NCBI GenBank assembly: GCA_001800315.1
Contig: MGVE01000016.1
Location: 52,444-116,443 of the forward strand
From: Elusimicrobia bacterium RIFOXYA2_FULL_47_53
Lineage (GTDB): Bacteria; Elusimicrobiota; Endomicrobiia; Endomicrobiales; XYA2-FULL-47-53
Length of the DNA: 64,000 nt
Reading direction: 5' to 3'
Positions 1-64,000 of this stretch are shown one piece after another (position 1 is the stretch's first letter; every line of letters begins with the position of its first letter). A program made the translations under genes and the position numbers. Below the pieces are notes generated by a model. That model had not been told where the DNA came from. It ran no database searches and saw only the letters and a list, made by a program, of their open reading frames with translations.

Positions 1-2
1 GA

Positions 3-1085
3 ATACTCGCCGGCGGCATAGCCCATGACTTTAATAACATACTTACGGGTATTATAGGAAATTTATCCATGATTCGCGGGAGTAAGGACAATGAAGTGCT
101 CAGTGATGTCATGAAAGCGGCAGTGCGCGCTAAAAACCTGACATTGCAGCTTTTAACATTTGCTAAAGGCGGCGCGCCTGTCAAGAAACTTACGGTAATT
201 AAGGATATAATCAGGGATTCCTCTGTTTTTGCGACTCACGGTTCAAGAACCATCTGTAAATTTCATATTGCCGCAAATTTACATCCGCTGATTGTTGATC
301 CCGGACAAATCGCTCAGGTAATATCTAATATGGTAATTAACGCGGTACAGGCAATGTCTGAGGGCGGAATTATTAACATTTCAGCGGAAAACATCAACCT
401 AACGGACAAGACGCAACTGCCTATAAAATCAGGCGACTATGTGCGTATCAGCATTAAAGACACCGGTGCCGGCATAGCCGCGGGAGATTTAGGTAAAATA
501 TTTGACCCTTATTTTTCAACCAAGGAAGGAGGAAGCGGTTTGGGCCTTGCCACCAGCTATTCTATAATAAAAAATCATGATGGCTATACCACTGTTAAAT
601 CCGACGAAGGAATCGGAACCTTGTTTGAAATTTATTTGCCGGCCGTTATTCAGCAGGCAGGAATTGAAACGCCCGTTGTCAGCAGGGAAATAATAGAGGG
701 CCGCGGCCGAATTCTTATTTTAGATGACGAGGAAATAATTCGGGTTCTGGGTTTAAGAATGCTCACCAAACTCGGCTATGTGGCCGAATGTTTTGACGAT
801 TCTGAAAAGGCGATTGAGCGTTATAAGCAGGCATGGGGAACCGCGGAGGCTTTTGAAGCGGTTATACTTGACCTTACCCTGCCCGGCCGTATGGGCGGCA
901 AAGAAGTTTTGGGCAGGCTTAAGAGCATAAACCCTGAAATAAAAGCCATTGTTTCCAGCGGCTATTCTGAAGATAAAGTCATGGCAAACCATAAGGAATA
1001 CGGATTTTCCGCAGTTCTTCAAAAGCCGTATGATATTGAAGAAGTCAGCGCTATCCTCCATAAGTTGTTAATGAAGAATCAATAA
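3..1085 (+). CDS. Hybrid sensor histidine kinase, 3' part (5' end outside the window)
   Basis: The frame is open from base 3, so this is the C-terminal ~360 residues of a longer kinase. The first visible residues hold the phospho-acceptor H-box (GGIAHDFNN, His at 24-26). They are followed by a HATPase domain with an N-box (NMVINAVQAM), DTGAGI and GGSGLGLA. A receiver domain follows from about base 705 to the stop, with the acidic pair LDDEE, the acceptor Asp in VILDLTLPG and the Lys in LQKPYD. HDFNN-type kinases with a fused receiver usually pass phosphate on to separate regulators. The next gene starts 10 bases downstream and is also a receiver/kinase, so the two probably act in one phosphorelay. 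The input domain is not visible, so the signal is unknown. Confidence 0.92.
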   Translation: MLAGGIAHDFNNILTGIIGNLSMIRGSKDNEVLSDVMKAAVRAKNLTLQLLTFAKGGAPVKKLTVIKDIIRDSSVFATHGSRTICKFHIAANLHPLIVDPGQIAQVISNMVINAVQAMSEGGIINISAENINLTDKTQLPIKSGDYVRISIKDTGAGIAAGDLGKIFDPYFSTKEGGSGLGLATSYSIIKNHDGYTTVKSDEGIGTLFEIYLPAVIQQAGIETPVVSREIIEGRGRILILDDEEIIRVLGLRMLTKLGYVAECFDDSEKAIERYKQAWGTAEAFEAVILDLTLPGRMGGKEVLGRLKSINPEIKAIVSSGYSEDKVMANHKEYGFSAVLQKPYDIEEVSAILHKLLMKNQ

Positions 1086-1095
1086 ATTTATTTCT

Positions 1096-3162
1096 ATGAA
1101 AGACTCAAGTATTAATATTCTTATTATAGAGGATTATCCGGAACATATTAAACTTGTTTCACGGATGCTTGAGAATTGCTCTTCGCAGTCATTCAATCTG
1201 GCTTCCGCGGGAAGGCTTGATGAAGGAATATCAATAATTGCTTCGGCCAGGTTTGATGCTATTTTGCTTGACCTTACCCTGCCTGACAGTTATGGCCTTG
1301 AAGGGCTGGAGAAAATCTCGTCACAATTTCCTGATATTCCTGTAATTGTGCTAACGGCTTTAGATGACGAAAGCATGGAATTGCAGGCTATGCAGAAAAA
1401 TTCATGGGATTATCTGGTTAAGGGCCAGATAAACACGAATCTTCTGGTGCATGCCATACGCTATGCCATAGAACGCAAGAAAAAAGAAAACGAACTTCGT
1501 AATGCCAACCGGATACTGTCCGCGTTGAGTGAAAGCAGCCAGGCTATGCTTTACTCACAAAACGAAACTTCCTACTTGCGCCAGATATGCAGGATTATCG
1601 TTAAAAATTGCGGCTATTCAGCTGCCTGGGTCGGCTACCGCGTTGATGATGAAGGCAAAACAATCAGGCCCATGGCTTATCACGGCGTAAAGCATGAGTA
1701 TATGGAAACTGTTTGCAAGACCTGGGAAGACAGCGTTTGCGGCAATACTCCAGCAGGCATGGCTATTCGTACCGGCAAATTATGTTTGTGTCAAAACATT
1801 GATAGCTGTTCCTGGTATAAACCATGGGTGCAGGAGACCATTGAACATGGATATTCATCCGCGATAGCCATCCCCTTAAAGACCAGAGATGGCGCTTTCG
1901 GAGCGATCACCGCTTTTTCCGATGAAACAAATCCATTTACGGAAAAAGAAGTTCAGATGCTTTCTGAAATCTCGGCTGACCTCGTTTACGGCATATCAGC
2001 AATTAAAACGAGAAATTTACAGGAAAAAACAGAAAAGGAGCTAAAGGAAAGCGAACGCCGGATGGCGGCTTTGCTGAACGCCACGACAGAATCAATATGG
2101 CTTATGAATACTGACGGATGTATCCTTGCCTCTAATGAGATCGCGGCAAAACGGCTTGGGCTAAACGCTGAGTTCCTAAAAGGCAAAATATACTTTGATT
2201 ATTTACCCGGTTCGGTAGCTAAAACGAGGCGGCACAAAATGGAGGAAGTTATCAATACCGGCAAACCGCTTCGCTTTCAGGATGAAAGATCCGGGCTGAT
2301 TTTCAGCCACAGCCTGTTTCCCGTTCGGGATGAATCGGGTAATATTCAATCAATCGCGGTATTCAGTAACGACATAACCGACAGCAAAAGAGTTGAGGAG
2401 GTGCTTCAAAGAGATAAGGATACTCTTGAAAAAATGGTACAGGAACAGGCTCATGAGTATTCCCGGGCGCAGATTGAATTAGAAAGGGCACGGAGATTGT
2501 CGGACATAGGGCGGCTGGCTTCAACTGTTGCCCATGAGTTAAGAAACCCGCTGGCAACAATAAAAACAGCTGTTTTCAATATTCAGCGGAAAGCCGGCAG
2601 CCCGCTTATTGAAAGACATATCGCTAACATTAACAAAAAGATACTGGAATCGGACGCTATAATCCAGAATGTTCTAAATTTTTCAAAAGTGAAGGTTCTT
2701 AATATTGAAAAAGTCGCGCTTAAACCTCTGCTTGTTGAATCCTGCAACAACATTTCCGGGAATTATAAGAAAAACAAAGTCTCTCTTAAGGAGGCTTACC
2801 TTACTAAAGATGACTGCGTAGTGGAAGGAGATCAATCGCTGCTGCAATCGCTTTTTTCTAATATACTGGATAACGCGTTTCAGTCCATGGACAAAAAGTC
2901 AGGCAAAATAGACCTGCGTGTTGACAGTTCCGGCGATAATTACTACGAGATAATCATTGAGGATAACGGGGTAGGCATTGACGAGGAAAATATTTCAAAA
3001 ATCTATGAGCCTTTCTTTACCACAAGGTCCAGGGGAACCGGGCTGGGGCTGTCGGTATGCCGTGAAATTGTGGAACGCCATTACGGGAAAATTGACATCA
3101 AAAGCAAAAAAGGTTCCGGCACGACAGTTAAAATCACCCTTCCGATACTGCAATTGAAATAG
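1096..3162 (+). CDS. Receiver-GAF-PAS histidine kinase
   Basis: This 688-residue soluble kinase has no membrane segment. It starts with a receiver domain (about 1-120; IIEDY acidic pair, Asp in ILLDLTLPDS, switch Thr in VLTALDD, Lys in LVKGQ). A GAF-like domain follows (about 145-300), then a PAS domain (about 318-430), an H-box (VAHELRNPLAT, about 487) and a HATPase domain with DNGVGI and GTGLGLSV. Placing the receiver at the N-terminus suggests that an upstream kinase, plausibly the preceding gene, controls this kinase's activity. I see no clear ribosome binding site before the ATG; the start is chosen because the receiver fold begins within ten residues of it. Confidence 0.93.
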   Translation: MKDSSINILIIEDYPEHIKLVSRMLENCSSQSFNLASAGRLDEGISIIASARFDAILLDLTLPDSYGLEGLEKISSQFPDIPVIVLTALDDESMELQAMQKNSWDYLVKGQINTNLLVHAIRYAIERKKKENELRNANRILSALSESSQAMLYSQNETSYLRQICRIIVKNCGYSAAWVGYRVDDEGKTIRPMAYHGVKHEYMETVCKTWEDSVCGNTPAGMAIRTGKLCLCQNIDSCSWYKPWVQETIEHGYSSAIAIPLKTRDGAFGAITAFSDETNPFTEKEVQMLSEISADLVYGISAIKTRNLQEKTEKELKESERRMAALLNATTESIWLMNTDGCILASNEIAAKRLGLNAEFLKGKIYFDYLPGSVAKTRRHKMEEVINTGKPLRFQDERSGLIFSHSLFPVRDESGNIQSIAVFSNDITDSKRVEEVLQRDKDTLEKMVQEQAHEYSRAQIELERARRLSDIGRLASTVAHELRNPLATIKTAVFNIQRKAGSPLIERHIANINKKILESDAIIQNVLNFSKVKVLNIEKVALKPLLVESCNNISGNYKKNKVSLKEAYLTKDDCVVEGDQSLLQSLFSNILDNAFQSMDKKSGKIDLRVDSSGDNYYEIIIEDNGVGIDEENISKIYEPFFTTRSRGTGLGLSVCREIVERHYGKIDIKSKKGSGTTVKITLPILQLK

Positions 3163-3194
3163 GCTGACTATATTTTTTTACCCATCAGGTGGAT

Positions 3195-3206
3195 AAAAGT
3201 CAGTAA
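3195..3206 (+). promoter_or_regulatory. Recurrent motif AAAAGTCAGTAA, copy 1
   Basis: This 12-mer lies in the gap before the AraC-type response regulator. The same 12 bases occur at 4482-4493 and 5905-5916, and a variant at 5023-5034, each time in an intergenic gap upstream of a gene. It may be a binding site for one of the local regulators or part of a promoter. This is a pattern seen by eye; no function is known. Confidence 0.35.
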
Positions 3207-3281
3207 TGCGGGGATATATGATATTGTGTATTCTTAACGCTATTTATACAATTATCAAAAGCGCAAACCGTGAGGAAAACA

Positions 3282-3998
3282 ATGCCGGAAACTATTTTGA
3301 TAGTTGATGATGAAAAAGAATTCAGGGAAGAGCTTGTCTCCAGCTTTGAAGCCTACCAGACAATAGAGGCGTCCAGCGGCCAGCAGGCGCTTGGCCTGTT
3401 AAACAAGCCAAACGAAATTGACCTGGTGATACTTGACTTCAAAATGCCGGGTTTAAGCGGCACGGAAATACTTAAGGTTATTAAAAAAAGAAACCCCAAT
3501 ATTAAAGTAATCATGCTGACGGCTTTCAGTTCTAAAGATATTGCCGTTGAATCCCTGCGCGGACAGGCTGACGATTTTCTTGAGAAACCGGTTGATATTG
3601 AAAAATTAATGGCGTCTGTTGAGAAACATTTGGAACGCGCGGAGCAAAACAACGAATCGGATGCCCCGCAAATTAATCAAAAAATAAACAGGGTAAAGCG
3701 ATATCTGGAACGCAATGCCTTAAAGAAAGTATCCCTTGAGGACGCCGGAAAAACTGTGGGGCTTAGCCCAAAATATCTAAGCAGAATATTTAAAAATACC
3801 TGCGGCGCCGGTTTTATGGATTACAAACTTAAGGTAAAAATTGATAAGGCAAAAAACCTTCTTTCCGCTTCCGGCTGTACTGTGAGCGAAATATCCGACA
3901 GGCTGGGGTTTATGAATCCGGAATCGTTCATGCGAATATTTAAGAAAGTAATGAAGTTGACGCCTACGGAATTTAGAAAAAAGAAGAAAAAGAAATGA
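3282..3998 (+). CDS. Response regulator with AraC-type DNA-binding domain
   Basis: A 238-residue protein. The receiver domain (about 1-120) has VDDEKE, the acceptor Asp in VILDFKMPG, the switch Thr in MLTAF and Lys in LEKPVD. It is followed by an AraC/XylS double helix-turn-helix (about 140-235; LSPKYLSRIFK, VSEISDRLGF, MRIFKKVMKLTPTEFR). It should bind DNA as a dimer after phosphorylation. I chose the ATG at 3282 because GAGG (3272-3275) lies six bases upstream; an in-frame GTG at 3270 is the alternative. It is the only regulator with a DNA-binding domain in this cluster, so it is the best candidate to control the neighbouring envelope genes. The C-terminus is a run of lysines. Confidence 0.93.
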   Translation: MPETILIVDDEKEFREELVSSFEAYQTIEASSGQQALGLLNKPNEIDLVILDFKMPGLSGTEILKVIKKRNPNIKVIMLTAFSSKDIAVESLRGQADDFLEKPVDIEKLMASVEKHLERAEQNNESDAPQINQKINRVKRYLERNALKKVSLEDAGKTVGLSPKYLSRIFKNTCGAGFMDYKLKVKIDKAKNLLSASGCTVSEISDRLGFMNPESFMRIFKKVMKLTPTEFRKKKKKK

Positions 3999-4402
3999 TT
4001 ATGAGCGTCAAGAAAAATATTCTTCTGATTGACGATGACGAAGAGATGTGCGATGAGCTGATTGAAGTATTAATTGACGCCGGTTATAACATTGACTGTG
4101 TCCACAACGGCACGGAGGGCAAAAACCTGATACTTCAGCGCGGCTATGACCTGATACTGCTTGATATCAAGCTTCCCGGGCTAACCGGTTATGAAGTGCT
4201 TAAAGCTACTGAAGGGCGCACAAAAGAAGCGAAAATACTTATTCTCACGGGCCGTCCCATGCAGAAAGATGCGGAGCCCGGAGCTCAGCTCACGGAGGAA
4301 GACAGAGAGGAAGAAAACGCGCTGAAACTCGCCAACGGCATCATCAACAAACCTTTTGACCTGGAAAAGATTCTCGCAACCATAAAACAAATTACCTTGT
4401 AA
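3995..4402 (+). CDS. Single-domain response regulator
   Basis: A stand-alone receiver domain of 135 residues with DDDEE acidic residues, the acceptor Asp in LILLDIKLPG, a switch Thr in ILTGRP and Lys in INKPFD. There is no output domain. The loop between beta-4 and alpha-4 is unusually long and acidic (about residues 90-108). The ATG overlaps the stop of the preceding regulator (ATGA), which points to translational coupling; a second ATG at 4001 is also possible. It probably shuttles phosphate between kinases of this cluster or acts by protein contact. Confidence 0.9.
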   Translation: MIMSVKKNILLIDDDEEMCDELIEVLIDAGYNIDCVHNGTEGKNLILQRGYDLILLDIKLPGLTGYEVLKATEGRTKEAKILILTGRPMQKDAEPGAQLTEEDREEENALKLANGIINKPFDLEKILATIKQITL

Positions 4403-4481
4403 TCCCCGAAACATCTTCTTCCACACTACGCAATTACCTGTTACCCTCGCCCCTTTATGACGGTTTTTTTTATTTGGAGGA

Positions 4482-4493
4482 AAAAGTCAGTAA
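4482..4493 (+). promoter_or_regulatory. Recurrent motif AAAAGTCAGTAA, copy 2
   Basis: Identical to the copies at 3195 and 5905. It lies 65 bases before the ATG of the response regulator at 4558 and just after a T-run. Confidence 0.35.
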
Positions 4494-4557
4494 AAAGGCG
4501 AAACCACCAATTGGAACAAATGCATATATGGTGTAGCATTTACGCGGGAATACAATT

Positions 4558-4968
4558 ATGAAAAAGCGAATAATGATTGTGGACGACGATAAGGAATTTC
4601 TTGATGAGCTGTCGGACTTAATGCTTTCCAGCGGGTATGATGTGTGCACTTGCATTGATGGCGCAAGGGCCTTAGCCGAAATTCCTGAAGTTATGCCGGA
4701 TATTATTCTCCTTGATCTCAAAATGAATAATATTAACGGCTTCCAGGTAGCGGTCCGGCTGAAAGCAATACCCAAAGCCTGCGATATACCGATCATTGCG
4801 ATGACGGGGTATTATACACAGGATGAATACGCCTTAATGATAAAAATCTGCGGAATAAAGAAATTCATAATCAAAACTGCCGATCCGGGCAACATTGTAA
4901 GAGAAGTTAAACTTGTCTTAGCGGGGCTGTCCACCCGGAATACGCATGAAAAAGCAAATAATAACTGA
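4558..4968 (+). CDS. Single-domain response regulator
   Basis: A 136-residue receiver-only protein with VDDDKE, the acceptor Asp in IILLDLKMNN and the switch Thr in AMTGYY. The conserved Lys is present but is followed by Thr instead of the usual Pro (FIIKTADP). It is separated from the upstream regulator by 155 bases that carry the AAAAGTCAGTAA motif, so it may have its own promoter. The last residues are charged and likely unstructured. No output domain is present. Confidence 0.88.
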   Translation: MKKRIMIVDDDKEFLDELSDLMLSSGYDVCTCIDGARALAEIPEVMPDIILLDLKMNNINGFQVAVRLKAIPKACDIPIIAMTGYYTQDEYALMIKICGIKKFIIKTADPGNIVREVKLVLAGLSTRNTHEKANNN

Positions 4969-5022
4969 GCGTCAATTTACTGACGGTATGAGCAGTTTAG
5001 AATATATAAAGTTAACTGCGAA

Positions 5023-5034
5023 TAAAGTCAGCAA
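5023..5034 (+). promoter_or_regulatory. Variant of the recurrent AAAAGTCAGTAA motif
   Basis: TAAAGTCAGCAA lies 85 bases before the BON-protein ATG and differs from the other copies at two positions. A second GTCAG occurs 11 bases further on. Confidence 0.25.
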
Positions 5035-5119
5035 TAAATGGAGTCAGGCAATTACACAATCAGATTGTATTTGCAAAAATATGATCGTGAAGCAAAACTG
5101 AGTTGATAAGGAGGCCTCA

Positions 5120-5884
5120 ATGTTTGGAAAAAGCATGAAATTCTTCGCCGCGCATGTATTTCTGCTCTTGTTAACTGCCGTGAATCTACATGCTTCTGAA
5201 ATGGACAGGCTGATTGAAAAATCAGCCAACGACTCCTATGTGTTCAAAACTTATCTTCAAAACGATAATATTACTACCCTGTCTAATGACGGCGTAGTCA
5301 CGCTCAACGGAACCGTAAATGAAGAGTTTCATATCTTAATGGCCCAGGAAACCGTCGCTAACCTACCCGGCGTGAAGAGGGTGCAGAACAACCTGGTTTT
5401 CCATGGCGAGCGTTTTTCAAAAAGTTCTGATAAGTGGATTTCAATGAATGTAATGTCTGCGTTATTATTTCACCATAATGTTAACGCCTTTAAAACTAAT
5501 GTCAATGTGTATAATGGTGTCGTAACTCTAAAAGGCGAAGCCGCAAGCCTTGCCCAAAAGGAACTGACCGGTGAGTACGCGGCTGATGTATTTGGCGTAA
5601 AAGAAGTTAAGAATGAGATGACATATCTTAATAACAGCTTAGAGAGGACTCCTGCGGAAAAGATTGATGACGCGTCCATAACAGCTCAGGTTATACTGGC
5701 GTTGCTGACACATCGCTCAACCAGCGCCATTAAAACCATTGTTCAAACGAAAAACGGGGTCGTTACTCTTACCGGCAGCGCAAAGAATGACGCTGAGAAA
5801 AAATTGGTCGGAAAACTGGCTAATGACATAAGAGGCGTTGCAATGGTAGTCAATAAGATGGCAGTTGACGACAAATCCAGATAA
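5120..5884 (+). CDS. Periplasmic protein with three BON domains (OsmY-like)
   Basis: A 254-residue protein with an N-terminal signal peptide (hydrophobic core FFAAHVFLLLLTAV, likely cleavage after HASE or nearby). Three BON repeats follow, centred near residues 50-95, 120-170 and 195-245. Each has the core pattern GVVTLxG and a GVxxVxN end. BON domains are thought to bind phospholipid surfaces, and OsmY-type proteins are induced by osmotic and envelope stress. A strong AAGGAGG (5110-5116) precedes the ATG. The gene sits between regulators and envelope genes, which fits a stress role. The exact ligand cannot be read from the sequence. Confidence 0.9.
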   Translation: MFGKSMKFFAAHVFLLLLTAVNLHASEMDRLIEKSANDSYVFKTYLQNDNITTLSNDGVVTLNGTVNEEFHILMAQETVANLPGVKRVQNNLVFHGERFSKSSDKWISMNVMSALLFHHNVNAFKTNVNVYNGVVTLKGEAASLAQKELTGEYAADVFGVKEVKNEMTYLNNSLERTPAEKIDDASITAQVILALLTHRSTSAIKTIVQTKNGVVTLTGSAKNDAEKKLVGKLANDIRGVAMVVNKMAVDDKSR

Positions 5885-5904
5885 GAAGAATGTTGATGCG
5901 GGAA

Positions 5905-5916
5905 AAAAGTCAGTAA
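5905..5916 (+). promoter_or_regulatory. Recurrent motif AAAAGTCAGTAA, copy 3
   Basis: Third exact copy, 104 bases before the ATG of the Ala-rich protein. A perfect 10-base palindrome TGAGATCTCA lies at 5982-5991 in the same gap. Confidence 0.35.
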
Positions 5917-6019
5917 AACATAGATTTAGACAATTATAATGATTTGTTTAATTTGAGATACTGGCGGCATGATCAGGGATTTGAGATCTCAGATTTAAGA
6001 TTTATAAAAGGAGCATACC

Positions 6020-6568
6020 ATGAAAGGAATTATGGAATCTATTCATGAGATTATTGAGCGCAAGATAAAAAGCGCGGAAAATATCGTAAGCGCTGTTGCT
6101 GAAAATGTAAGCATAATGGTGAGGGATATGATAACAGACTCCGGTAAAACCGGTGAAGCTTTGATTGAATCCATGCAGAACATTATCGGAGCTACCATCA
6201 GCGCTGTTATTAAAACTGGAAAGAATCTGGAGGACGGCGTGAAAGCACTGGTGATAGGAACCTTAAAAGGAATGAATTTAAAAGGTGAGGAGGCCTTCAC
6301 TGTAACAGCGACTTTGGCAGGAGCCATAATTGAGATTACGGCAGAAGCCAGGACAGATCTTGCCACAGCTGCCAGAGGCGTTATCAGAGGAGCTATTCAT
6401 TCGGCGAAAGAAAGCGGTATAGATGCCGAGAAAGTTGCCAGCGCGGCTGCCATGGGCGCTTTGAAAGCCGCCTACAGGATAAATGAAGAAACCGGTGATA
6501 AAGTTAAAGCTGCGATAACAGGAACCTTTGACGGGATCAAGGTAGTGGTAAAAGAGCCATATATATAA
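6020..6568 (+). CDS. Ala-rich helical-repeat protein of unknown function
   Basis: A 182-residue protein that I do not recognise with certainty. It has no signal peptide, no cysteine and few aromatic residues. It appears to be built from about four helical units of 35-40 residues, each with a pattern like A(V/A)xGxxxGA/I followed by a charged stretch (for example ISAVIKTGKNLEDGVKA, RGVIRGAIHSAKESGID, MGALKAAYRINEETGD). Amphipathic Ala-rich helices of this sort occur in phasins, apolipoprotein-like and stress proteins. A good AAGGAG lies before the ATG. Its position between the BON protein and the giant secreted protein suggests co-regulation with the stress block; cytoplasmic location is inferred from the missing signal peptide. 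Confidence 0.75.
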   Translation: MKGIMESIHEIIERKIKSAENIVSAVAENVSIMVRDMITDSGKTGEALIESMQNIIGATISAVIKTGKNLEDGVKALVIGTLKGMNLKGEEAFTVTATLAGAIIEITAEARTDLATAARGVIRGAIHSAKESGIDAEKVASAAAMGALKAAYRINEETGDKVKAAITGTFDGIKVVVKEPYI

Positions 6569-6607
6569 TGATGAGTAAGAACCAAAATATATAAAGGAGG
6601 ATTGGAT

Positions 6608-9600
6608 ATGAAATTTATATCATGGATTGTTGTAGTAAGCTTTATGTTAAATTTTGTTGGAATCAGCAGCGCTGCGGCTTCAATGACTTCAATGAAGGCT
6701 CAATCAGTTTCAGAAGAGTTGGTTAAAGCCGGAGCGGAAACCGCGTACGCCAAAATGCCGTTAAGCTTTGAGGTAAATCGCGGGCAAACCGACAAGAGGG
6801 TTAAATTCCTTGCCCGTGGCAAGGGATACACCCTGTTTTTAACGCCATCTGAAGCAGTATTGTCGTTACAAACCGCAGCAACTTCTAAAACAGATGTGGT
6901 GCGCATGCAGCTTAAAGGCTCTAATTCAAAGTCCCTTATTGAGGGGCTTGATATTTTGCCGACTCGCAGCAATTACATGATCGGCGCCGATCAGAAGAAG
7001 TGGCAGACAAATATACAACATTATTCTAAAGTTCAGTATAAACAGGTCTATCCCGGGATTGACATTGTATATTATGGCAATCAGGGACAGCTTGAATATG
7101 ACTTTGTCGTTGCTCCCGGCGCAGACCCAGGGCTTATCCGCATGGATTTCAAAGGCGCGAACAGGCTTGAACTGGATAAGAAGGGAAACCTTGTATTGAA
7201 ATTAAGCGAGGGGCAGTTGTCAGTCAATGCTCCCGCGATCTATCAGAAAAATGGGGAAACCAAACTGCCTGTTGAAGGGCGTTTTGTTCTGGCAAGCAGT
7301 AAACTGGTTAGTTTTGAAGTCGGAACATACGACAAGAGCAAAGAGCTGATTATAGATCCCATCGTTTATTCCACCTATTTGGGAGTCACTGTTGAAGACC
7401 GCGCAACAGCCATAGCTGTTGAAAATGACGGAACAGTCTACCTGACGGGAAAAACGGCAACGGTTGCCGATGTATTTCCCGGCACGGCCGGACATTTTCA
7501 GGCCGCCAATGCCGGAGGCGCGTTTGACGCTTTCGTTATAAAAATATCAGCTGCCGGGGCCATTGAATGGGCTACCTATTTAGGCGGCGTTGCAAGCGAT
7601 ATCAGCAATTCCATCGCGGTGGACGCGGCACACAAAGTGTATATCTGCGGTTCCACGACCGGCGCGTTTCCGATAACAGTTGGCGCGTATCAGGTGGTCA
7701 ACAACGGCGGCACTGACGGGTTTGTCACTGCTATAGCGGCTGATGGAAACAGTTTGGTGTATTCCACAATGCTGGGCGGAGCGGGCGTAGATTTTTGTAA
7801 TGCTCTCGTATCAGACAGCGCGGGTGTTGTATATGTCACCGGAGGCACGGCATCCAATAATATATTGCTGCCCGCGACAGCCGGCGCGTATCAGACTCAA
7901 AATGGCGGAGGAGCGGGAGGAGTGGCAAATGCCTTTGTCGCCAAGTTCAACGCCGCCGGAACCAGGCAGTACTTTTCGTATATCGGCGGTGCAACCGCGG
8001 GCACTACACAGGGTAATGCCATTACAATAGACGCCACGGGAAATATTTATATAACCGGCAGCACTGTAGCCGGCTGGCCAACATTCCCCAGCGGAGTGCT
8101 TCCTCTTCCGCGCGCGTTTAAGCTTACTATTGGCGGCGCGCAGGATACTTTTGTAGCTAAGATAGCTCCTCTTGGCAACGGCTCGTTAGACCTGCTCTAC
8201 TCTTCATATTTAGGCGGAAGCGGGCTATCAAAAGGAACGGGTATCAGGCTTGATTCAAGCGGGAATGTCTATGTGGCAGGAAATAATGATTCCACTGACT
8301 TTCCGGATGCCGCGACCGACGGTATTACGGTTGGGTTCCCAAAAGTCGGACAAACAACGATCGCCGGCGGCCCTTTTGACTGTTTCGTAATGAAAATGGC
8401 CTTCCTGAACACAGGCCATTCCGACGGTATATATTGCACATTTCTCGGCGGCAACAACGATGATGATCTGGCCGCGCTGATAGTTGACTCGTTCGGTGAC
8501 GCGTATGTTACCGGCAGAACTATGTCGCCGGACTTTCTCACCGTCGCACCTACTTCCATTCTAACTCCCATAGATTCCACTTTCGGCGCTACTGCCAAAG
8601 TCTTCTTAGCGGCGGTTAGCGCTGACGGCAGTACCCGTGAGTTGAAATCGTATCTTGGAGGCGTAACAGACCAGGGTGGCGCGGGTATCGCCCTTGACGG
8701 CGCTCACAACATATATATAGGCGGTTGGACTAGTTCTACCGATTTTCCTACCGCAGGCCCCATGGGAGCAGGCGCGGGAGCTCTTTATCCCGCGCTTACC
8801 GGCGCGGCATCGTTTGATGCCTTTGTTTTGAAGATTTCCGCTCCATATCCTAATCCCTTGCCTACTATAACCAGCGTCAGCCCGGCCGGCGGCCCCCCTG
8901 CGGGCGGCACCACGGTTGTAATTGAGGGCACCGGCTTTACAGATGTAACCGGAGCAACCGGTGTTACATTCGGCAATGTAAACGCTACGAGCTATACCGT
9001 AAATTCCAGTACTCAAATTACGGCGGTCGCGCCTGCGCACGCGGCAGGAGTAGTGGACATCGTGGTTAGAAATCCGGCTGGCGCCTCTGTGGCTGTGCCT
9101 GCCGATATTTACACATATTTTCTTCCGGGCATAGCTCCAACAGTTACCAGCCTTGAGCCAACCGGAGGCGTTCCGGCCGGAGGCACGACTGTAGTAATTA
9201 ACGGCACCGGCTTTACCGGAATAGTTGCCTCTAACGGCGTCAAGTTCGGCGCGCTGAACGCAACAAGTTATGTAGTCAACTCAGATATAAAAATTACCGC
9301 GGTTGCCCCGGCGCATATCGCCGGTCCCGTTGATGTCGTCGTAACAAACATTTACGGTTCATCTGCCATAGTCCCGGGAGATGTATATACATACTTTCTT
9401 GCCGGCTCTGTTCCTCCGACAATCACAGGGCTTAACCCAACCCTGGGAAGCACTCTTGGCGGCACAACAGTTGTAATTACCGGCACCGGCTTTAACGGAG
9501 TCACAAGCGTTAAGTTCGGCGATCTGAACGCTGAAAGCTATGTGGTTAATTCCGATGTAAAGATTACAGCTAAGACTAAGGCTCATGCTGTTGGGATTGT

Positions 9601-9961
9601 GGATGTAGTTGTGACAGCCTTAACAGGAGCCACGGCTATTGTCCCGGCGGACAAATATACATATTTCACGGCCGCAACAGCCAGATTCAGCCCTTATGTT
9701 TTTCCGTCGCCTACGACCGGCAAAACAGCCGGCATAGCCTATTGGATGACCGGCCCCGGCTCGGTAAATATCAGGATATATAACGAGGTCGGAGACCTTA
9801 TGCAAACACTGGATGAGACAAAAGCGACAGGCACTCAGGGTTCAACTATAAATACCGGTGATCTCGCGCGGGGAGTGTATTTCTGTCTCCTGAAGATGGC
9901 CTATGATGATGTCAATACGAGTAGTGAAAACTACAAGCTCAAGTTCGCGGTTACGCACTGA
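6608..9961 (+). CDS. Secreted SBBP/beta-propeller-repeat protein with three IPT/TIG domains and a sorting-like C-terminus
   Basis: A 1117-residue secreted protein. After a signal peptide come an N-terminal domain typical of SBBP-repeat proteins (FEVNRGQTD and KGYTLFL, about 45-240) and a long region (about 245-750) of SBBP repeats with the signatures YSTYLGG, DxxGNxYxxG and FVxKI. Three IPT/TIG Ig-like domains follow (about 755-1020), each starting PTITSVSP or similar and containing GGTTVVIxGTGF. The C-terminal ~90 residues (SPYVFPSPTTGK to the end) resemble a FlgD/T9SS-type terminal Ig module. I chose the ATG at 6608 because AAGGAGG (6594-6600) is seven bases away; a TTG at 6602 is too close. 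It is followed at once by a PorV-like barrel. Probable role: surface or extracellular binding; the target is unknown. Confidence 0.85.
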   Translation: MKFISWIVVVSFMLNFVGISSAAASMTSMKAQSVSEELVKAGAETAYAKMPLSFEVNRGQTDKRVKFLARGKGYTLFLTPSEAVLSLQTAATSKTDVVRMQLKGSNSKSLIEGLDILPTRSNYMIGADQKKWQTNIQHYSKVQYKQVYPGIDIVYYGNQGQLEYDFVVAPGADPGLIRMDFKGANRLELDKKGNLVLKLSEGQLSVNAPAIYQKNGETKLPVEGRFVLASSKLVSFEVGTYDKSKELIIDPIVYSTYLGVTVEDRATAIAVENDGTVYLTGKTATVADVFPGTAGHFQAANAGGAFDAFVIKISAAGAIEWATYLGGVASDISNSIAVDAAHKVYICGSTTGAFPITVGAYQVVNNGGTDGFVTAIAADGNSLVYSTMLGGAGVDFCNALVSDSAGVVYVTGGTASNNILLPATAGAYQTQNGGGAGGVANAFVAKFNAAGTRQYFSYIGGATAGTTQGNAITIDATGNIYITGSTVAGWPTFPSGVLPLPRAFKLTIGGAQDTFVAKIAPLGNGSLDLLYSSYLGGSGLSKGTGIRLDSSGNVYVAGNNDSTDFPDAATDGITVGFPKVGQTTIAGGPFDCFVMKMAFLNTGHSDGIYCTFLGGNNDDDLAALIVDSFGDAYVTGRTMSPDFLTVAPTSILTPIDSTFGATAKVFLAAVSADGSTRELKSYLGGVTDQGGAGIALDGAHNIYIGGWTSSTDFPTAGPMGAGAGALYPALTGAASFDAFVLKISAPYPNPLPTITSVSPAGGPPAGGTTVVIEGTGFTDVTGATGVTFGNVNATSYTVNSSTQITAVAPAHAAGVVDIVVRNPAGASVAVPADIYTYFLPGIAPTVTSLEPTGGVPAGGTTVVINGTGFTGIVASNGVKFGALNATSYVVNSDIKITAVAPAHIAGPVDVVVTNIYGSSAIVPGDVYTYFLAGSVPPTITGLNPTLGSTLGGTTVVITGTGFNGVTSVKFGDLNAESYVVNSDVKITAKTKAHAVGIVDVVVTALTGATAIVPADKYTYFTAATARFSPYVFPSPTTGKTAGIAYWMTGPGSVNIRIYNEVGDLMQTLDETKATGTQGSTINTGDLARGVYFCLLKMAYDDVNTSSENYKLKFAVTH

Positions 9962-9995
9962 GGCGTATATGAAAAAAAATAAGGAGGTTAAAAAT

Positions 9996-11381
9996 ATGAA
10001 TATTTTACAGATCCAACGGATCGGAATCGGACTTATGTCCATCGTATTACTCAGTGGCCTGACTTGGGCTGCGGATAAAACACAGTTAGTGGGAACTCTG
10101 GGAATGCCGCTATTCAGGGATGCTGTTTCGGCCCGGGCCCAGTCAATGGGTTCTGCGGTTGTCGGAATGCCAATGGGTTCAGCGTCATTGTTTGTTAACC
10201 CAGCCGGGCTTGGACTCTTGGACAGCTGCATGGAAGTCGGACTGCACCACAACAGCGGGCTTGGTGAATCAAATCACGAAACCGCCGTTGTCAGCAAGCG
10301 CCTGGGAATATTCGGTGGTTTTGCGGCCTCCTTAAATTATGTTAACAACGGAACCTTTGAGGGCCGTGACGCTCTTGGTGTTAGAACCGCTGACTATACT
10401 GCCGGCGACATGGGCGGAAGCGTCGGTTGGGGTAAGCAATTCTTTAACCATATAGCCATAGGCGCCGCCTTGAGATACAATCGGCAAACTTTGGGAAGTT
10501 ATGGATATTCTGCTTACGGCGCGGACGCCGGGCTCCTATACTGCCCAGTTTCACGATTAAACCTGGGAGTGACCTATTCAAACCTTGGTACCGAAGCTGA
10601 CGGCGTACTTCAGGATGCGGGCTGGCGAGTTGGCGCGTCCTACGGGATAAAAAAAGATCTTACTTTGCTTTTTTCCAGCGAGCTGAAACCTGCCGGATAC
10701 AACCGTTTGCAGGTGGGTATTGAAAACTACATTAGTGAGAAGGTGGCTGTCCGCGCGGGTTATGTGCATAACTATACAAATACCAAGCTTGAAGGAATAA
10801 ACGGCCTGAGCGCCGGAGTAGGCATAGAAGTAATTAAGAACCTGGTGTTAGACTACGCCTATATACCTTATGGCGACCTGGGCATCTCAAACCGTATCAG
10901 CGTCACCTATAAGTTCCTGTGCCCGAAAGAAGCCCCTCCTGTAGCGGTGCTTACACCAGCTGTGCAAATTGTTGAGGCCCCGCCGGAGATTATGCACAGA
11001 GAAAATGTGGTTATCCTTGAGAAACTTATAGTTCTTGAAGACACGCATTTTGAATTTGACTCGGCGACTCTTACGATAAATGGCGCGAAGATAGTAATAG
11101 AAAATACACAGATTCTGAAAGATAACCCGGAAGCAAAAATACGCGTTGCCGGATACACCTCTGCTGCGGGTACTGCTGAATACAACCAGAAGCTGAGTGA
11201 AAGAAGAGCGGTAGCCGTGCGCGCGATACTGCTGAATGTCGGAGGAATAGCTCCGGAGAGGATTACAACAATCGGTTATGGAGAAACCAGGCCGGCTATG
11301 TTTGAGCCAATACCTAAGAATATTGATTCAAAGGAAGCTCGCGCAAACATGAGAGTTCTGTTTGAGATTATAGTTAAATAG
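9996..11381 (+). CDS. PorV/PorQ-like outer-membrane barrel fused to an OmpA C-terminal domain
   Basis: A 461-residue protein with a signal peptide ending near LTWAADK. Residues about 30-310 look like a PorV/PorQ (UPF0164) barrel: RAQSMGSAVVGMPMGSAS, then NPAGLGLL, then many alternating strands ending in ISVTYKF. A short Pro-rich linker leads to an OmpA-like domain (about 345-461; FEFDSATL, LSERRA, IGYGETRP). In the peptidoglycan-binding loop the usual TD is replaced by TS (GYTSAAG, Ser codon at 11160-11162). AAGGAGG at 9981-9987 supports the ATG at 9996 over upstream in-frame starts. PorV proteins shuttle T9SS cargo, and the upstream gene has a sorting-like C-terminus, so a carrier/cargo pair is possible. 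Confidence 0.85.
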   Translation: MNILQIQRIGIGLMSIVLLSGLTWAADKTQLVGTLGMPLFRDAVSARAQSMGSAVVGMPMGSASLFVNPAGLGLLDSCMEVGLHHNSGLGESNHETAVVSKRLGIFGGFAASLNYVNNGTFEGRDALGVRTADYTAGDMGGSVGWGKQFFNHIAIGAALRYNRQTLGSYGYSAYGADAGLLYCPVSRLNLGVTYSNLGTEADGVLQDAGWRVGASYGIKKDLTLLFSSELKPAGYNRLQVGIENYISEKVAVRAGYVHNYTNTKLEGINGLSAGVGIEVIKNLVLDYAYIPYGDLGISNRISVTYKFLCPKEAPPVAVLTPAVQIVEAPPEIMHRENVVILEKLIVLEDTHFEFDSATLTINGAKIVIENTQILKDNPEAKIRVAGYTSAAGTAEYNQKLSERRAVAVRAILLNVGGIAPERITTIGYGETRPAMFEPIPKNIDSKEARANMRVLFEIIVK

Positions 11382-11403
11382 GACAACTCAGTAATAAGCG
11401 GTA

Positions 11404-11473
11404 AGCGATAAGTGGTAAGAAAATACAAAATCCTTGACATTAACTTATTGCTTAAAACTTACCGCTTATCGCT
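11404..11473. repeat. 16-bp imperfect inverted repeat (REP-like) before the DUF2934-OmpA gene
   Basis: AGCGATAAGTGGTAAG (11404-11419) is the reverse complement of 11458-11473 apart from one position, which would be a G-U pair in RNA. The left arm also overlaps a direct repeat of the type ATAAGCGGTAAG. A TTGACA (11434-11439) lies in the loop. It may be a REP-like intergenic element or a hairpin in the leader of the next gene. Confidence 0.55.
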
Positions 11474-11491
11474 GAATTTAAGGGGAGCTAT

Positions 11492-12172
11492 ATGATACAG
11501 CAAGAGTTAAATGAAGAAAATAAAGAAATACGAAACAAGGCCTATGACCTGTACGAAAAGCATGGCTTCAAAGACGGCAATGAATTTGTTGACTGGCTTG
11601 AAGCAGAAAGACAAATGAAAAAGGGAGCGCGACCCAGGGCAAAACGCGGCACAATGGTGCGTGACACACTCCTTGCTATTATAGCGGCTTTGTGTGTTAT
11701 CGTTATAATCCTCTCCGTTTTACTGTTCAGGCATAAGCCCAAGCTTGAACTATCGCAAAAAAACCTTTCGGAGCTTAAAGTCATGATGCTTGTTCTTGAC
11801 CAAAAACCCGATGAAGAAGTAGTCGCTTTTGGGGACACTCATTTTGATTACAATAAATCTGATCTAAATAATGAGGCAAAAACGCTCCTGGATAAAGAGG
11901 TTCTGGTTTTGAAAGAAAATCCAAAAATGAAGGTTCGTATGGCCGGCTATACTTCCGCCCAGGGAACACAGGAAAGCAATCAGCTATTAAGCGAAGGAAG
12001 AGCGAATGCGGTTAGAAATTATCTTATAGAAAAGGGCATTGAAAAAGCAAGGATAACAACAATCGGGTACGGACGGACAAAACCCGCCTTGTACGAGGTA
12101 TCGCCCGATAATATTAACTCAAAAGAAGCGCGCGCAAATATGCGGGTTCTTTTTGAAATTCTTGTTAAATAA
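11492..12172 (+). CDS. DUF2934-transmembrane-OmpA domain protein
   Basis: A 226-residue protein. The N-terminus (about 8-42) matches the DUF2934 pattern (IRNKAYDLYEKHG, then WLEAE), a short helical domain found in the cytoplasm or fused to other domains. A single membrane segment follows (about 57-78; TLLAIIAALCVIVIILSVLLF) after a basic stretch, so the N-terminus should be cytoplasmic. The OmpA-like domain (about 110-226) would lie in the periplasm. Its sequence and its last ~20 residues are close to those of the OmpA domain in the preceding gene. It shares the TD to TS change in the binding loop (Ser codon at 11954-11956). A GGGAG ribosome site precedes the ATG. It may tether the inner membrane to the wall or to partner proteins. 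Confidence 0.88.
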   Translation: MIQQELNEENKEIRNKAYDLYEKHGFKDGNEFVDWLEAERQMKKGARPRAKRGTMVRDTLLAIIAALCVIVIILSVLLFRHKPKLELSQKNLSELKVMMLVLDQKPDEEVVAFGDTHFDYNKSDLNNEAKTLLDKEVLVLKENPKMKVRMAGYTSAQGTQESNQLLSEGRANAVRNYLIEKGIEKARITTIGYGRTKPALYEVSPDNINSKEARANMRVLFEILVK

Positions 12173-12192
12173 ATCGTATGGGGAGTTAACAA

Positions 12193-12360
12193 ATGAAAAA
12201 GTATAAATGCACGGTTTGTGATTACATTTACGACCCTCAGGCCGGCGACCCTGATTCAGGCATAAAACCCGGGACAGCTTTTGATGACATTCCGGATAAC
12301 TGGGTTTGCCCGACCTGCGCCGCAAAGAAAACATCGTTTGTTCCAATTGAGCCAAATTGA
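12193..12360 (+). CDS. Rubredoxin
   Basis: A 55-residue protein, too short for many gene callers. Two CxxC iron-binding knuckles are visible ([10 protein letters not shown] and CPTC) with the family's core [17 protein letters not shown] and WVCP between them. Rubredoxins carry one Fe(Cys)4 centre and move single electrons, often to oxygen- or superoxide-reducing enzymes in anaerobes. GGGAG lies eight bases before the ATG. It sits in a run of envelope-stress genes, so an oxidative-stress link is plausible. No obvious partner reductase or oxidase is next to it. Confidence 0.95.
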
Positions 12361-12439
12361 TTCCGGATGTTAATATGAGTACTACTGATGATAATACCGC
12401 CGCGGGTTTGCAATCAGGGATCTCCAGTCCGGAGGAATT

Positions 12440-12844
12440 ATGGCGCCGAAACTGATTCGTGCGTTAAATACTATTATATGTTTTGCATTAATCACGCAGT
12501 TTTTGGGCTGTGGAACTATTATGCATCCGGAACGCAGGGGACAGCGCGGAGGCAGAATTGATGCCGGAGTCGCGGTTCTTGACGCCATTGGATTATTGTT
12601 ATTTGTAATTCCCGGTGTTATCGCCTTTGCGGTTGATTTTAGCACCGGCGCAATTTATTTGCCGGAGAAATCCAGGACATCATTGGATATCAATAACATG
12701 AAAATTGTCAGATTTGACTCAAAACATGCCACGGACGCAAGCATTGAGTATATTATAAAAAAGGAAACCGGTATTGATGTTAAACTCTGGCAGAAGAATA
12801 TAAAAATCTCCAGAATAAGTTCAATAAATGATGTCAGGGAATAA
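12440..12844 (+). CDS. Small lipoprotein of unknown function
   Basis: A 134-residue protein. The signal sequence ends in a lipobox (FLGC, Cys near residue 24), so the mature protein should be lipid-anchored. After a basic stretch (ERRGQRGGRID) comes a hydrophobic segment (about 47-66; AVLDAIGLLLFVIPGVIAFAV) that could cross or lie on the membrane. The C-terminal half is charged and probably globular. GGAGG lies eight bases before the ATG. I do not recognise a named family. The next gene starts 13 bases after this stop. Confidence 0.75.
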   Translation: MAPKLIRALNTIICFALITQFLGCGTIMHPERRGQRGGRIDAGVAVLDAIGLLLFVIPGVIAFAVDFSTGAIYLPEKSRTSLDINNMKIVRFDSKHATDASIEYIIKKETGIDVKLWQKNIKISRISSINDVRE

Positions 12845-12857
12845 CCCGGAGTTTGCG

Positions 12858-13430
12858 ATGAAAACAAAACATACAAAGTGTATTCTTAGAATAGCGCTGT
12901 CATTAACTTTGGCTTTTGTTGTTTGCGGCGAAAGTTATGGCATTGAAAATATACATTTCTCTATCGGCCCGCGCGCGACCTATTCAAGGCCGCAGGATGC
13001 CGACGAGGCTCAGGCCTATGTGGGAATTCAGGCCCGGTTTATTTTAGCTTCTGCTTTAAGCCTGGAAGCCTCGTTTGATTATCGCAGTAATAATTTCTTT
13101 AATTTTACAACTATAAAAACCTACCCGATTCAATTGAGCGCGCTGGTATATTTTTTGCCCGGCGCCATTTTGAACCCGTTTTTAATTGGCGGCACGGGCT
13201 GGTACTACACGCAGGTTGACGGCCCGTTTGGTTTTAATAATACATACTCCAGGTTAAGCCTGCACGCGGGAGCCGGCCTTGAGCTGAAATTGACAGAAGT
13301 TGTATCCATTGACGGCTGTTACCGCTATATTTGGCTTGAAAGTGTGGCCTCAAAAGATGTGAGTTCGCGTGACAGAAGTTTTCAGGACTCCGGAGCTATG
13401 GTAACGGTAGGCTTGAACTTTCTGTTCTAA
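12858..13430 (+). CDS. Small outer-membrane beta-barrel protein
   Basis: A 190-residue protein with a signal peptide (MKTKHTKCILRIALSLTLAF, cleavage near ESYGIE). The rest alternates polar and hydrophobic residues, with Gly-rich turns, aromatic belts and a C-terminal aromatic (GLNFLF), as in eight-stranded barrels of the OmpA/OmpW/Ail type. I took the ATG at 12858 because CGGAG lies just upstream and the signal peptide begins there; an in-frame ATG at 12828 would add ten non-signal residues. Ligand or pore activity cannot be inferred. Confidence 0.82.
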   Translation: MKTKHTKCILRIALSLTLAFVVCGESYGIENIHFSIGPRATYSRPQDADEAQAYVGIQARFILASALSLEASFDYRSNNFFNFTTIKTYPIQLSALVYFLPGAILNPFLIGGTGWYYTQVDGPFGFNNTYSRLSLHAGAGLELKLTEVVSIDGCYRYIWLESVASKDVSSRDRSFQDSGAMVTVGLNFLF

Positions 13431-13450
13431 GATTATGCCTGGAGGCATTC

Positions 13451-13606
13451 ATGCTTTGGACCATCGCCGTTGTTTTGATAGTTTTGTGGTTTTTTGGATT
13501 TTTGAGCTCCTACACTTTAGGCGGTTTTATTCATCTTTTGCTGGCTCTTGCTATTGTTGCCGTGCTTATTCGTATTATTAAAGGACGCCCCATTTTAAAA
13601 GGCTGA
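13451..13606 (+). CDS. lmo0937-type small membrane protein
   Basis: A 51-residue protein beginning MLWTIAVVLIVLW, followed by FGFLSSYTLGGFIHLLLALA and a basic tail (IRIIKGRP). The two hydrophobic segments joined by a YTLGG turn are the hallmark of the lmo0937 family of tiny membrane proteins, which often lie next to stress genes. The function is unknown. GGAGG is six bases before the ATG. It lies between a barrel gene and an OmpA gene in the envelope block. Confidence 0.88.
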   Translation: MLWTIAVVLIVLWFFGFLSSYTLGGFIHLLLALAIVAVLIRIIKGRPILKG

Positions 13607-13619
13607 AAGGAGAAACTAT

Positions 13620-15161
13620 ATGGATAAAAAGTTAGCTTCATTGTTCATCTTTACCGTTTTTGTTTTGTGGCAGGCCCAAGTTCACGCTGTTCAGGAAAAT
13701 AAGGAGCGCTCAACTCAAATTACTGTAGTGCAAACCGCGTCAAAGGCGATTAGCTACAGGAACTTGAAACAGCAGGTAGAAATTGATTTTGGCGGCACAG
13801 TATTGCTTCCTGACGGCAGAGGATCCGCTGTAATTAAGAATAAAGAGGGCGTTATTGAAATCAAGGCGAAATTCAGAGAAATGACTCCTGCGACTCAGTT
13901 AGGAGCCGAGTATCTGACCTATATTTTGTGGGCGATATCCCCAAACGGAGAGGCAACAAATCTTGGCGAATTGACCGTAAAAAACGGCAAAAGCCAGGTA
14001 AAGGCTAAGGTTCAATTTCAGGCTATGAGCCTTATTGTCACCGCCGAACCATACTTTGCCGTTTCACAACCCAGCGACGCGATGGTCTTAGAAAATGCCA
14101 TAAAACCGGTAAATGAAGCTGCTATTGAAATTATTGATGCCAAGTACGAACTGTTGCCAAGAGGGGAATACACAAGGAATATTCCTTTTCAGGCGCTGGT
14201 AATGGATAAGAAGACACCTTTCTATGTTTATCAGGCCAGGAATGCCGTGCGCATTGCTAAAGCCGTGGACGCTGACCGTTACGCCCCGGAACCTTTTAAT
14301 AATGCCAGAAGGCTTCTTGCTTTGGCTGAAACGGATGAAGAAGGCTGGAAAGAGCGGACTATGACGGCTCGTGAAGCGGTGCAAAAGGCTGAGGATAGCC
14401 GTTCTATCGCAGTAAAAAAACAAATAAGTGAATCAATAAGAGATGATATCAATCAATCAAGGGATCAGGTTAAGAGCGCCAATACAAGAGCCGCGGCCGC
14501 GATTATAGGCCAGTCTAAAGCTGAAACTGCGCAGGAAAAAGCCGAGGAAGCGATGGGAAAATCGGATAACGAGCGCGCAGCGGCTCTCGCCCTTGCCACA
14601 AGCGCCACTGCTTCTTCAACAGCTTCGCAATCTGAGGCAAAGGCAGCCCGTTCAGAGGCCGCAATATCAAAAGGCCAGGCTGATGCCGCAAACACCAGGG
14701 CAGCTAAAGCTGAGAGTGAAAAAGCTAATCTGCGCAAGCAGCTTTACAAGCAGTTAAATTCAATTTTTCAGACTCAGGACACCGCGCGCGGCCTTATAGT
14801 CAATATGCCGGATTCACTTTTCAAAACAGACAGTTCAGAACTTCAACCCAGGGTCCGTGAAAAGTTGGCAAAAATAGCCGGAATTATAACCTCAAATCCG
14901 GGTTTAAAACTTGAAATAGAAGGGCACACGGATAATACCGGCGCCGATCAATATAACCAGAAATTGTCGGAGAAAAGAGCTCAAACAGCAATGGATTATC
15001 TAATATCTCAGGGCGTAACAGAAAATTCCATAGGATATAAGGGATTTGGTAAAAGCGCTCCAATTGCGTCAAACGATACGGCACAAGGACGGCAAAAAAA
15101 CCGCAGGGTAGAAATAATTATGACCGGAGACGCTATTGGCACATGGATAGCTGGCAAATAA
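13620..15161 (+). CDS. Large OmpA-family protein with a coiled-coil middle
   Basis: A 513-residue protein with a signal peptide (cleavage near VHAVQE). Residues about 30-150 look like a beta-rich domain ending in FAVSQPSDAMVLEN. A helical region follows (about 195-375), with Ala-rich coiled coil from about 255 (AETAQEKAEEAM, ATSATASSTASQSEAKAARSEA). The OmpA-like domain (about 385-505) has DSLFKTDSSEL, GHTDNTG with the peptidoglycan-binding Asp intact (codon at 14931-14933), LSEKRA and NRRVEI. It should bind the wall while the coiled coil spans the periplasm. AAGGAG precedes the ATG. A strong terminator follows the stop. Confidence 0.88.
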   Translation: MDKKLASLFIFTVFVLWQAQVHAVQENKERSTQITVVQTASKAISYRNLKQQVEIDFGGTVLLPDGRGSAVIKNKEGVIEIKAKFREMTPATQLGAEYLTYILWAISPNGEATNLGELTVKNGKSQVKAKVQFQAMSLIVTAEPYFAVSQPSDAMVLENAIKPVNEAAIEIIDAKYELLPRGEYTRNIPFQALVMDKKTPFYVYQARNAVRIAKAVDADRYAPEPFNNARRLLALAETDEEGWKERTMTAREAVQKAEDSRSIAVKKQISESIRDDINQSRDQVKSANTRAAAAIIGQSKAETAQEKAEEAMGKSDNERAAALALATSATASSTASQSEAKAARSEAAISKGQADAANTRAAKAESEKANLRKQLYKQLNSIFQTQDTARGLIVNMPDSLFKTDSSELQPRVREKLAKIAGIITSNPGLKLEIEGHTDNTGADQYNQKLSEKRAQTAMDYLISQGVTENSIGYKGFGKSAPIASNDTAQGRQKNRRVEIIMTGDAIGTWIAGK

Positions 15162-15188
15162 TATAGCCGATTAATCCGTAAAACTATT

Positions 15189-15228
15189 ATTGCCGTGTCT
15201 GTCCAGCACAGACACGGCAATATTTTTT
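15189..15228 (+). terminator. Rho-independent terminator
   Basis: A perfect 14-bp stem (15189-15202 with 15208-15221), a five-base loop and a run of six T. It ends the transcript of the OmpA-family gene and separates it from the D15-like gene. Confidence 0.93.
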
Positions 15229-15253
15229 GAAATATCACTAAAAATATAACTTT

Positions 15254-16336
15254 ATGAATATCCTGCGAACAATATTTATCATCCTATTTGCGGCTTGTGT
15301 GCTGAGTTGCTTCTTTATGCCCGTTCAGGCAAAACTGCCTGAAATAAAGGTCTCTCAGGCACAAATGGTGCAGATGCCGCAATTTACATTCATTCTGCCA
15401 AATAGTTCCATAGAGTTATCTCTCCATCAACAGGTTTCCAGTTCTACTTTTGACATTTTTTCCAAGTACGATATTTTGGAAAGCTTTTTTAACATAGGTT
15501 TTGACTTGCGATACAATTTTGACCCGTTTTTCGCGGGAACGCATTTCGGCGACAGAATAAATTTTGAGCAAAATTACGGCGGTAAGACATATTTCCAGCG
15601 AGTGCGCAACATCAACCCGTACTACGGATATAAACTCGGAGGGTACACCCGAATTAAAGTTTCAGCCGGTTTAGAAAACACATTAACCGCTTCTGTAGAT
15701 AAGAGCGTTGAATTGGACAGAGGCACAAACATAATTGAATCAGTTGGAATCCGGTATGACACTAAAGACCCGCTTGACCCCATCCCAAACGGAACATTGC
15801 TTGCGGCCACATTTTTCAGTTCATTCCCAAATCTTGTCAGCCTGTATGACTACACAAAATGCGAGGTTGAAATTAAGAACACCTATATGCCGTTTCTAAT
15901 CAGCTATTTAGAGACCGAATTCAAATTCAATTTTCCTTTAACAACGGACAAGAGGCCGATCAGCGATGTCTATTTCGCCGGCGGCTATGAACTTCTCAGG
16001 GGGTACGCGTACGATGAATTTTACGGTGATACCCTTATGTACGGCAAGTGGAACTACCATATACCGGTAGTAAAAAAACTCAAATCAAGCAAAATCAGAG
16101 GTTTGCTGGAAATAATGACCATAGATTTAACAGCGGAGGCGGCACAGATAGGCAATTACAGGGACTTCGGAAACGAATACAGTATCAGGGCCTCAGGAAG
16201 CTGCGGCCTGGGATGTGATGTGGTTTTATTTGATCATTACAACATAAAATTTGATATCTTTGCCGGAAAAGCTTTTGAACCAAGGCTTCCTGTGATGTAT
16301 TTTATACTGACAGCCTATACATATTTTTCAATTTAA
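15254..16336 (+). CDS. BamA/D15-like outer-membrane barrel without POTRA domains
   Basis: A 360-residue protein with a signal peptide (cleavage near PVQAK). The remainder is beta-strand-rich and contains GGYELLRGYAYDEFYGD (about 265-281), which resembles the conserved loop-6 RGY motif of the D15/Omp85 barrel. It ends with alternating residues and a terminal aromatic stretch (YTYFSI). Normal BamA/TamA proteins carry POTRA domains before the barrel; here only ~70 residues precede the first clear strands. It may therefore be a stand-alone barrel similar to the D15 domains found in patatin-like or surface-antigen proteins. Genes for DUF1207 and DUF3108 proteins follow. Confidence 0.72.
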   Translation: MNILRTIFIILFAACVLSCFFMPVQAKLPEIKVSQAQMVQMPQFTFILPNSSIELSLHQQVSSSTFDIFSKYDILESFFNIGFDLRYNFDPFFAGTHFGDRINFEQNYGGKTYFQRVRNINPYYGYKLGGYTRIKVSAGLENTLTASVDKSVELDRGTNIIESVGIRYDTKDPLDPIPNGTLLAATFFSSFPNLVSLYDYTKCEVEIKNTYMPFLISYLETEFKFNFPLTTDKRPISDVYFAGGYELLRGYAYDEFYGDTLMYGKWNYHIPVVKKLKSSKIRGLLEIMTIDLTAEAAQIGNYRDFGNEYSIRASGSCGLGCDVVLFDHYNIKFDIFAGKAFEPRLPVMYFILTAYTYFSI

Positions 16337-16440
16337 GAACTCTACGGAACGCGCGGCAAGCTGCGCAGCTACAAAACCATTTATTCCGGTTACCCGACAA
16401 AAACTCGGGCAATTTGGGCGGCCATGACAATAAATATATC

Positions 16441-17277
16441 ATGAAAATAATCATTTGGTTGTATTTGCTTATGTCACTTATTACTGCTTCGCTTTGGTGC
16501 GCGGTGACAGCGCCTCTAATAACCGAAATGGCGCCTGTCCCTGATGAACTGTTCGCTCCGCTCAGGGGAGACCCGCGGGAATTGCATTTCGCGCTTCGCT
16601 ACATATTTTTACACAGTGACATAACAGCCGCGGAAGTGGCAATAGGACACTATTACGGGATATACCGCTGGGCGCTGCCAAACAAGATGGGAGCGGTACA
16701 GCTGGATATCGGAGGCGGGATATTCCCGCATTTCAATTTCTCCAAAAACAAAGATTTGCAGGTTATTGATTTTTACGCTAATGTCCCTCTTGACATACGA
16801 ATGAACAAATGGTCAGGCCGGCTTATGCTTTTTCATGTAAGTTCTCACCTGGGAGACGACTATATTCGTACCAGCGGCCAGATTGCTGACAGTAATTCCT
16901 GGAACAGCATTAAAACACTGCTTTCTTATGATGTTAATCAGGCAATGCGATTATACAGCGGGTATATTTATCATCTCCAGGCACATCCACCCGAACAGAA
17001 ACTCAGGGCTTATCAGTCGGGTTTTGAGATAAATTTTAATATCTTCGGAAGTAATCAAGCCAAAGCTTACTGGGCAAATGACCTGCAGTGGTGGGAGAGA
17101 ACCGATTTTAAACCGCAGATAAACTCGCAGTTTGGGATAAAGAGAAGTAAAACCTCAAAACAGATGAGGGCCATATACTATTTCTTAGAATATTCATCAG
17201 GCCCTGAATATTTCGGACAATTTTACAACAGGCTGGAATCGCGCATGACGATAGGGATAAATTTTGACATCAATTAG
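16441..17277 (+). CDS. DUF1207 family envelope protein
   Basis: A 278-residue protein with a signal peptide (hydrophobic IIIWLYLLMSLITASLW). The start of the mature region, DELFAPLRGDPREL, is the characteristic opening of DUF1207. The body has the barrel-like pattern of this family (IGHYYGIYRWAL, FHVSSHLGDDY, YSGYIYHLQAHP) and it ends GINFDIN. DUF1207 proteins are predicted outer-membrane proteins of unknown role. I chose the ATG at 16441; an in-frame TTG at 16414 is possible but neither has a clear ribosome site. The next gene begins 10 bases after the stop. Confidence 0.82.
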   Translation: MKIIIWLYLLMSLITASLWCAVTAPLITEMAPVPDELFAPLRGDPRELHFALRYIFLHSDITAAEVAIGHYYGIYRWALPNKMGAVQLDIGGGIFPHFNFSKNKDLQVIDFYANVPLDIRMNKWSGRLMLFHVSSHLGDDYIRTSGQIADSNSWNSIKTLLSYDVNQAMRLYSGYIYHLQAHPPEQKLRAYQSGFEINFNIFGSNQAKAYWANDLQWWERTDFKPQINSQFGIKRSKTSKQMRAIYYFLEYSSGPEYFGQFYNRLESRMTIGINFDIN

Positions 17278-17287
17278 GAACATGACC

Positions 17288-18097
17288 ATGAATATCAAAA
17301 TATTTTTAATACTTGCTATGTTTCCCGCATTTCAATTCGCCGACGAAATCTTGCCTGGCGAAAAAGAATTTCAGTGGCGGCAGGAAACTAACAGCGCTTT
17401 TGGCGTCGGCGAATCTCTGACTTTCAACATCTCGTGGCACTTTATTTATATTGGCTTCGGAACTTTGGAAGTTGAGAGTCTTGTAGATTATAACGGCCGA
17501 AAGGCTTATCATTTATTGAGCAGGGCCGAATCAGCCGCCTGGATTGACAATTTTTACAAAGTGCGCGATATTAATGAGTCGCTGATGGATTTCCAAAGCC
17601 TCTGTACCCTGAACTATTCAAGCCATATCCGCGAGGGCCGCGATAAAAGAGATGAGACAGTAATATATGACCATGAAAACCAAACTTACCGCGTAGTTGA
17701 AACATCTAAAACCGGCACCATACCGCTATGGGTGAATGATGTGCTTTCAGCGCTGTATTATGTTCGCACCAAAGATTTGTCGGTTGGCGCTTCCATTGTA
17801 ATGGACGGACATACCGGCGATAAATCCTGGCCCTTAATTGTGCATGTTATCAAAACGGAAGAAATTGACACCTCCATAGGTAAAGTCAAATGCTGGGTGG
17901 TAGAACCAAAGATAAGGGAAGGGGCCGGAATATTTAAGGCCAAAGGCACTCTTAAGATATGGCTTACCGCCGATGAAAAGAAAATTCCGGTTTATATGAC
18001 TTCAAAAGTTGCTCTCGGCTATGTGGAAGCAAAGCTGGCCAATATGAAGCTGGGAACATATACTGACAGTAAGGAGCCGGCAAATGTTTTGGAATAA
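17288..18097 (+). CDS. DUF3108 family periplasmic protein
   Basis: A 269-residue protein with a signal peptide (IFLILAMFPAFQFADE). The order of features fits DUF3108: FGVGESLTFNISW, then GTLEVES, Y..F..DINESLMD, VLSALYYVRTKDL and a C-terminal IWLTADEKKIPVYM. These proteins are predicted beta-rich envelope proteins of unknown function. I took the ATG at 17288 because AGGA lies eight bases upstream; ATGs at 17264 and 17282 are in frame. Its end overlaps the start of the next kinase by 14 bases, so this envelope gene and the kinase are probably co-transcribed. Confidence 0.85.
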   Translation: MNIKIFLILAMFPAFQFADEILPGEKEFQWRQETNSAFGVGESLTFNISWHFIYIGFGTLEVESLVDYNGRKAYHLLSRAESAAWIDNFYKVRDINESLMDFQSLCTLNYSSHIREGRDKRDETVIYDHENQTYRVVETSKTGTIPLWVNDVLSALYYVRTKDLSVGASIVMDGHTGDKSWPLIVHVIKTEEIDTSIGKVKCWVVEPKIREGAGIFKAKGTLKIWLTADEKKIPVYMTSKVALGYVEAKLANMKLGTYTDSKEPANVLE

Positions 18098-19676
18098 AAA
18101 AGTTACTAAATCTCAGGAATACGCGGAAAGCATCATTAATACTGTCCGCGAACCGCTGATTGTGCTGGATCAGGAGCTGCGAGTAGCCTCGGTCAGCCGC
18201 TCATTTTATAGCGTTTTTAAAGTTAAACCGGAAGAAACCATAGGCCAGCTTATCTATGACCTGGGTAATAAACAGTGGGACATCCCTAAGCTGAGGGAGC
18301 TATTAGAGACCATACTGCCTCAAAAAGCAACCTTTGATAACTATGAGGTTGAACACGATTTTGCGTCCATCGGAAAGCGTATAATGCTTTTAAATGCCAG
18401 GCAGATTAACAGAGGATGGGGAAAAGAACAAATAATTTTGCTGGCTATAGAAGATATTACCGAGCGCCGCGAGATAGAAAACGGCCTTGAAATTTCCCGC
18501 AAAGAACTGGAGAAAACTAAAATAGCGGAAAATGCGGCCCGCGAGTACGCCGAGAGCATAATCAACACTGTGAGCGAGCCGTTAATTGCCTTGGATCAAG
18601 ACCTGAGAGTCGTCTCTGTCAGCCGCTCCTTCTATGTGGTTTTCAAGGTAAACCCGACTGAAACAGTGGGCCAGCTTGTTTATGACCTGGGTAATAAGCA
18701 ATGGGATATCCCAAAGCTGCGTGAGCTGTTAGAAACCATTCTGCCGCAAAAGGCAACTTTTGATAACTACGAGGTTGAGCACGATTTTGCTTCTATCGGC
18801 AAGCGCATAATGCGCCTGAACGCAAGGCAGATTCAGCGAGTCCTGGGTAAAGAAAGTATAATTCTGCTGGCAATAGAAGACATTACCGAACGAAGGGAAA
18901 TTGAGAACGGCCTCAAAAAAGCGCATGAAGAGTTAAACGAGCTCGCCACCGAGCTGAAACGCACGGCCAAGGTAAAATCGGAATTCCTTGCCAATATGTC
19001 GCATGAACTGAGGACACCGCTTAACTCAATTATCGGTTTTTCCGAGGTATTATTTGATGAGACTTTTGGAACAATTAATGAGAAGCAAAAGAAATATGTC
19101 AATAATGTCTTGACAAGCGGGAAGCATCTGCTTCTACTTATAAATCAGATCCTTGATATGGCGAAGGTTGAATCCGGAAAGATGAAACTGTCCTTATCCA
19201 TATTGCCGTTAAAAAACCTGTTGATTGAGATTTCCCTTCTCGTGGCTGATTTAGTTGCCAGGAAAAAGCTGCAAATGGAGCTTGATATAGCCGAAACCAT
19301 GCCTGATATAGAAGCTGACGAGTTAAAGGTAAAAGAGATTCTATATAATCTGCTTTCCAATGCGGTTAAATTCTCTCCGGAGAACGGAAAAATCGGCATA
19401 AAGGCGAAAGTTGCCGGGCCAAATATTGAAATTACTGTCTGGGATACTGGTATAGGGATAGCGGAAGAAAACAAAGAAAAAATATTTGAAGGATTTTTCC
19501 GTGTAGACACGCCCTATTCACGATTAACGGAGGGTACTGGTTTGGGTTTACCGCTCTCTAAAAAGCTGGTTGAACTGCACGGCGGAATGCTTTCCGTAGA
19601 ATCAGAGGGGCTGAATAAAGGCACTTCAGTCAGGTTTACTCTTCCAATTTTGTCCGCTAAGGAGATTGCGGTATGA
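18084..19676 (+). CDS. Histidine kinase with two near-identical PAS domains
   Basis: A 530-residue soluble kinase. Two PAS units (residues about 13-135 and 155-277) are very similar and share the stretch YDLGNKQWDIPKLRELLE. A third copy occurs in the kinase at 20056. The H-box is MSHELRTPLNS (about 309), followed by a HATPase domain with LLSNAVKFSP, DTGIGI and GTGLGLPL. No membrane segment is present. GGAG lies just before the ATG, inside the end of the DUF3108 gene. Its stop overlaps the next receiver gene (ATGA), so kinase and regulator are coupled. Confidence 0.94.
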   Translation: MFWNKKVTKSQEYAESIINTVREPLIVLDQELRVASVSRSFYSVFKVKPEETIGQLIYDLGNKQWDIPKLRELLETILPQKATFDNYEVEHDFASIGKRIMLLNARQINRGWGKEQIILLAIEDITERREIENGLEISRKELEKTKIAENAAREYAESIINTVSEPLIALDQDLRVVSVSRSFYVVFKVNPTETVGQLVYDLGNKQWDIPKLRELLETILPQKATFDNYEVEHDFASIGKRIMRLNARQIQRVLGKESIILLAIEDITERREIENGLKKAHEELNELATELKRTAKVKSEFLANMSHELRTPLNSIIGFSEVLFDETFGTINEKQKKYVNNVLTSGKHLLLLINQILDMAKVESGKMKLSLSILPLKNLLIEISLLVADLVARKKLQMELDIAETMPDIEADELKVKEILYNLLSNAVKFSPENGKIGIKAKVAGPNIEITVWDTGIGIAEENKEKIFEGFFRVDTPYSRLTEGTGLGLPLSKKLVELHGGMLSVESEGLNKGTSVRFTLPILSAKEIAV

Positions 19677-20038
19677 AAATGAGAGCTTTGGTAGTTGATG
19701 ACAACGGGAACAATCTTCTGCTTGAAAAAGACCTTTTAGAAGTAGCCGGTTTTGAAGTATTTAAAGCCGAAAATGCGGCTGCCGGAATTGTAATTGCAAG
19801 AAGGGAAAAACCGGACATCATAATTATGGATGTGCGCCTTCCGGATATGCGAGGCACCCTGGCCGCTCAAATACTCCGCAAAGACATCAACATGCGCGGC
19901 ATACCCATTGTTTTTGTGACCGCTTCCGTGATGTCGGAAGGCCGAAAAGAGATAGATGCCATAACGAACAGCGGGTTTATAGGCAAACCGATAAATACAC
20001 GCACATTTGCAAAGGAAATAATGGCGTTTCTCAGATAA
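19673..20038 (+). CDS. Single-domain response regulator (DivK-like)
   Basis: A 121-residue receiver with VDDNGNN, acceptor Asp in IIIMDVRLPD, switch Thr in FVTASV and Lys in IGKPIN. It has no output domain. Translation is coupled to the upstream kinase by an ATGA overlap. The fold is of the DivK/Spo0F kind that relays phosphate between larger proteins; the hybrid kinase downstream is a likely partner. Confidence 0.9.
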   Translation: MKMRALVVDDNGNNLLLEKDLLEVAGFEVFKAENAAAGIVIARREKPDIIIMDVRLPDMRGTLAAQILRKDINMRGIPIVFVTASVMSEGRKEIDAITNSGFIGKPINTRTFAKEIMAFLR

Positions 20039-20055
20039 GTATTGTGAGGCAAAGT

Positions 20056-22242
20056 ATGCATAATAACATTTTAGTAGTGGATGATGAGCCGCAAAACATT
20101 GAACTCCTTGAGGCCCTTCTGGAGCCGATGGGGCATAAAGTTGTTAAAGCTTCAAATGGAGCGGAGGCCATTGATAAACTTTCGGGTGGACAAATTGATC
20201 TGGTACTGCTTGACATAATTATGCCCGGAATGTCCGGATATGATGTGCTTGATAAAATTCGCGCCAATAACAGGACACGGCGAATTCCGGTAATTATGAT
20301 CACCGCGATTAACGGAACCGACGAAAAGATAAAAGCCATTGAAGCGGGATGTGACGATTTCATAACCAAACCTTTTGATAAGCATGAACTTATTGTCAGA
20401 ATATCTTCTCTTTTGCGAATACAGGCTTTGCATGACGAAGTGGATGCGGCGCTGGAGTATGCCGAAAGTATCATCAATACTATAAGGGAGCCGTTAATTT
20501 CTCTTGATAAAGACTTAAGAGTTGTTAAAGTCAGCCGTTCATTTTACGAAATATTTAAAGTGAAACCCGAAGAAACAGTCGGGCAGCTTATTTATGACCT
20601 TGGAAATAAACAGTGGGATATTCCAAAGCTCAGGGAACTGTTAGAAGATATACTTCCCAGAAAATCGGATTTTGACAATTATGAGGTTGAACACGATTTT
20701 GATACTATCGGCCGGCGCACGATGCTGTTAAACGGCAGGCAAATTGAACGGGGGGCAGGCAAAGAACGGATCATTCTTCTGGCTATTGAGGACATTACAG
20801 AGCGCAAACGGTTTGAGATAGAACTGCGGAAGGCCAAAGAAGCGGCAGAGTCGGCCAGCCGGTCAAAAAGCGCGTTTCTCGCGAATATGTCGCATGAGAT
20901 ACGCACTCCCATGAACGCCATCCTCGGTTTTTCCCAGTTATTGCTGCATGACAAAGATATCACGCTAAAACAGAAACAACATGTTGAAACCATAAACCGG
21001 AGCGGCGAGTTTCTGCTTGCTATCATAAACGATATTCTTGAAATGGCAAAAGCAGAGTCCGGAAAGACAACGCTGAACCGTTCGTCTTTTGACCTATACG
21101 CAATGATTGACGATATTGAAAAAATGCTGCGCCAGCGAGCGGATGCCAAGGGGCTGAGCCTTATAGTTGAGCGGAACGCTGAATTGCCTCGTTTTGTAAC
21201 GGCAGATGAAGCCAAACTCAGACAGATAGTTATTAATCTGCTAAGTAATGCCCTGAAGTTCACCCAGAAAGGTTCGGTAATATTTCGCCTCAATACTCGT
21301 GTTGCTGCTGACCAGGAATTGGAATTGATGGCTGAGGTTGAAGACACGGGGCCCGGGATTGCGCCTCAGGAAATGGAACGGCTTTTTCATCCGTTTGAAC
21401 AGGCGCAGGAGGGAAGATCTTACAGCGCCGGCACGGGATTGGGCCTGGCAATAAGCCGCGATTATGCCCTCTTGATGGGTGGAGATATATCGGTCAAAAG
21501 CGATCTTGGAAAAGGGAGCACTTTTAGCTTTCAAATAGTCCTTAAAAAAGCATTTCAAAGTATCGTGGATGAAAAGTCTCAGCCTCGTATTGTGAAAGGG
21601 CTAAAAACCGGACAACCGCGTTACCGGGTGCTGGTCGCCGACGACAAAGAAGACAACCGTGACTACTTAATTCAATTGCTGAGCCCCGCGGGTTTTGATG
21701 TCCGTCTGGCCGTTGACGGCCAGGACGCTCTAAAACAATTTGAAGAATGGCTGCCGCAAATCATTCTCATGGACCTTCAAATGCCGATTATGGACGGCTA
21801 TGAGGCCATACGCCGCGTAAGGGCGCGCGCCGGCGGCAAAAATATAAAGATCCTCGCGGTGACCGCCAGCATTTTTGGAGATACGATCTATGGTTCCATA
21901 TGGGCCGGAGCAGACGACTTTATTTTAAAACCGTTCAGGGAATCGGAGCTATTTAATAAGATCGGCAGGCTTCTCGGCGCTGAGTATACCTTTGAAGAGG
22001 AAACTTTAACCGTGATAAACGAAATGGATGACATAGAAAAACTGACTCCGGAGGCATTTAAAGGATTGCCTATGGACCTTGTTAATAAACTTCAGGAAGC
22101 CTCAATAAACGGAGATTTTGAACTCCTGAACGAACTTATTTACCGTGTGGAAAGTCAGGATAACCACCTTGGCAAGGTTTTACGGATTCTGTCAGGGAGG
22201 TTTGACACAAAGCGCATAATTGAATTACTGGGGAAAACATGA
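20056..22242 (+). CDS. Hybrid kinase: receiver-PAS-kinase-receiver
   Basis: A 728-residue soluble hybrid. Domain order: receiver (about 1-120; VDDEP, Asp in VLLDIIMPG, Lys in ITKPFD); the same PAS unit as in the previous kinase (about 135-257); H-box MSHEIRTPMNA (about 278); HATPase with LLSNALKFT, DTGPGI and GTGLGLAI; second receiver (about 520-640; VADDKED, Asp in ILMDLQMPIMDG, Lys in ILKPFR). A ~90-residue C-terminal helical tail resembles an HPt-adjacent region, but I see no convincing HPt histidine motif. GAGG lies six bases before the ATG at 20056; an in-frame GTG at 20044 is less likely. Probably one relay with its neighbours. Confidence 0.94.
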   Translation: MHNNILVVDDEPQNIELLEALLEPMGHKVVKASNGAEAIDKLSGGQIDLVLLDIIMPGMSGYDVLDKIRANNRTRRIPVIMITAINGTDEKIKAIEAGCDDFITKPFDKHELIVRISSLLRIQALHDEVDAALEYAESIINTIREPLISLDKDLRVVKVSRSFYEIFKVKPEETVGQLIYDLGNKQWDIPKLRELLEDILPRKSDFDNYEVEHDFDTIGRRTMLLNGRQIERGAGKERIILLAIEDITERKRFEIELRKAKEAAESASRSKSAFLANMSHEIRTPMNAILGFSQLLLHDKDITLKQKQHVETINRSGEFLLAIINDILEMAKAESGKTTLNRSSFDLYAMIDDIEKMLRQRADAKGLSLIVERNAELPRFVTADEAKLRQIVINLLSNALKFTQKGSVIFRLNTRVAADQELELMAEVEDTGPGIAPQEMERLFHPFEQAQEGRSYSAGTGLGLAISRDYALLMGGDISVKSDLGKGSTFSFQIVLKKAFQSIVDEKSQPRIVKGLKTGQPRYRVLVADDKEDNRDYLIQLLSPAGFDVRLAVDGQDALKQFEEWLPQIILMDLQMPIMDGYEAIRRVRARAGGKNIKILAVTASIFGDTIYGSIWAGADDFILKPFRESELFNKIGRLLGAEYTFEEETLTVINEMDDIEKLTPEAFKGLPMDLVNKLQEASINGDFELLNELIYRVESQDNHLGKVLRILSGRFDTKRIIELLGKT

Positions 22243-23345
22243 TTGACAAAATTATCGGAGAACAAAGAATCCCTAATATTCTTGTGGTAGACGACACACC
22301 CGCGAACCTTGAACTGCTCCTGGGCATGTTGAAAGAGCGCCATTACAAGGTCAGAGCCGCCATGAGCGGTGAACTTGCGCTGGAGGCAGCCCGTAATGAT
22401 CAACCCGACCTCATACTTTTAGACATAAATATGCCTGAAATGAACGGCTACGAGGTCTGCAGGCGTTTGAAAGAAGATGAGAAGCTGAAAGATATCCCGG
22501 TTATTTTCTTAAGCGCCCTCAATGAACCCATGGATAAAATAAAAGCCTTCGGCGTAGGCGGAGTGGACTACATAACAAAACCATTTCAATTTGAGGAAGT
22601 CCGGGTGCGAGTGGAAACACATCTGACGCTTAAGTCCGCGAAAGAGTACTTAAATGAGAAAAACCTTTTTCTGGAATATGCCTTCTCCCATTTTGTTTCA
22701 TCTAAAGTCGTAGAAACTATGAAGCAAAAACCAATAAGTGAGTTTTTGAAAATGGAAAGGCGGGAAATAACTGTATTATTTGCCGATTTACGCGGTTTTA
22801 CAACATTGGCAAACGATATAACACCTGAAGAGATACAGGAAACCCTGAACTCTTTTCTTGAAGTCATGGTGTCCTGCATTGAGCAGTCAAACGGAGTGAT
22901 TGATAAATTTCTTGGTGATGGCTTTATGGCCTTGTTTGGAGCGCCATTGTTTCAAAGTGACCACGCGAGGATTGCTCTGGAGACGGCGATATCTATTCAG
23001 CGGTCACATCAAAAATGGATGGATGAACGCTCTGCCGCGAATCTGCCTTTCAGGCCGCTTGGTATTGGTGTTGCCACCGGTGATACTGTTGTCGGGGCCT
23101 ACGGATCGCGAAAACGGATGGAATATTCAGTGCTCGGCAGCGCGGTAAATCTGGCAAGCCGCCTATGCTCAGCGGCCAAAGCGGGGGAAATTCTTACAAT
23201 TGAACACTCTTTGAAAATGGCGGATTTGGTATCTGCCGGCGCTGAAAATGGCCGGGCGGGAATGCTGCTCAAAACTGAGACAAAAGGGAAAGTAGCTTTC
23301 AAAAATATCCCTGTGCCGATTGAAGTGTTTTCAATACTATATTAA
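22239..23345 (+). CDS. Receiver-linked class III adenylate/guanylate cyclase
   Basis: A 368-residue protein: receiver domain (about 8-130; VDDTP, Asp in LILLDINMPE, Lys in ITKPFQ), a short helical linker, then a class III cyclase domain (about 165-365). Both metal-binding Asp residues are visible (LFADLRGFT and KFLGDGFMALFG). The transition-state Asn and Arg are in AVNLASR. The base-selecting position holds Ser (EYSVLGS) instead of Asp, as in class IIIb cyclases, which tend to make cAMP. Phosphorylation of the receiver should set cyclase activity. The ATG overlaps the stop of the preceding hybrid kinase (ATGA). Confidence 0.93.
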   Translation: MIDKIIGEQRIPNILVVDDTPANLELLLGMLKERHYKVRAAMSGELALEAARNDQPDLILLDINMPEMNGYEVCRRLKEDEKLKDIPVIFLSALNEPMDKIKAFGVGGVDYITKPFQFEEVRVRVETHLTLKSAKEYLNEKNLFLEYAFSHFVSSKVVETMKQKPISEFLKMERREITVLFADLRGFTTLANDITPEEIQETLNSFLEVMVSCIEQSNGVIDKFLGDGFMALFGAPLFQSDHARIALETAISIQRSHQKWMDERSAANLPFRPLGIGVATGDTVVGAYGSRKRMEYSVLGSAVNLASRLCSAAKAGEILTIEHSLKMADLVSAGAENGRAGMLLKTETKGKVAFKNIPVPIEVFSILY

Positions 23346-23395
23346 GCGGGCCTTCAAATCACCGGGTTATGCCCGGGATCAATAAGGAGTAAACC

Positions 23396-24742
23396 ATGAA
23401 ACTAAATCCCTTTGCCGGAAAGCTGAACTACAAGTTATTGGCGGTATACCTGGCGCTTTTCCTTGGCGCCGCCGCTCTCGGCGTTGCTATGCTTCTTCAC
23501 ATTTACGGCGACAAGCTTCTCAATGACTATATTAAGGGAAAAGTTGAACGAGCTTTAGCAGGCGCTCATGAGGGCTATTCGCTGGAGTTGGGCGGGCTGA
23601 CTTATTCTTTTGGCGCCAACCGAATGGACGCCAGAACCATAATTCTAAACACATCCGAGCTGACACTTACAATTGACCGAATTTCTTTATCAGGCGTTCG
23701 CTGGCTGCGGCTTATTTGGGGAAATATTGCGCTCTCAGACTTGATGAGTAATGCTAATATTGACGCAACCGGCCTGAATATTAAATTTCCTAAAACGCGA
23801 TACAAAATCCTCTGCGATCACATCTACGCCTCGGCGCCTGACGCGGAACTATTCGCGAAAGGAATTGAGCTCTCGCCCTTTATCAAAGATGAAGAAATAT
23901 TCTCAAAACCCTTTCGTACGACACGGTTTAGCGTGCTTGTTCCTACAGTCACAGTAACCGGGCTTAATTATAAGGGATTGCTTAAGGGAAAATCATTCAA
24001 GGCAAAATCTGTTACTTTGACGACCCCCTCATTTGATGCCTTTGTTAATCGCGATAAACCCGTTGAACCGTTCGTAAAGAGCCCGCTTATGGTGCACGAA
24101 GCCCTGTCAACGATTAACAGGCCGCTGCGGATTGACAGCCTGGGCGTTACGGATGGCAGTATAAAATATTCCGAGCGTGTGGCCGCCGGCGCTAAACCCG
24201 GCATAATAACATTCACTGCGGTGAATATGGATATCAAGGGCATAACAAATCGCGGCGCGCCAAAGGCCGCCATAAAGGTTAGCGCTCAGGGCAAACTTAT
24301 GAACGCAGGGTTGCTCAAAGTTGTTATGGCGATACCCGTAAAACCTAAGGATTTCTCAATGAGCTATTATGGCTCTCTTGAAGCCATGGACCTGACCCGG
24401 TTGAACGCTTTCCTTGTGATAGCGGAACACACGAGGGTTAAGTCAGGAACCGTGCAGGAGTTGACCTATAAAATTGATGTGAACTCAGGGACCGCTTCCG
24501 GAAATGTAATAGCGGTGTATAAGGATTTCAGTATCGGAGTTCTTGATATAAAATCCGGTTCCGAGCACAGCATCTCCTCATTTCTTGCAAACGCGTTCAA
24601 AATATGGAGCACTAGCGACAGGCTCGCATCGGGAATCTTAAAACCCGGCGAAGTGAAATACACTAAACTACGGGATGAAGGCTTTATGCAGTTTGTCTGG
24701 TACGCCCTCCGGAGCGGAGTGCTGGATACCATCAACCGATAA
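23396..24742 (+). CDS. AsmA/DUF748-like membrane-anchored protein
   Basis: A 448-residue protein with one N-terminal membrane segment (about 14-36; LLAVYLALFLGAAALGVAML). The rest is beta-rich and periplasmic, with a repeated theme of short strands and the phrase VTDGSIKYSE, typical of AsmA and DUF748 proteins. This family bridges the inner and outer membranes and is linked to lipid transport. The length is below most AsmA proteins. AAGGAG lies eight bases before the ATG. It follows the cyclase by 50 bases and may belong to the same operon. Family assignment rests on overall pattern and is moderate. Confidence 0.65.
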   Translation: MKLNPFAGKLNYKLLAVYLALFLGAAALGVAMLLHIYGDKLLNDYIKGKVERALAGAHEGYSLELGGLTYSFGANRMDARTIILNTSELTLTIDRISLSGVRWLRLIWGNIALSDLMSNANIDATGLNIKFPKTRYKILCDHIYASAPDAELFAKGIELSPFIKDEEIFSKPFRTTRFSVLVPTVTVTGLNYKGLLKGKSFKAKSVTLTTPSFDAFVNRDKPVEPFVKSPLMVHEALSTINRPLRIDSLGVTDGSIKYSERVAAGAKPGIITFTAVNMDIKGITNRGAPKAAIKVSAQGKLMNAGLLKVVMAIPVKPKDFSMSYYGSLEAMDLTRLNAFLVIAEHTRVKSGTVQELTYKIDVNSGTASGNVIAVYKDFSIGVLDIKSGSEHSISSFLANAFKIWSTSDRLASGILKPGEVKYTKLRDEGFMQFVWYALRSGVLDTINR

Positions 24743-24891
24743 ACCTGATAATAGGCGACGAGAAATCTGTTTTTAATACTGATTTTACAAGGTTTTTTAT
24801 TTGCCTTCAGCGGTAGAAAGATAACAAGCCTTATTACCGCGGTCAGCTTATATTGAGTTATCAAAACAACAAGCTTTAAGGGGATGAAAAC

Positions 24892-26271
24892 ATGAAAATC
24901 TTATTAGTTGATGATGATGTAAGAAATATTGAGCTGCTTGAGGCCTTATTAGAACCGGAAAAATATCAAACTGTATCAGCTGCGTCCGGCGAGTCCGCAT
25001 TGAATATCCTTGAGCAAACCAAAGTTGATATGATACTGCTTGATATAATGCTTCCCGGAATGTCGGGAATTGATGTGCTAAAAAGGATCAGGGCCAATAA
25101 AGCGCTTCAAACTATGCCGATACTTCTGTTAACGGCGTTAACTCAAAAAGAAGATAAAATCGCAGGTCTCGCGGCCGGCGCGGATGATTATATATCTAAA
25201 CCATTTGATAAGGCCGAACTTCTCGCGAGAGTAAAGACTCTCGCCCAGCTGTCTTATCTGCGCAGCCAATTAGCTGAAAAAGAGAAGTTTGAAGGAATAC
25301 TTGAAGCCACAAATGAAGGCATCGTGGTGACAGACCCTCAGTTCGTGCCGGTCACTATAAACAAGACGGGGTGGGAGCTGCTGGAAATTGGCAAAGAGCT
25401 TCCGAAAAACATACTTAAGCATATCAACGAAACATTCCGCTATGGAATCACGATCGCCTCTCTTGAAAAGGAATTTAAAAATTTCGTGCTTAAGCGCCCG
25501 GAGACAAAAGATTACAACCCCTTGTATTTAGCAACGGTTATTCAAAGCATAAAAAATCCGGCAGGGGAAATAGTTCAGTATGTTTTCATTTTCAAAAATA
25601 TAACGAGCGAATATCTGGAGAAAAACCTGAAATACAATTTTCTATCCCTAATTTCTCACAAATTCCGGAGTCCGCTCACGGTAATGTCCGGCTCCGCCGA
25701 TATTTTAATGACTCTTGAAAAAGACCCCGATCATCTTGAATATTTGAAAAAAATACTTAAAAGCCTGCAGGACCTGCAGAATATACTTAACCGCCTGTTC
25801 CGTTTCCTTGAAATGAATATCAGGGATTTCAATGAAACTATTTCACTTGATATTATTGACGAAATAGTCTCAAAACAGGGCGATAAATACGGCTTTTCTT
25901 ATGTATTCAACAAGAACTTTAAGGTTAAAAAAGCAGGTTATTGGCAGATTATGGTAATAGAGGAACTTATTGATAATTCATTCAAATTCTTTACGGGCAG
26001 CCAGCTGCGGATTGATTTGGCGATAGACAATGACACTATGGAGATAACGGATAACGGGGTTGGAATTCCACCGGAAGAAACCACCAATGTTTTTGAGCCG
26101 TTTTACCAGATAGATAAATATTTCACGGGCCAGGTTCCGGGCATGGGGCTTGGCCTTGCCCTGGTAAAAAGGCTGGTGAAACTTCATAACGGAACCATTG
26201 AATTCAAAAGCACCATTAATTCCGGAACCAATATAATAATTAATTTGGAAAAAGGAGAAGGCGCTAATTAA
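24892..26271 (+). CDS. Receiver-PAS histidine kinase
   Basis: A 459-residue soluble protein. The receiver (about 1-120) has VDDDV, Asp in MILLDIMLPG and Lys in ISKPFD. A PAS-like domain follows (about 135-240; ATNEGIVVTDPQ). The H-box is ISHKFRSPLTVM (about 257), with Lys-Phe in place of the usual Glu-Leu/Ile after His. The HATPase domain has EELIDNSFKFF, DNGVGIPPEE and GMGLGLALVK. GGGG lies a few bases before the ATG. The missing Glu after the His is known in some kinases but can lower phosphatase or autokinase activity. A small barrel gene follows 47 bases later. Confidence 0.92.
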   Translation: MKILLVDDDVRNIELLEALLEPEKYQTVSAASGESALNILEQTKVDMILLDIMLPGMSGIDVLKRIRANKALQTMPILLLTALTQKEDKIAGLAAGADDYISKPFDKAELLARVKTLAQLSYLRSQLAEKEKFEGILEATNEGIVVTDPQFVPVTINKTGWELLEIGKELPKNILKHINETFRYGITIASLEKEFKNFVLKRPETKDYNPLYLATVIQSIKNPAGEIVQYVFIFKNITSEYLEKNLKYNFLSLISHKFRSPLTVMSGSADILMTLEKDPDHLEYLKKILKSLQDLQNILNRLFRFLEMNIRDFNETISLDIIDEIVSKQGDKYGFSYVFNKNFKVKKAGYWQIMVIEELIDNSFKFFTGSQLRIDLAIDNDTMEITDNGVGIPPEETTNVFEPFYQIDKYFTGQVPGMGLGLALVKRLVKLHNGTIEFKSTINSGTNIIINLEKGEGAN

Positions 26272-26318
26272 CTCGTATTGGCAAGTGTCTCCATTATTGA
26301 TCACAAAAGGAGGAAAAT

Positions 26319-26792
26319 ATGAAGATTGTATTGTATTGGTTCAAGTGGCTTACTGTTTTAGTGATTGCCTGTGTTAGTATTTCAACTAATGCTTCAGCTG
26401 TTGAGGACAGAAAGTTCGGGTTAGGTTTTGCCGCGGGCGCGCCATCCGGCTTAAATGCTAAAATATGGCTCTCGCATAGGAATGCCTTAGACATTACCTT
26501 CGGCTGGGGCTACTGGAACTATTGGGTAAAAGCTGACTATATTTGGCACGATTGGTCAGTAATTGAGGAAACCGAAGATTTGCGGATTCCTGTATATTAT
26601 GGAATCGGCGGTTTCGCTGGCGGTTTAAAGGAAGAAACCGGCTTCGGCCCGGAAGCAGTCATCGGACTGAATATAATTCTGAATAAATCGCCGTTTGACT
26701 TTTTTGTTGAAGCCGGCCCGGCATTTCAGCTAGTGCGAGCCCCCGGCCTATACATACACGCTTCTTTCGGCGCCCGCTACTTTTTCCAATAA
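26319..26792 (+). CDS. Small outer-membrane barrel-like protein
   Basis: A 157-residue protein with a signal peptide (LTVLVIACVSISTNASA). The mature part is rich in Gly, Trp and Tyr with alternating strands (LGFAAGAPSGLNAKIWL, ITFGWGYWNYWVKADYIW) and ends with an aromatic strand (GARYFFQ). This pattern fits a small beta-barrel or a DUF3996-like envelope protein. A strong AAAGGAGG precedes the ATG. It is the last gene of the accessory envelope block. Confidence 0.75.
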   Translation: MKIVLYWFKWLTVLVIACVSISTNASAVEDRKFGLGFAAGAPSGLNAKIWLSHRNALDITFGWGYWNYWVKADYIWHDWSVIEETEDLRIPVYYGIGGFAGGLKEETGFGPEAVIGLNIILNKSPFDFFVEAGPAFQLVRAPGLYIHASFGARYFFQ

Positions 26793-27010
26793 ATAGCAGA
26801 AAAAATTACAGCAAACTGCACTTGTCTATCAGTTGCTGTTTGAAAAATATTCTCACGATGCTTTCATATATGAAAACATCAATATATCTTTCTGCCTAAA
26901 AATGACTTCTCGCTATCGTCTATATATTGACAATATTTGGTTTTTTATGTATATTTACAAGCCTCAATGGCTTTGTTCTTTGTTATGTTTTTGGCTTTAT
27001 GTATCTTATA
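26793..27010. other. Gene-free AT-rich stretch before the tandem repeats
   Basis: Part of the 628-base gap between the barrel gene and tRNA-Val. A weak hairpin (ACAGCAAACTG pairing with CAGTTGCTGT, near 26810-26843) may end the upstream transcript but has only a short T-run. A perfect 14-base palindrome TTTCATATATGAAA lies at 26862-26875. Open frames here have no ribosome site or family signature. Confidence 0.5.
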
Positions 27011-27287
27011 GCAAACTCATTTTATTTCGTAAATGATATATGTTTCATCGTCTTGCCGTTTCATGTATTCTTTGACAAATGGGGATGTATTCGTAGTCGG
27101 TTGCAGTTCTTTGAAGTGCTGTATCTTGTATCTTTTGGCAAACTCATTTTATTTCGTAAATGATATATGTTTCATCGTCTTGCCGTTACATGTATTCTTT
27201 GGCAAATGGGGATGTATTCGTAGTCGGTTGCGGTTCTTTGAAGTGCTGTATCTTGTATCTTTTGGCAAACTCATTTTATTTCGTAGT
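27011..27287. repeat. Tandem direct repeat, 127-bp unit, two full copies and a partial third
   Basis: Units are 27011-27137 and 27138-27264, with about three differences between them, and a third copy begins at 27265 and stops near 27287. Each unit starts GCAAACTCATTTTATTTCGT. The partial third copy forms the left arm of the inverted repeat next to it. The near identity points to recent duplication. Confidence 0.92.
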
Positions 27288-27419
27288 GAGGAAACAAAAT
27301 TTCGAGCGAAGCGAGGGAATCTGATGTGATGTGTGGCATAGCCACATGAACGGAAGATTCTGAAGCTGCAGCCGAAATTTTGTTTCCGTAACAGAAATAT
27401 AAACGAGTTTGCCAAAAGA
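27258..27419. repeat. Long imperfect inverted repeat abutting tRNA-Val (MITE/REP-like element)
   Basis: The 47-base left arm (27258-27304) pairs with the right arm (27373-27419). The inner 15 bases (GGAAACAAAATTTCG against CGAAATTTTGTTTCC) match perfectly. The 68-base centre holds further dyads: TGTGGC-ATA-GCCACA (27332-27346), and GAATCT pairing with AGATTC. The right arm ends one base before the tRNA. No transposase is present, so a non-autonomous element or a large RNA hairpin is the likeliest reading. Confidence 0.85.
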
Positions 27420-27420
27420 T

Positions 27421-27494
27421 GCCCGGTTAGCCCAGTTGGTTAGAGCGCTTCCTTGACATGGAAGAGGTCACAGGTTCGAGTCCTGTATCGGGCA
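27421..27494 (+). tRNA. tRNA-Val (anticodon GAC)
   Basis: The acceptor arms GCCCGGT and ATCGGGC pair over seven positions, one being G-U. The anticodon stem CTTCC/GGAAG encloses TTGACAT, giving anticodon GAC. The T arm is ACAGG-TTCGAGT-CCTGT. The D arm has one C-A mismatch. The discriminator base is A and CCA is not encoded. An inverted repeat ends one base upstream, so its promoter must lie within or before that element. Confidence 0.96.
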
Positions 27495-27597
27495 TTATTT
27501 TATTACTCATATCGCCACTTCCGCAGCTTATTTTCCGCAATGGTCCAATCCTTCCGAAATACGCCTCGGATTATCATAATCCAGGGAAAAACCATAA

Positions 27598-29052
27598 ATG
27601 AAATTATCAGATAAAACCGTATCTTTTATAGACAAGATATTTTTTGAAGAACTCAGCACAAAAAACAAACGATTCAGAGTTTTGGAACTCCTACTCGTAA
27701 TTGTCATATTTTCTTTCGGAGTTCAGCAATGGTCAAACTTCTTCAATAAAGGGAATATATCCTTCACTTCGCTTGATTGGCGGCTTAACCATCTTTACTA
27801 TTCGGTTATTCACGACTCAGTCCAGGAAAATACAATACCTTACCATATTACAAAACTGCGCTATAACGAATGGAACACTGACAGATTCTTTTCAATCCCT
27901 GAAACCAATATCTCTCCGCAAGTATTACTGCTTAAATCAATGAATCTGGGCCGGTTCATTCATTTCAACGCGCTTTTGATGTATTTGATAGGTTTTATAG
28001 GATTGTTTTTGCTGAAGAGAAAGTACAGCCTCACGATAATACCGTTTTCCATTCTTTTCTTATTGTTCAATTTTAACGGCCATATCGTATCACATCTCGG
28101 GGCAGGGCATCTTTCCTGGTTCGGATACTTTTTTGTCCCATTGTTTTTCTACTATTTAACCGACCTTGTTGAACAAAAAAATATCCAACTGGCTTGCTTG
28201 AAGCTTGCCCTTATATCATTTTTCATGATTTTGCAGGGTTCCTTTCATATCTTTGTATGGTCGCTGCTTTTCCTTACGCTCGTAGGGTTGTTTAACGCTA
28301 AATATTTAAAACATGTGGCGCTTGTACTCATTCTTGCTTTCCTTCTATCGCTTTTCAGGATAGTTCCTGCGCTTATGTCGCTGCCCGAAATGGAAAGAGT
28401 CATAGAAATGGGGTATCCGACGATAACGATATTGCTGGACTCTTTAATAAGAATAAAAGACTGCACTTACAATCTTATGAGTCCCGCGGTATTCACTTTT
28501 CACTGGTGGGAGTATAACAATTACATTGATATTCTCGGACTTTTTATTTTGCTATATTTCGGCATTTATGTAAGGATTACAAATAGCGATCGTGGGTTCA
28601 AAGAGATGGACATACCAATGACAATTTTTTTCCTGGCTTCGCTGAGCTATTTTTATTCCGCGGTCGCGGGGATAAAGCTGCCTTTTGTAGGATTTGAAAG
28701 GGTTCCTTCAAGATTCCTCGTAATTCCCGTAATCGCACTCACAATAATATCAACTGTCAAAATGCAGGAACATATCCATATTTTCAAAACCAATGTTCTC
28801 ACGAGGTTTCTTGCGCTTATCGGAGTGGCCTACCTTCAATATACTCTTGTAGCTGTTCATCTAAAGTTATGGGGGGTTGAAAAGATGGAAACCCTATGGC
28901 CTCTTGGCCCGGGATATATCGCAAACATAATCTCAAAAACAGATCCCGCTTATTTCCTCGGGCTTCAGATATCAACGCTTGTTTCTTTAATAACTTTTGT
29001 TATAATATCACTGTTGATTATAAAATCAACCATCCGGAGAGAAAATAATTAA
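27598..29052 (+). CDS. Polytopic membrane protein, probable GT-C-type glycosyltransferase or related
   Basis: A 484-residue protein with about ten or more membrane segments (for example LLLVIVIFSFGVQQW, LLMYLIGFIGLFLLK, FFMILQGSFHIFVWSLLFLT, LVSLITFVIISLLII). Loops are short apart from one after the first segment (about 45-105). This layout, with a long first extracytoplasmic loop, is typical of GT-C enzymes and YfhO-like proteins, but I see no decisive catalytic motif. The stop is directly followed by the start of a GT2 gene, as in systems that attach lipid-linked sugars. The flanking sequence is AT-rich compared with the core genes. Confidence 0.72.
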   Translation: MKLSDKTVSFIDKIFFEELSTKNKRFRVLELLLVIVIFSFGVQQWSNFFNKGNISFTSLDWRLNHLYYSVIHDSVQENTIPYHITKLRYNEWNTDRFFSIPETNISPQVLLLKSMNLGRFIHFNALLMYLIGFIGLFLLKRKYSLTIIPFSILFLLFNFNGHIVSHLGAGHLSWFGYFFVPLFFYYLTDLVEQKNIQLACLKLALISFFMILQGSFHIFVWSLLFLTLVGLFNAKYLKHVALVLILAFLLSLFRIVPALMSLPEMERVIEMGYPTITILLDSLIRIKDCTYNLMSPAVFTFHWWEYNNYIDILGLFILLYFGIYVRITNSDRGFKEMDIPMTIFFLASLSYFYSAVAGIKLPFVGFERVPSRFLVIPVIALTIISTVKMQEHIHIFKTNVLTRFLALIGVAYLQYTLVAVHLKLWGVEKMETLWPLGPGYIANIISKTDPAYFLGLQISTLVSLITFVIISLLIIKSTIRRENN

Positions 29053-29784
29053 ATGAACTATATTCTTTTAGCGGCTTATAACGAGGCCCAGAACCTGCCG
29101 GAATTATTCAAAGATTTCAGAAACCAAAACTGGAATTTTGAGTACAAAGTGATTTTGGTGAACGACGGTTCTACCGACGACACAAAGAAAATAATAGAGG
29201 GGTTTCAATCTTCCCTGCCTGTCATTCTCATCAACCACGAAAAGAACAAGGGCCTCGGCCAGGCGCTTCTGACGGGATTTTCGTATTTAAACGGTAAACT
29301 GCGGGACAACGATACCGTAACTGCGCTTGATGCCGACAATACGCATCCGGCCGACAGAATAACGCAAATGCTTGAAAAAAATGCCGCCGGAGCCGATATT
29401 ATAATAGCTTCCAGATACTGCGGCAATACCGAGCAGCTCGGGCTTGCCCTGCACAGAAAAATGCTTAGCTTTTGCGCCAGCACGCTGCTTCGCCTGGTTT
29501 GGGGAATAAAAGGCGTTCGGGACTATTCATGCGGCTATAGGATGTATTCAGGCAGGATATTGAACAAATTATTCAGGAAGTACGGTAATCGGCTTATAGA
29601 GGAAAAGGGGTTTGCCTCAACGCTTGAGCTGCTGCTTAAAGCAAGCACGGTTGGCGATAAATTCGCGGAGATACCGTTCACGCTGAGGTACGATAAAAAA
29701 CTCGGAAAAAGTAAAATGAGGATATTCAGAACCATTTTCAGATATTTCGCCTTAATGTGGAACATCAAGAGAGCCGGTTCCTGA
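29053..29784 (+). CDS. Glycosyltransferase family 2 (dolichol-phosphate-mannose-synthase-like)
   Basis: A 243-residue GT-A fold enzyme. It starts with ILLAAYNEAQNLPEL, has VNDGSTDD (nucleotide-binding Asp) and ALDADNTHP (metal-binding DxD-like motif), and later SRYCGN and RDYSCGYRMY as in polyprenyl-phosphate sugar synthases. No C-terminal membrane segments are present. It starts on the base after the stop of the polytopic membrane protein, so the pair probably makes and then transfers a polyprenyl-linked sugar. The sugar and the acceptor are unknown. Confidence 0.9.
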   Translation: MNYILLAAYNEAQNLPELFKDFRNQNWNFEYKVILVNDGSTDDTKKIIEGFQSSLPVILINHEKNKGLGQALLTGFSYLNGKLRDNDTVTALDADNTHPADRITQMLEKNAAGADIIIASRYCGNTEQLGLALHRKMLSFCASTLLRLVWGIKGVRDYSCGYRMYSGRILNKLFRKYGNRLIEEKGFASTLELLLKASTVGDKFAEIPFTLRYDKKLGKSKMRIFRTIFRYFALMWNIKRAGS

Positions 29785-29797
29785 CCGCAGCAAATAT

Positions 29798-29826
29798 TTG
29801 CAAGAATATATAAAAAATGCTATTTT
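29798..29826 (+). promoter_or_regulatory. Probable promoter of thrS, giving a near-leaderless mRNA
   Basis: TTGCAA (29798-29803), a 17-base spacer and TATTTT (29821-29826). Transcription would start near 29833, about six bases before the thrS ATG, which has no ribosome site. Confidence 0.5.
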
Positions 29827-29838
29827 AAGCAGACTAAT

Positions 29839-31590
29839 ATGGAAAACAAACCTGAAACCGAACTTGACACTCTGCGCCACTCCACGGCCCATTTAATGGC
29901 CGCCGCGGTTATGCAGTTATTCCCGGAAACGAAAGTTGCCATAGGCCCGTCCATTGAAGACGGATTTTACTACGACTTTGACCGGCCCACCCCGTTTACA
30001 CCGGAAGACCTTGAAAAGATAGAGCAGAAAATGAAGGAAATCGCAAAGGGCAACCACCCGTTTGTCTGCACCACGAAATACAAACACGAGGCGGTTGAAT
30101 ATTTCAAATCAATAAACGAAAAATACAAACTGGAAATTCTTCAGGAGATACCCGACGACAAGGTGACCTTTTACCAGAGCGGGGATTTTCTTGACCTCTG
30201 CCGGGGGCCTCATGTCGGCTACACCAGCAAAATAAAACATTTCAAGCTCCTTTCCGTGGCCGGCGCCTACTGGCGCGGGGATGAAAAGCGCGAACAGCTT
30301 CAGCGTATATACGGCACGGCGTTCAGCACAAAGGAAGAACTCGCGGAATACCTGAACAAGCTTGAGGAAGCAAAAAAGCGCGACCATAGAAAACTCGGCA
30401 AAGAGCTCAATCTTTTCTCAGTAAACGAGGAAGTGGGCCCCGGGCTTGTGCTCTGGCACCCGAAAGGCGCCAGAATCCGCATGATAATAGAGGATTTCTG
30501 GAGAAACCAGCACCTCGCCAACGGCTATGACTTAACCTACACGCCTCATATAGGAAGAAGCAATCTCTGGGAAACCAGCGGCCATCTCGGATTCTATAAA
30601 GAAAACATGTACGCGCCGATGCAGATTGACGGACAGGACTACTTTGTCAAGCCGATGAACTGCCCGTTCCATATAATGATATACAATAACGCGCTTTACT
30701 CCTACCGCGACCTACCGCTGAGGTGGGCTGAACTCGGAACGGTTTACCGTTATGAAAAGAGCGGAGTCCTGCACGGATTGATGAGAGTAAGGGGATTTAC
30801 TCAGGATGACGCGCATCTTATTTGCGCACCGGAGCAGATGCCCTCTGAAATCAGGCGCGTCCTCAGATTCTGCCTGGACATGCTTAAAGCGTTTGGTTTC
30901 AGCCAATACAATATTTATGTGGCGACCAAGCCCAAAAAAGATTCCGTCGGCGACGACAAGAGCTGGGCGGACGCTACGGTCGCCCTGCAGGAAGCGGTAA
31001 AAGCCGAGGGGCTGGACTGCGTTATTGACGAAGGCGGCGGCGCTTTCTACGGGCCGAAGATAGACATTAAGATAAAAGACGCCATAGGCCGTGAATGGCA
31101 GTGTTCAACCATACAGTTTGACTTTAACGAACCGGAACGCTTTGACATGACCTATGTGGACAAAGAGGGGAAGAAAGTCCGCCCCTACATGATTCACCGC
31201 GCGCTCATGGGTTCGCTGGAACGCTTTTTCGGAGTGCTTGTTGAGCACTACGCAGGCGCTTTTCCGGCCTGGCTTGCCCCCGAACAGGCAGTGATAATGA
31301 ATATTACCGAAGGCCAGATAGAGTACGCGAAATCCATAGCGGCGAAGATGAAAGCCCTGGGCTTAAGGCCGCGCGTTGACGACAGAAACGAAAAGATCGG
31401 GCTTAAAATACGCGAGGCGAGCATGGCCAAAGTGCCCTATATACTTGTCGTAGGCGACAAAGAAAAAGAAGCCAATACCGTAAGCGTAAGAGCCAGAGGC
31501 AACCTGGATCTCGGCGCCAGGCCGGTGGAGGCGTTTATTCAGGAGCTTGCAAAAGAAGCCGCTTACCCTTTGATTAACGCTGAAATTTAG
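29839..31590 (+). CDS. thrS: Threonine--tRNA ligase lacking the N-terminal TGS domain
   Basis: A 583-residue class II synthetase that charges tRNA-Thr. The editing domain starts at once ([13 protein letters not shown], then [10 protein letters not shown] and DLCRGPHV). The catalytic core includes the zinc-ligand region [28 protein letters not shown] and [11 protein letters not shown]. The anticodon-binding domain closes the protein ([15 protein letters not shown]). Typical bacterial enzymes have ~640 residues with an N-terminal TGS domain; here residue 1 lies just before the editing domain, so TGS is absent. No upstream in-frame extension would supply it. A promoter sits directly before the ATG. 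Confidence 0.96.
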
Positions 31591-31619
31591 TTGACATAAC
31601 ATAAAAATACTTATATAAT
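31591..31619 (+). promoter_or_regulatory. Consensus sigma-70 promoter of the infC operon
   Basis: TTGACA (31591-31596) and TATAAT (31614-31619) match the consensus exactly with a 17-base spacer. The -35 box begins on the base after the thrS stop. Transcription should start near 31626, leaving a leader of about 150 bases before infC. Confidence 0.93.
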
Positions 31620-31631
31620 CTCAATATCTTA

Positions 31632-31737
31632 AAGAAGCCGTCCCGGCTCACCTCCACCTTAAGGGAAGAGGTCATTAAATAAACTATATTATTATTTTAT
31701 TTTTTCGGGATGGCATTGCGCGCCAATCCCTTTTTTT
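31632..31737 (+). promoter_or_regulatory. infC leader with a putative transcription attenuator
   Basis: The leader holds three stems in order: AGCCG/CGGCT (near 31636), ACCTC/GAGGT (near 31651-31674), and an intrinsic terminator, GGGAT...ATCCC with GGC/GCC inside, followed by seven T (31707-31737). The terminator lies between the promoter and infC, so full-length transcription must read through it. This is the layout of attenuated translation-factor and ribosomal-protein operons. The ligand or effector is unknown. Confidence 0.7.
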
Positions 31738-31779
31738 ATTTCATTTGGCCGAAAGCAGCCGGCCAGGAGGAGGACTACC

Positions 31780-32292
31780 GTAGATAAGAGAGTTCGTATC
31801 AACAATTACATCAGAGTTGGACAGGTAAGGCTCATTGACGAAGACGGCACGCAGGTTGGCATTAAGTCCATTCAGGAAGCGCTGAAACTGGCTCAGGAGA
31901 GGGGAAAAGACTTAGTTGAAATCGCCCCGCTGGCCAACCCGCCGGTCTGCAAGGTACTGGATTTTTCAAAGTACCGCTACGAGGAAGACAAAAAAGCCAG
32001 GGACGCCCGCAAAAAGCAGAAGGGCGGCCATTTAAAGGAAGTCCGCGTAAGGCCGAGAATCTCAGAGCACGACCTTGAGATCAAACTGCGCCACGCCAAG
32101 GATTTCCTGGCTGAATTCAATAAAGTTCAGGTAACCATTGTATTCATGGGCAGAGAGAACCAGCACAAGGACCTCGGATACGCCCTCGGAGAGAAAATCA
32201 AAGGGTTACTTATTGAATACGGCGACCTTGAGGGAAGGCCTTCCTCTTTCGGAAACCGTATTATAATGACTTTCATACCGAAAAAGAAATAG
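31780..32292 (+). CDS. infC: Translation initiation factor IF-3, non-canonical start codon
   Basis: A 170-residue IF-3 with RINNYIR and RLIDEDGTQVGI at the N-terminus, LVEIAPLANPPVCKVLDFSKY in the middle, and the C-terminal domain (KEVRVRPRISEHDL, GREN, GRPSSFGNRIIMTF). It blocks premature subunit joining and checks start codons. No ATG, GTG or TTG lies in frame near the conserved N-terminus. A strong AGGAGGAGG (31765-31773) points to GTA at 31780-31782 as the start. Other bacteria also use rare codons (ATT, ATC, ATA) for infC, which lets IF-3 repress its own synthesis. GTA itself is unusual. Confidence 0.93.
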   Translation, partial: VDKRVRINNYIRVGQVRLIDEDGTQVGIKSIQEALKLAQERGKDLVEIAPLANPPVCKVLDFSKYRYEEDKKARDARKKQKGGHLKEVRVRPRISEHDLEIKLRHAKDFLAEFNKVQVTIVFMGRENQHKDLGYALGEKIKGLLIEYGDLEGRPSSFGNRIIMTFIPKKK

Positions 32293-32361
32293 TCCGTTAA
32301 CACGGAAAATAATAACACAACCGGCTCCGGCTATACCTTAGCCAGCCGACAGGAGGCATTG

Positions 32362-32559
32362 ATGCCTAAAATGAAAAGCCACAGCGGAGCAAAAAAGAGA
32401 TTCTCTTTCACAAAAAACGGGAAGATTAAACACAAAAAAGCGGGGTTAAGGCACCTTATGTCGGGAATGAAACCGGCCCGCGGCAGAAAACTCCGCCACC
32501 AGGCGGTTCTTTCGCCCATAGAGACCAACGCTATAAAGAAATTTCTTCCTTACGGTTGA
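32362..32559 (+). CDS. rpmI: 50S ribosomal protein L35
   Basis: A 65-residue basic protein beginning MPKMKSHSGAKKRF, the family signature, with KHKKAGLRHLM and a C-terminal KKFLPYG. AGGAGG lies eight bases before the ATG at 32362; a TTG three bases earlier is also in frame. It lies between infC and rplT, the standard order. L35 is a late-assembly protein of the large subunit. Confidence 0.98.
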   Translation: MPKMKSHSGAKKRFSFTKNGKIKHKKAGLRHLMSGMKPARGRKLRHQAVLSPIETNAIKKFLPYG

Positions 32560-32628
32560 AACAGAAGCGGTTCACGGCAGTCGGCATAAAACAAATACAA
32601 ACCTTATTGGATTTAAAGGAGCGATTCA

Positions 32629-32994
32629 ATGCGCGCAAAGAGTGTAGTCCACACAAGACAGAAAAAGAAAAAATATTTTAGATTGGCAAAGGGTTATTAC
32701 GCCACAAAGAAAAACAGATGGCGCATGACTATTCAGCAGCTTGAAAAATCCCTCCGCTACGCTTACGAGGGAAGAAAGGACAAGAAAGGCGACTACAGGC
32801 AGATGTGGATCATGCGCCTGAACGCCGCCGCCAGGGAAGAGGGCCTTTCATACAGCCGCTTTATTGCCGGGCTTAAGAAAGCCAATGTTTCCATAGACCG
32901 CAAAATACTCGCCGACATAGCTGTCCGCGACGCGGCCGCTTTTAAACAGCTCGCTGAGCTCGCGAAGTCTCAACTCACCGCGGCGCAGAAATAA
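32629..32994 (+). CDS. rplT: 50S ribosomal protein L20
   Basis: A 121-residue protein with the long basic N-terminal helix of L20 (VHTRQKKKKYFRLAKGYYA) and the globular C-terminus (LNAAAREEGLSYSRFIAGLK). It binds 23S rRNA early in assembly and in several bacteria represses this operon by binding its own leader. AAGGAG precedes the ATG. The family usually has 115-120 residues. Confidence 0.98.
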   Translation: MRAKSVVHTRQKKKKYFRLAKGYYATKKNRWRMTIQQLEKSLRYAYEGRKDKKGDYRQMWIMRLNAAAREEGLSYSRFIAGLKKANVSIDRKILADIAVRDAAAFKQLAELAKSQLTAAQK

Positions 32995-33003
32995 GAGAGT
33001 TTA

Positions 33004-34026
33004 ATGTTAGATAAACTGCAGAATATTCTGGCTGAAGCTGAAAAAACAGCAGGCCTCATAACGGACGCGCAGGAGCTTGAGAAACTCAAGCTCGCTATTC
33101 TCGGAAGAAAGGGAACCTTAACCGAGATACTGCGCGGCCTTTCTGTTTTGCCTATTGAGGAAAGAAAGAAGGCCGGCGAGAGGGCCAATGCCGTAAGAGA
33201 ACAGCTTGAATCCCTTATTGATTCCAGGCTCTCGGAATTAAAGCGCAAAGCCCTTGCCGAGAAACTTCTTAAAGAGAAGATTGACATAACCCTTCCCGGG
33301 CTGCCGCTTCCCAACGGACACTTTCACCCGATACGCCAGACCTTAGACGAGATGACTGGGATTTTTGAATCTCTGGGCTTTAAAACAGCCGAGGGACCGG
33401 AAATTGAGACCGACTGGTATAATTTTGAAGCGTTAAATATTCCCAGAGACCATCCGGCCCGGGATTCACAGGATACTTTTTACCTTCAGGATGACGACAG
33501 GCTTCTGAGAACGCACACTTCTCCCGTGCAGGCTCGGGTTATGGAAAAAACACAGCCTCCCGTAAGAATAATCGCTCCCGGGCGGGTTTTCCGGAACGAA
33601 GCCACCGACGCGACCCATTCTGCCATTTTCCATCAGGTTGAAGGGCTTTATGTGGACAAAAATGTGACCTTTGCCGACCTAAAAGGTACTTTGACGCTTT
33701 TTGTGCACAGGTATTTCAGCCCCGAGATTGGCATTCGCTTCAGGCCTTCTCATTTTCAGTTCACCGAACCTTCTGCGGAAGTTGATATACAGTGCATTAT
33801 CTGCGGCGGCAAAGGCTGCCGGGTATGCAAAAATACCGGCTGGCTTGAGATGCTCGGCTGCGGAATGGTGCATCCCAATGTATTCAGGTCGGTTAAATAC
33901 GACCCGAAGCTTTACACGGGATTTGCCTTCGGCATCGGCGTTGAACGCTTCGCCATGCTTAAATACGGCATTGACGACATGAGGCTGTTCTACGAGAACA
34001 ACCTCCAATTTTTAAGGCAGTTCTGA
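33004..34026 (+). CDS. pheS: Phenylalanine--tRNA ligase alpha subunit
   Basis: A 340-residue class II synthetase subunit. An N-terminal coiled coil (about 1-85) binds tRNA. The catalytic core has GHFHPIRQTLDEM, the motif-2 region RVFRNEATDATHSAIFHQVE and the motif-3 region GFAFGIGVERFAMLKYGI. A Cys-rich insert (CIICGGKGCRVC) is typical of the bacterial subunit. It starts nine bases after rplT, within the infC operon. Confidence 0.98.
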   Translation: MLDKLQNILAEAEKTAGLITDAQELEKLKLAILGRKGTLTEILRGLSVLPIEERKKAGERANAVREQLESLIDSRLSELKRKALAEKLLKEKIDITLPGLPLPNGHFHPIRQTLDEMTGIFESLGFKTAEGPEIETDWYNFEALNIPRDHPARDSQDTFYLQDDDRLLRTHTSPVQARVMEKTQPPVRIIAPGRVFRNEATDATHSAIFHQVEGLYVDKNVTFADLKGTLTLFVHRYFSPEIGIRFRPSHFQFTEPSAEVDIQCIICGGKGCRVCKNTGWLEMLGCGMVHPNVFRSVKYDPKLYTGFAFGIGVERFAMLKYGIDDMRLFYENNLQFLRQF

Positions 34027-34033
34027 CCCGCTT

Positions 34034-36397
34034 ATGATACTATCCTATAATTGGCTGAAAGAATTCGTAAAATTTAAACAGCAGCCCGCTGAACTGTGCG
34101 AACTGCTTATTTCGCTTGGCTTTGAAGCTACGGCGCTGGGCCTGCGCAAAGGCCTGTGGAAAAATGTTATTACCGCCAAAGTCCTTGAGAAGAACAAGCA
34201 TCCCAACGCCGATAAACTGTCCCTGTGTTCGGTTTCCGACGGTACCAAAACCTATGCTGTTGTGTGCGGCGCTTCCAATGTGGAAGCCGGCCAGGTCATC
34301 GCGCTCGCGGTAATAGGGGCCGAGCTTCCCGGAAATTTTAAAATAACCAGGGCAAAAATACGCGGCATTGAATCCGAAGGAATGATCTGCTCCGCCAAAG
34401 AGCTTGGCCTCGCGGAAGAATCCGAGGGGATAATGGTTCTGCCTGCCTCCGCCCCCTTAGGCATACCTCTGGAGGAAGCATTTAAAGACGATGACATAGC
34501 CATAGACATTGAAATTACCACAAACAGGCCGGACTGCCTTAGCCATATCGGCATAGCCAGAGAGATCGGCGCCAGGCTCAAGCTTCCCGTTTCAATGCCT
34601 GAAATAACCGTCCGGCAGTTGGCGGACAAACCCGATATTACCGTAAATGAAAGCAATCTCTGCCGGAGATATATCGGCTGTGAAATTACCGGGCTTAAAG
34701 TAGGGCCGTCACCGGAGTGGCTTGTTAAGAAAATAGAGAAGTGCGGCCTTCGGCCTATAAATAATGTGGTTGACATAACAAATTTTGTGCTTCTTGAACT
34801 CGGGCATCCCATGCACGCCTTTGACAAAGATAAACTTGAAGGCGGGAAACTTATCGTGCGAAACGCCGATAAGGGTGAAACTATCCAGGCGCTGGACGGC
34901 AAAAAATACGCGCTTGAAAGTTCCATGCTTGTGATTGCCGACGAGAAACGGCCGGCTGCCATAGCCGGCGTTATAGGCGGAGAAGAATCGGGCGTAACTG
35001 AAAATACTAAAACAATAATCCTGGAAAGCGCGCATTTCGCTCCGGTCTCGGTGCGCCGCGCTTCCAAGGCGTTAAATATTTCCACGGACTCCTCTTACAG
35101 GTTTGAAAGAGGAACCTCGTGGGAGATGTGCGAAACCGCTTCCTGGCGGGCCGTTTCACTTATCCTTGAACTTGCCGGCGGCAAGTTGGAGCGCAGAACG
35201 GATATTAAAGCCGCCGACTTTCACAGGACAGAGATAACTCTTAATTCGGAAAATGTGCCGAAAGTCCTGGGAATCCCCGTTTCAATAAACGAGATCGCTG
35301 ATATTTTTGGGTTCATAGGCCTTCCCTGTAAGGTAAACGGCGGCGAGATAACCGCTGAAATACCCTCCTGGCGTCCGGACCTCAAGGAAGAAGTTGACCT
35401 TATTGAAGAGATAGCCAGAATGCGCGGTTACGATACGATTCCGGTTCATATAAATACGATTACACCGGACATGAAAGAGGGAAAGAAACCGTTAAATACA
35501 GAGAAATTTTTAAGAGAACGGCTTTTCGCCCTCGGTTTTAACGAGTGTCTCAATTACAGCTTTGTGCAGGAAAAAGACCTTACTTCGCTTAACCTGCCGA
35601 ACTCCGTCAGGATTAAGAATCCTCTTTCAAAAGAAAACGAATGCCTCCGCACGACGCTTCTGCCCTGGCTTCTGAAAAATATTTTACTTAATCTGTCCCA
35701 GGGATTCGCGCCTGTTAAGCTCTTTGAGACCGGCAATATTTTTGCAAAAGACGGCGAAACAAAATCGCTTGGAATTATTGCCTCAGGGCCGGCCTCTCAG
35801 AACTGGTGGGGTAACGGCGGCAAAACCGCGCCGGCGATAGACTTCGCGTACCTGACCGGCGTAATCAACAATATTTTCCACGGAAATAATGTAAGAGTAT
35901 TAACTAACGACAGGATCCCGCCGTATTTTCACCCCGGCAAATCCGCTTCCGTTGAGATAAACGGAAAGCACGCGGGAGCCTACGGCGTTATCAGCCCCGA
36001 GTTTTCAAACGAAACGCAGGGCGAGCTGCTTTACGCCGAGTTCAGCATTCCTGTTTTGTCCGCGGCATGGAAACAGTCCTCTCCTTCCTACCGCCAGCTG
36101 CGCCGCCAGCCGCCGGTTAAAAGAGACCTTTCCATAGTTGCATCCAAAGACACGCCGTTTGATAAAATAAACCAGCTCATAGCAAAAGCCTCCTCCAGCG
36201 ACGCCGTTTCTTCCGAATATTACCTTTCCGATATTTTTGACGACCCGTCAAAACTCGGAGAAGGCAAAATAAGCTATACTTTCCACCTGACCTTCAGGCA
36301 CAAAGAAAAAACTCTGACCGACACCGAAATTACCGCTGTTGTAAACGGCATCATTAACACGCTTCACGACAAGCTCGGCATTTCTCTTCGCTCCTGA
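34034..36397 (+). CDS. pheT: Phenylalanine--tRNA ligase beta subunit
   Basis: A 787-residue subunit that edits mischarged Tyr-tRNA and binds tRNA. Domains in order: an EMAP-like tRNA-binding domain (about 40-150; HPNADKLSLCSV), the B3/B4 editing domain (about 210-375; NRPDCLSHIGIAREI before it, HPMHAFDKDKL within), B5 (about 400-470), the catalytic-like core and a C-terminal FDX-ACB domain (PPVKRDLSIVASKDTPF to the end). It starts seven bases after pheS. Confidence 0.98.
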   Translation: MILSYNWLKEFVKFKQQPAELCELLISLGFEATALGLRKGLWKNVITAKVLEKNKHPNADKLSLCSVSDGTKTYAVVCGASNVEAGQVIALAVIGAELPGNFKITRAKIRGIESEGMICSAKELGLAEESEGIMVLPASAPLGIPLEEAFKDDDIAIDIEITTNRPDCLSHIGIAREIGARLKLPVSMPEITVRQLADKPDITVNESNLCRRYIGCEITGLKVGPSPEWLVKKIEKCGLRPINNVVDITNFVLLELGHPMHAFDKDKLEGGKLIVRNADKGETIQALDGKKYALESSMLVIADEKRPAAIAGVIGGEESGVTENTKTIILESAHFAPVSVRRASKALNISTDSSYRFERGTSWEMCETASWRAVSLILELAGGKLERRTDIKAADFHRTEITLNSENVPKVLGIPVSINEIADIFGFIGLPCKVNGGEITAEIPSWRPDLKEEVDLIEEIARMRGYDTIPVHINTITPDMKEGKKPLNTEKFLRERLFALGFNECLNYSFVQEKDLTSLNLPNSVRIKNPLSKENECLRTTLLPWLLKNILLNLSQGFAPVKLFETGNIFAKDGETKSLGIIASGPASQNWWGNGGKTAPAIDFAYLTGVINNIFHGNNVRVLTNDRIPPYFHPGKSASVEINGKHAGAYGVISPEFSNETQGELLYAEFSIPVLSAAWKQSSPSYRQLRRQPPVKRDLSIVASKDTPFDKINQLIAKASSSDAVSSEYYLSDIFDDPSKLGEGKISYTFHLTFRHKEKTLTDTEITAVVNGIINTLHDKLGISLRS

Positions 36398-36410
36398 TTG
36401 TGTTTCGCCA

Positions 36411-37874
36411 ATGATTACTAAAACAGATCCCGACATAATCATTTCCTACCTTGAAGATTACTCCGGCCTTAAGGGCGGATTTGCCGACAGAGTTTATCTG
36501 CCTTCCAGCTCCCAGGAAATAGCCGAATTATTAAAAGATTGTTCCGCAAGCAGAACCCCTGTTACGGTTTCAGGCGCGGGCACCGGCGTGACCGGCGGAA
36601 GGATTCCTTACGGCGGAGCGGTTGTATCGCTTGAAAATCTCAACAAGATAATGGCCATGCGCAAAATAAAAGAATTGGCCACCCTTATAGTCCAGCCGGC
36701 AGCGAGAGTAAGCCAGGTAAAGAATTTCGCTCTTATAAACGGGCTTATATACCCGCCGGATCCGACCGAAACAAGCTCTTTTATTGGCGGCAATGTTTCT
36801 ACCAACGCGTCCGGAAGCAGGGGCCTCAAATACGGCTCCACAAGAAAATATGTAACGCGGCTTAAAATAGTTTTAACAACCGGCGAAATACTAAATCTTA
36901 AGCGGGGAGAGATTTTTGCCTCCTCTGAGGGATTTTTTAAAGTCCCTCTTGAAAAGCGCCTGCTTGAATTCAAGCTCCCTTCCTACAAACTTCCCAATAT
37001 AAAATCCGCGGCCGGATACTACAACTACCCGGGAATGGACTTAATTGACCTTTTCATCGGCCATGAAGGGACTCTGGGCGTTTTTACTGAAATTGAGCTT
37101 AAGCTTTTGCCGTCGCCTGAGAAACTGCTGGCGGGAATAGCATTTTTTTCTTCAGAGCAGAGCTCCTGGGAATTTGTCAGAGAAACCCGCGATACCTTAA
37201 AACCGGCCTCCCTTGAATACTTTGACCATAACGCCCTCGCGCTTCTCATGACAGACTATCCGCAGGTTCCTCCAAACGCGCGCGCCGCGATATTCTTTGA
37301 ACATGAAACCACCGAAGCTTCAGAGTCTTTGGTGCTCGGCAAATATTCCGGCCTCTTCGTAAAATACGGAGTGAATCCGGAACGCGTCTGGCTCTCTTCC
37401 GGCGCCAGAGACCTGGAGGCTTTCAGGGAGTTCCGCCACAGGCTGCCGGAAAAAGTCAACGAAATCGTCAAGAAAAACGGCTTTGCTAAAACAGGAACCG
37501 ATATAGCGGTGCCCGACGCCGGATTCTCTGAGATGATGGCCTATTATTATGAACTGCTTGAAGCTTCCGGCATACAGCATCTGATTTTCGGACACATAGG
37601 AGAGAACCATATGCACGCCAACCTGCTCCCGTCATCGGAAACCGACTACAATAAAAGCAGAGAAATCTATAAGAAACTCGCGGCTAAAGCCATAGCGCTC
37701 GGCGGAACAGTTTCGGCTGAACACGGCATAGGCAAAGTAAAACACAGTTTCCTTGAACAGCTTGTCGGCAGAGAGGGGATGCTGGAAATGGCGGGAATTA
37801 AAAAGGCCTTTGACCCGGCCTGCATACTCGGCCTTGATAATATCTTCCCTAAAGAACTCCTTCAATCGCGGTAA
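36411..37874 (+). CDS. FAD-linked oxidase of the GlcD/D-lactate dehydrogenase family
   Basis: A 487-residue flavoprotein. The FAD-binding PCMH domain (about 25-225) has VTVSGAGTGVTGG, YPPDPTE and GGNVSTNASGSRGLKYGSTR. The C-terminal substrate domain has GHIGENHMHANLLP and SAEHGIGKVK, with the metal- and acid-binding histidines of D-2-hydroxyacid dehydrogenases. It oxidises a 2-hydroxy acid, such as glycolate or D-lactate, and passes electrons on, often to a separate Fe-S subunit; no such subunit is nearby. It lies 13 bases after pheT and may share its transcript. Confidence 0.9.
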   Translation: MITKTDPDIIISYLEDYSGLKGGFADRVYLPSSSQEIAELLKDCSASRTPVTVSGAGTGVTGGRIPYGGAVVSLENLNKIMAMRKIKELATLIVQPAARVSQVKNFALINGLIYPPDPTETSSFIGGNVSTNASGSRGLKYGSTRKYVTRLKIVLTTGEILNLKRGEIFASSEGFFKVPLEKRLLEFKLPSYKLPNIKSAAGYYNYPGMDLIDLFIGHEGTLGVFTEIELKLLPSPEKLLAGIAFFSSEQSSWEFVRETRDTLKPASLEYFDHNALALLMTDYPQVPPNARAAIFFEHETTEASESLVLGKYSGLFVKYGVNPERVWLSSGARDLEAFREFRHRLPEKVNEIVKKNGFAKTGTDIAVPDAGFSEMMAYYYELLEASGIQHLIFGHIGENHMHANLLPSSETDYNKSREIYKKLAAKAIALGGTVSAEHGIGKVKHSFLEQLVGREGMLEMAGIKKAFDPACILGLDNIFPKELLQSR

Positions 37875-37919
37875 AACCTGTTTTATTATCCTTCAATTTA
37901 TTTTCTATCGCCTTATTTT

Positions 37920-38041
37920 ACCGCGAGGAATATTTTCGCGCGCTAACCCTGACGAAGCGATTTTTATGGCTATGAACGGCATCGCGAAGGCGTTGGGATG
38001 CAGGCAACGCCGACTTGTCAGAAAACTCTTCGCGGGCGTGC
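37920..38041. other. Structured gene-free stretch before zapB
   Basis: This gap holds nested dyads: CGCGAAG (near 37983) pairs with CTTCGCG (near 38030); inside it GGCGTTG pairs with CAACGCC; and GCGAT pairs with ATCGC just before. Together they could fold into a branched RNA or be a decayed REP element. An open frame runs through it but has no ribosome site and overlaps the oxidase end. Confidence 0.45.
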
Positions 38042-38070
38042 TTGACATATAACAGTATTTGTTATAAAAT
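38042..38070 (+). promoter_or_regulatory. Promoter of zapB-zapA, predicted leaderless
   Basis: TTGACA (38042-38047), a 17-base spacer and TAAAAT (38065-38070). The start point should fall at or next to the GTG start codon at 38077, leaving no room for a ribosome site. Confidence 0.75.
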
Positions 38071-38076
38071 TTACCC

Positions 38077-38304
38077 GTGAACAGGTTAGAAATTTTAGAA
38101 AAGAAAGTTAAACAGGCCGCGCAGCAGTTGGCTGATTTGCGCGACGATAAAGCCAAGCTTGAAGCTGAGCTTGAATTTCTGCGAGAGGAAAATAAAGCGA
38201 TCAGCGGTTTTGGGCAGGAAAGCTCAAAATGGAAAGCTGAGAAAAAAGCGGTTTTTCACAGAATAGAAAAAGTATTAAAGAAACTTAATTCCATAAAGGT
38301 TTAA
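38077..38304 (+). CDS. zapB: ZapB-like coiled-coil division protein
   Basis: A 75-residue protein that is almost all coiled coil (LEILEKKVKQAAQQLADLRD, KAKLEAELEFLREENKAI), with a short basic C-terminus (HRIEKVLKKLNSIKV). Its size and its place directly before zapA fit ZapB, which joins ZapA to form a layer around the FtsZ ring. The start codon is GTG and the promoter lies only seven bases upstream, so the mRNA is probably leaderless. Short coiled coils are hard to classify, so the name rests on context. Confidence 0.75.
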   Translation: MNRLEILEKKVKQAAQQLADLRDDKAKLEAELEFLREENKAISGFGQESSKWKAEKKAVFHRIEKVLKKLNSIKV

Positions 38305-38313
38305 AGCGGGCAA

Positions 38314-38595
38314 ATGAGCAAATTATCTGTTGAGATCTGCAAAAGAATTTATGATGTAGAGGTAACTCCCGGCGAGGAACTCTTCATCTGCTCAGTTGCC
38401 AAATATGTAGAACAGGAACTTAACGAAGTGCAGAACGCCGGCATCGTAGACACGCAAAAAATGGCGATTTTAGCAGCTCTTAATATTGCCGCCGAACTAT
38501 TCCGTTTAAAAGATTCCAGAGAAGATAATTCAAGCGTTGTTGATAAAAAAGCAGACGAGATGATCAGGGTTTTGGAACAGGCTCTCTCCGTCTGA
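38314..38595 (+). CDS. zapA: Cell division protein ZapA
   Basis: A 93-residue protein with the ZapA pattern: an N-terminal KLSVEICKRIYDVEV strand region, SVAKYVEQELNEV and the central helix QKMAILAALNIAAELFRLK. The C-terminal helix is coiled coil. ZapA tetramers crosslink FtsZ filaments. It follows zapB by nine bases and precedes 6S RNA, the arrangement known from proteobacteria and others. Confidence 0.92.
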   Translation: MSKLSVEICKRIYDVEVTPGEELFICSVAKYVEQELNEVQNAGIVDTQKMAILAALNIAAELFRLKDSREDNSSVVDKKADEMIRVLEQALSV

Positions 38596-38624
38596 TTCTC
38601 TAATTTTCTGTACAACGGATATTT

Positions 38625-38785
38625 TTTGTCCCTGCGATGTTGGTGTGGTATTATCTGATTTGAACCGACAAGTTCCTTTCAGGGAGTTGCAGGTGAGCTA
38701 TACGCCTTAGGGCTATAGACCCGGACACCCACTTAATGAAAAGGGCTCAATCAGATGAAACTCACGGCAGAGTGGGGATTTTCTA
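38625..38785 (+). ncRNA. ssrS: 6S RNA (predicted)
   Basis: The stretch between zapA and rarA/fthC folds into one long interrupted hairpin. Outer stem: 38629-38635 with 38772-38778, then 38638-38642 with 38765-38769. Middle stem: ATCTGATT (38653-38660) with AATCAGAT (38749-38756). A large asymmetric bubble follows (about 38661-38674 against 38745-38748), then CCTTTCA (38675-38681) with TGAAAAGG (38737-38744), and an apical hairpin CTATA/TATAG. A long hairpin with a central bubble that mimics an open promoter is the 6S RNA form, and zapA-ssrS-fthC is its classic location. 6S RNA binds the sigma-70 holoenzyme in slow growth. Ends are approximate. Confidence 0.8.
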
Positions 38786-38789
38786 TTGT

Positions 38790-40139
38790 ATGGAACAAAT
38801 TGAACTTTTAAATTTAAATAAAAACAAAGCCTCCTTAAAAAACGCCCCTCTGGCCGCCAGAATGAGCCCTAAAACGCTTGAGGATTTTTTCGGGCAGGAA
38901 AATATCCTGGGCGGGCCAAAGCTCCTGAGAAGGCTCATAGAGTCCGACAGGATTACCTCGGTTATCTTTTACGGTCCTCCGGGCACCGGCAAAAGCGCGC
39001 TCTCCAGGATTATCGCCAACAGAAGCAGCGCTTACTTTGAGGAAACAAATGCCGTAACAATAGGCATAGCGGATATAAGAAAAATTATTGAACAGGCAAA
39101 GCAGCGCCTTGAGATTAACTCCCAGAAAACCATTCTTCTCCTTGACGAAATACACCACTTTAACAAAACCCAGCAGGACGCGCTTCTTCCTTCGGTTGAG
39201 AAGGGAATAATCACCCTCATAGGCATCACTACCGAGAATCCTTTTTTCTATGTAAACCAGGCGCTCATTTCTCGTTCCACCCTGTTTGAGTTCAAACCCC
39301 TTGAAGACCCCGCGCTGGAAAAAATTATGGACAACGCTCTGCGCGACAAAGAGCGCGGTTTCGGAAGTTACAGCGTTGAGCTGACAGATGATGCAAAAAC
39401 TCATATTTTAAAGCAGTCAAACGGAGACGCGAGAAGGCTTTTAAACGCCCTTGAAACCGGCGTGCTTTCAACCAAACCCGACGCTGGCGGCAAGATTGTA
39501 TTTGACATAAATGTCGCCCAGGAGTCACTCCAGAAAAAGATGATCTCCTATGACAAAGCGGGCGATGAGCACTACGACCACATTTCGGCTTTCATAAAGT
39601 CCATGCGCGGCTCGGATCCGGACGCGGCGCTTTACTGGATGGCCAAGATGCTCCATGCAGGAGAAGACCCGAGGTTTGTGGCAAGGCGCATAATTATCTG
39701 CGCCTCCGAAGATGTGGGAAACGCCGACCCGCACGCTCTTATGCTGGCGGCCGCCGCGCTTCAGGCGGTGGAATTCGTCGGCATGCCGGAGGCAAGGATT
39801 CCTCTGGCTCAGGCCGCTGCCTATGTGGCCTGCGCGCCTAAATCCAACGCCGCTTATCTTGCCATAGACAAAGCCCTGTATTCCGTCGCAAACGACAAAT
39901 CCAGATCTGTTCCGAACCATCTTAAAGACGCGAACCTTGACTCAAAGGAAAGAGGCCACGGACAGGGATACAAATACCCGCATGATTTTCCCGGCCACTG
40001 GGTTGAGCAGGAATACTGGCCCAATCCCGTAAAACTTTACGAGCCCACAAACGAGGGGTATGAAGCAAAAATCAAAGAACGGATCAGCAACCTGCGAAAA
40101 GGAAAAGATTCGCAGAAGAATACTGCTCAAAAGAAATAA
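38790..40139 (+). CDS. rarA: Replication-associated recombination protein A (MgsA/RarA ATPase)
   Basis: A 449-residue AAA+ ATPase of the clamp-loader group. It has a Walker A box ([12 protein letters not shown]), a Walker B box ([11 protein letters not shown]), sensor and arginine-finger regions ([16 protein letters not shown]) and the C-terminal tetramerisation part ([26 protein letters not shown]). It acts at stalled replication forks. I place the start at the ATG at 38790; the earlier in-frame ATG at 38736 lies inside the predicted 6S RNA and would add 18 residues not seen in the family. The next gene overlaps its end by 80 bases. Confidence 0.95.
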
Positions 40140-40671
40140 CCTCAGCGAGAAGTCGCGCGAACGCAAAAGCTCCGCGATAGCGGCCAGGCTTTTCGCTCTC
40201 GGCGCGTTCAAAAAGGCAAAGACTGTTATGTTTTTTGTCACACACGGTTCCGAAGTGCGCACCAGGGAAATGATTGATACCGCGATCAACGAAGGGAAAA
40301 AAGTGGCGGCGCCTGTTTCAAGAAAAGCATCCGGCGCTATTCTTGCCGCGAAAATCAGATCCTGCGAGAAAGATTTAAGAAAAGGCGCGTACGGGATTTC
40401 CGAGCCGGACCTTAAAACCTGCCCGTTGGCAAAGCCGGAAGAAATTGACCTGGTAATTGTTCCGGGAATAGCTTTTGACAAGCTTGGCAACAGGATAGGA
40501 TTCGGGAAAGGCTACTACGACAAATGGCTGGGCAATTTTAAGCCAAAGCAGAGAATAGCCCTGGCCTACTCAATGCAAATAGTAAAAAAACTCCCCGCTG
40601 AAGCGCACGACCTGGCGGTGGGGACAATTGTAACCGAAAATGAGGTCATTAAGCCAGCAGCTGAAAGTTGA
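40060..40671 (+). CDS. fthC: 5-formyltetrahydrofolate cyclo-ligase
   Basis: A 203-residue enzyme that converts 5-formyl-THF to 5,10-methenyl-THF using ATP. The family's opening [29 protein letters not shown] and the nucleotide-binding IGFGKGYYDKWL are visible. No other ATG or GTG occurs between 40060 and the conserved N-terminus, so the frame overlaps the end of rarA by 80 bases. It is the gene usually called ygfA or fau next to 6S RNA. Confidence 0.94.
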   Translation: MKQKSKNGSATCEKEKIRRRILLKRNNLSEKSRERKSSAIAARLFALGAFKKAKTVMFFVTHGSEVRTREMIDTAINEGKKVAAPVSRKASGAILAAKIRSCEKDLRKGAYGISEPDLKTCPLAKPEEIDLVIVPGIAFDKLGNRIGFGKGYYDKWLGNFKPKQRIALAYSMQIVKKLPAEAHDLAVGTIVTENEVIKPAAES

Positions 40672-40733
40672 ATTTAACCGTTAAAGTGAGTTCCGCCGAA
40701 CCAAAAGCGGAATAATTACGAAAGGAGAAGTGG

Positions 40734-42290
40734 ATGGACATTTATTTAATTGCAATTGCAATGCTGTTATGCGGCGTGATACTGGGATATGTCATCCGCG
40801 TTGTTTACGCGAGAACACAGATGAAGTCCGCGGAACATATGGCCAAGCAGATTTTAAGCGAGGCCCAGATAGTGGCGGACGCCAAGAAGAAAGAAGGGCT
40901 TCTTGAAGTAAAAGAGATAATGGAACGCGAGCGCAGGGAATTTGACAGGGAAACGCGCGAGCGCAAACAGGAAATTCAGAATATTGAAAGAAGAGTCAAT
41001 CAGCGCGAAGAAACCGCGGAACGCAAATTTGAGATAATGGACAAGAAGGAAAGAGAACTTCAGCAGCGTGAAAAGAACATAACGCTCAAAGAAAAGAACA
41101 TTGAAGACGAGTCCAGAGAAATTTCCAGAGTCCGAGAGGAACAGAAAAAGATCCTGGAACGCATAGCCGGAATGTCGGCTGAGGAAGCAAAGAAGATACT
41201 TATGCAGTCCCTTGAAGAAGAAGCCAGAAAGGAAGGGGCGCTGCTTGCCAAGAGAATAGAACAGGAAACAAGAGAAACCGCCGACAAAAAATCAAAAGAA
41301 ATACTTTCGGTCGCCATTCAGCGGGTCGCCGCTGAGCACACGGCTGATATCACAACAACCACCGTGCCGATCACCAACGACGAGATGAAGGGCCGCGTAA
41401 TCGGCCGCGAGGGAAGAAATATCAGGGCCTTTGAGCAGGCTACCGGCGTGGATCTTATTATTGACGACACCCCTGAAGCTATAACCATATCAGCGTTTGA
41501 CGGAGTGCGCCGCCAGATAGCAAGGATCGCCCTTGAGCGCCTTATATCGGACGGACGCATTCATCCCGCCAGAATAGAAGAAGTCGTAAATAAAGTTAAA
41601 AACGAGATGGAGAATACTCTCAAAGAAACCGGCGAACAGGCCGCGCTTGAGGCCGGAGTGCCAGGACTGCACCCGGAAATCCTTAAACTGCTCGGGAAAC
41701 TTAAATACCGCACTTCCTACGGACAGAACCAGCTGCAGCATACGCTGGAAGTTACCTGGCTCTCGGGAGCCCTGGCCGGCGAGCTGGGCGTGGATATAGC
41801 GTTCTGCAAACGAGCCGGACTTATGCATGACCTGGGCAAAGCCGTTGACCACGAAGTTGAGGGAACTCATCACCAGATATCGGCCGATGTGGCCAAGAAA
41901 TACGGCGAAGGCCCAAAAATGATCAATGCCATTATTTCTCATCATGAAGGCATAGCGGAGCCGCAGAGCGCGGAAGCTTTTATCGTGGCGGCAGCTGACG
42001 CCATTTCGGCAGCCAGGCCCGGCGCGAGGCGCGAATCCATAGAGTTATATTTAAAGCGCCTTGAAAAACTTGAGAAGCTCGCCACCTCTTTCCGCGGAGT
42101 CGCCTCGGCCTACGCCATACAGGCCGGCAGAGAGGTCAGAATACTCGTTGAGCCGGAGGATGTAAACGACCAGGGCGCGCAGATTTTAGCGCACGACATA
42201 GCCAAGAAAGTTGAACAGGAGCTTGAATATCCCGGACAGATTAAAATTACCGTTATCCGCGAGGTCAGGGCTCAGGAAGTCGCTAAATAA
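40734..42290 (+). CDS. rny: Ribonuclease Y
   Basis: A 518-residue membrane-anchored endoribonuclease that starts bulk mRNA decay. One N-terminal membrane segment (about 3-23; [19 protein letters not shown]) is followed by a long charged coiled coil (about 30-195), a KH domain ([18 protein letters not shown]) and an HD domain ([19 protein letters not shown], then ISHHEG). AAGGAG precedes the ATG. Length is usual for the family. The gene is followed by ymdB, its common partner in many bacteria. Confidence 0.97.
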
Positions 42291-42295
42291 TTCAG

Positions 42296-43078
42296 ATGAA
42301 AATTGTATTCATATCCGATATTGTCGGTGAAGCCGGGCGGGAGATCCTCTCGGATAAGCTTCCCGGGCTTATAGCCGCCGAAAAACCGGATTTTGTAGTT
42401 GCCAATGCCGAAAACGCCGCCGGCGGGAAGGGACTGACATCCCCTGTCGCGAGGGAGCTGTTTTCGCTCGGAATCGGATGCCTGACCCTGGGCAACCATT
42501 CCTTTGACAGAAAAGAGATTGAAAACATCATTGATGACCCGAGAATATTAAGGCCGGCCAATTATCCGGATATCGTGCCGGGGCAGGGCCACGGCATTTA
42601 TGAGGCCAAAAACGGCAAAATGGTCGGAGTCATAAACTTAATGGGCAGAGTGTATCTGCCCGCGACCGACTGCCCGTTCCGGAAAGCCGCCGCGCTCGCC
42701 GAAAAAATCAGGGAGCAGGCAAAGGTTATTCTTGTGGATATCCACGCGGAAGTGACCTCGGAGAAACAGGCTATGGGCTGGTATTTAGACGGAAGCGTTT
42801 CAGCCGTCATAGGCACGCACACGCATATACCAACAGCCGACGAGAGGATTATGCCTCAGGGCACGGCCTACATCACGGATGCCGGCATGACCGGGCCTTA
42901 CGAGGGCGTAATCGGAATGGACAGGGAAGTAGTGTTAAAGAAGTTTTTAACGGGCATTCCCCAGCATTTTGTTATCGCCAAAGGAGCCTCAGTCATGCAG
43001 GGCTGCGTTATTGAAGCCGACGATGCCGGCGGAAAAGCCTCCTCAATAAAACGATTTTCTCTGGCATCCAATAACTGA
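42296..43078 (+). CDS. ymdB: YmdB-type metallophosphoesterase
   Basis: A 260-residue binuclear metal phosphoesterase of the TIGR00282/YmdB family. Metal ligands are visible in FISDIVGEAGR, ANAENAAGG, LGNHSFD, VDIHAEVTSEK and GTHTHIPTADE. The Bacillus enzyme hydrolyses 2',3'-cyclic nucleotides and influences biofilm choice. It starts six bases after rny, and this gene pair is widely conserved. Confidence 0.95.
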   Translation: MKIVFISDIVGEAGREILSDKLPGLIAAEKPDFVVANAENAAGGKGLTSPVARELFSLGIGCLTLGNHSFDRKEIENIIDDPRILRPANYPDIVPGQGHGIYEAKNGKMVGVINLMGRVYLPATDCPFRKAAALAEKIREQAKVILVDIHAEVTSEKQAMGWYLDGSVSAVIGTHTHIPTADERIMPQGTAYITDAGMTGPYEGVIGMDREVVLKKFLTGIPQHFVIAKGASVMQGCVIEADDAGGKASSIKRFSLASNN

Positions 43079-43086
43079 AAAGAATT

Positions 43087-44301
43087 ATGCTTGAAGACGG
43101 ACGCAAAATATATTCTGTCAGCGAATTAAACCGCGAGATAAAAGCCGTGCTTGAGGATACGCACCCCGACATATGGCTGGAGGGAGAGGTATCCAATTTC
43201 AAGGTTTATTCGTCGGGACATATGTATTTTTCGCTCAAGGATGCCGAGGCCCAGATCAGCGCCGTTATATTCCAGGGCGTTAACCGCTTTTTTAAATTCA
43301 AGCTGGAGGACGGCCTCAAGATTTTAGCCAGGGGCAAGGTCTCGGCCTATCCAAAGCGCGGGGAATATCAGTTAATTATTTCTTCGGCGGAGCCCGCCGG
43401 CAAGGGGGCTCTTCAGCTGGCTTTTGAACAGCTTAAGGCAAAACTTGAAAAAGAAGGGCTTTTTGATAAGGCAAGAAAAAGGCCCATCCCGGCTCTACCC
43501 GGCAAGATCGGGATTGTCACATCCTCCACCGGCGCGGCCATACGCGACATTCTGACAATAATAAACAGGCGCTTCGCCAATGTTGAAATACTTCTCTATC
43601 CCGTCAGAGTGCAGGGCGACGAGGCAAAATTTGACATTGTTGAGGCTATTGAATACTTAAACGCCAGGCACCCCGAGCTGGATGTGCTCTTAGTCGGGCG
43701 GGGCGGCGGATCCTACGAAGATCTTTGGGCTTTTAATGAAGAGATGGTCGCGCGCGCCATCGCCGCCTCAAAAATACCCATAATCTCCTGCGTGGGCCAC
43801 GAGATAGATTTCACCATTGCTGATTTCGTAGCGGATTTAAGGGCTCCCACTCCCTCGGCGGCGGCAGAGCTCGTGGTTAAAAATAAAACCGAACTTGCCG
43901 ACAGGATAAATAAGCTCGGCCAGATGATAACCAATATTATCACTCACAGGCTTTCAAGCCTGGAAGAAAAAATAAAATATTTGTCCCAGAGCAGGGCCTT
44001 GACGCGGCCGCAGGAGATTTTTGAAGAGCGCATACAGGAAGTAGATGACCTTTTTAACAGGCTCAACAACGCTTCAAAACTTAAAGTTGAAAATCTTGAG
44101 AGAGATTTAAAGCTCGCGGGCGAGAAACTTGAGCTTCTCTCTCCGCTCGGGGTGCTGGCCCGCGGATACGCTATAGCGTGGACTCAACCGGCAAACACGA
44201 TAATTAAAAATACCAGCCAGATAAACTTAAAAGATAAAATTCGCTTACGGCTCGGCCACGGAGAACTCACGGCATCCGTGGAGAGCAAAACGGAGAAATG
44301 A
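43087..44301 (+). CDS. xseA: Exodeoxyribonuclease VII large subunit
   Basis: A 404-residue nuclease subunit. An N-terminal OB fold (about 5-100; VSELNREIKAVLE, WLEGEVSNFKVYSSGHMYFSL) is followed by the catalytic domain (VTSSTGAAIRDI, VGRGGGSYEDLWAFNEE, ISCVGHEIDFTIADFVADLRAPTPSAAAE) and a coiled C-terminus with LARGYAI. With XseB it degrades single-stranded DNA to oligonucleotides. The small-subunit gene follows at once. Confidence 0.97.
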   Translation: MLEDGRKIYSVSELNREIKAVLEDTHPDIWLEGEVSNFKVYSSGHMYFSLKDAEAQISAVIFQGVNRFFKFKLEDGLKILARGKVSAYPKRGEYQLIISSAEPAGKGALQLAFEQLKAKLEKEGLFDKARKRPIPALPGKIGIVTSSTGAAIRDILTIINRRFANVEILLYPVRVQGDEAKFDIVEAIEYLNARHPELDVLLVGRGGGSYEDLWAFNEEMVARAIAASKIPIISCVGHEIDFTIADFVADLRAPTPSAAAELVVKNKTELADRINKLGQMITNIITHRLSSLEEKIKYLSQSRALTRPQEIFEERIQEVDDLFNRLNNASKLKVENLERDLKLAGEKLELLSPLGVLARGYAIAWTQPANTIIKNTSQINLKDKIRLRLGHGELTASVESKTEK

Positions 44302-44302
44302 A

Positions 44303-44560
44303 ATGGCCAAAACAATGAAATTTGAAGAAGCCCTGAAAAGACTGGAAGAGATCGTCACTCAGATGGAGAACTCTCAGTCGGACCTGGACAAATCGCTTGA
44401 GCTGTTTGAGGAGGGAGTAAAACTTGTCCGCTTCTGCTCCGGAAAACTTGAGGAATCAAAAAAGAAAATAGAAATTCTCGTTAAAAAAGGGCCGTCCATG
44501 GCGGCCGAACCGTTCTCGGTTGAGGATGAGGACAAAAACACCGGGGAACTTTTCAAATGA
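44303..44560 (+). CDS. xseB: Exodeoxyribonuclease VII small subunit
   Basis: An 85-residue helical protein with the family pattern MKFEEALKRLEEIVTQME, DLDKSLELFEEGVKL and CSGKLEESKKKIEIL. Several copies bind one XseA. It starts one base after the xseA stop, and its stop overlaps the ispA start (ATGA). Confidence 0.96.
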   Translation: MAKTMKFEEALKRLEEIVTQMENSQSDLDKSLELFEEGVKLVRFCSGKLEESKKKIEILVKKGPSMAAEPFSVEDEDKNTGELFK

Positions 44561-45444
44561 CGGATTTTAAAGCTTATCTTTCAAAACGCTCTAAACTTGT
44601 TGAGAAAAATCTAAAGAAGTTTCTGCCCAGAGAGGACAGCCTGCTTATCAGGGCCATGGAATATTCCCTTATGGCCGGCGGCAAACGGCTCAGGCCCGTG
44701 CTTGCCCTTGAGGCCGCCAGGCTCTGCGGGGGAAGTGATTCTGACATAATGCCGGCCGCCTGCGCCCTTGAATATATTCACACTTATTCGCTTATCCACG
44801 ATGATTTGCCGGCTATGGACAACGACGATTTGCGCCGCGGAAAACCTACAAGCCACAGGAAATTCGGGGAGGCGGCCGCGATACTTGCCGGAGACGCTCT
44901 TCTCACGGAAGCTTTTGCTCTGCTTATCACAAGCAGGGCTGACTCATCCGCGAAAACCAGGGCGGTGGGCATACTCGCGTCTAAGGCAGGGGCTCGCGGC
45001 ATGGTTAAAGGCCAGTCGCTTGACACTTTAGAAGGCGGAAAGTGGAACAATAAAAACAAAAAAGTTCTGGCGAAAAGACTTAACCTTATTCATCTGAATA
45101 AAACCGCGGCACTTATAGAGGCAAGCCTGTGTGTCGGCGCTGTGTTGGCCGGAGCCTCCGATAATCAAATGAAGGCTCTTGAAACCTACGGCAGAAATAT
45201 CGGCCTTGCGTTTCAGATTACCGATGACATCCTTGACATTGTGGGAAACAAGAAACTCCTTGGGAAAAAGGGCAGCGACAGGGAAAACGGCAAACTGACT
45301 TATCCGGCGCTTTACGGCCTTGACAAGTCTTATGTCATGGCCCGGAACAATATTTTTAAAGCGAAATCAAGCCTGAAGATTTTCGGCAGGCGAACAGCGT
45401 TTCTGGAATCACTGGCCGATTATATTCTTAGAAGAGAACACTGA
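44557..45444 (+). CDS. ispA: Geranyl/farnesyl diphosphate synthase
   Basis: A 295-residue trans-prenyltransferase that condenses IPP with allylic diphosphates. The first Asp-rich motif is in SLIHDDLPAMDNDDLRRG and the second in FQITDDILDIVG; GGKRLRPVLALEA lies before the first. Two residues separate the Asp groups of the first motif as in the bacterial farnesyl type. Placed between xseB and dxs, it is the usual isoprenoid cluster. Product chain length cannot be fixed by eye. Confidence 0.95.
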   Translation: MTDFKAYLSKRSKLVEKNLKKFLPREDSLLIRAMEYSLMAGGKRLRPVLALEAARLCGGSDSDIMPAACALEYIHTYSLIHDDLPAMDNDDLRRGKPTSHRKFGEAAAILAGDALLTEAFALLITSRADSSAKTRAVGILASKAGARGMVKGQSLDTLEGGKWNNKNKKVLAKRLNLIHLNKTAALIEASLCVGAVLAGASDNQMKALETYGRNIGLAFQITDDILDIVGNKKLLGKKGSDRENGKLTYPALYGLDKSYVMARNNIFKAKSSLKIFGRRTAFLESLADYILRREH

Positions 45445-45485
45445 TAATAAGTTTAAGCCGAAATTATTTTGATTGGAGCAATTAA

Positions 45486-47351
45486 ATGACTGTACTGGAC
45501 ATGATTAACAAACCTAACGACCTGAGAAATATTAAAAGAAGCCTTCTGCCGGATCTCGCCGCTGAAATCCGGGAGAAAATTATCAGTACGGTTTCTAAAA
45601 ACGGAGGCCATCTGGCTCCAAGCCTTGGAACCGTAGAACTGACGATCGCCCTGCATTATGTGTTTGACGCTCCCAAGGACAAGCTGTTATGGGATGTGGG
45701 ACACCAGGCCTATGCCCACAAGATATTAACCGGAAGGAAAGATACATTTGACACCTTAAGAACCTTCGGCGGATTAAGCGGATTCCCTAAAATCTCGGAA
45801 TCGGAATACGACGCTTTCGGCGTCGGGCATTCTTCCACTTCAATTTCCGCTGCCTTGGGCATGGCGGTGGCACGCGACCTCAAACATGAAGACAACAAAG
45901 TGGTCGCTATCATCGGGGACGGTTCTATGACGGGAGGCCTGGCCTTTGAAGGCCTTCAAAACGCGGGGCATCTGGGGTCCGACCTGCTGGTTATATTAAA
46001 CGACAATCAGATGTTCATATCCCACCGCGTCGGAGCTCTTGCCGGGTACCTGACAAAACTCCTGACCGCCGGAACTTTCAAAAAACTTGAAAAAAGAGTG
46101 GAACAGTTTTTCCAGCGCATGCATTTCTGGGGGTCGTCAATTCTGCGCGTTGCCAAAAGGTTTAAGGTTCTGCTTTTTCCCGGCATGCTTTTTGAGGAAA
46201 TGGGGTTTGCCTATGTCGGCCCTGTTGACGGCCATGACATTGAAAGGCTCATTGAAATCTTCAGCAACATTAAAAAACTTAAAGGGCCCGTGCTGCTGCA
46301 TGTAATCACAAAAAAAGGAAAAGGTTATTCACACGCCGAAAAGGAAGCGCCCAAGTTCCACGGTATCGGCAAATTTGATGTGGAAACCGGAGAACCGCTT
46401 TCCACCTCTTCGGTTCCGAGCTACACCGAGGTCTTCAGCGACACTCTTACAAAAATCGCGGAATCCGACGAAAAAATAACAGCCATAACGGCCGCTATGC
46501 CTGAGGGAACCGGCCTTGACACTTTCGCCTCAAAATTTAAAGACAGGTTTTTTGATGTGGGCATCGCGGAAGGCCACGCCATGACATTTGCCGCGGGCCT
46601 TGCCGCTAACGGAATGAAACCGGTCTGCGCCATATACTCCACTTTCGCGCAAAGAGCCCTGGATCAGATGATACACGATGTCGCTTTGCAGAAACTCCCG
46701 GTTGTGCTCGCGCTGGACCGGGCCGGGCTTGTTGGCGAGGACGGCGCCACCCACCACGGAGCCTTTGACCTTTCTTTCACGAGGCTGATACCAAACTACA
46801 TCATAATGGCCCCTTCTGACGAGAACGAGCTAAAGGACATGCTTTACACAGCGGTGAACCTGAACTCTCCGGTAATGCTGCGCTACCCGCGCGGCATCGG
46901 AACCGGCGCAAAGATTGAAAGCGCCATGGTAAAGCTTCCCGTGGGCAAGGCGCGCGTTTTAAGCGAAGGCAGGGATTTTACCATATTTGCCCTCGGCAAT
47001 ATGGTGGGCCCTTCGCTGGAAGCGGCCAAACTGCTGAAACCTCTCGGAATCTCGTGCGGCGTGATAGACATGCGCTTTTTGAAACCTCTTGACGAAAAGA
47101 TCGTACTTGAAACGGCAAAGAAAACAAAAGCGGTGGCCGCGGCCGAGGAAAATTCCCTGCTTGGCGGGCTTAACAGCGCTGTCTGCGAAATTCTGCAGGG
47201 AAGCGGCGTGAGAATGCTTAAGATCGGCCTTCCTGATTCGTTTGTGGAGCATGGCAGCCCCAAAATCTTAAGGGAAAAATACGGCCTTACCGCTGAGAAA
47301 ATAGCCGATAGAATAAAATCATTTATCAATGAATCATCTCCCGCCCACTGA
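45486..47351 (+). CDS. dxs: 1-deoxy-D-xylulose-5-phosphate synthase
   Basis: A 621-residue thiamine-diphosphate enzyme that joins pyruvate and glyceraldehyde-3-phosphate, the first step of the MEP isoprenoid route. It has GHLAPSLGTVELTIALH, VGHQAYAHKILTGR, GDGSMTGG (cofactor binding), a YVGPVDGHD stretch, the pyrimidine-binding EGHAMTFAAGLA and DRAGLVGEDGATHHG. GGAG lies before the ATG. It works with ispA, just upstream. Confidence 0.98.
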   Translation: MTVLDMINKPNDLRNIKRSLLPDLAAEIREKIISTVSKNGGHLAPSLGTVELTIALHYVFDAPKDKLLWDVGHQAYAHKILTGRKDTFDTLRTFGGLSGFPKISESEYDAFGVGHSSTSISAALGMAVARDLKHEDNKVVAIIGDGSMTGGLAFEGLQNAGHLGSDLLVILNDNQMFISHRVGALAGYLTKLLTAGTFKKLEKRVEQFFQRMHFWGSSILRVAKRFKVLLFPGMLFEEMGFAYVGPVDGHDIERLIEIFSNIKKLKGPVLLHVITKKGKGYSHAEKEAPKFHGIGKFDVETGEPLSTSSVPSYTEVFSDTLTKIAESDEKITAITAAMPEGTGLDTFASKFKDRFFDVGIAEGHAMTFAAGLAANGMKPVCAIYSTFAQRALDQMIHDVALQKLPVVLALDRAGLVGEDGATHHGAFDLSFTRLIPNYIIMAPSDENELKDMLYTAVNLNSPVMLRYPRGIGTGAKIESAMVKLPVGKARVLSEGRDFTIFALGNMVGPSLEAAKLLKPLGISCGVIDMRFLKPLDEKIVLETAKKTKAVAAAEENSLLGGLNSAVCEILQGSGVRMLKIGLPDSFVEHGSPKILREKYGLTAEKIADRIKSFINESSPAH

Positions 47352-48085
47352 TGAAGAACAAATTGAGGCTTGACGAGCTTGTGCTAAGAGCGGGTTTTGC
47401 AAAAGACCTGAAGAAGGCGCAGGCTGTTATTATGGCGGGCCTCATATCCTCCGACAAGGGAATACTCAGCAAACCAGGTACAATTATTGACGCGGCTACT
47501 GCGCTAAAACTTAAGGAAATTAACCCCTTTGTTTCAAGGGGAGGCCTTAAGCTCGTTGGCGCGCTTGAGGACCTCTTCATTAACCCCGAGGGCAGGGTCT
47601 GTATGGATATAGGAGCTTCAACGGGCGGATTCACCGATTGCCTGCTGCAAAAAGGCGCCTTAAAGGTTTACGCGGTGGATGTGGGGAAAAACCTGCTGGA
47701 TGAGAAGCTAAAAAACAACCTGAAAGTGCAAAATATTGAAAATGTAAATTTCCGCTATTTTTCTGCTAATTGCTTGAAAGAAAAAGTTGAATTTGTTACA
47801 ATTGACCTGTCTTTTATATCGCTGGAAAAAGTGCTTCCGGCCGTCGTTGACTGCCTGACAGATTACGGAGAGGTCCTGGCTCTGGTAAAACCGCAGTTTG
47901 AAGCCCTTGCCGGAGAAACTGTCCGCGGCGTGGTCAAAGACGATAATATTAGACAAAAGTATATAAATAAAATAAAATCCTTCTCGCTAAAACTCGGTTT
48001 TACTATTTTAGGTGAAACAGCCAGCCGTATAAAGGGCCCTAAGGGCAATGTGGAACATTTTATCTACCTTAAGAAAACAAATTAA
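47351..48085 (+). CDS. tlyA: TlyA family rRNA 2'-O-methyltransferase
   Basis: A 244-residue protein with an N-terminal S4 RNA-binding domain (LRLDELVLRAGFAKDLKKA) and an FtsJ-like methyltransferase domain with the SAM-binding motif MDIGASTGGFTDCLL, the catalytic-region Asp in VTIDLSFISLEKVLP and the Lys in ALVKPQFEA. TlyA methylates 16S and 23S rRNA in mycobacteria and is sometimes called a hemolysin. Its start overlaps the dxs stop by one base, and dxs-tlyA linkage is common. Confidence 0.94.
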   Translation: MKNKLRLDELVLRAGFAKDLKKAQAVIMAGLISSDKGILSKPGTIIDAATALKLKEINPFVSRGGLKLVGALEDLFINPEGRVCMDIGASTGGFTDCLLQKGALKVYAVDVGKNLLDEKLKNNLKVQNIENVNFRYFSANCLKEKVEFVTIDLSFISLEKVLPAVVDCLTDYGEVLALVKPQFEALAGETVRGVVKDDNIRQKYINKIKSFSLKLGFTILGETASRIKGPKGNVEHFIYLKKTN

Positions 48086-49200
48086 TGAATAAAATTCTGC
48101 TCTCAATTTCAGATGAAGAAAACAGGAAAAGGCTTTCCAAGCTTATCTTAAAGTCCGGATACGCTCTTGTTGAGCTCAAATCCAGCGAGGCCTTTTTAGA
48201 AAGCGTCAAAACCAGCGACCCCGACCTTATTGTGGTTGACGGGCGCCTGGTTGAGCAGTTCGGCGAAAAAGTCCGGCAGGACTTTCCGCAAAAACATCTT
48301 ATCGCCTGGATGAACGAGAAGAATTCCCGTCTTGCCGTGCAAATGATCCTTAACGGGGCCTTTGACTGCCTCTCGGCGCCGGTTCAGGAGGAAGAAGTCA
48401 TCGGAGTTCTGGACAGGGCTCTAAACCACATAAATTCCTGCACCGAACCGCTGGTGGAGAAAAAAAAGGTGTTTTCGTTCCTGCCGGTTATCGCGGGTAC
48501 TCTGGCCCTTGCCGCCGCCGTCGCGCTCTATTTCTTTATTTCGTCTTTTCAGGGCGACAAAAGCAAATCATATTCCTTATCTCACCAGAACCCCACAGGT
48601 ATTTTCCGCAGTGAATCGTTTCTGTGGACCGCCGACTGGTATACCCAGAGCGTTTACAACTACAAAATAGGCAAAGAACTAAAATCCAACAGGACATATT
48701 ATTTCCAAAACCTCAACCCAAGCTCCATTGCCTACGCCTCCGGCATGCTCTGGATCGGCGGCACGGACGGGCTCTTAAGAAATTACGAGCTTACAAACGA
48801 CGAACCTATTCTAAAAAATGCCTTTAAACTGCCTTCAAACTCGCCGTCGGCAATTTGTCCGCAGGACGAATACCTGTGGATAGCCGACACGGACGGCGCG
48901 ATTTATCAGCTGTTATTGAAAAAGCCGGAGCAGGTCATAGCCAAATACCAGTATCCCGGTATTATGCCTGTAGGGCTCTTCTGGGACGGAAGAAATTTCT
49001 GGTCGGCTGACGGCAAGGCAGGCAAGATATATAAACACTCCGGCCCGACCGAGTCCTTTAAGATCCTTTCCACATTTTCTCTTTCTGTTGAAGGAGGAGG
49101 AAACCTGGCCGGCATAAGCGGCGACAAACATTTTCTCTGGCTGATTTACAGCGGAGCTCCTTCTAAAATACTGAAATATCCCGTTAAGAACCTTAGATAA
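48085..49200 (+). CDS. Membrane-anchored degenerate receiver with a C-terminal propeller-like domain
   Basis: A 371-residue protein of unrecognised architecture. Residues about 1-120 have the receiver fold with acceptor Asp52 (LIVVDGRL) and SDEEN in the acidic position. The switch Thr is missing (IAWMNEK) and the conserved Lys before Pro is Ala98 (LSAPV), so phosphorylation signalling is doubtful. A single membrane segment follows (about 129-155; FSFLPVIAGTLALAAAVALYF). Residues 170-371 hold repeats such as ESFLWTADW, SGMLWIGGTDG, DEYLWIADTDG, GRNFWSADGKAG and KHFLWLIYSG, typical of a beta-propeller outside the cytoplasm. The start overlaps the tlyA stop by one base. It may link an envelope ligand to a cytoplasmic partner. 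Confidence 0.8.
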   Translation: MNKILLSISDEENRKRLSKLILKSGYALVELKSSEAFLESVKTSDPDLIVVDGRLVEQFGEKVRQDFPQKHLIAWMNEKNSRLAVQMILNGAFDCLSAPVQEEEVIGVLDRALNHINSCTEPLVEKKKVFSFLPVIAGTLALAAAVALYFFISSFQGDKSKSYSLSHQNPTGIFRSESFLWTADWYTQSVYNYKIGKELKSNRTYYFQNLNPSSIAYASGMLWIGGTDGLLRNYELTNDEPILKNAFKLPSNSPSAICPQDEYLWIADTDGAIYQLLLKKPEQVIAKYQYPGIMPVGLFWDGRNFWSADGKAGKIYKHSGPTESFKILSTFSLSVEGGGNLAGISGDKHFLWLIYSGAPSKILKYPVKNLR

Positions 49201-49233
49201 CTGAAGTATACGGACAAATTAAAGAGGTCAAAA

Positions 49234-49599
49234 ATGTCATCTGAATGGCGGCGTAAATACGCGAGAATCTCCTGTTTTCTGCCAACACTGATACGGTTTC
49301 CTCTTGTCTTTGAATATCATTCGGAGAAAGGGCTTTCTGACGGCTGGGGTGTTATTCATGACATCAGCCTCGGCGGAATTAAATTTGAGAGCAGAGAACT
49401 GCTTAATAAGGGACAGAAGGTTTTCATCAGCTTTACGATATCCAATAATTTTATTTTCACGAACGCTCCCGGCATTATAACGAGGATAATAAAAAACGGC
49501 ATATATTACACTTATGGAATCCAATTTGAGTCCCTTGTGGACCAGCAGCATCTGAAAGACGCGCTTGAGGACTATTTCATTACGAACAAGGAAAAATAA
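49234..49599 (+). CDS. PilZ domain protein
   Basis: A 121-residue protein that is a single PilZ domain. The c-di-GMP-binding RxxxR motif lies in WRRKYARISC, and the second motif DxSxxG in HDISLGGIKFES. Later strands include ITRIIKNGIYYTYGIQFE. PilZ proteins bind cyclic di-GMP and often act on motility or polysaccharide export. AGAGG lies before the ATG. It is followed by two HEAT-repeat genes and preceded by the receiver-propeller gene, so these four may form one functional unit. Confidence 0.87.
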   Translation: MSSEWRRKYARISCFLPTLIRFPLVFEYHSEKGLSDGWGVIHDISLGGIKFESRELLNKGQKVFISFTISNNFIFTNAPGIITRIIKNGIYYTYGIQFESLVDQQHLKDALEDYFITNKEK

Positions 49600-49601
49600 C
49601 G

Positions 49602-50279
49602 ATGCAGATAAAAATTCCGAAATTTATGATGAAGAAGGGAGTGGTAATTCGGGTAAACCCTAAACCGCTTGACTCGGCCGCGCCTCAGCAGCCCGAGAAA
49701 CCAAAAACTTCCCAGGAAGATGACCTGCGAAAAAAATCCACCCCTGCCTTAATTGATTCTTTAAACGACAACGATCCATTCATCCGTTCCGTAGCCGCGG
49801 AGGTATTAGGCAGGCTCAAAGAAAAGGTTGCCGTTGATGAGTTGATAGCGGCGCTTAAGGACCATTCCAAGCATGTAAGGGAAAAGGCCGCGATAGCGTT
49901 GGGGCATATCGGAGATAAATCGGCCGTGCCGGCGCTCATAGAATCTTTAAATGACGAATCCGAAGAAGTGCGGGTGACAGTGGCGGGCGTTTTGGGCCAT
50001 TTGCACGATAAAATGGCGGTGCCGGCTCTTATCCAGGCGCTTTCCGATCCGAGCCCTCTTGCCAGGATGAAGGCGGCTATTTCGCTGGGCATAATAAAAG
50101 ATCCGGCAGCCGTAACGCCCCTTTTCAATACTTTGAAAGACGAGAACGAACTGGTCAGAAAATATGCCTGCGAAGCTCTCGGAAATATCGGCAGGCCCGC
50201 CGTTCCGGCTCTTCTGCTGGCCCTCAGGGATGACAGGGTTCGCGCGCATGCCGCCCAGTCACTGATAAAAATAAAATAA
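49602..50279 (+). CDS. HEAT-repeat protein, copy 1
   Basis: A 225-residue protein. After an N-terminal extension of ~45 residues with no signal peptide, it has about five HEAT/PBS-type repeats of ~31 residues (for example PALIDSLNDNDPFIRSVAAE, HSKHVREKAAIALGHIGDKS, DESEEVRVTVAGVLGHLHDK). Such repeats form scaffolds for protein binding; some PBS-type repeats act as lyases, but no lyase context is present. It begins two bases after the PilZ stop and is paralogous to the next gene. Confidence 0.87.
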   Translation: MQIKIPKFMMKKGVVIRVNPKPLDSAAPQQPEKPKTSQEDDLRKKSTPALIDSLNDNDPFIRSVAAEVLGRLKEKVAVDELIAALKDHSKHVREKAAIALGHIGDKSAVPALIESLNDESEEVRVTVAGVLGHLHDKMAVPALIQALSDPSPLARMKAAISLGIIKDPAAVTPLFNTLKDENELVRKYACEALGNIGRPAVPALLLALRDDRVRAHAAQSLIKIK

Positions 50280-50284
50280 TTATT

Positions 50285-50899
50285 ATGCCGATTTCTGGAT
50301 TCTTTTCAAAGTTATTCAACAGCGTGCCATCCGGAGACCTCGCGTCGCCCGGACGGCTTAACGCCTCTTTAGCCGAGGGGATAAAGGATCAGGATGTCCT
50401 TGTCAGAGCCATAAGCATTGAGCTTGCCGGAAAAGTAAAAGACACCTCCCTGGTGCCTTTATTGATTGAGGCGCTTAAGGATCCTTTTCATGTCATCCGC
50501 CAGAAAGCCGCGCAGACGCTCGGCCACATAGGCAGCAGGAAGGCGCTTCCGGCCCTAATTGAAGCCATAGAAGACCCTTCCGACGAAGTTCGCGTGACTG
50601 TCGCCGGTGTACTGGGATATATTAAGGATAAGACCGCGGTTCCGGCGCTTATAGCCGCTCTTTCGGACAAAAACCCTCACGCGCGCATGAAAGCCGCGAT
50701 ATCTTTAGGTTATCTCTGCGACCCAAAAGCCATTGAGCCGCTCGCGAAAACAATGAAGGACGAAAACGAGCTGGTCAGAAAATATGCCTGCGCCGCGCTC
50801 GGGAATTTCGGGCGCAAGGCCGTGCCGGCCCTGCTTGAAGCCATGAAAGAAGAAAAAATGAGAGAGTATGTCAGCGAATCTCTAATGAAAATAAAATGA
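50285..50899 (+). CDS. HEAT-repeat protein, copy 2
   Basis: A 204-residue paralogue of the preceding gene. The last four repeats match it repeat for repeat (DEVRVTVAGVLGYIKDKTAV, then DENELVRKYACAALGNFG), while the first ~30 residues differ. The two genes therefore arose by tandem duplication. It ends 15 bases before leuS. A role with the PilZ protein upstream is a guess from context. Confidence 0.87.
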   Translation: MPISGFFSKLFNSVPSGDLASPGRLNASLAEGIKDQDVLVRAISIELAGKVKDTSLVPLLIEALKDPFHVIRQKAAQTLGHIGSRKALPALIEAIEDPSDEVRVTVAGVLGYIKDKTAVPALIAALSDKNPHARMKAAISLGYLCDPKAIEPLAKTMKDENELVRKYACAALGNFGRKAVPALLEAMKEEKMREYVSESLMKIK

Positions 50900-50914
50900 A
50901 AGGCGAGTAAAAAA

Positions 50915-53389
50915 ATGGTCAGTTATAATTTTGCTGAAATTGAGAAAAAGTGGCAGAAACATTGGAATGATAAGGGCCTCTTTAAGGCCGACGACAAAGG
51001 CGTAAAACCAAAGTATTACTGCCTTGTCATGTTCCCGTATCCTTCGGGTAAACTGCACATGGGCCATGTCAGGAATTATGTGTTAGGGGATGTTTTCGCC
51101 AGGTACTACAGAATGAAGGGCTTCAATGTTCTTCAGCCCATAGGCTGGGATGCTTTCGGCCTCCCCGCGGAAAACGCGGCGATCAAAAATAAAATTCACC
51201 CCGAGAAGTGGACCAGGGAAAACATCAAGCACATGGCCTCTCAGCTTAAAGATATAGGCATTTCGTACGACTGGAACCGCGAGCTTGCCACCTGTGACGA
51301 GCAGTACTACAGGTGGAACCAGTGGTTTTTCATTAAGATGTGGGAGAAAGGCCTCGCCTACCGCAAGAAAGCCAGAGTGAACTGGTGCCCTTCCTGCGGG
51401 ACCGTGTTGGCGAACGAACAGGTCAACCAGGGAAAATGCTGGCGCTGCGACTCCGCGGTGGAAGACAGAGACCTGGAGCAGTGGTTTTTTAAAATTACGC
51501 AGTATTCCGACGAGCTTCTCTCGGGGCACGATGAACTCAAAGACGGCTGGCCCGAAGAAGTCCTTTTAATGCAGAAAAACTGGATAGGCAAATCCACCGG
51601 AGCTGAAATTGATTTTAAAGTTGTCTCCGATTCAGGCCGCGAATCATTTATAAAAGTATTTACCACCAGGCCCGACACGCTTTTCGGTGCCACCTTCATG
51701 GTTATTGCCCCGGAGCACGCTATAATAAAACAGTTTCATGAGGATATAAAAAATCACGGCGAACTGGACGATTACGCGGCGCAGGCTAAAAAGAAGTCCA
51801 CTATTGAGCGCCTTTCCGACGAGAAAGATAAAACCGGCATAAGAGTCGCCGGCCTCTCGGCTGTTAACCCCGTGAACAATTCCAAACTGCCCATATTCGT
51901 GTCGGATTATGTGCTGACCGATTACGGCACCGGCGCTATAATGTCCGTCCCGGCCCATGACCAGCGGGACTGGGACTTCGCGAAGAAATACAACCTGCCT
52001 GTTGTTGAAGTTATCCATTCAAAGGATTCTGACATTTCAAAGAAGGCCTACGAGGGCGAAGGCAAAATGGTTAACTCTGGGCAGTTCAACGGCATAAGCT
52101 CGGTTGAAGCGCTTGAAAAAGTAACCGCCTGGGTTGACGGCCAAAAACTCGGCAAAAAGACCGTGAATTTCAGGCTGAAAGACTGGCTGCTCTCGCGGCA
52201 ACGCTACTGGGGAACGCCAATACCAATGATTCACTGTGAAAAGTGCGGCACTCTGCCGGTTCCGGAAAAGGAGCTTCCTGTGGTGCTGCCTCAGGATATT
52301 CAGATAACAGGAAAAGGCGGGTCTCCGCTTGCCGAGTCGGCTTCTTTTGTAAAAGCCAAATGCCCGAAATGCGGAGGCAAGGCAAAGCGGGAAACCGACA
52401 CCATGGACACCTTTGTGGATTCTTCCTGGTACTTCGCCCGTTATTGCGACTCAAAAAACGACAAACTCCCGTTTTCGCCAGAGCTTGCCGATAAATGGAT
52501 GCCGGTTGACCAGTATGTCGGTGGAATTGAACATGCCTGCATGCACCTTATATATTCCAGGTTCTGGTTTAAGGTTATGAGAGACCTGGGTCTTGTCAAA
52601 GCCAATGAACCCTTTAAGAGGCTTCTTACCCAGGGCATGGTAACCCTCGGCGGCAGCGCCATGTCAAAATCCAAAGGCAACATAGTCACGCAGGACGAGA
52701 TAATATCAAAATACGGAGCCGATACCGCCAGGCTCTTCATAATGTTCGCGGCTCCTCCCGAAAAACAGCTTGAATGGTCCTCGGAAGGCGTTGAGGGTTC
52801 CTGGCGTTTCATTAACAGGGTTATTCGCCTTGTGGAGCGCATAAAGGAACCGTCGCCCAACAATCAGCAGAGTTCCGTGGAACAGACCGAGGCAAAGAAA
52901 GCCGCCAACGCTTCACTGCGCACTCTCATACACAGGACGATCAAAAAAGTTACGACCGATATAGAAAAAGAACAGCAGCTTAACACCGCTATAGCGGCGG
53001 TAATGGAACTGGTAAACGCCCTTTACTCTTATTCCTACTTCGGCGACGATATTTCAAAACAGGCCGTTGAAACAGTGGTTCTTCTGCTGGCGCCGTTCAC
53101 TCCTCATGTGGCCGAAGAGCTTTGGGCTGAACTCGGGCACAAAGAAAGCCTGCTTCTGACGAAGTGGCCCGAAACGATGGACGAGTTCCTCAAAGAGGAA
53201 AATGTTGAACTGCCGGTTCAGATAAACGGAAAGCTCAGGGGCCTTGTGCAGGTAAAATCAGGAATATCCGAGGCCGAACTCAGGTCTATAATAGAGAATG
53301 AGCCGCGCTTCAGGCCCTACATAAACAGCAGAGGCATAAAGAAATTCATTTATGTGCCCGGCAAAATAGTAAACCTTGTCGCCAATTGA
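50915..53389 (+). CDS. leuS: Leucine--tRNA ligase
   Basis: An 824-residue class I synthetase. The HIGH motif is in YPSGKLHMGHVRNY, the CP1 editing domain has VFTTRPDTLFGATFMVIAPEH and GTGAIMSVPAHDQRD, and the KMSKS motif is in GSAMSKSKGN. Zinc-binding CxxC pairs are visible (WCPSC, WRCD; HCEKC, KCPKC). The C-terminal LPVQINGKLRG and a short tail bind tRNA. Full length for the bacterial enzyme. Confidence 0.98.
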   Translation: MVSYNFAEIEKKWQKHWNDKGLFKADDKGVKPKYYCLVMFPYPSGKLHMGHVRNYVLGDVFARYYRMKGFNVLQPIGWDAFGLPAENAAIKNKIHPEKWTRENIKHMASQLKDIGISYDWNRELATCDEQYYRWNQWFFIKMWEKGLAYRKKARVNWCPSCGTVLANEQVNQGKCWRCDSAVEDRDLEQWFFKITQYSDELLSGHDELKDGWPEEVLLMQKNWIGKSTGAEIDFKVVSDSGRESFIKVFTTRPDTLFGATFMVIAPEHAIIKQFHEDIKNHGELDDYAAQAKKKSTIERLSDEKDKTGIRVAGLSAVNPVNNSKLPIFVSDYVLTDYGTGAIMSVPAHDQRDWDFAKKYNLPVVEVIHSKDSDISKKAYEGEGKMVNSGQFNGISSVEALEKVTAWVDGQKLGKKTVNFRLKDWLLSRQRYWGTPIPMIHCEKCGTLPVPEKELPVVLPQDIQITGKGGSPLAESASFVKAKCPKCGGKAKRETDTMDTFVDSSWYFARYCDSKNDKLPFSPELADKWMPVDQYVGGIEHACMHLIYSRFWFKVMRDLGLVKANEPFKRLLTQGMVTLGGSAMSKSKGNIVTQDEIISKYGADTARLFIMFAAPPEKQLEWSSEGVEGSWRFINRVIRLVERIKEPSPNNQQSSVEQTEAKKAANASLRTLIHRTIKKVTTDIEKEQQLNTAIAAVMELVNALYSYSYFGDDISKQAVETVVLLLAPFTPHVAEELWAELGHKESLLLTKWPETMDEFLKEENVELPVQINGKLRGLVQVKSGISEAELRSIIENEPRFRPYINSRGIKKFIYVPGKIVNLVAN

Positions 53390-53422
53390 AATTTTACCGC
53401 TAAACGCGGCCTTGGAGGGAAT

Positions 53423-53986
53423 ATGTACAGAAAGTTTTTACTGGCAGTCCCGGCGATTCTTTTCACCGGCGTTATATTTTTTACGGGCTGTTCTTCGCCG
53501 TACACACCCGCGCCTCAAATTCTTCCGGCCCACATCAAAAGGGTAGCCATACGGCCGGTTATTAACAACACCTCTCAGTACGGGCTTGAGGAAAAAATGA
53601 CCCTTGCCATTACCGACGAGTTTGTCAGAGACGGCAGGCTTGCCGTGGTAAACAGCGAAAGCGAAGCCGACGGCATTGTCGTAACCGAGATAAACCGATA
53701 TATTCTTCAGCCTCTTACCTACGACTCCAATATGGTAACCGAGCAGTACAAGCTGTGGGTGCTGTTAAATGTCTACTTTATTGACAGAGTTAACAATGTT
53801 ACCCTGTGGTCTGAGGCAAACCTTGAAGGCGTGCAGATATTTTACGACGCCACCAGGCCCGGCGGGCGTTCCGAAGAAGAAGTCCGCGAAACTCTCTGGA
53901 GCAACTTTGCCAGAGATATTACAAAAAGAACTGTAGAGGGCTTTGGCTCGGTCAGCGGCGCCTCGGACAAAAAAATACCAAAGTAA
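53423..53986 (+). CDS. lptE: LptE-like LPS-assembly lipoprotein
   Basis: A 187-residue lipoprotein. The signal peptide ends with a lipobox (FFTGC, Cys near residue 23). The mature part has the LptE pattern: HIKRVAIRPVINNTSQYGLEE, LTLAITDEFVRDGR-type helix, then ADGIVVTEINRYILQPLTYD and a strand-rich C-terminus. LptE plugs the LptD barrel to place LPS in the outer membrane. Its place between leuS and holA is the same as in E. coli and many others, which supports the name. GGAGG lies just before the ATG. Confidence 0.9.
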   Translation: MYRKFLLAVPAILFTGVIFFTGCSSPYTPAPQILPAHIKRVAIRPVINNTSQYGLEEKMTLAITDEFVRDGRLAVVNSESEADGIVVTEINRYILQPLTYDSNMVTEQYKLWVLLNVYFIDRVNNVTLWSEANLEGVQIFYDATRPGGRSEEEVRETLWSNFARDITKRTVEGFGSVSGASDKKIPK

Positions 53987-55014
53987 TGCCAAATATAAAA
54001 CCCCAGGATTTTTACGGCCAGCTTAAGAAAAAACAATTCCAGCCGGTGTACCTCATAGCCGGCGAGGAAACCTATCTGGTTGACGAGGCCGTAAACGCCG
54101 TTGAAAAAGCGGTGAATACGGACGACTTAAACAAAGAAGTTTTCTTCGCTCCGGACTTTTCCGTTGACACACTTCTGATGGCCGCCCAGACGCTTCCTTT
54201 TTTATCCGACCGGCGACTGCTTATAGTCAAGAATGCCGAGAGGCTCAAGGCGGCGGATTCTTCAAAGCTGGCCGACTTCCTAAAAATGCCCTCCACGGCC
54301 TGTTGCATGGTTTTGATATGGAACGAAAGGCCGGCCAAGGGAGATAAGTCTTCAAAACTTTTTGAGGCGGCGGGCGCCGCTGGGGCGATTGTTGAATTCA
54401 GGGCTCTTTACGACAGAGAACTGCCGGTCTGGGTGGCGCAGAAAGTTAAATCGCATTCAAAAACTATTTCCGCGCATGCCATAGATTATCTGATAGCAGA
54501 ATCCGGGAACAATCTGCTGGAACTTGAAAATGAAATTGAGAAACTGGTTCTTTTTTCCGGAAAGTCAAAAGAGATTTCGCTTGAAGCCGTTGAAAAAATA
54601 AGCGGCCACACAAAACAAAAAAACCTCAACCAGCTTTCAGAAGCGGTTGAGTCCAAATCAACAGCCGCGGCCTTAAAGATAGTGGACGGACTGCTTGAAG
54701 AGGGGGAGATACCCCTTCGCATGCTCGCGACGCTGAACAGGGTTTTCAGGCGCCTGCTTACGGCAAAAAGCCTCATGCTGGAAAATGGGAAAGATGATGC
54801 CGACATTCGGGCCGAATTGCGCCTGCATCAGTATTTTGACCGGTTTTTTTTCTCCAACCTGTCCAAGTATTCTCTGGCGGAGTTAAATCAAAGCATTGAA
54901 ACCATTTTGCGGGCCGACCTGGAGCTTAAAACATCCAGCAGGCCGGAGCAGTTTGTTTTTGAAGAGTTGATTCTTTCCCTGACCGGGAAAAATAAAAAAG
55001 CAGCCGTTATTTAA
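53986..55014 (+). CDS. holA: DNA polymerase III delta subunit
   Basis: A 342-residue clamp-loader subunit. The opening FQPVYLIAGEETYLVDEAV, FLSDRRLLIVKNAERLK and the C-terminal domain (IPLRMLATLNRVFRRLL, LRADLELKTS) fit HolA, which opens the sliding clamp. The start overlaps the lptE stop (TAATG). The stop codon lies in the loop of a terminator hairpin shared with rpsT. Confidence 0.93.
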   Translation: MPNIKPQDFYGQLKKKQFQPVYLIAGEETYLVDEAVNAVEKAVNTDDLNKEVFFAPDFSVDTLLMAAQTLPFLSDRRLLIVKNAERLKAADSSKLADFLKMPSTACCMVLIWNERPAKGDKSSKLFEAAGAAGAIVEFRALYDRELPVWVAQKVKSHSKTISAHAIDYLIAESGNNLLELENEIEKLVLFSGKSKEISLEAVEKISGHTKQKNLNQLSEAVESKSTAAALKIVDGLLEEGEIPLRMLATLNRVFRRLLTAKSLMLENGKDDADIRAELRLHQYFDRFFFSNLSKYSLAELNQSIETILRADLELKTSSRPEQFVFEELILSLTGKNKKAAVI

Positions 55015-55032
55015 TAATACCGGCTGCCTTTT
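54994..55032. terminator. Bidirectional terminator between holA and rpsT
   Basis: GCAGCCG (55000-55006) pairs with CGGCTGC (55021-55027). A run of six A before it (54994-54999) gives U6 for the rpsT transcript on the minus strand, and a shorter T4 (55029-55032) follows on the plus strand. The holA stop codon (55012-55014) is in the loop. Confidence 0.88.
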
Positions 55033-55048
55033 AACAATATACTAAAAG

Positions 55049-55330
55049 CTATTTGCTGATTGAATGAACAAGTTTTGAAAGCCTGGCTCTCTGGTTGGAT
55101 GCCGCGTTCTTATGGATAACATTGCGGCGGGCAGCCTTGTCCCATTCCGAAAAGGCCGTGCGGAGAAGCTCCTGAGCGGATTTCAAATCTTTTTTCGCCA
55201 CGGCTTCCTCAACTTTTTTTACAAGAGTTTTAATCTTGCTTTTCACGGAAAGATTCTGCGCGGCGCGGCGTTTTGATTTACGATGTTCTTTAAGCGCCGA
55301 AGTGTGCCGGCCGGTCTTTAATTTTGCCAT
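55049..55330 (-). CDS. rpsT: 30S ribosomal protein S20
   Basis: A 93-residue basic protein, the only supported coding gene on the minus strand. It has the S20 pattern: HKSKRRAAQNLSVKSKIKTL-type N-terminal helix after ALKEHR, then AARRNVIHKNAASNQRARLSKLV. It binds 16S rRNA early in assembly. A GGAGG ribosome site lies before its ATG, and a promoter and a terminator bracket it, so it is a single-gene unit. Confidence 0.97.
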   Translation of the reverse strand: MAKLKTGRHTSALKEHRKSKRRAAQNLSVKSKIKTLVKKVEEAVAKKDLKSAQELLRTAFSEWDKAARRNVIHKNAASNQRARLSKLVHSISK

Positions 55331-55368
55331 TTGATTCCTCCAGTATGTTTGTTTCTTTCAGTTAACGG

Positions 55369-55397
55369 ATTTTATCATTTTTTAATACAGTAGTCAA
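55369..55397 (-). promoter_or_regulatory. Promoter of rpsT
   Basis: On the minus strand: TTGACT (55392-55397), a 17-base spacer and TAAAAT (55369-55374). It drives rpsT and lies in the gap shared with murJ. Confidence 0.85.
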
Positions 55398-55414
55398 ATT
55401 ACGCCCGCGGACTA

Positions 55415-56977
55415 ATGAAAACACAAAAAAAACTAACTCATCACGCCGGTAAAGTAGCCGCCGGTACCATGGTTTCAAGAATTCTCGGCTATCTGAGGGA
55501 TATGCTTGTGGCGCATACTTTCGGAGCCGGTTTTGCCGCCGACGCTTTCTACGCGGCCTACAGAATCCCGAATTTATTCCGCAGGCTTCTCGGAGAGGGA
55601 GCTCTGTCGGCTTCCTTTATACCAGTTTTAAGCGATTACCTGCATAACAAAAGCAGGGAGGAGACACAGAAATTCATTAACTCGCTCTTTACCGTGCTAA
55701 CCCTGATCCTGCTCGCGCTTACGGCTCTCGGAATAATCTTCGCCCCTCAGCTTGTTAACATAATAGCCTATGGCTTCACCTCAGACCCCGACAAACTCGC
55801 GTTGACTATAGACCTGACGCGCCTTATGTTTCCGTTCCTGTTCTTTATCTGCCTCGCGGCCCTTGTGCTCGGCGTGCTCAACACTCTGAGCTCTTTTTTT
55901 GTGCCAGCGGTGGCGCCGGCTTCGCTGAGCGTCGCCGAAATAGGTTTTATCCTCGCCTTAGCCCCGCTTCTCTCTCCGGACAACCAGATCAAAGGGCTGG
56001 CTATAAGCGTTATTATAGGAGGACTGGGCCAGCTCGTCATACAACTTCCCAAAATGGCGAAGTTGGGCTGGAAATTCGGATGGAACCCCGACTTTTCCCA
56101 TCCGGGATTAAAAAGGGTCGGGACCCTGATGATCCCGTCAATGATCGGCCTTTCGGTTGACCAGATAAATTCTTTTGTTGACACCGTCTGCGCTTCATTC
56201 CTTATTCAGGGTTCTATTACGGCGCTGTATTACTCAAACCGCGTCATGCAGCTGCCGCTTGCCATTTTCGGCCTGGCGCTGGCAAGCGCCGCGCTCCCGG
56301 CGATGTCCAAATATGTCGCGCAGAACAATATCGCTTCCGTAAAAGAAACCATTAATTATTCCCTGAGGCTGATAATTTTCATTCTACTGCCTGCCACCGC
56401 CGGCCTTGTTGTGATAGGCCTCCCGATAATTGAGGTTCTGTTTCAGAGAGGGGAATTCAGCCATCAGGCATCATTGATGACTTACAGCGCTTTAGCATAT
56501 TATTCTCTCGGCCTGCCCGCTTACGCTGCCGTAAAAATCCTCGCCAGCTCATTTTACGCGTTTCAGGATACAAAAGTGCCTGTCAAAATAGCCGCGGCCG
56601 CCATGCTGTTAAATGCCGTCCTTAATATCCTTTTGATGAGGCCCATGGGCGTAGGCGGCCTCGCGCTTGCTTCTGCCATTTCCTCATGGGTTAACGCTGG
56701 AGCGCTCGCGTTTCTTTTAAGGAAAAAAATCGGCCCCCTGGGAATAAATAAGATAATCTCATCCACTTTAAAGACCATTATCGCCTCGGCGATAATGTCG
56801 GTTGTATCCTACATGATAGCCTACAGGTGGCTCCCGGCCTACCCGGGCATTGCCATGTTTGCCGCTCTCGCGGGAGGCGTGGCATCATTTTTTGCCGCCG
56901 CCTACCTGCTGCGCGCTGAAGAAATTAAATCCATAATAAGCGTTCTCAAAAAAGAGAAACCGACTGGCAGCGATTAA
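55415..56977 (+). CDS. murJ: Lipid II flippase MurJ
   Basis: A 520-residue membrane protein with about 14 segments of the MOP/MVF superfamily. The N-terminus (AGTMVSRILGYLRDMLVAHTFG), FYAAYRIPNLFRRLLGEGALSASFIPV and the later LPLAIFGLALASAALP and FYAFQDTKVPV are MurJ signatures. The conserved Arg residues of the cavity lie in the first two motifs. It moves lipid II to the periplasmic face. No ribosome site is clear before the ATG. Confidence 0.96.
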   Translation: MKTQKKLTHHAGKVAAGTMVSRILGYLRDMLVAHTFGAGFAADAFYAAYRIPNLFRRLLGEGALSASFIPVLSDYLHNKSREETQKFINSLFTVLTLILLALTALGIIFAPQLVNIIAYGFTSDPDKLALTIDLTRLMFPFLFFICLAALVLGVLNTLSSFFVPAVAPASLSVAEIGFILALAPLLSPDNQIKGLAISVIIGGLGQLVIQLPKMAKLGWKFGWNPDFSHPGLKRVGTLMIPSMIGLSVDQINSFVDTVCASFLIQGSITALYYSNRVMQLPLAIFGLALASAALPAMSKYVAQNNIASVKETINYSLRLIIFILLPATAGLVVIGLPIIEVLFQRGEFSHQASLMTYSALAYYSLGLPAYAAVKILASSFYAFQDTKVPVKIAAAAMLLNAVLNILLMRPMGVGGLALASAISSWVNAGALAFLLRKKIGPLGINKIISSTLKTIIASAIMSVVSYMIAYRWLPAYPGIAMFAALAGGVASFFAAAYLLRAEEIKSIISVLKKEKPTGSD

Positions 56978-57006
56978 TACAGGCTCAAGGTGCCTGCCGC
57001 CCGCAA

Positions 57007-58311
57007 ATGACTGAATTCATTGATTTTAAGAAATTTAAGAATTTGCCTGAATCTCCCGGCGTCTATATAATGAGAGACAACGCCGGAAGAATAATATATA
57101 TAGGCAAAGCCAAGAATTTAAGAAAACGCGTTTCATCCTACTTCCGAAGCGATGTTGAAATAAAAGTCCGGTCAATCATTAATTCTTTGCGCCACCTGGA
57201 TTATTTTCTGGCAGCTTCCGAGAGTGAAGCCCTGGTAGTTGAGCGCCAGCTTATCAACAGTTACAAACCGTTCTACAACGCCCTGTGGCGCGACGATAAA
57301 TCCTACCCGTACCTCAAACTTTCCCTCAAAGAGGACTTTCCAAGGCTTTTTATCACAAGAAAACACCTGAATGACGGCAGCGCATACTTTGGGCCCTACC
57401 CTCAGGCTTTCCAGGTAAAAAACCTGCTTTCCTGGCTGCATAAGGCTTTCAGGTGGCGTTACTGCAGGATGGAAATATCGTCAGACAGGCTCCCTGAATG
57501 GAAAAAAGTTGCTTCCTGCCTCTATCTGCAAAGCGGGCGCTGCCCTGCCCCGTGCGCCGGAAAGATAAGCAAAAAAGATTACGGAAAAATAGTTTCTGAT
57601 TTAAAGTCATTTCTTAAGGGGAAATACGGCAGCCTGGTTGGAGAATGGCGCAATGAGATGAAGGCGCTGAGCCGGAACCGTGAATTTGAAAAAGCCGCCG
57701 AGATAAGAGACAGGATAGCCACGCTTGAAAAAATGTCCGAAAAAGTCACTCTCCGCGAGATAAAACCGCAGGATCTCGGCGCCGCGCTTGAATCCAGCAG
57801 GTCTCTTGAGGAAATCAAGAACGCGCTAAACCTCGCGAAATGGCCTGTTACGATTGAGGGTTTTGACATTTCAAACACATCCGGAACTCTGCCGGTCGGC
57901 TCCATGGTCAGATTTTACAACGGGAACCCCGACAAGGACAACTACCGGAGATTTAAAATAAAAACCGTGTCCGGCATAGACGACACAGCCATGCTAGGTG
58001 AAACCGTGTACAGAAGGTATTATTCTCTGAAAAACAACAAAGCCGGGCTTCCGGATCTTATTTTAATTGACGGCGGCAAGGGGCAGCTTTCCGCGGCTTT
58101 AGAAAGCCTTGAAAAGTTATCTCTAAAAATACCCCTGGTATCAATAGCCAAGAAAAATGAGGATCTTTTCGTCCCGGGTTCCGGCGCTCCCATAAAACTT
58201 TCAAAAGAAAGCGCAGGGCTTCATCTGCTGCAGGCTGTCAGAGACGAGGCTCACCGGTTCGCGGTCTCATACCACAGACAGAGGCGTTCAAAGCTGATGG
58301 GTCTGGACTGA
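57007..58311 (+). CDS. uvrC: Shortened UvrC-like excinuclease subunit
   Basis: A 434-residue UvrC relative. The GIY-YIG domain (about 12-95; SPGVYIMRDNAGRIIYIGKAKNL), the Cys-rich part (CLYLQSGRCPAPC), the UVR helix pair (EFEKAAEIRDRIATLEKM) and the RNase H-like domain (EGFDISNTSGTLPV, ILIDGGKGQLSAAL, DEAHRFAVSYH) are all present, so both incision sites look intact. The usual ~110-residue stretch between UVR and the RNase H domain and the C-terminal helix-hairpin-helix pair are missing (the protein ends RQRRSKLMGLD). Normal UvrC has ~600 residues. The gene follows murJ by 29 bases. Confidence 0.88.
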   Translation: MTEFIDFKKFKNLPESPGVYIMRDNAGRIIYIGKAKNLRKRVSSYFRSDVEIKVRSIINSLRHLDYFLAASESEALVVERQLINSYKPFYNALWRDDKSYPYLKLSLKEDFPRLFITRKHLNDGSAYFGPYPQAFQVKNLLSWLHKAFRWRYCRMEISSDRLPEWKKVASCLYLQSGRCPAPCAGKISKKDYGKIVSDLKSFLKGKYGSLVGEWRNEMKALSRNREFEKAAEIRDRIATLEKMSEKVTLREIKPQDLGAALESSRSLEEIKNALNLAKWPVTIEGFDISNTSGTLPVGSMVRFYNGNPDKDNYRRFKIKTVSGIDDTAMLGETVYRRYYSLKNNKAGLPDLILIDGGKGQLSAALESLEKLSLKIPLVSIAKKNEDLFVPGSGAPIKLSKESAGLHLLQAVRDEAHRFAVSYHRQRRSKLMGLD

Positions 58312-58333
58312 TTCAGCCTAAACAGGAGGATTC

Positions 58334-58657
58334 ATGGAGAATTTAACCGCAAAAGCCATTGAACTGTCGCAGCTCGTGTCGTATTCAGAAGGCGCCGTCG
58401 TCAGCCGAGAAATTTTACGCAAGGAACACGGCACGGTAACCGTTTTCGCGTTTGACGCGGGCCAGGGATTAAGCGAACACACCGCGCCTTTTGACGCCAT
58501 GGTAACTATTCTTGACGGCGAGGCAGTCATAAACATATCGCGTAAACCGCATGAACTGAAAAAAGGGGAAACAATAATTATGCCCGCCGGAGAACCGCAT
58601 TCGCTGATGGCTAAGAATAAATTTAAAATGCTGCTTACCATGATTAAATCAAATTAG
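58334..58657 (+). CDS. Small cupin-domain protein
   Basis: A 107-residue single cupin fold. The first motif is FAFDAGQGLSEHTAPFDAM (with His and Glu), and the second is MPAGEPHSLMA (with His). These should bind one metal ion. Related proteins include small sensor or isomerase-like cupins. AGGAGG lies before the ATG. The substrate cannot be read. Confidence 0.9.
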   Translation: MENLTAKAIELSQLVSYSEGAVVSREILRKEHGTVTVFAFDAGQGLSEHTAPFDAMVTILDGEAVINISRKPHELKKGETIIMPAGEPHSLMAKNKFKMLLTMIKSN

Positions 58658-58774
58658 GTTCGCATGCCATTCAGATTCATGATCATTGATTTTTTTTGAA
58701 AAAGCCTTGATTTTTACAAAATATTGAACAATAATATACGCGTAGTTCAATTTATTGAGACCGTGAGGCTTACC

Positions 58775-59137
58775 ATGTGCAAGAGCATAATGTTGGTTGA
58801 CGATGAACACGAGGTCGTGACTTTTCTTGGGAACTTCCTGAAGAGATTAAATATTTCCAGCATTCAGGTGACTTCCGGAGAAGATGCCCTTCTTGCTTAT
58901 GATAAGGATAAAATTGATTTTGTTTTTCTTGATGTCCAGCTCAAAGGGATAGACGGCATAGATGTGTTAAAGGGGCTGAAAAAGATCAACCCGGACGCAA
59001 GGGTTGTGATGATAACCGGAAAAGCCGAGAAGAGTTACCAGGACATGGCTAGAGAATTGGGGGCTATAGATTATATCACTAAACCGCTGGATTTAGGCGA
59101 GTTGCGTGAAAAGATAAACAAATACCTAATTCAATGA
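58775..59137 (+). CDS. Single-domain response regulator
   Basis: A 120-residue receiver with VDDEHE, acceptor Asp in FVFLDVQLKG, switch Thr in MITGKA and Lys in ITKPLD. I chose the ATG at 58775 because GAGG lies six bases upstream and the receiver fold starts there; an in-frame ATG at 58724 would add 17 unrelated residues. Its stop overlaps the start of the HD-GYP gene (ATGA), so it is probably the input partner of that enzyme. Confidence 0.92.
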   Translation: MCKSIMLVDDEHEVVTFLGNFLKRLNISSIQVTSGEDALLAYDKDKIDFVFLDVQLKGIDGIDVLKGLKKINPDARVVMITGKAEKSYQDMARELGAIDYITKPLDLGELREKINKYLIQ

Positions 59138-60288
59138 AAAAAGACTACCGAAAAGAGCTTGAAATAGCGGCACGGCAGATGATTTTGGTACATAATGCCG
59201 ATGTCCTTATTAAGCTTATCCTCAAAACAATCCTCCGAAGCATCAATGTAAACCACGCCGGTATATTCCTATACGACAAAGAAAAAAAAGAATATGTAGT
59301 GAAAGTTTCCAAGGGGGAAGAAGGCCTTAAAGTGCCCCAGGGATTCGCGAAAGTAAAAGCGGACAATCCTCTTATTAGTTTTTTTTCGGACCCTGCCTTT
59401 AAATCATTCAACCGCGGATATTTTCTTTCAACCCTCACCAAATCCTACGCAGCGCAGGCAAAATCCTCCGGCAATAAAAAACTTATTACCATTTTTGAAA
59501 AGATGAAAGATGAGATGTCCTTATTCAGCGCAGATGCGCTGATACCCGGCTATTTCAGGGATGACCTGATAGGAGTGCTGTTTCTCGGCGAAAAAGCCGA
59601 CGGAAAACCGCTGACCGACGAGGAACTGGGGTTTCTTTCCGTACTTGCCTCGGATGTGGTCATGGCAATACAAAATGCCTGGCTTTTTGAAGATTTAAAT
59701 AAACAGCTGGCGGCTAACAAGAGGTTATTTGACGGCACAATCTCGGCGCTTTCGGGAGCCATTGAAGCAAAAGACATTTATACCGTAGGCCATACCGAGC
59801 GGGTAGCCAGGCTTGCCTTGCAGATAGCCGAGAATATGCAGAATAACGCTATCTCGCAGTCTAAGGCTTTCAGGGAAAACCTGCATATTGCGGCGCTTCT
59901 GCATGATATCGGTAAAATTGCCGTTCCGGAAATCGTATTAAACAAAAAAGAACCGTTGAATGAGGAAGAATACAAACATATTGTCAAACACCCCATTGTA
60001 GGAATTGAAATTCTGGTCTCCATAAAGGAATTTGAAGATGTTATTTTAGGCGTTAAATATCACCACGAAAGATACGACGGCAAAGGCTATCCTTTCGCTC
60101 TTAAAGGCGACGAGATACCGCTGGTCGCCTCAATTATTTCCGTCGCTGACACTTTTGACGCCATGACTTCCGACCGCGCGTACCGAAAAGCCATGCCGCG
60201 CGATGCGGCAATAGAAGAAATAAAGAAAAACAGCGGCAAGCAGTTCCATCCCGAAGTTGTTGATGCTTTCCTTAAAACCTGCCAATAA
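59134..60288 (+). CDS. GAF-HD-GYP domain phosphodiesterase
   Basis: A 384-residue protein. A GAF-like sensor domain (about 15-185) is followed by an HD-GYP domain (about 200-380; GHTERVARLAL, LLHDIGKIAVPE, HHERYDGKGYP, ISVADTFDAMTSDRAYR). HD-GYP enzymes hydrolyse cyclic di-GMP using metal ions held by these His and Asp residues, all of which are present. Its start overlaps the preceding receiver gene. The PilZ protein at 49.2 kb is a possible downstream reader of the same messenger. Confidence 0.94.
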   Translation: MKKDYRKELEIAARQMILVHNADVLIKLILKTILRSINVNHAGIFLYDKEKKEYVVKVSKGEEGLKVPQGFAKVKADNPLISFFSDPAFKSFNRGYFLSTLTKSYAAQAKSSGNKKLITIFEKMKDEMSLFSADALIPGYFRDDLIGVLFLGEKADGKPLTDEELGFLSVLASDVVMAIQNAWLFEDLNKQLAANKRLFDGTISALSGAIEAKDIYTVGHTERVARLALQIAENMQNNAISQSKAFRENLHIAALLHDIGKIAVPEIVLNKKEPLNEEEYKHIVKHPIVGIEILVSIKEFEDVILGVKYHHERYDGKGYPFALKGDEIPLVASIISVADTFDAMTSDRAYRKAMPRDAAIEEIKKNSGKQFHPEVVDAFLKTCQ

Positions 60289-60291
60289 AAT

Positions 60292-60300
60292 TGGTATAAT
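60292..60300 (+). promoter_or_regulatory. Extended -10 promoter of the alkD-like gene
   Basis: TGGTATAAT is an extended -10 element; a weak TTAAAA lies 17 bases further upstream. Transcription should start near 60307, two or three bases before the ATG at 60310, so the mRNA is probably leaderless. Confidence 0.65.
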
Positions 60301-60309
60301 CATCTTGCA

Positions 60310-60987
60310 ATGAACTACTCCCAGGCGCTTAAGGCGCTTAAAGCCCAAAGAAACCCAAAGGCAGCCGCCGGCATGGCGCGCTACGGCATTAACCCTGCAA
60401 ATGTACTCGGGTTATCAATTCCTTTTCTCAGGGAAATGTCGGCCTCAATAGGCACAGACCGGAAGCTTGCGTTTCAACTGTGGGGTTCCGGCATTCACGA
60501 AGCCAGGATTCTCGCTTCCATGATAGCCGACCCGTCAAAGTTTACTTCAGGCTCTATGGACGCATGGGCTAAGGAGTTTGACTCCTGGGATGTCACGGAC
60601 CAGTGCTGTATGAATCTTTTTGAAAAGACCTCTTACGCCTACTCTAAAGCATTCAAATGGTCCGCGGCGAAAAGTGAATTTGTGAAAAGAGCGGGCTTTG
60701 TAATGATGGCAAGGCTCGCGGTCAGCGACAAGACAGCTCCGGACTCAAGATTTATCGCGTTTTTTCCGTCAATCCGCAAGGGCGCCCGCGACAACAGAAA
60801 TTTCGTAAAAAAAGCCGTCAACTGGGCTGTACGACAGATCGGCAAAAGAAACAGCGCGCTCAATAAAAAAGCTATGCTGCTTTCCGAGGGCCTGCTTGAG
60901 TCGGATATCCCTTCCGCCAGATGGGTAGCCGCGGATGCCCTCAGGGAACTGAAGTCGGCGGCCGTGCAAAAGAGGCTTTTACGATGA
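60310..60987 (+). CDS. DNA alkylation repair protein (AlkD-like)
   Basis: A 225-residue all-helical HEAT-like protein. The pattern MARYGIN-x-x-NVLGLSIPFLREM, LAFQLWGSGIHEARILASMI, WAKEFDSWDVTDQCCMNLF and VKKAVNWAVRQIGKRN fits the AlkD family. AlkD removes bulky alkylated bases without base flipping. The catalytic Trp/Asp region corresponds to the SWDVTD stretch. It lies in an operon with a lytic transglycosylase and an MGMT-like gene. Confidence 0.9.
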   Translation: MNYSQALKALKAQRNPKAAAGMARYGINPANVLGLSIPFLREMSASIGTDRKLAFQLWGSGIHEARILASMIADPSKFTSGSMDAWAKEFDSWDVTDQCCMNLFEKTSYAYSKAFKWSAAKSEFVKRAGFVMMARLAVSDKTAPDSRFIAFFPSIRKGARDNRNFVKKAVNWAVRQIGKRNSALNKKAMLLSEGLLESDIPSARWVAADALRELKSAAVQKRLLR

Positions 60988-61715
60988 AAATATTATTTTT
61001 AGCCCTTCTAAGCCTGACAATGGCTTCATCAGCGGCATTCGCGCTTCAGGGCAAACTGATCTTAAAAAGCGGGCACAGCTTTAAGGGCGATATAACGAAA
61101 TATTCCGACGGGAGTTATCTGGTCTGCGGCAGGAGCGGTGCGGTCAAGTTTGAAAAGAGCGAAATATCCAGAGTTATAGTTTACTCAAGCAAAGACCCGC
61201 TTTCCGAAAGCTTTGCTTCCTCGCTGAAAGTGACACCCGGAGCCAGGCCGGCGGCGAGTTCGTCGGCTACGCCTTACGACAATACAATACATAAAGCCGC
61301 CAAAAAGAACAACATTGACCCGGCTTTGGTGAAGGCGATAATAAAGGCAGAATCCAATTTCAATCCGCTGGACCGCTCAGCGAAAGGCGCCTGCGGGCTT
61401 ATGCAGCTTATGCCGCAGACAGCCAGGCTCCTGGGTGTTAAAAACATATATTCACCCGAGGAAAACATTTTGGCGGGAACGCGTTTTTTTAAAGATATGC
61501 TCTTTAGGTTTAACGGCAATGTGGACAAGGCTCTTGCGGCTTATAACGCGGGGCCCGGCGCGGTTGACAGGTATAATTCCATACCGCCCTACAAAGAAAC
61601 AAAAAACTATATCAAAACCGTAAACAAAAACTTCATAAAGTACAAAAATCGCGACGGGAGGATATGCAGTTATACCGACGCTAACGGCTGCACCACTATA
61701 TACAATGTCAAATAA
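60984..61715 (+). CDS. Lytic transglycosylase (SLT domain) with an N-terminal strand-rich region
   Basis: A 243-residue exported enzyme. A signal peptide (ILFLALLSLTMASSAAFA) is followed by a short beta-rich region (about 20-65; KLILKSGHSFKGDI) and the SLT domain (about 105-235; AIIKAESNFNP with catalytic Glu, KGACGLMQLMPQTA, AAYNAGPGAVDRY, PPYKETKNYI). It cleaves peptidoglycan glycan strands. The ATG at 60984 overlaps the AlkD stop (ATGA), and upstream in-frame codons lack a signal peptide. A PDZ-like strand region before SLT is uncommon but not unique. Confidence 0.92.
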   Translation: MKILFLALLSLTMASSAAFALQGKLILKSGHSFKGDITKYSDGSYLVCGRSGAVKFEKSEISRVIVYSSKDPLSESFASSLKVTPGARPAASSSATPYDNTIHKAAKKNNIDPALVKAIIKAESNFNPLDRSAKGACGLMQLMPQTARLLGVKNIYSPEENILAGTRFFKDMLFRFNGNVDKALAAYNAGPGAVDRYNSIPPYKETKNYIKTVNKNFIKYKNRDGRICSYTDANGCTTIYNVK

Positions 61716-62010
61716 AATTCCGCCGGCTATTCTCTCCAAGATTAAAAGGTATCCTCTGTTCTACCAAAAGGTCTGGCTTGAGTGCGCCAAAATAAGCAGG
61801 GGAGAAACCCTGTCGTATGGTGAACTTGCCAAAAAGGCGGGAAGCCCCGGGGCGGCGCGCGCCGTAGGAACCGCTCTGTCAAAAAACCCTTTCGCGCCGG
61901 TTATACCCTGCCACCGGGTCATCGCGGCCAACGGAAAACCGGGCGGTTATTCCGGACGGGGCGGGATAAAAAAGAAAATTTCTCTGTTAAAGCGGGAGGG
62001 GGCTATTTAA
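61705..62010 (+). CDS. MGMT/ATL-type alkylguanine methyltransferase domain protein
   Basis: A 101-residue protein that is only the DNA-binding, active-site half of MGMT. It has the helix-turn-helix region GETLSYGELAKKAGSPGAARAVG, the active-site motif PVIPCHRVI with the acceptor Cys and GGYSGRGGI. Because Cys is present it may be active; stand-alone short forms are also found. It overlaps the end of the transglycosylase by 11 bases, and its stop overlaps the next start. It may repair O6-alkylguanine. Confidence 0.93.
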   Translation: MSNKIPPAILSKIKRYPLFYQKVWLECAKISRGETLSYGELAKKAGSPGAARAVGTALSKNPFAPVIPCHRVIAANGKPGGYSGRGGIKKKISLLKREGAI

Positions 62011-62690
62011 TGCAGAACAAATGGAGATTTATCAATTCCGGGCCTATGGATGGCGCGGATAACATGGCATTAGACGAGGCCGAATTTCTATACAAAGCGT
62101 CAAAAGATACGGAGGTCTCATCGTTCAGGGTTTACTGGTGGAGTGAACCGTGCGTCACCATAGGATATTTTCAGAAACACAATGATTTTCTGGACTACAA
62201 ACTGCCTATTTTCCGCAGGATGACCGGCGGGCTCGCGGTAAGGCACTGGCCTGACATATCCTACTCTCTTGTCACAGGCGAGGATGAGTGGCCCGCAATT
62301 TACGACCAGAACCAGACCTATAAATTGATACATTCGGGAATAAAAAAAGCCATGAACGCGCTTGGCATTAAATCCGAGTTCAGCCCGGCCCGGAATGACA
62401 AGTCACTGCTTTGCGTTAAAACCATATTTGAGTACGACCTTATTTCTTCGGGTAAAAAACTCGTGGGTTCAAGCCAGCGGAGGCGGGGAAAAACTCTGCT
62501 TGTCCAGGGTTCTATACATATACCCGAGGGCACCGGCAAGCAGGCCGCGGCCGCGGCGCTCCTTGAGGGCTGGCAGGACGAACTACAAACGAGATTTTCA
62601 GTAGGCGCTCCGGAAAGCTTTGAGCTTCAAACCATGAAAGAGCTTGCCGCCACAAAATATAACTCTCCCGAGTGGAACCTGAAATATTGA
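62010..62690 (+). CDS. Lipoate-protein ligase A family protein
   Basis: A 226-residue protein of the biotin/lipoate ligase fold. The family motif RRMTGGLAVRHWPDISYSL, GYFQKHNDFLD and GSSQRRRGKTLLVQGSIHI are visible. It attaches lipoate or octanoate to carrier domains such as GcvH or E2 proteins. No carrier gene lies in the window, so the target is unknown. It starts on the last base of the preceding stop codon. Confidence 0.92.
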   Translation: MQNKWRFINSGPMDGADNMALDEAEFLYKASKDTEVSSFRVYWWSEPCVTIGYFQKHNDFLDYKLPIFRRMTGGLAVRHWPDISYSLVTGEDEWPAIYDQNQTYKLIHSGIKKAMNALGIKSEFSPARNDKSLLCVKTIFEYDLISSGKKLVGSSQRRRGKTLLVQGSIHIPEGTGKQAAAAALLEGWQDELQTRFSVGAPESFELQTMKELAATKYNSPEWNLKY

Positions 62691-62750
62691 CTTTTGAGCG
62701 GTATTTTAGCTTAATATATCCGTGGCTGTCGCAGGCCATCGGACGGATTT

Positions 62751-63755
62751 ATGAAAAAAGAAGCTAAATTATACGATAAACTACCCGACAACCGCGTTGC
62801 CTGCGGGCTTTGCGCTCACCACTGCGTCATTTCTGACAGCGCTTTTGGCGTCTGCGGCGTCAGAAAAAACGAGAACGGAACACTCTTTACGCTCGGTTTC
62901 GGAGAACTCATAGCGGCGCACATTGACCCCGTTGAAAAAAAACCTCTCTATCATTTCCTCCCGGGAAGCCAAACCTATTCCATAGCCGCGGCCGGCTGCA
63001 ACTTCAAATGCTCCTTCTGCCAGAACTGGCAGATATCCCAGCTTAATTACAGGCATGGCGATATCCCGACGGAATTCACGAGCCCCGAATCCGTGGTAAA
63101 ATCCGCCCTGGAATCCGGATGCAAGTCAATTTCCTACACCTACACCGAACCCACGATATTCTTTGAGTACGCGATGGAAACCGCCGAGCTCGCGAAAGAA
63201 TCGGGGCTGGAAAATATTTTTGTGACTAACGGCTATATGACGGAGGCCGCCATAAAGGAAATAAAACCGTTTCTCGGCGCGGCAAACATTGACCTTAAAA
63301 GTTTCAGCGACGATTTCTACCGTAAAATATGCAAAGGCACGCTTAAGCCGGTGCTTGACTCCATAACTGCCATGGTAAAACACGGGATTTGGGTTGAGAT
63401 AACAACCCTAATTATTCCAGGACTAAACGACTCTCCGGAAGAACTCGCTCAAATCGCGCGGTTTATCGCTCAAACGGGCAAAGAAATACCATGGCACATA
63501 AGCCGTTTCCACCCGGACTTTCAAATGTCAGATACACCGCAGACTCCGCATAAAACGCTGGAATCGGCCGTGGAGGCAGGCAAGAAAGCGGGCTTAAAAT
63601 ATATTTATATGGGCAATGTCGCAGACGGAAGCGATACGCTTTGCCCGAAATGCGGCATAACGCTCATAAAAAGAGACTGTTTCGCCGTTATTTCCAATAA
63701 ACTTAAAGGTTCAAACTGCCCCGCCTGCGGAACGAAGATTGACGGAATATTGTAA
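62751..63755 (+). CDS. amrS: AmmeMemoRadiSam system radical SAM enzyme
   Basis: A 334-residue radical SAM protein. The iron-sulfur motif is AAGCNFKCSFCQNWQISQ, preceded by an N-terminal Cys-rich part (ACGLCAHHCVISDSAFGVCGVR) and followed by SYTYTEPTIFFEYA and LIIPGLNDSPEELAQIA. A C-terminal rubredoxin-like pair of CxxC motifs (LCPKC, NCPAC) ends the protein. Family members are called AmrS or PflX-like and usually lie near AmmeMemoRadiSam partners A and B; those are not in this window. The exact reaction is uncertain. Confidence 0.94.
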   Translation: MKKEAKLYDKLPDNRVACGLCAHHCVISDSAFGVCGVRKNENGTLFTLGFGELIAAHIDPVEKKPLYHFLPGSQTYSIAAAGCNFKCSFCQNWQISQLNYRHGDIPTEFTSPESVVKSALESGCKSISYTYTEPTIFFEYAMETAELAKESGLENIFVTNGYMTEAAIKEIKPFLGAANIDLKSFSDDFYRKICKGTLKPVLDSITAMVKHGIWVEITTLIIPGLNDSPEELAQIARFIAQTGKEIPWHISRFHPDFQMSDTPQTPHKTLESAVEAGKKAGLKYIYMGNVADGSDTLCPKCGITLIKRDCFAVISNKLKGSNCPACGTKIDGIL

Positions 63756-63810
63756 TCCCCTGCTGACATCCCACTCGTTTTGTGAATACTGAGTGAGTTA
63801 TCTGAGATTC

Positions 63811-63829
63811 CTTTTTGTGGCACAAAAAG
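63811..63829. promoter_or_regulatory. Perfect dyad CTTTTTGTG-G-CACAAAAAG
   Basis: A 9-bp inverted repeat with a one-base centre lies 21 bases before the -35 box of the next promoter. The tiny loop suits a protein operator better than an RNA hairpin. Confidence 0.45.
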
Positions 63830-63850
63830 TTGGGATATGTAAAATTTTAT

Positions 63851-63880
63851 TTGACATTGGGGTGTAATTTGTTATATAAA
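63851..63880 (+). promoter_or_regulatory. Strong sigma-70-type promoter at the window end
   Basis: TTGACA (63851-63856) and TATAAA (63875-63880) with an 18-base spacer; shifted readings of the -10 give 16 or 17. Transcription should start near 63886. Confidence 0.8.
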
Positions 63881-63893
63881 TAGGGCACTGCAA

Positions 63894-64000
63894 ATGGGGT
63901 ATAAGAGCGTGGGGTGCAAGGCGTTGGCAAGTTCCCTTAAGAAACTCAAAGCAATGGTTTATCCTGTAAAGCGCGCGAAAAAGCTTTACGGGTTTTTTTT
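63894..64000 (+). other. Open frame starting at ATG, or a small RNA with a terminator; cut by the window end
   Basis: An open frame of at least 35 codons starts at ATG 63894, eight bases after the predicted transcription start, and runs off the window. Its product is basic and helical in look (ASSLKKLKAM, VKRAKKLYG). The same DNA ends in an intrinsic terminator: 63963-63972 pairs with 63983-63992 (one G-U) and eight T follow. Either a short CDS or leaderless gene starts here, or this is an sRNA or attenuator of ~110 bases. I recognise no known RNA family or protein. Confidence 0.45.
63963..64000 (+). terminator. Rho-independent terminator at the window edge
   Basis: The 10-bp stem CCTGTAAAGC/GCTTTACGGG (one G-U pair), a ten-base loop and a run of eight T. 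It would end a ~110-base transcript from the promoter at 63851. Confidence 0.75.

Follow-up and report, generated by a model that had tools for sequence, protein, structure and literature searches.

Conserved non-NTG start codons of infC in an order of Elusimicrobiota and their probable use in feedback by IF3

The infC gene of Elusimicrobia bacterium RIFOXYA2_FULL_47_53, encoding IF3, has a strongly supported GTA start codon in the 64,000-nucleotide stretch of DNA analysed here (the window), as judged from the sequence and its conservation among relatives. We consider it quite likely that infC is translated from this GTA with negative feedback by IF3, within an extended set of start codons and with an L20-type attenuator upstream; that GTA would serve the self-rejection of IF3 is the best-supported interpretation of its use. 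The features concerned are collected in Table 1.

Table 1. Features of the infC region, in coordinates of the window
Feature	Position	Strand	Basis
L20-leader-like element (probable transcription attenuator)	31626..31745	+	RF00558, 31 bits, E 0.0011
Intrinsic-terminator-like hairpin GGGATGGC...CCAATCCC plus T run, 3' part of leader	31707..31737	+	sequence; covariation
infC Shine-Dalgarno AGGAGGAGG	31765..31773	+	direct reading; anti-Shine-Dalgarno duplex energy
infC start codon GTA	31780..31782	+	6 nt 3' of Shine-Dalgarno; position conserved in 69 genomes
infC (IF3)	31780..32292	+	170 codons plus TAG stop; TIGR00168, Pfam, solved IF3 chains
rpmI (L35), ATG start, 3' of infC in operon	32362..32559	+	sequence, ORF
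rplT (L20), ATG start, putative leader ligand	32629..32994	+	sequence, ORF

The infC gene and its start site in the window

The start region of infC (31765-31800) reads AGGAGGAGG ACTACC GTA GAT AAG AGA GTT CGT ATC AAC, in which the spacer ACTACC (31774-31779) lies between the Shine-Dalgarno sequence and GTA. The frame is preceded by a TAA stop (31660-31662), is open throughout and ends at its own TAG (32290-32292), and its first in-frame ATG, GTG or TTG is the ATG at 32146, codon 123 counting from GTA. Codons 1-122 (31780-32145) contain none of the three triplets in frame, internal canonical starts thus being absent too, and an ORF listing with ordinary starts gave no infC ORF of 60 or more amino acids in the window. 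The sequence-only reading had described an infC frame devoid of canonical starts, in which a strong Shine-Dalgarno sequence puts GTA in the start position; both points were confirmed, with no in-frame ATG, GTG or TTG from 31660 to 32146 and AGGAGGAGG at the spacing given in Table 1.

The product matched the NCBIfam model TIGR00168 (infC) with 187.5 bits, and both Pfam domains, IF3_N and IF3_C, were found, indicating a complete two-domain IF3; solved IF3 structures align with it from query residue 5-6 onward. From position and translation, we take the neighbours of infC to be thrS, rpmI, rplT, pheS and pheT, presumably in the usual order of this operon region. Three further long frames in the window have their first NTG deep inside; in two of them the Pfam domains begin past that NTG and the frames are ordinary, and no Pfam domain was found in the third.

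Start codons within and outside the order

From the names of its relatives, the window's genome apparently belongs to the order Endomicrobiales of Elusimicrobiota, the largest family of which includes Endomicrobium and Endomicrobiellum, and its nearest named relative is Elusimicrobia bacterium RIFOXYA2_FULL_50_26 (G001; locus L146). In a tree built from IF3, L35, L20 and ThrRS columns, the order formed one clade with a support of 100. The triplet behind the infC Shine-Dalgarno sequence was GTC in 35, GTA in 18, ATA in 15 and ATC in one of the 69 genomes of the order (GTA or GTC in 53, ATA or ATC in 16), counts that overstate independence because of the relatedness among these genomes. The third base was A or C in 69/69, and neither NTG nor NTT ever occurred at this position. 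The four codons are used interchangeably in the order, GTC being the commonest and ATC appearing once. The codon before the start position varies and the codons after it are conserved; in genus g7 the Shine-Dalgarno sequence sits close to the start, many members having a spacing of 4 nt.

If GTA or GTC were an ordinary valine codon, the true start would be an ordinary codon elsewhere, either an upstream NTG or a downstream ATG. In-frame upstream NTGs before the stop do exist in 38 of the 69 genomes, and in G001 and a second relative (G007) infC might instead start at a downstream in-frame ATG, which is codon 5 or 4 and lies some 17 nt away from the Shine-Dalgarno sequence. However, the upstream NTGs are at scattered distances, mostly 5' of the Shine-Dalgarno sequence and unconserved, and in 29 genomes the open infC frame has no ATG, GTG or TTG on either side of the start position. 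The window is among these 29, and the absence of any in-frame NTG from the upstream stop to codon 123 already contradicts an ordinary start there. Codon use at the start position is also unlike the valine and isoleucine usage of the same genes, and we regard an ordinary start elsewhere as very unlikely. The comparative support for GTA as the start of infC, as the sequence-only reading had proposed, is thus strong, comprising a conserved position, restricted codons, a strong Shine-Dalgarno sequence and the 29 genomes without an alternative.

Initiation in another frame followed by a frameshift into infC, or coupling to a small upstream ORF, might be suspected from a small ORF in the window that begins at ATG 31710 and whose TAA (31785-31787) overlaps the infC start. 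That ATG, however, lies inside the terminator hairpin and has no Shine-Dalgarno sequence, and 50 of the 69 genomes contain no ATG, GTG or TTG in any frame near the infC Shine-Dalgarno sequence, so that such a route appears extremely improbable. A sequencing error or a decayed gene, to which the draft state of the assembly (20 contigs) might point, is hardly credible, because the frame is intact, the gene is the sole infC copy found in a 2.41 Mb genome rated 100% complete, and the same start recurs in G001, the sister genome, as well as in independent genomes from other families. The sequence-only reading had named ATA in relatives as a sign of such an error; ATA does occur, but the error was not borne out, since GTA is common to the sister and to other families.

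The start codon of infC is under constraint, as indicated by the sequence comparison. On a quick tree of 50 genomes of the order, made from the same four sets of columns, it changed at least 11 times and its third base never became G or T; at least nine third-base changes were counted, all between A and C. Among third-base changes, the first to be expected would be transitions, from A to G or from C to T. In the remainder of the same infC genes, valine is encoded by GTT (40%), GTC (9%), GTA (34%) and GTG (17%), GTT and GTG together making up 57%, and isoleucine by ATT (46%), ATC (13%) and ATA (41%). Because this usage is rich in third-base T and G, their absence at the infC start is not a matter of drift; its probability was about 2.5e-8 with each of 23 genus-codon units, used to allow for the non-independence of the genomes, counted once.

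Outside the order, infC starts were read by eye, and single assignments may err. Among the other families of the class, we found ATA in one, GTG in one and ATG in two, and among the other families of the phylum ATC, ATT or ATA in some and TTG or ATG in others. About 60 infC genes from named genomes of other phyla started with ATA, ATT, ATC, ATG, TTG, GTG and, in one case, probably ACG. No GTA or GTC start was seen among these genomes or in the other Elusimicrobiota families read; within this limited sample, such infC starts were seen only in the order studied here. A search pattern for GTM starts in the DNA of different phyla was tried on the collected loci and abandoned, because its gap admitted other frames and false matches.

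Several loci outside the order deserve mention in their own right. Loci L056-L065, L089-L092 and L101-L129, from other Elusimicrobiota families, have infC starting with TTG, ATG or GTG, an indication that these families lost start-codon feedback or did not gain it; with so many canonical starts in the phylum, such feedback is evidently dispensable. In L056-L058, which belong to family f9 of the class, GTG is apparently the start of infC and the only Shine-Dalgarno-like stretch is distant (~15 nt), and initiation looks unusual in another way. The ACG is that of an Omnitrophota MAG (L183, JAUWBJ010000006.1), where it stands behind AGGGGG-TTATTT; related Omnitrophota have ATA, and from the preceding stop to the conserved core this locus offers no better infC start candidate. 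Either a natural ACG start or a sequence error is possible.

Shine-Dalgarno strength, L20-like leader and initiator tRNA

Duplex energies of the 20 nt 5' of each start with the anti-Shine-Dalgarno sequence were compared between infC and the canonical-start controls rpmI and rplT. In the window's genome they were -11.8 kcal/mol for infC, -10.3 for rpmI, -8.0 for rplT and -3.9 for pheS, and the medians over the genomes of the order were -11.5, -9.3 and -8.2 kcal/mol for infC, rpmI and rplT, respectively. The infC Shine-Dalgarno sequence was stronger with p 7e-14 versus rpmI and 3e-18 versus rplT, values that ignore relatedness. Such a pairing of a weak codon with the operon's best Shine-Dalgarno sequence is required for a start that can be repressed, as opposed to one that is simply weak. 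Over-extended Shine-Dalgarno sequences are also discriminated against by IF3, according to a review (PMC4611024).

The same combination would also give a fixed output, and GTA or GTC could simply be a weak start that sets IF3 at a low level with no IF3 feedback. The canonical infC starts elsewhere in the phylum, by which feedback is not essential, are in keeping with this. On the other hand, an ATG with a weaker Shine-Dalgarno sequence would suffice for low output alone, whereas that of infC is the strongest of the operon, and through all its changes on the tree the start codon stays in the class that IF3 discriminates against, with a third base other than G. We regard a fixed weak start as unlikely, and favour repression of infC by IF3.

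A leader resembling the L20 leader (RF00558) lies upstream of infC in the window and in 11 relatives, the latter scoring 28-44 bits; these scores and the 31 bits of the window fall below the gathering threshold of the family (58.7 bits). The consensus structure comprises 20 pairs, of which six were kept through changes on both sides (10 sequences), and in the terminator stem pairing was likewise kept through both-side changes in several pairs. In Elusimicrobiota the leader has a conserved core, AAAGAAGCCGTCCCGGCTCACCT, and, ahead of infC, a covarying terminator. Because the leader is conserved in the order and shows compensatory changes, this degenerate L20 leader probably provides a second, L20-dependent layer of operon control, as in Bacillus subtilis, for which L20-dependent control of the corresponding operon is described (PMC6097659, in excerpt).

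The initiator tRNA of the window's genome (L267:1500-1575) is normal, with anticodon CAU, and its anticodon stem has A29:U41 in place of G29:C41, a replacement widespread in Elusimicrobiota. This pair could hint at a dedicated initiator tRNA reading GUA or GUC, by valine initiation or as a recoded initiator. Yet the tRNAs detected are all of ordinary kinds (copies of Met CAT and the standard Val tac, gac and cac), and A29:U41 also occurs in Elusimicrobiota whose infC starts with ATC, ATT, ATG or GTG, on which ground its link with the GTA start was rejected; a dedicated initiator seems exceedingly unlikely.

Proposed IF3 feedback and its relation to known systems

Canonical start codons have a 3' G, and others are discriminated against by IF3 (PMC4611024). 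In the mechanism that we propose, fMet-tRNA (anticodon CAU) would be held at GTA by the strong Shine-Dalgarno sequence despite the third-base mismatch and a first-base G:U pair, and IF3, which disfavours start codons with a third base other than G, would repress its own mRNA when plentiful and let it through when scarce, giving homeostasis. This would amount to the infC feedback loop of E. coli with GUA, GUC, AUA or AUC replacing AUU. Through the upstream L20-type attenuator, the infC-rpmI-rplT operon as a whole would in addition be controlled at the level of transcription.

The natural set of infC start codons is thereby widened from AUU, AUC and AUA to GUA and GUC for a whole bacterial order, and the conserved feature is a class, 'third base not G', rather than one codon, as IF3 discrimination predicts. 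The repeated switching between GTC, GTA, ATA and ATC forms a natural experiment on which codons are open to regulation by IF3, and the lack of third-base U poses a puzzle that can be tested. Gene callers that require ATG, GTG or TTG must mis-start or miss infC throughout the order. It is conceivable, though we rate it as improbable, that GUA and GUC starts extend beyond infC in this order; its translation apparatus would then tolerate start codons with third-base A or C at several genes, which would form an IF3 regulon, and third-base U would be specifically excluded for a mechanistic reason that is not known in E. coli.

The sequence-only reading had suggested that GTA is a new variant of infC autoregulation. 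A search of the open-access literature, with most subscription papers outside its reach, returned no report of a natural GUA or GUC infC start, in agreement with that suggestion; the codon set proved wider, and GTA less isolated, than had been supposed. The type of system is known; judging by the open-access literature, the novelty lies in the GUA/GUC codon set.

Four known systems are comparable. The element upstream of infC resembles the L20 leader of infC-rpmI-rplT operons (Rfam RF00558) in its position, conserved core and terminator hairpin, and differs in its sub-threshold score and in that L20 binding is putative here. The recJ GUA initiation-codon mutant of E. coli, suppressed through IF3, is alike in having a GUA start tied to IF3 discrimination (Haggerty and Lovett 1997, as cited in PMC2268962, in excerpt), but it is a laboratory mutation as opposed to a natural, conserved start. 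The sigR gene of Streptomyces shares a conserved GTC start, repressed by IF3 and belonging to the class that IF3 discriminates against, and an extended Shine-Dalgarno sequence; it is, however, a different gene with no IF3 self-feedback, and infC of Streptomyces itself has ATC (PMC5472188). The closest parallel in gene and presumed regulator is infC of E. coli, which regulates itself by the start-codon discrimination of IF3 (PMC5472188). With its AUU start, and with AUC in Streptomyces and AUA in S. aureus, it has in common with the present case the gene, a non-NTG start and the Shine-Dalgarno sequence (PMC5472188, PMC13009471, PMC4611024), and IF3 is the presumed repressor of its own translation here too. 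Compared with infC of the E. coli type, this order has GUA or GUC in most of its genomes, with a first-base G and never a third-base U, and the GTA of the window falls outside the AUU/AUC/AUA set reported for infC, a set that is customary and not mechanistically required.
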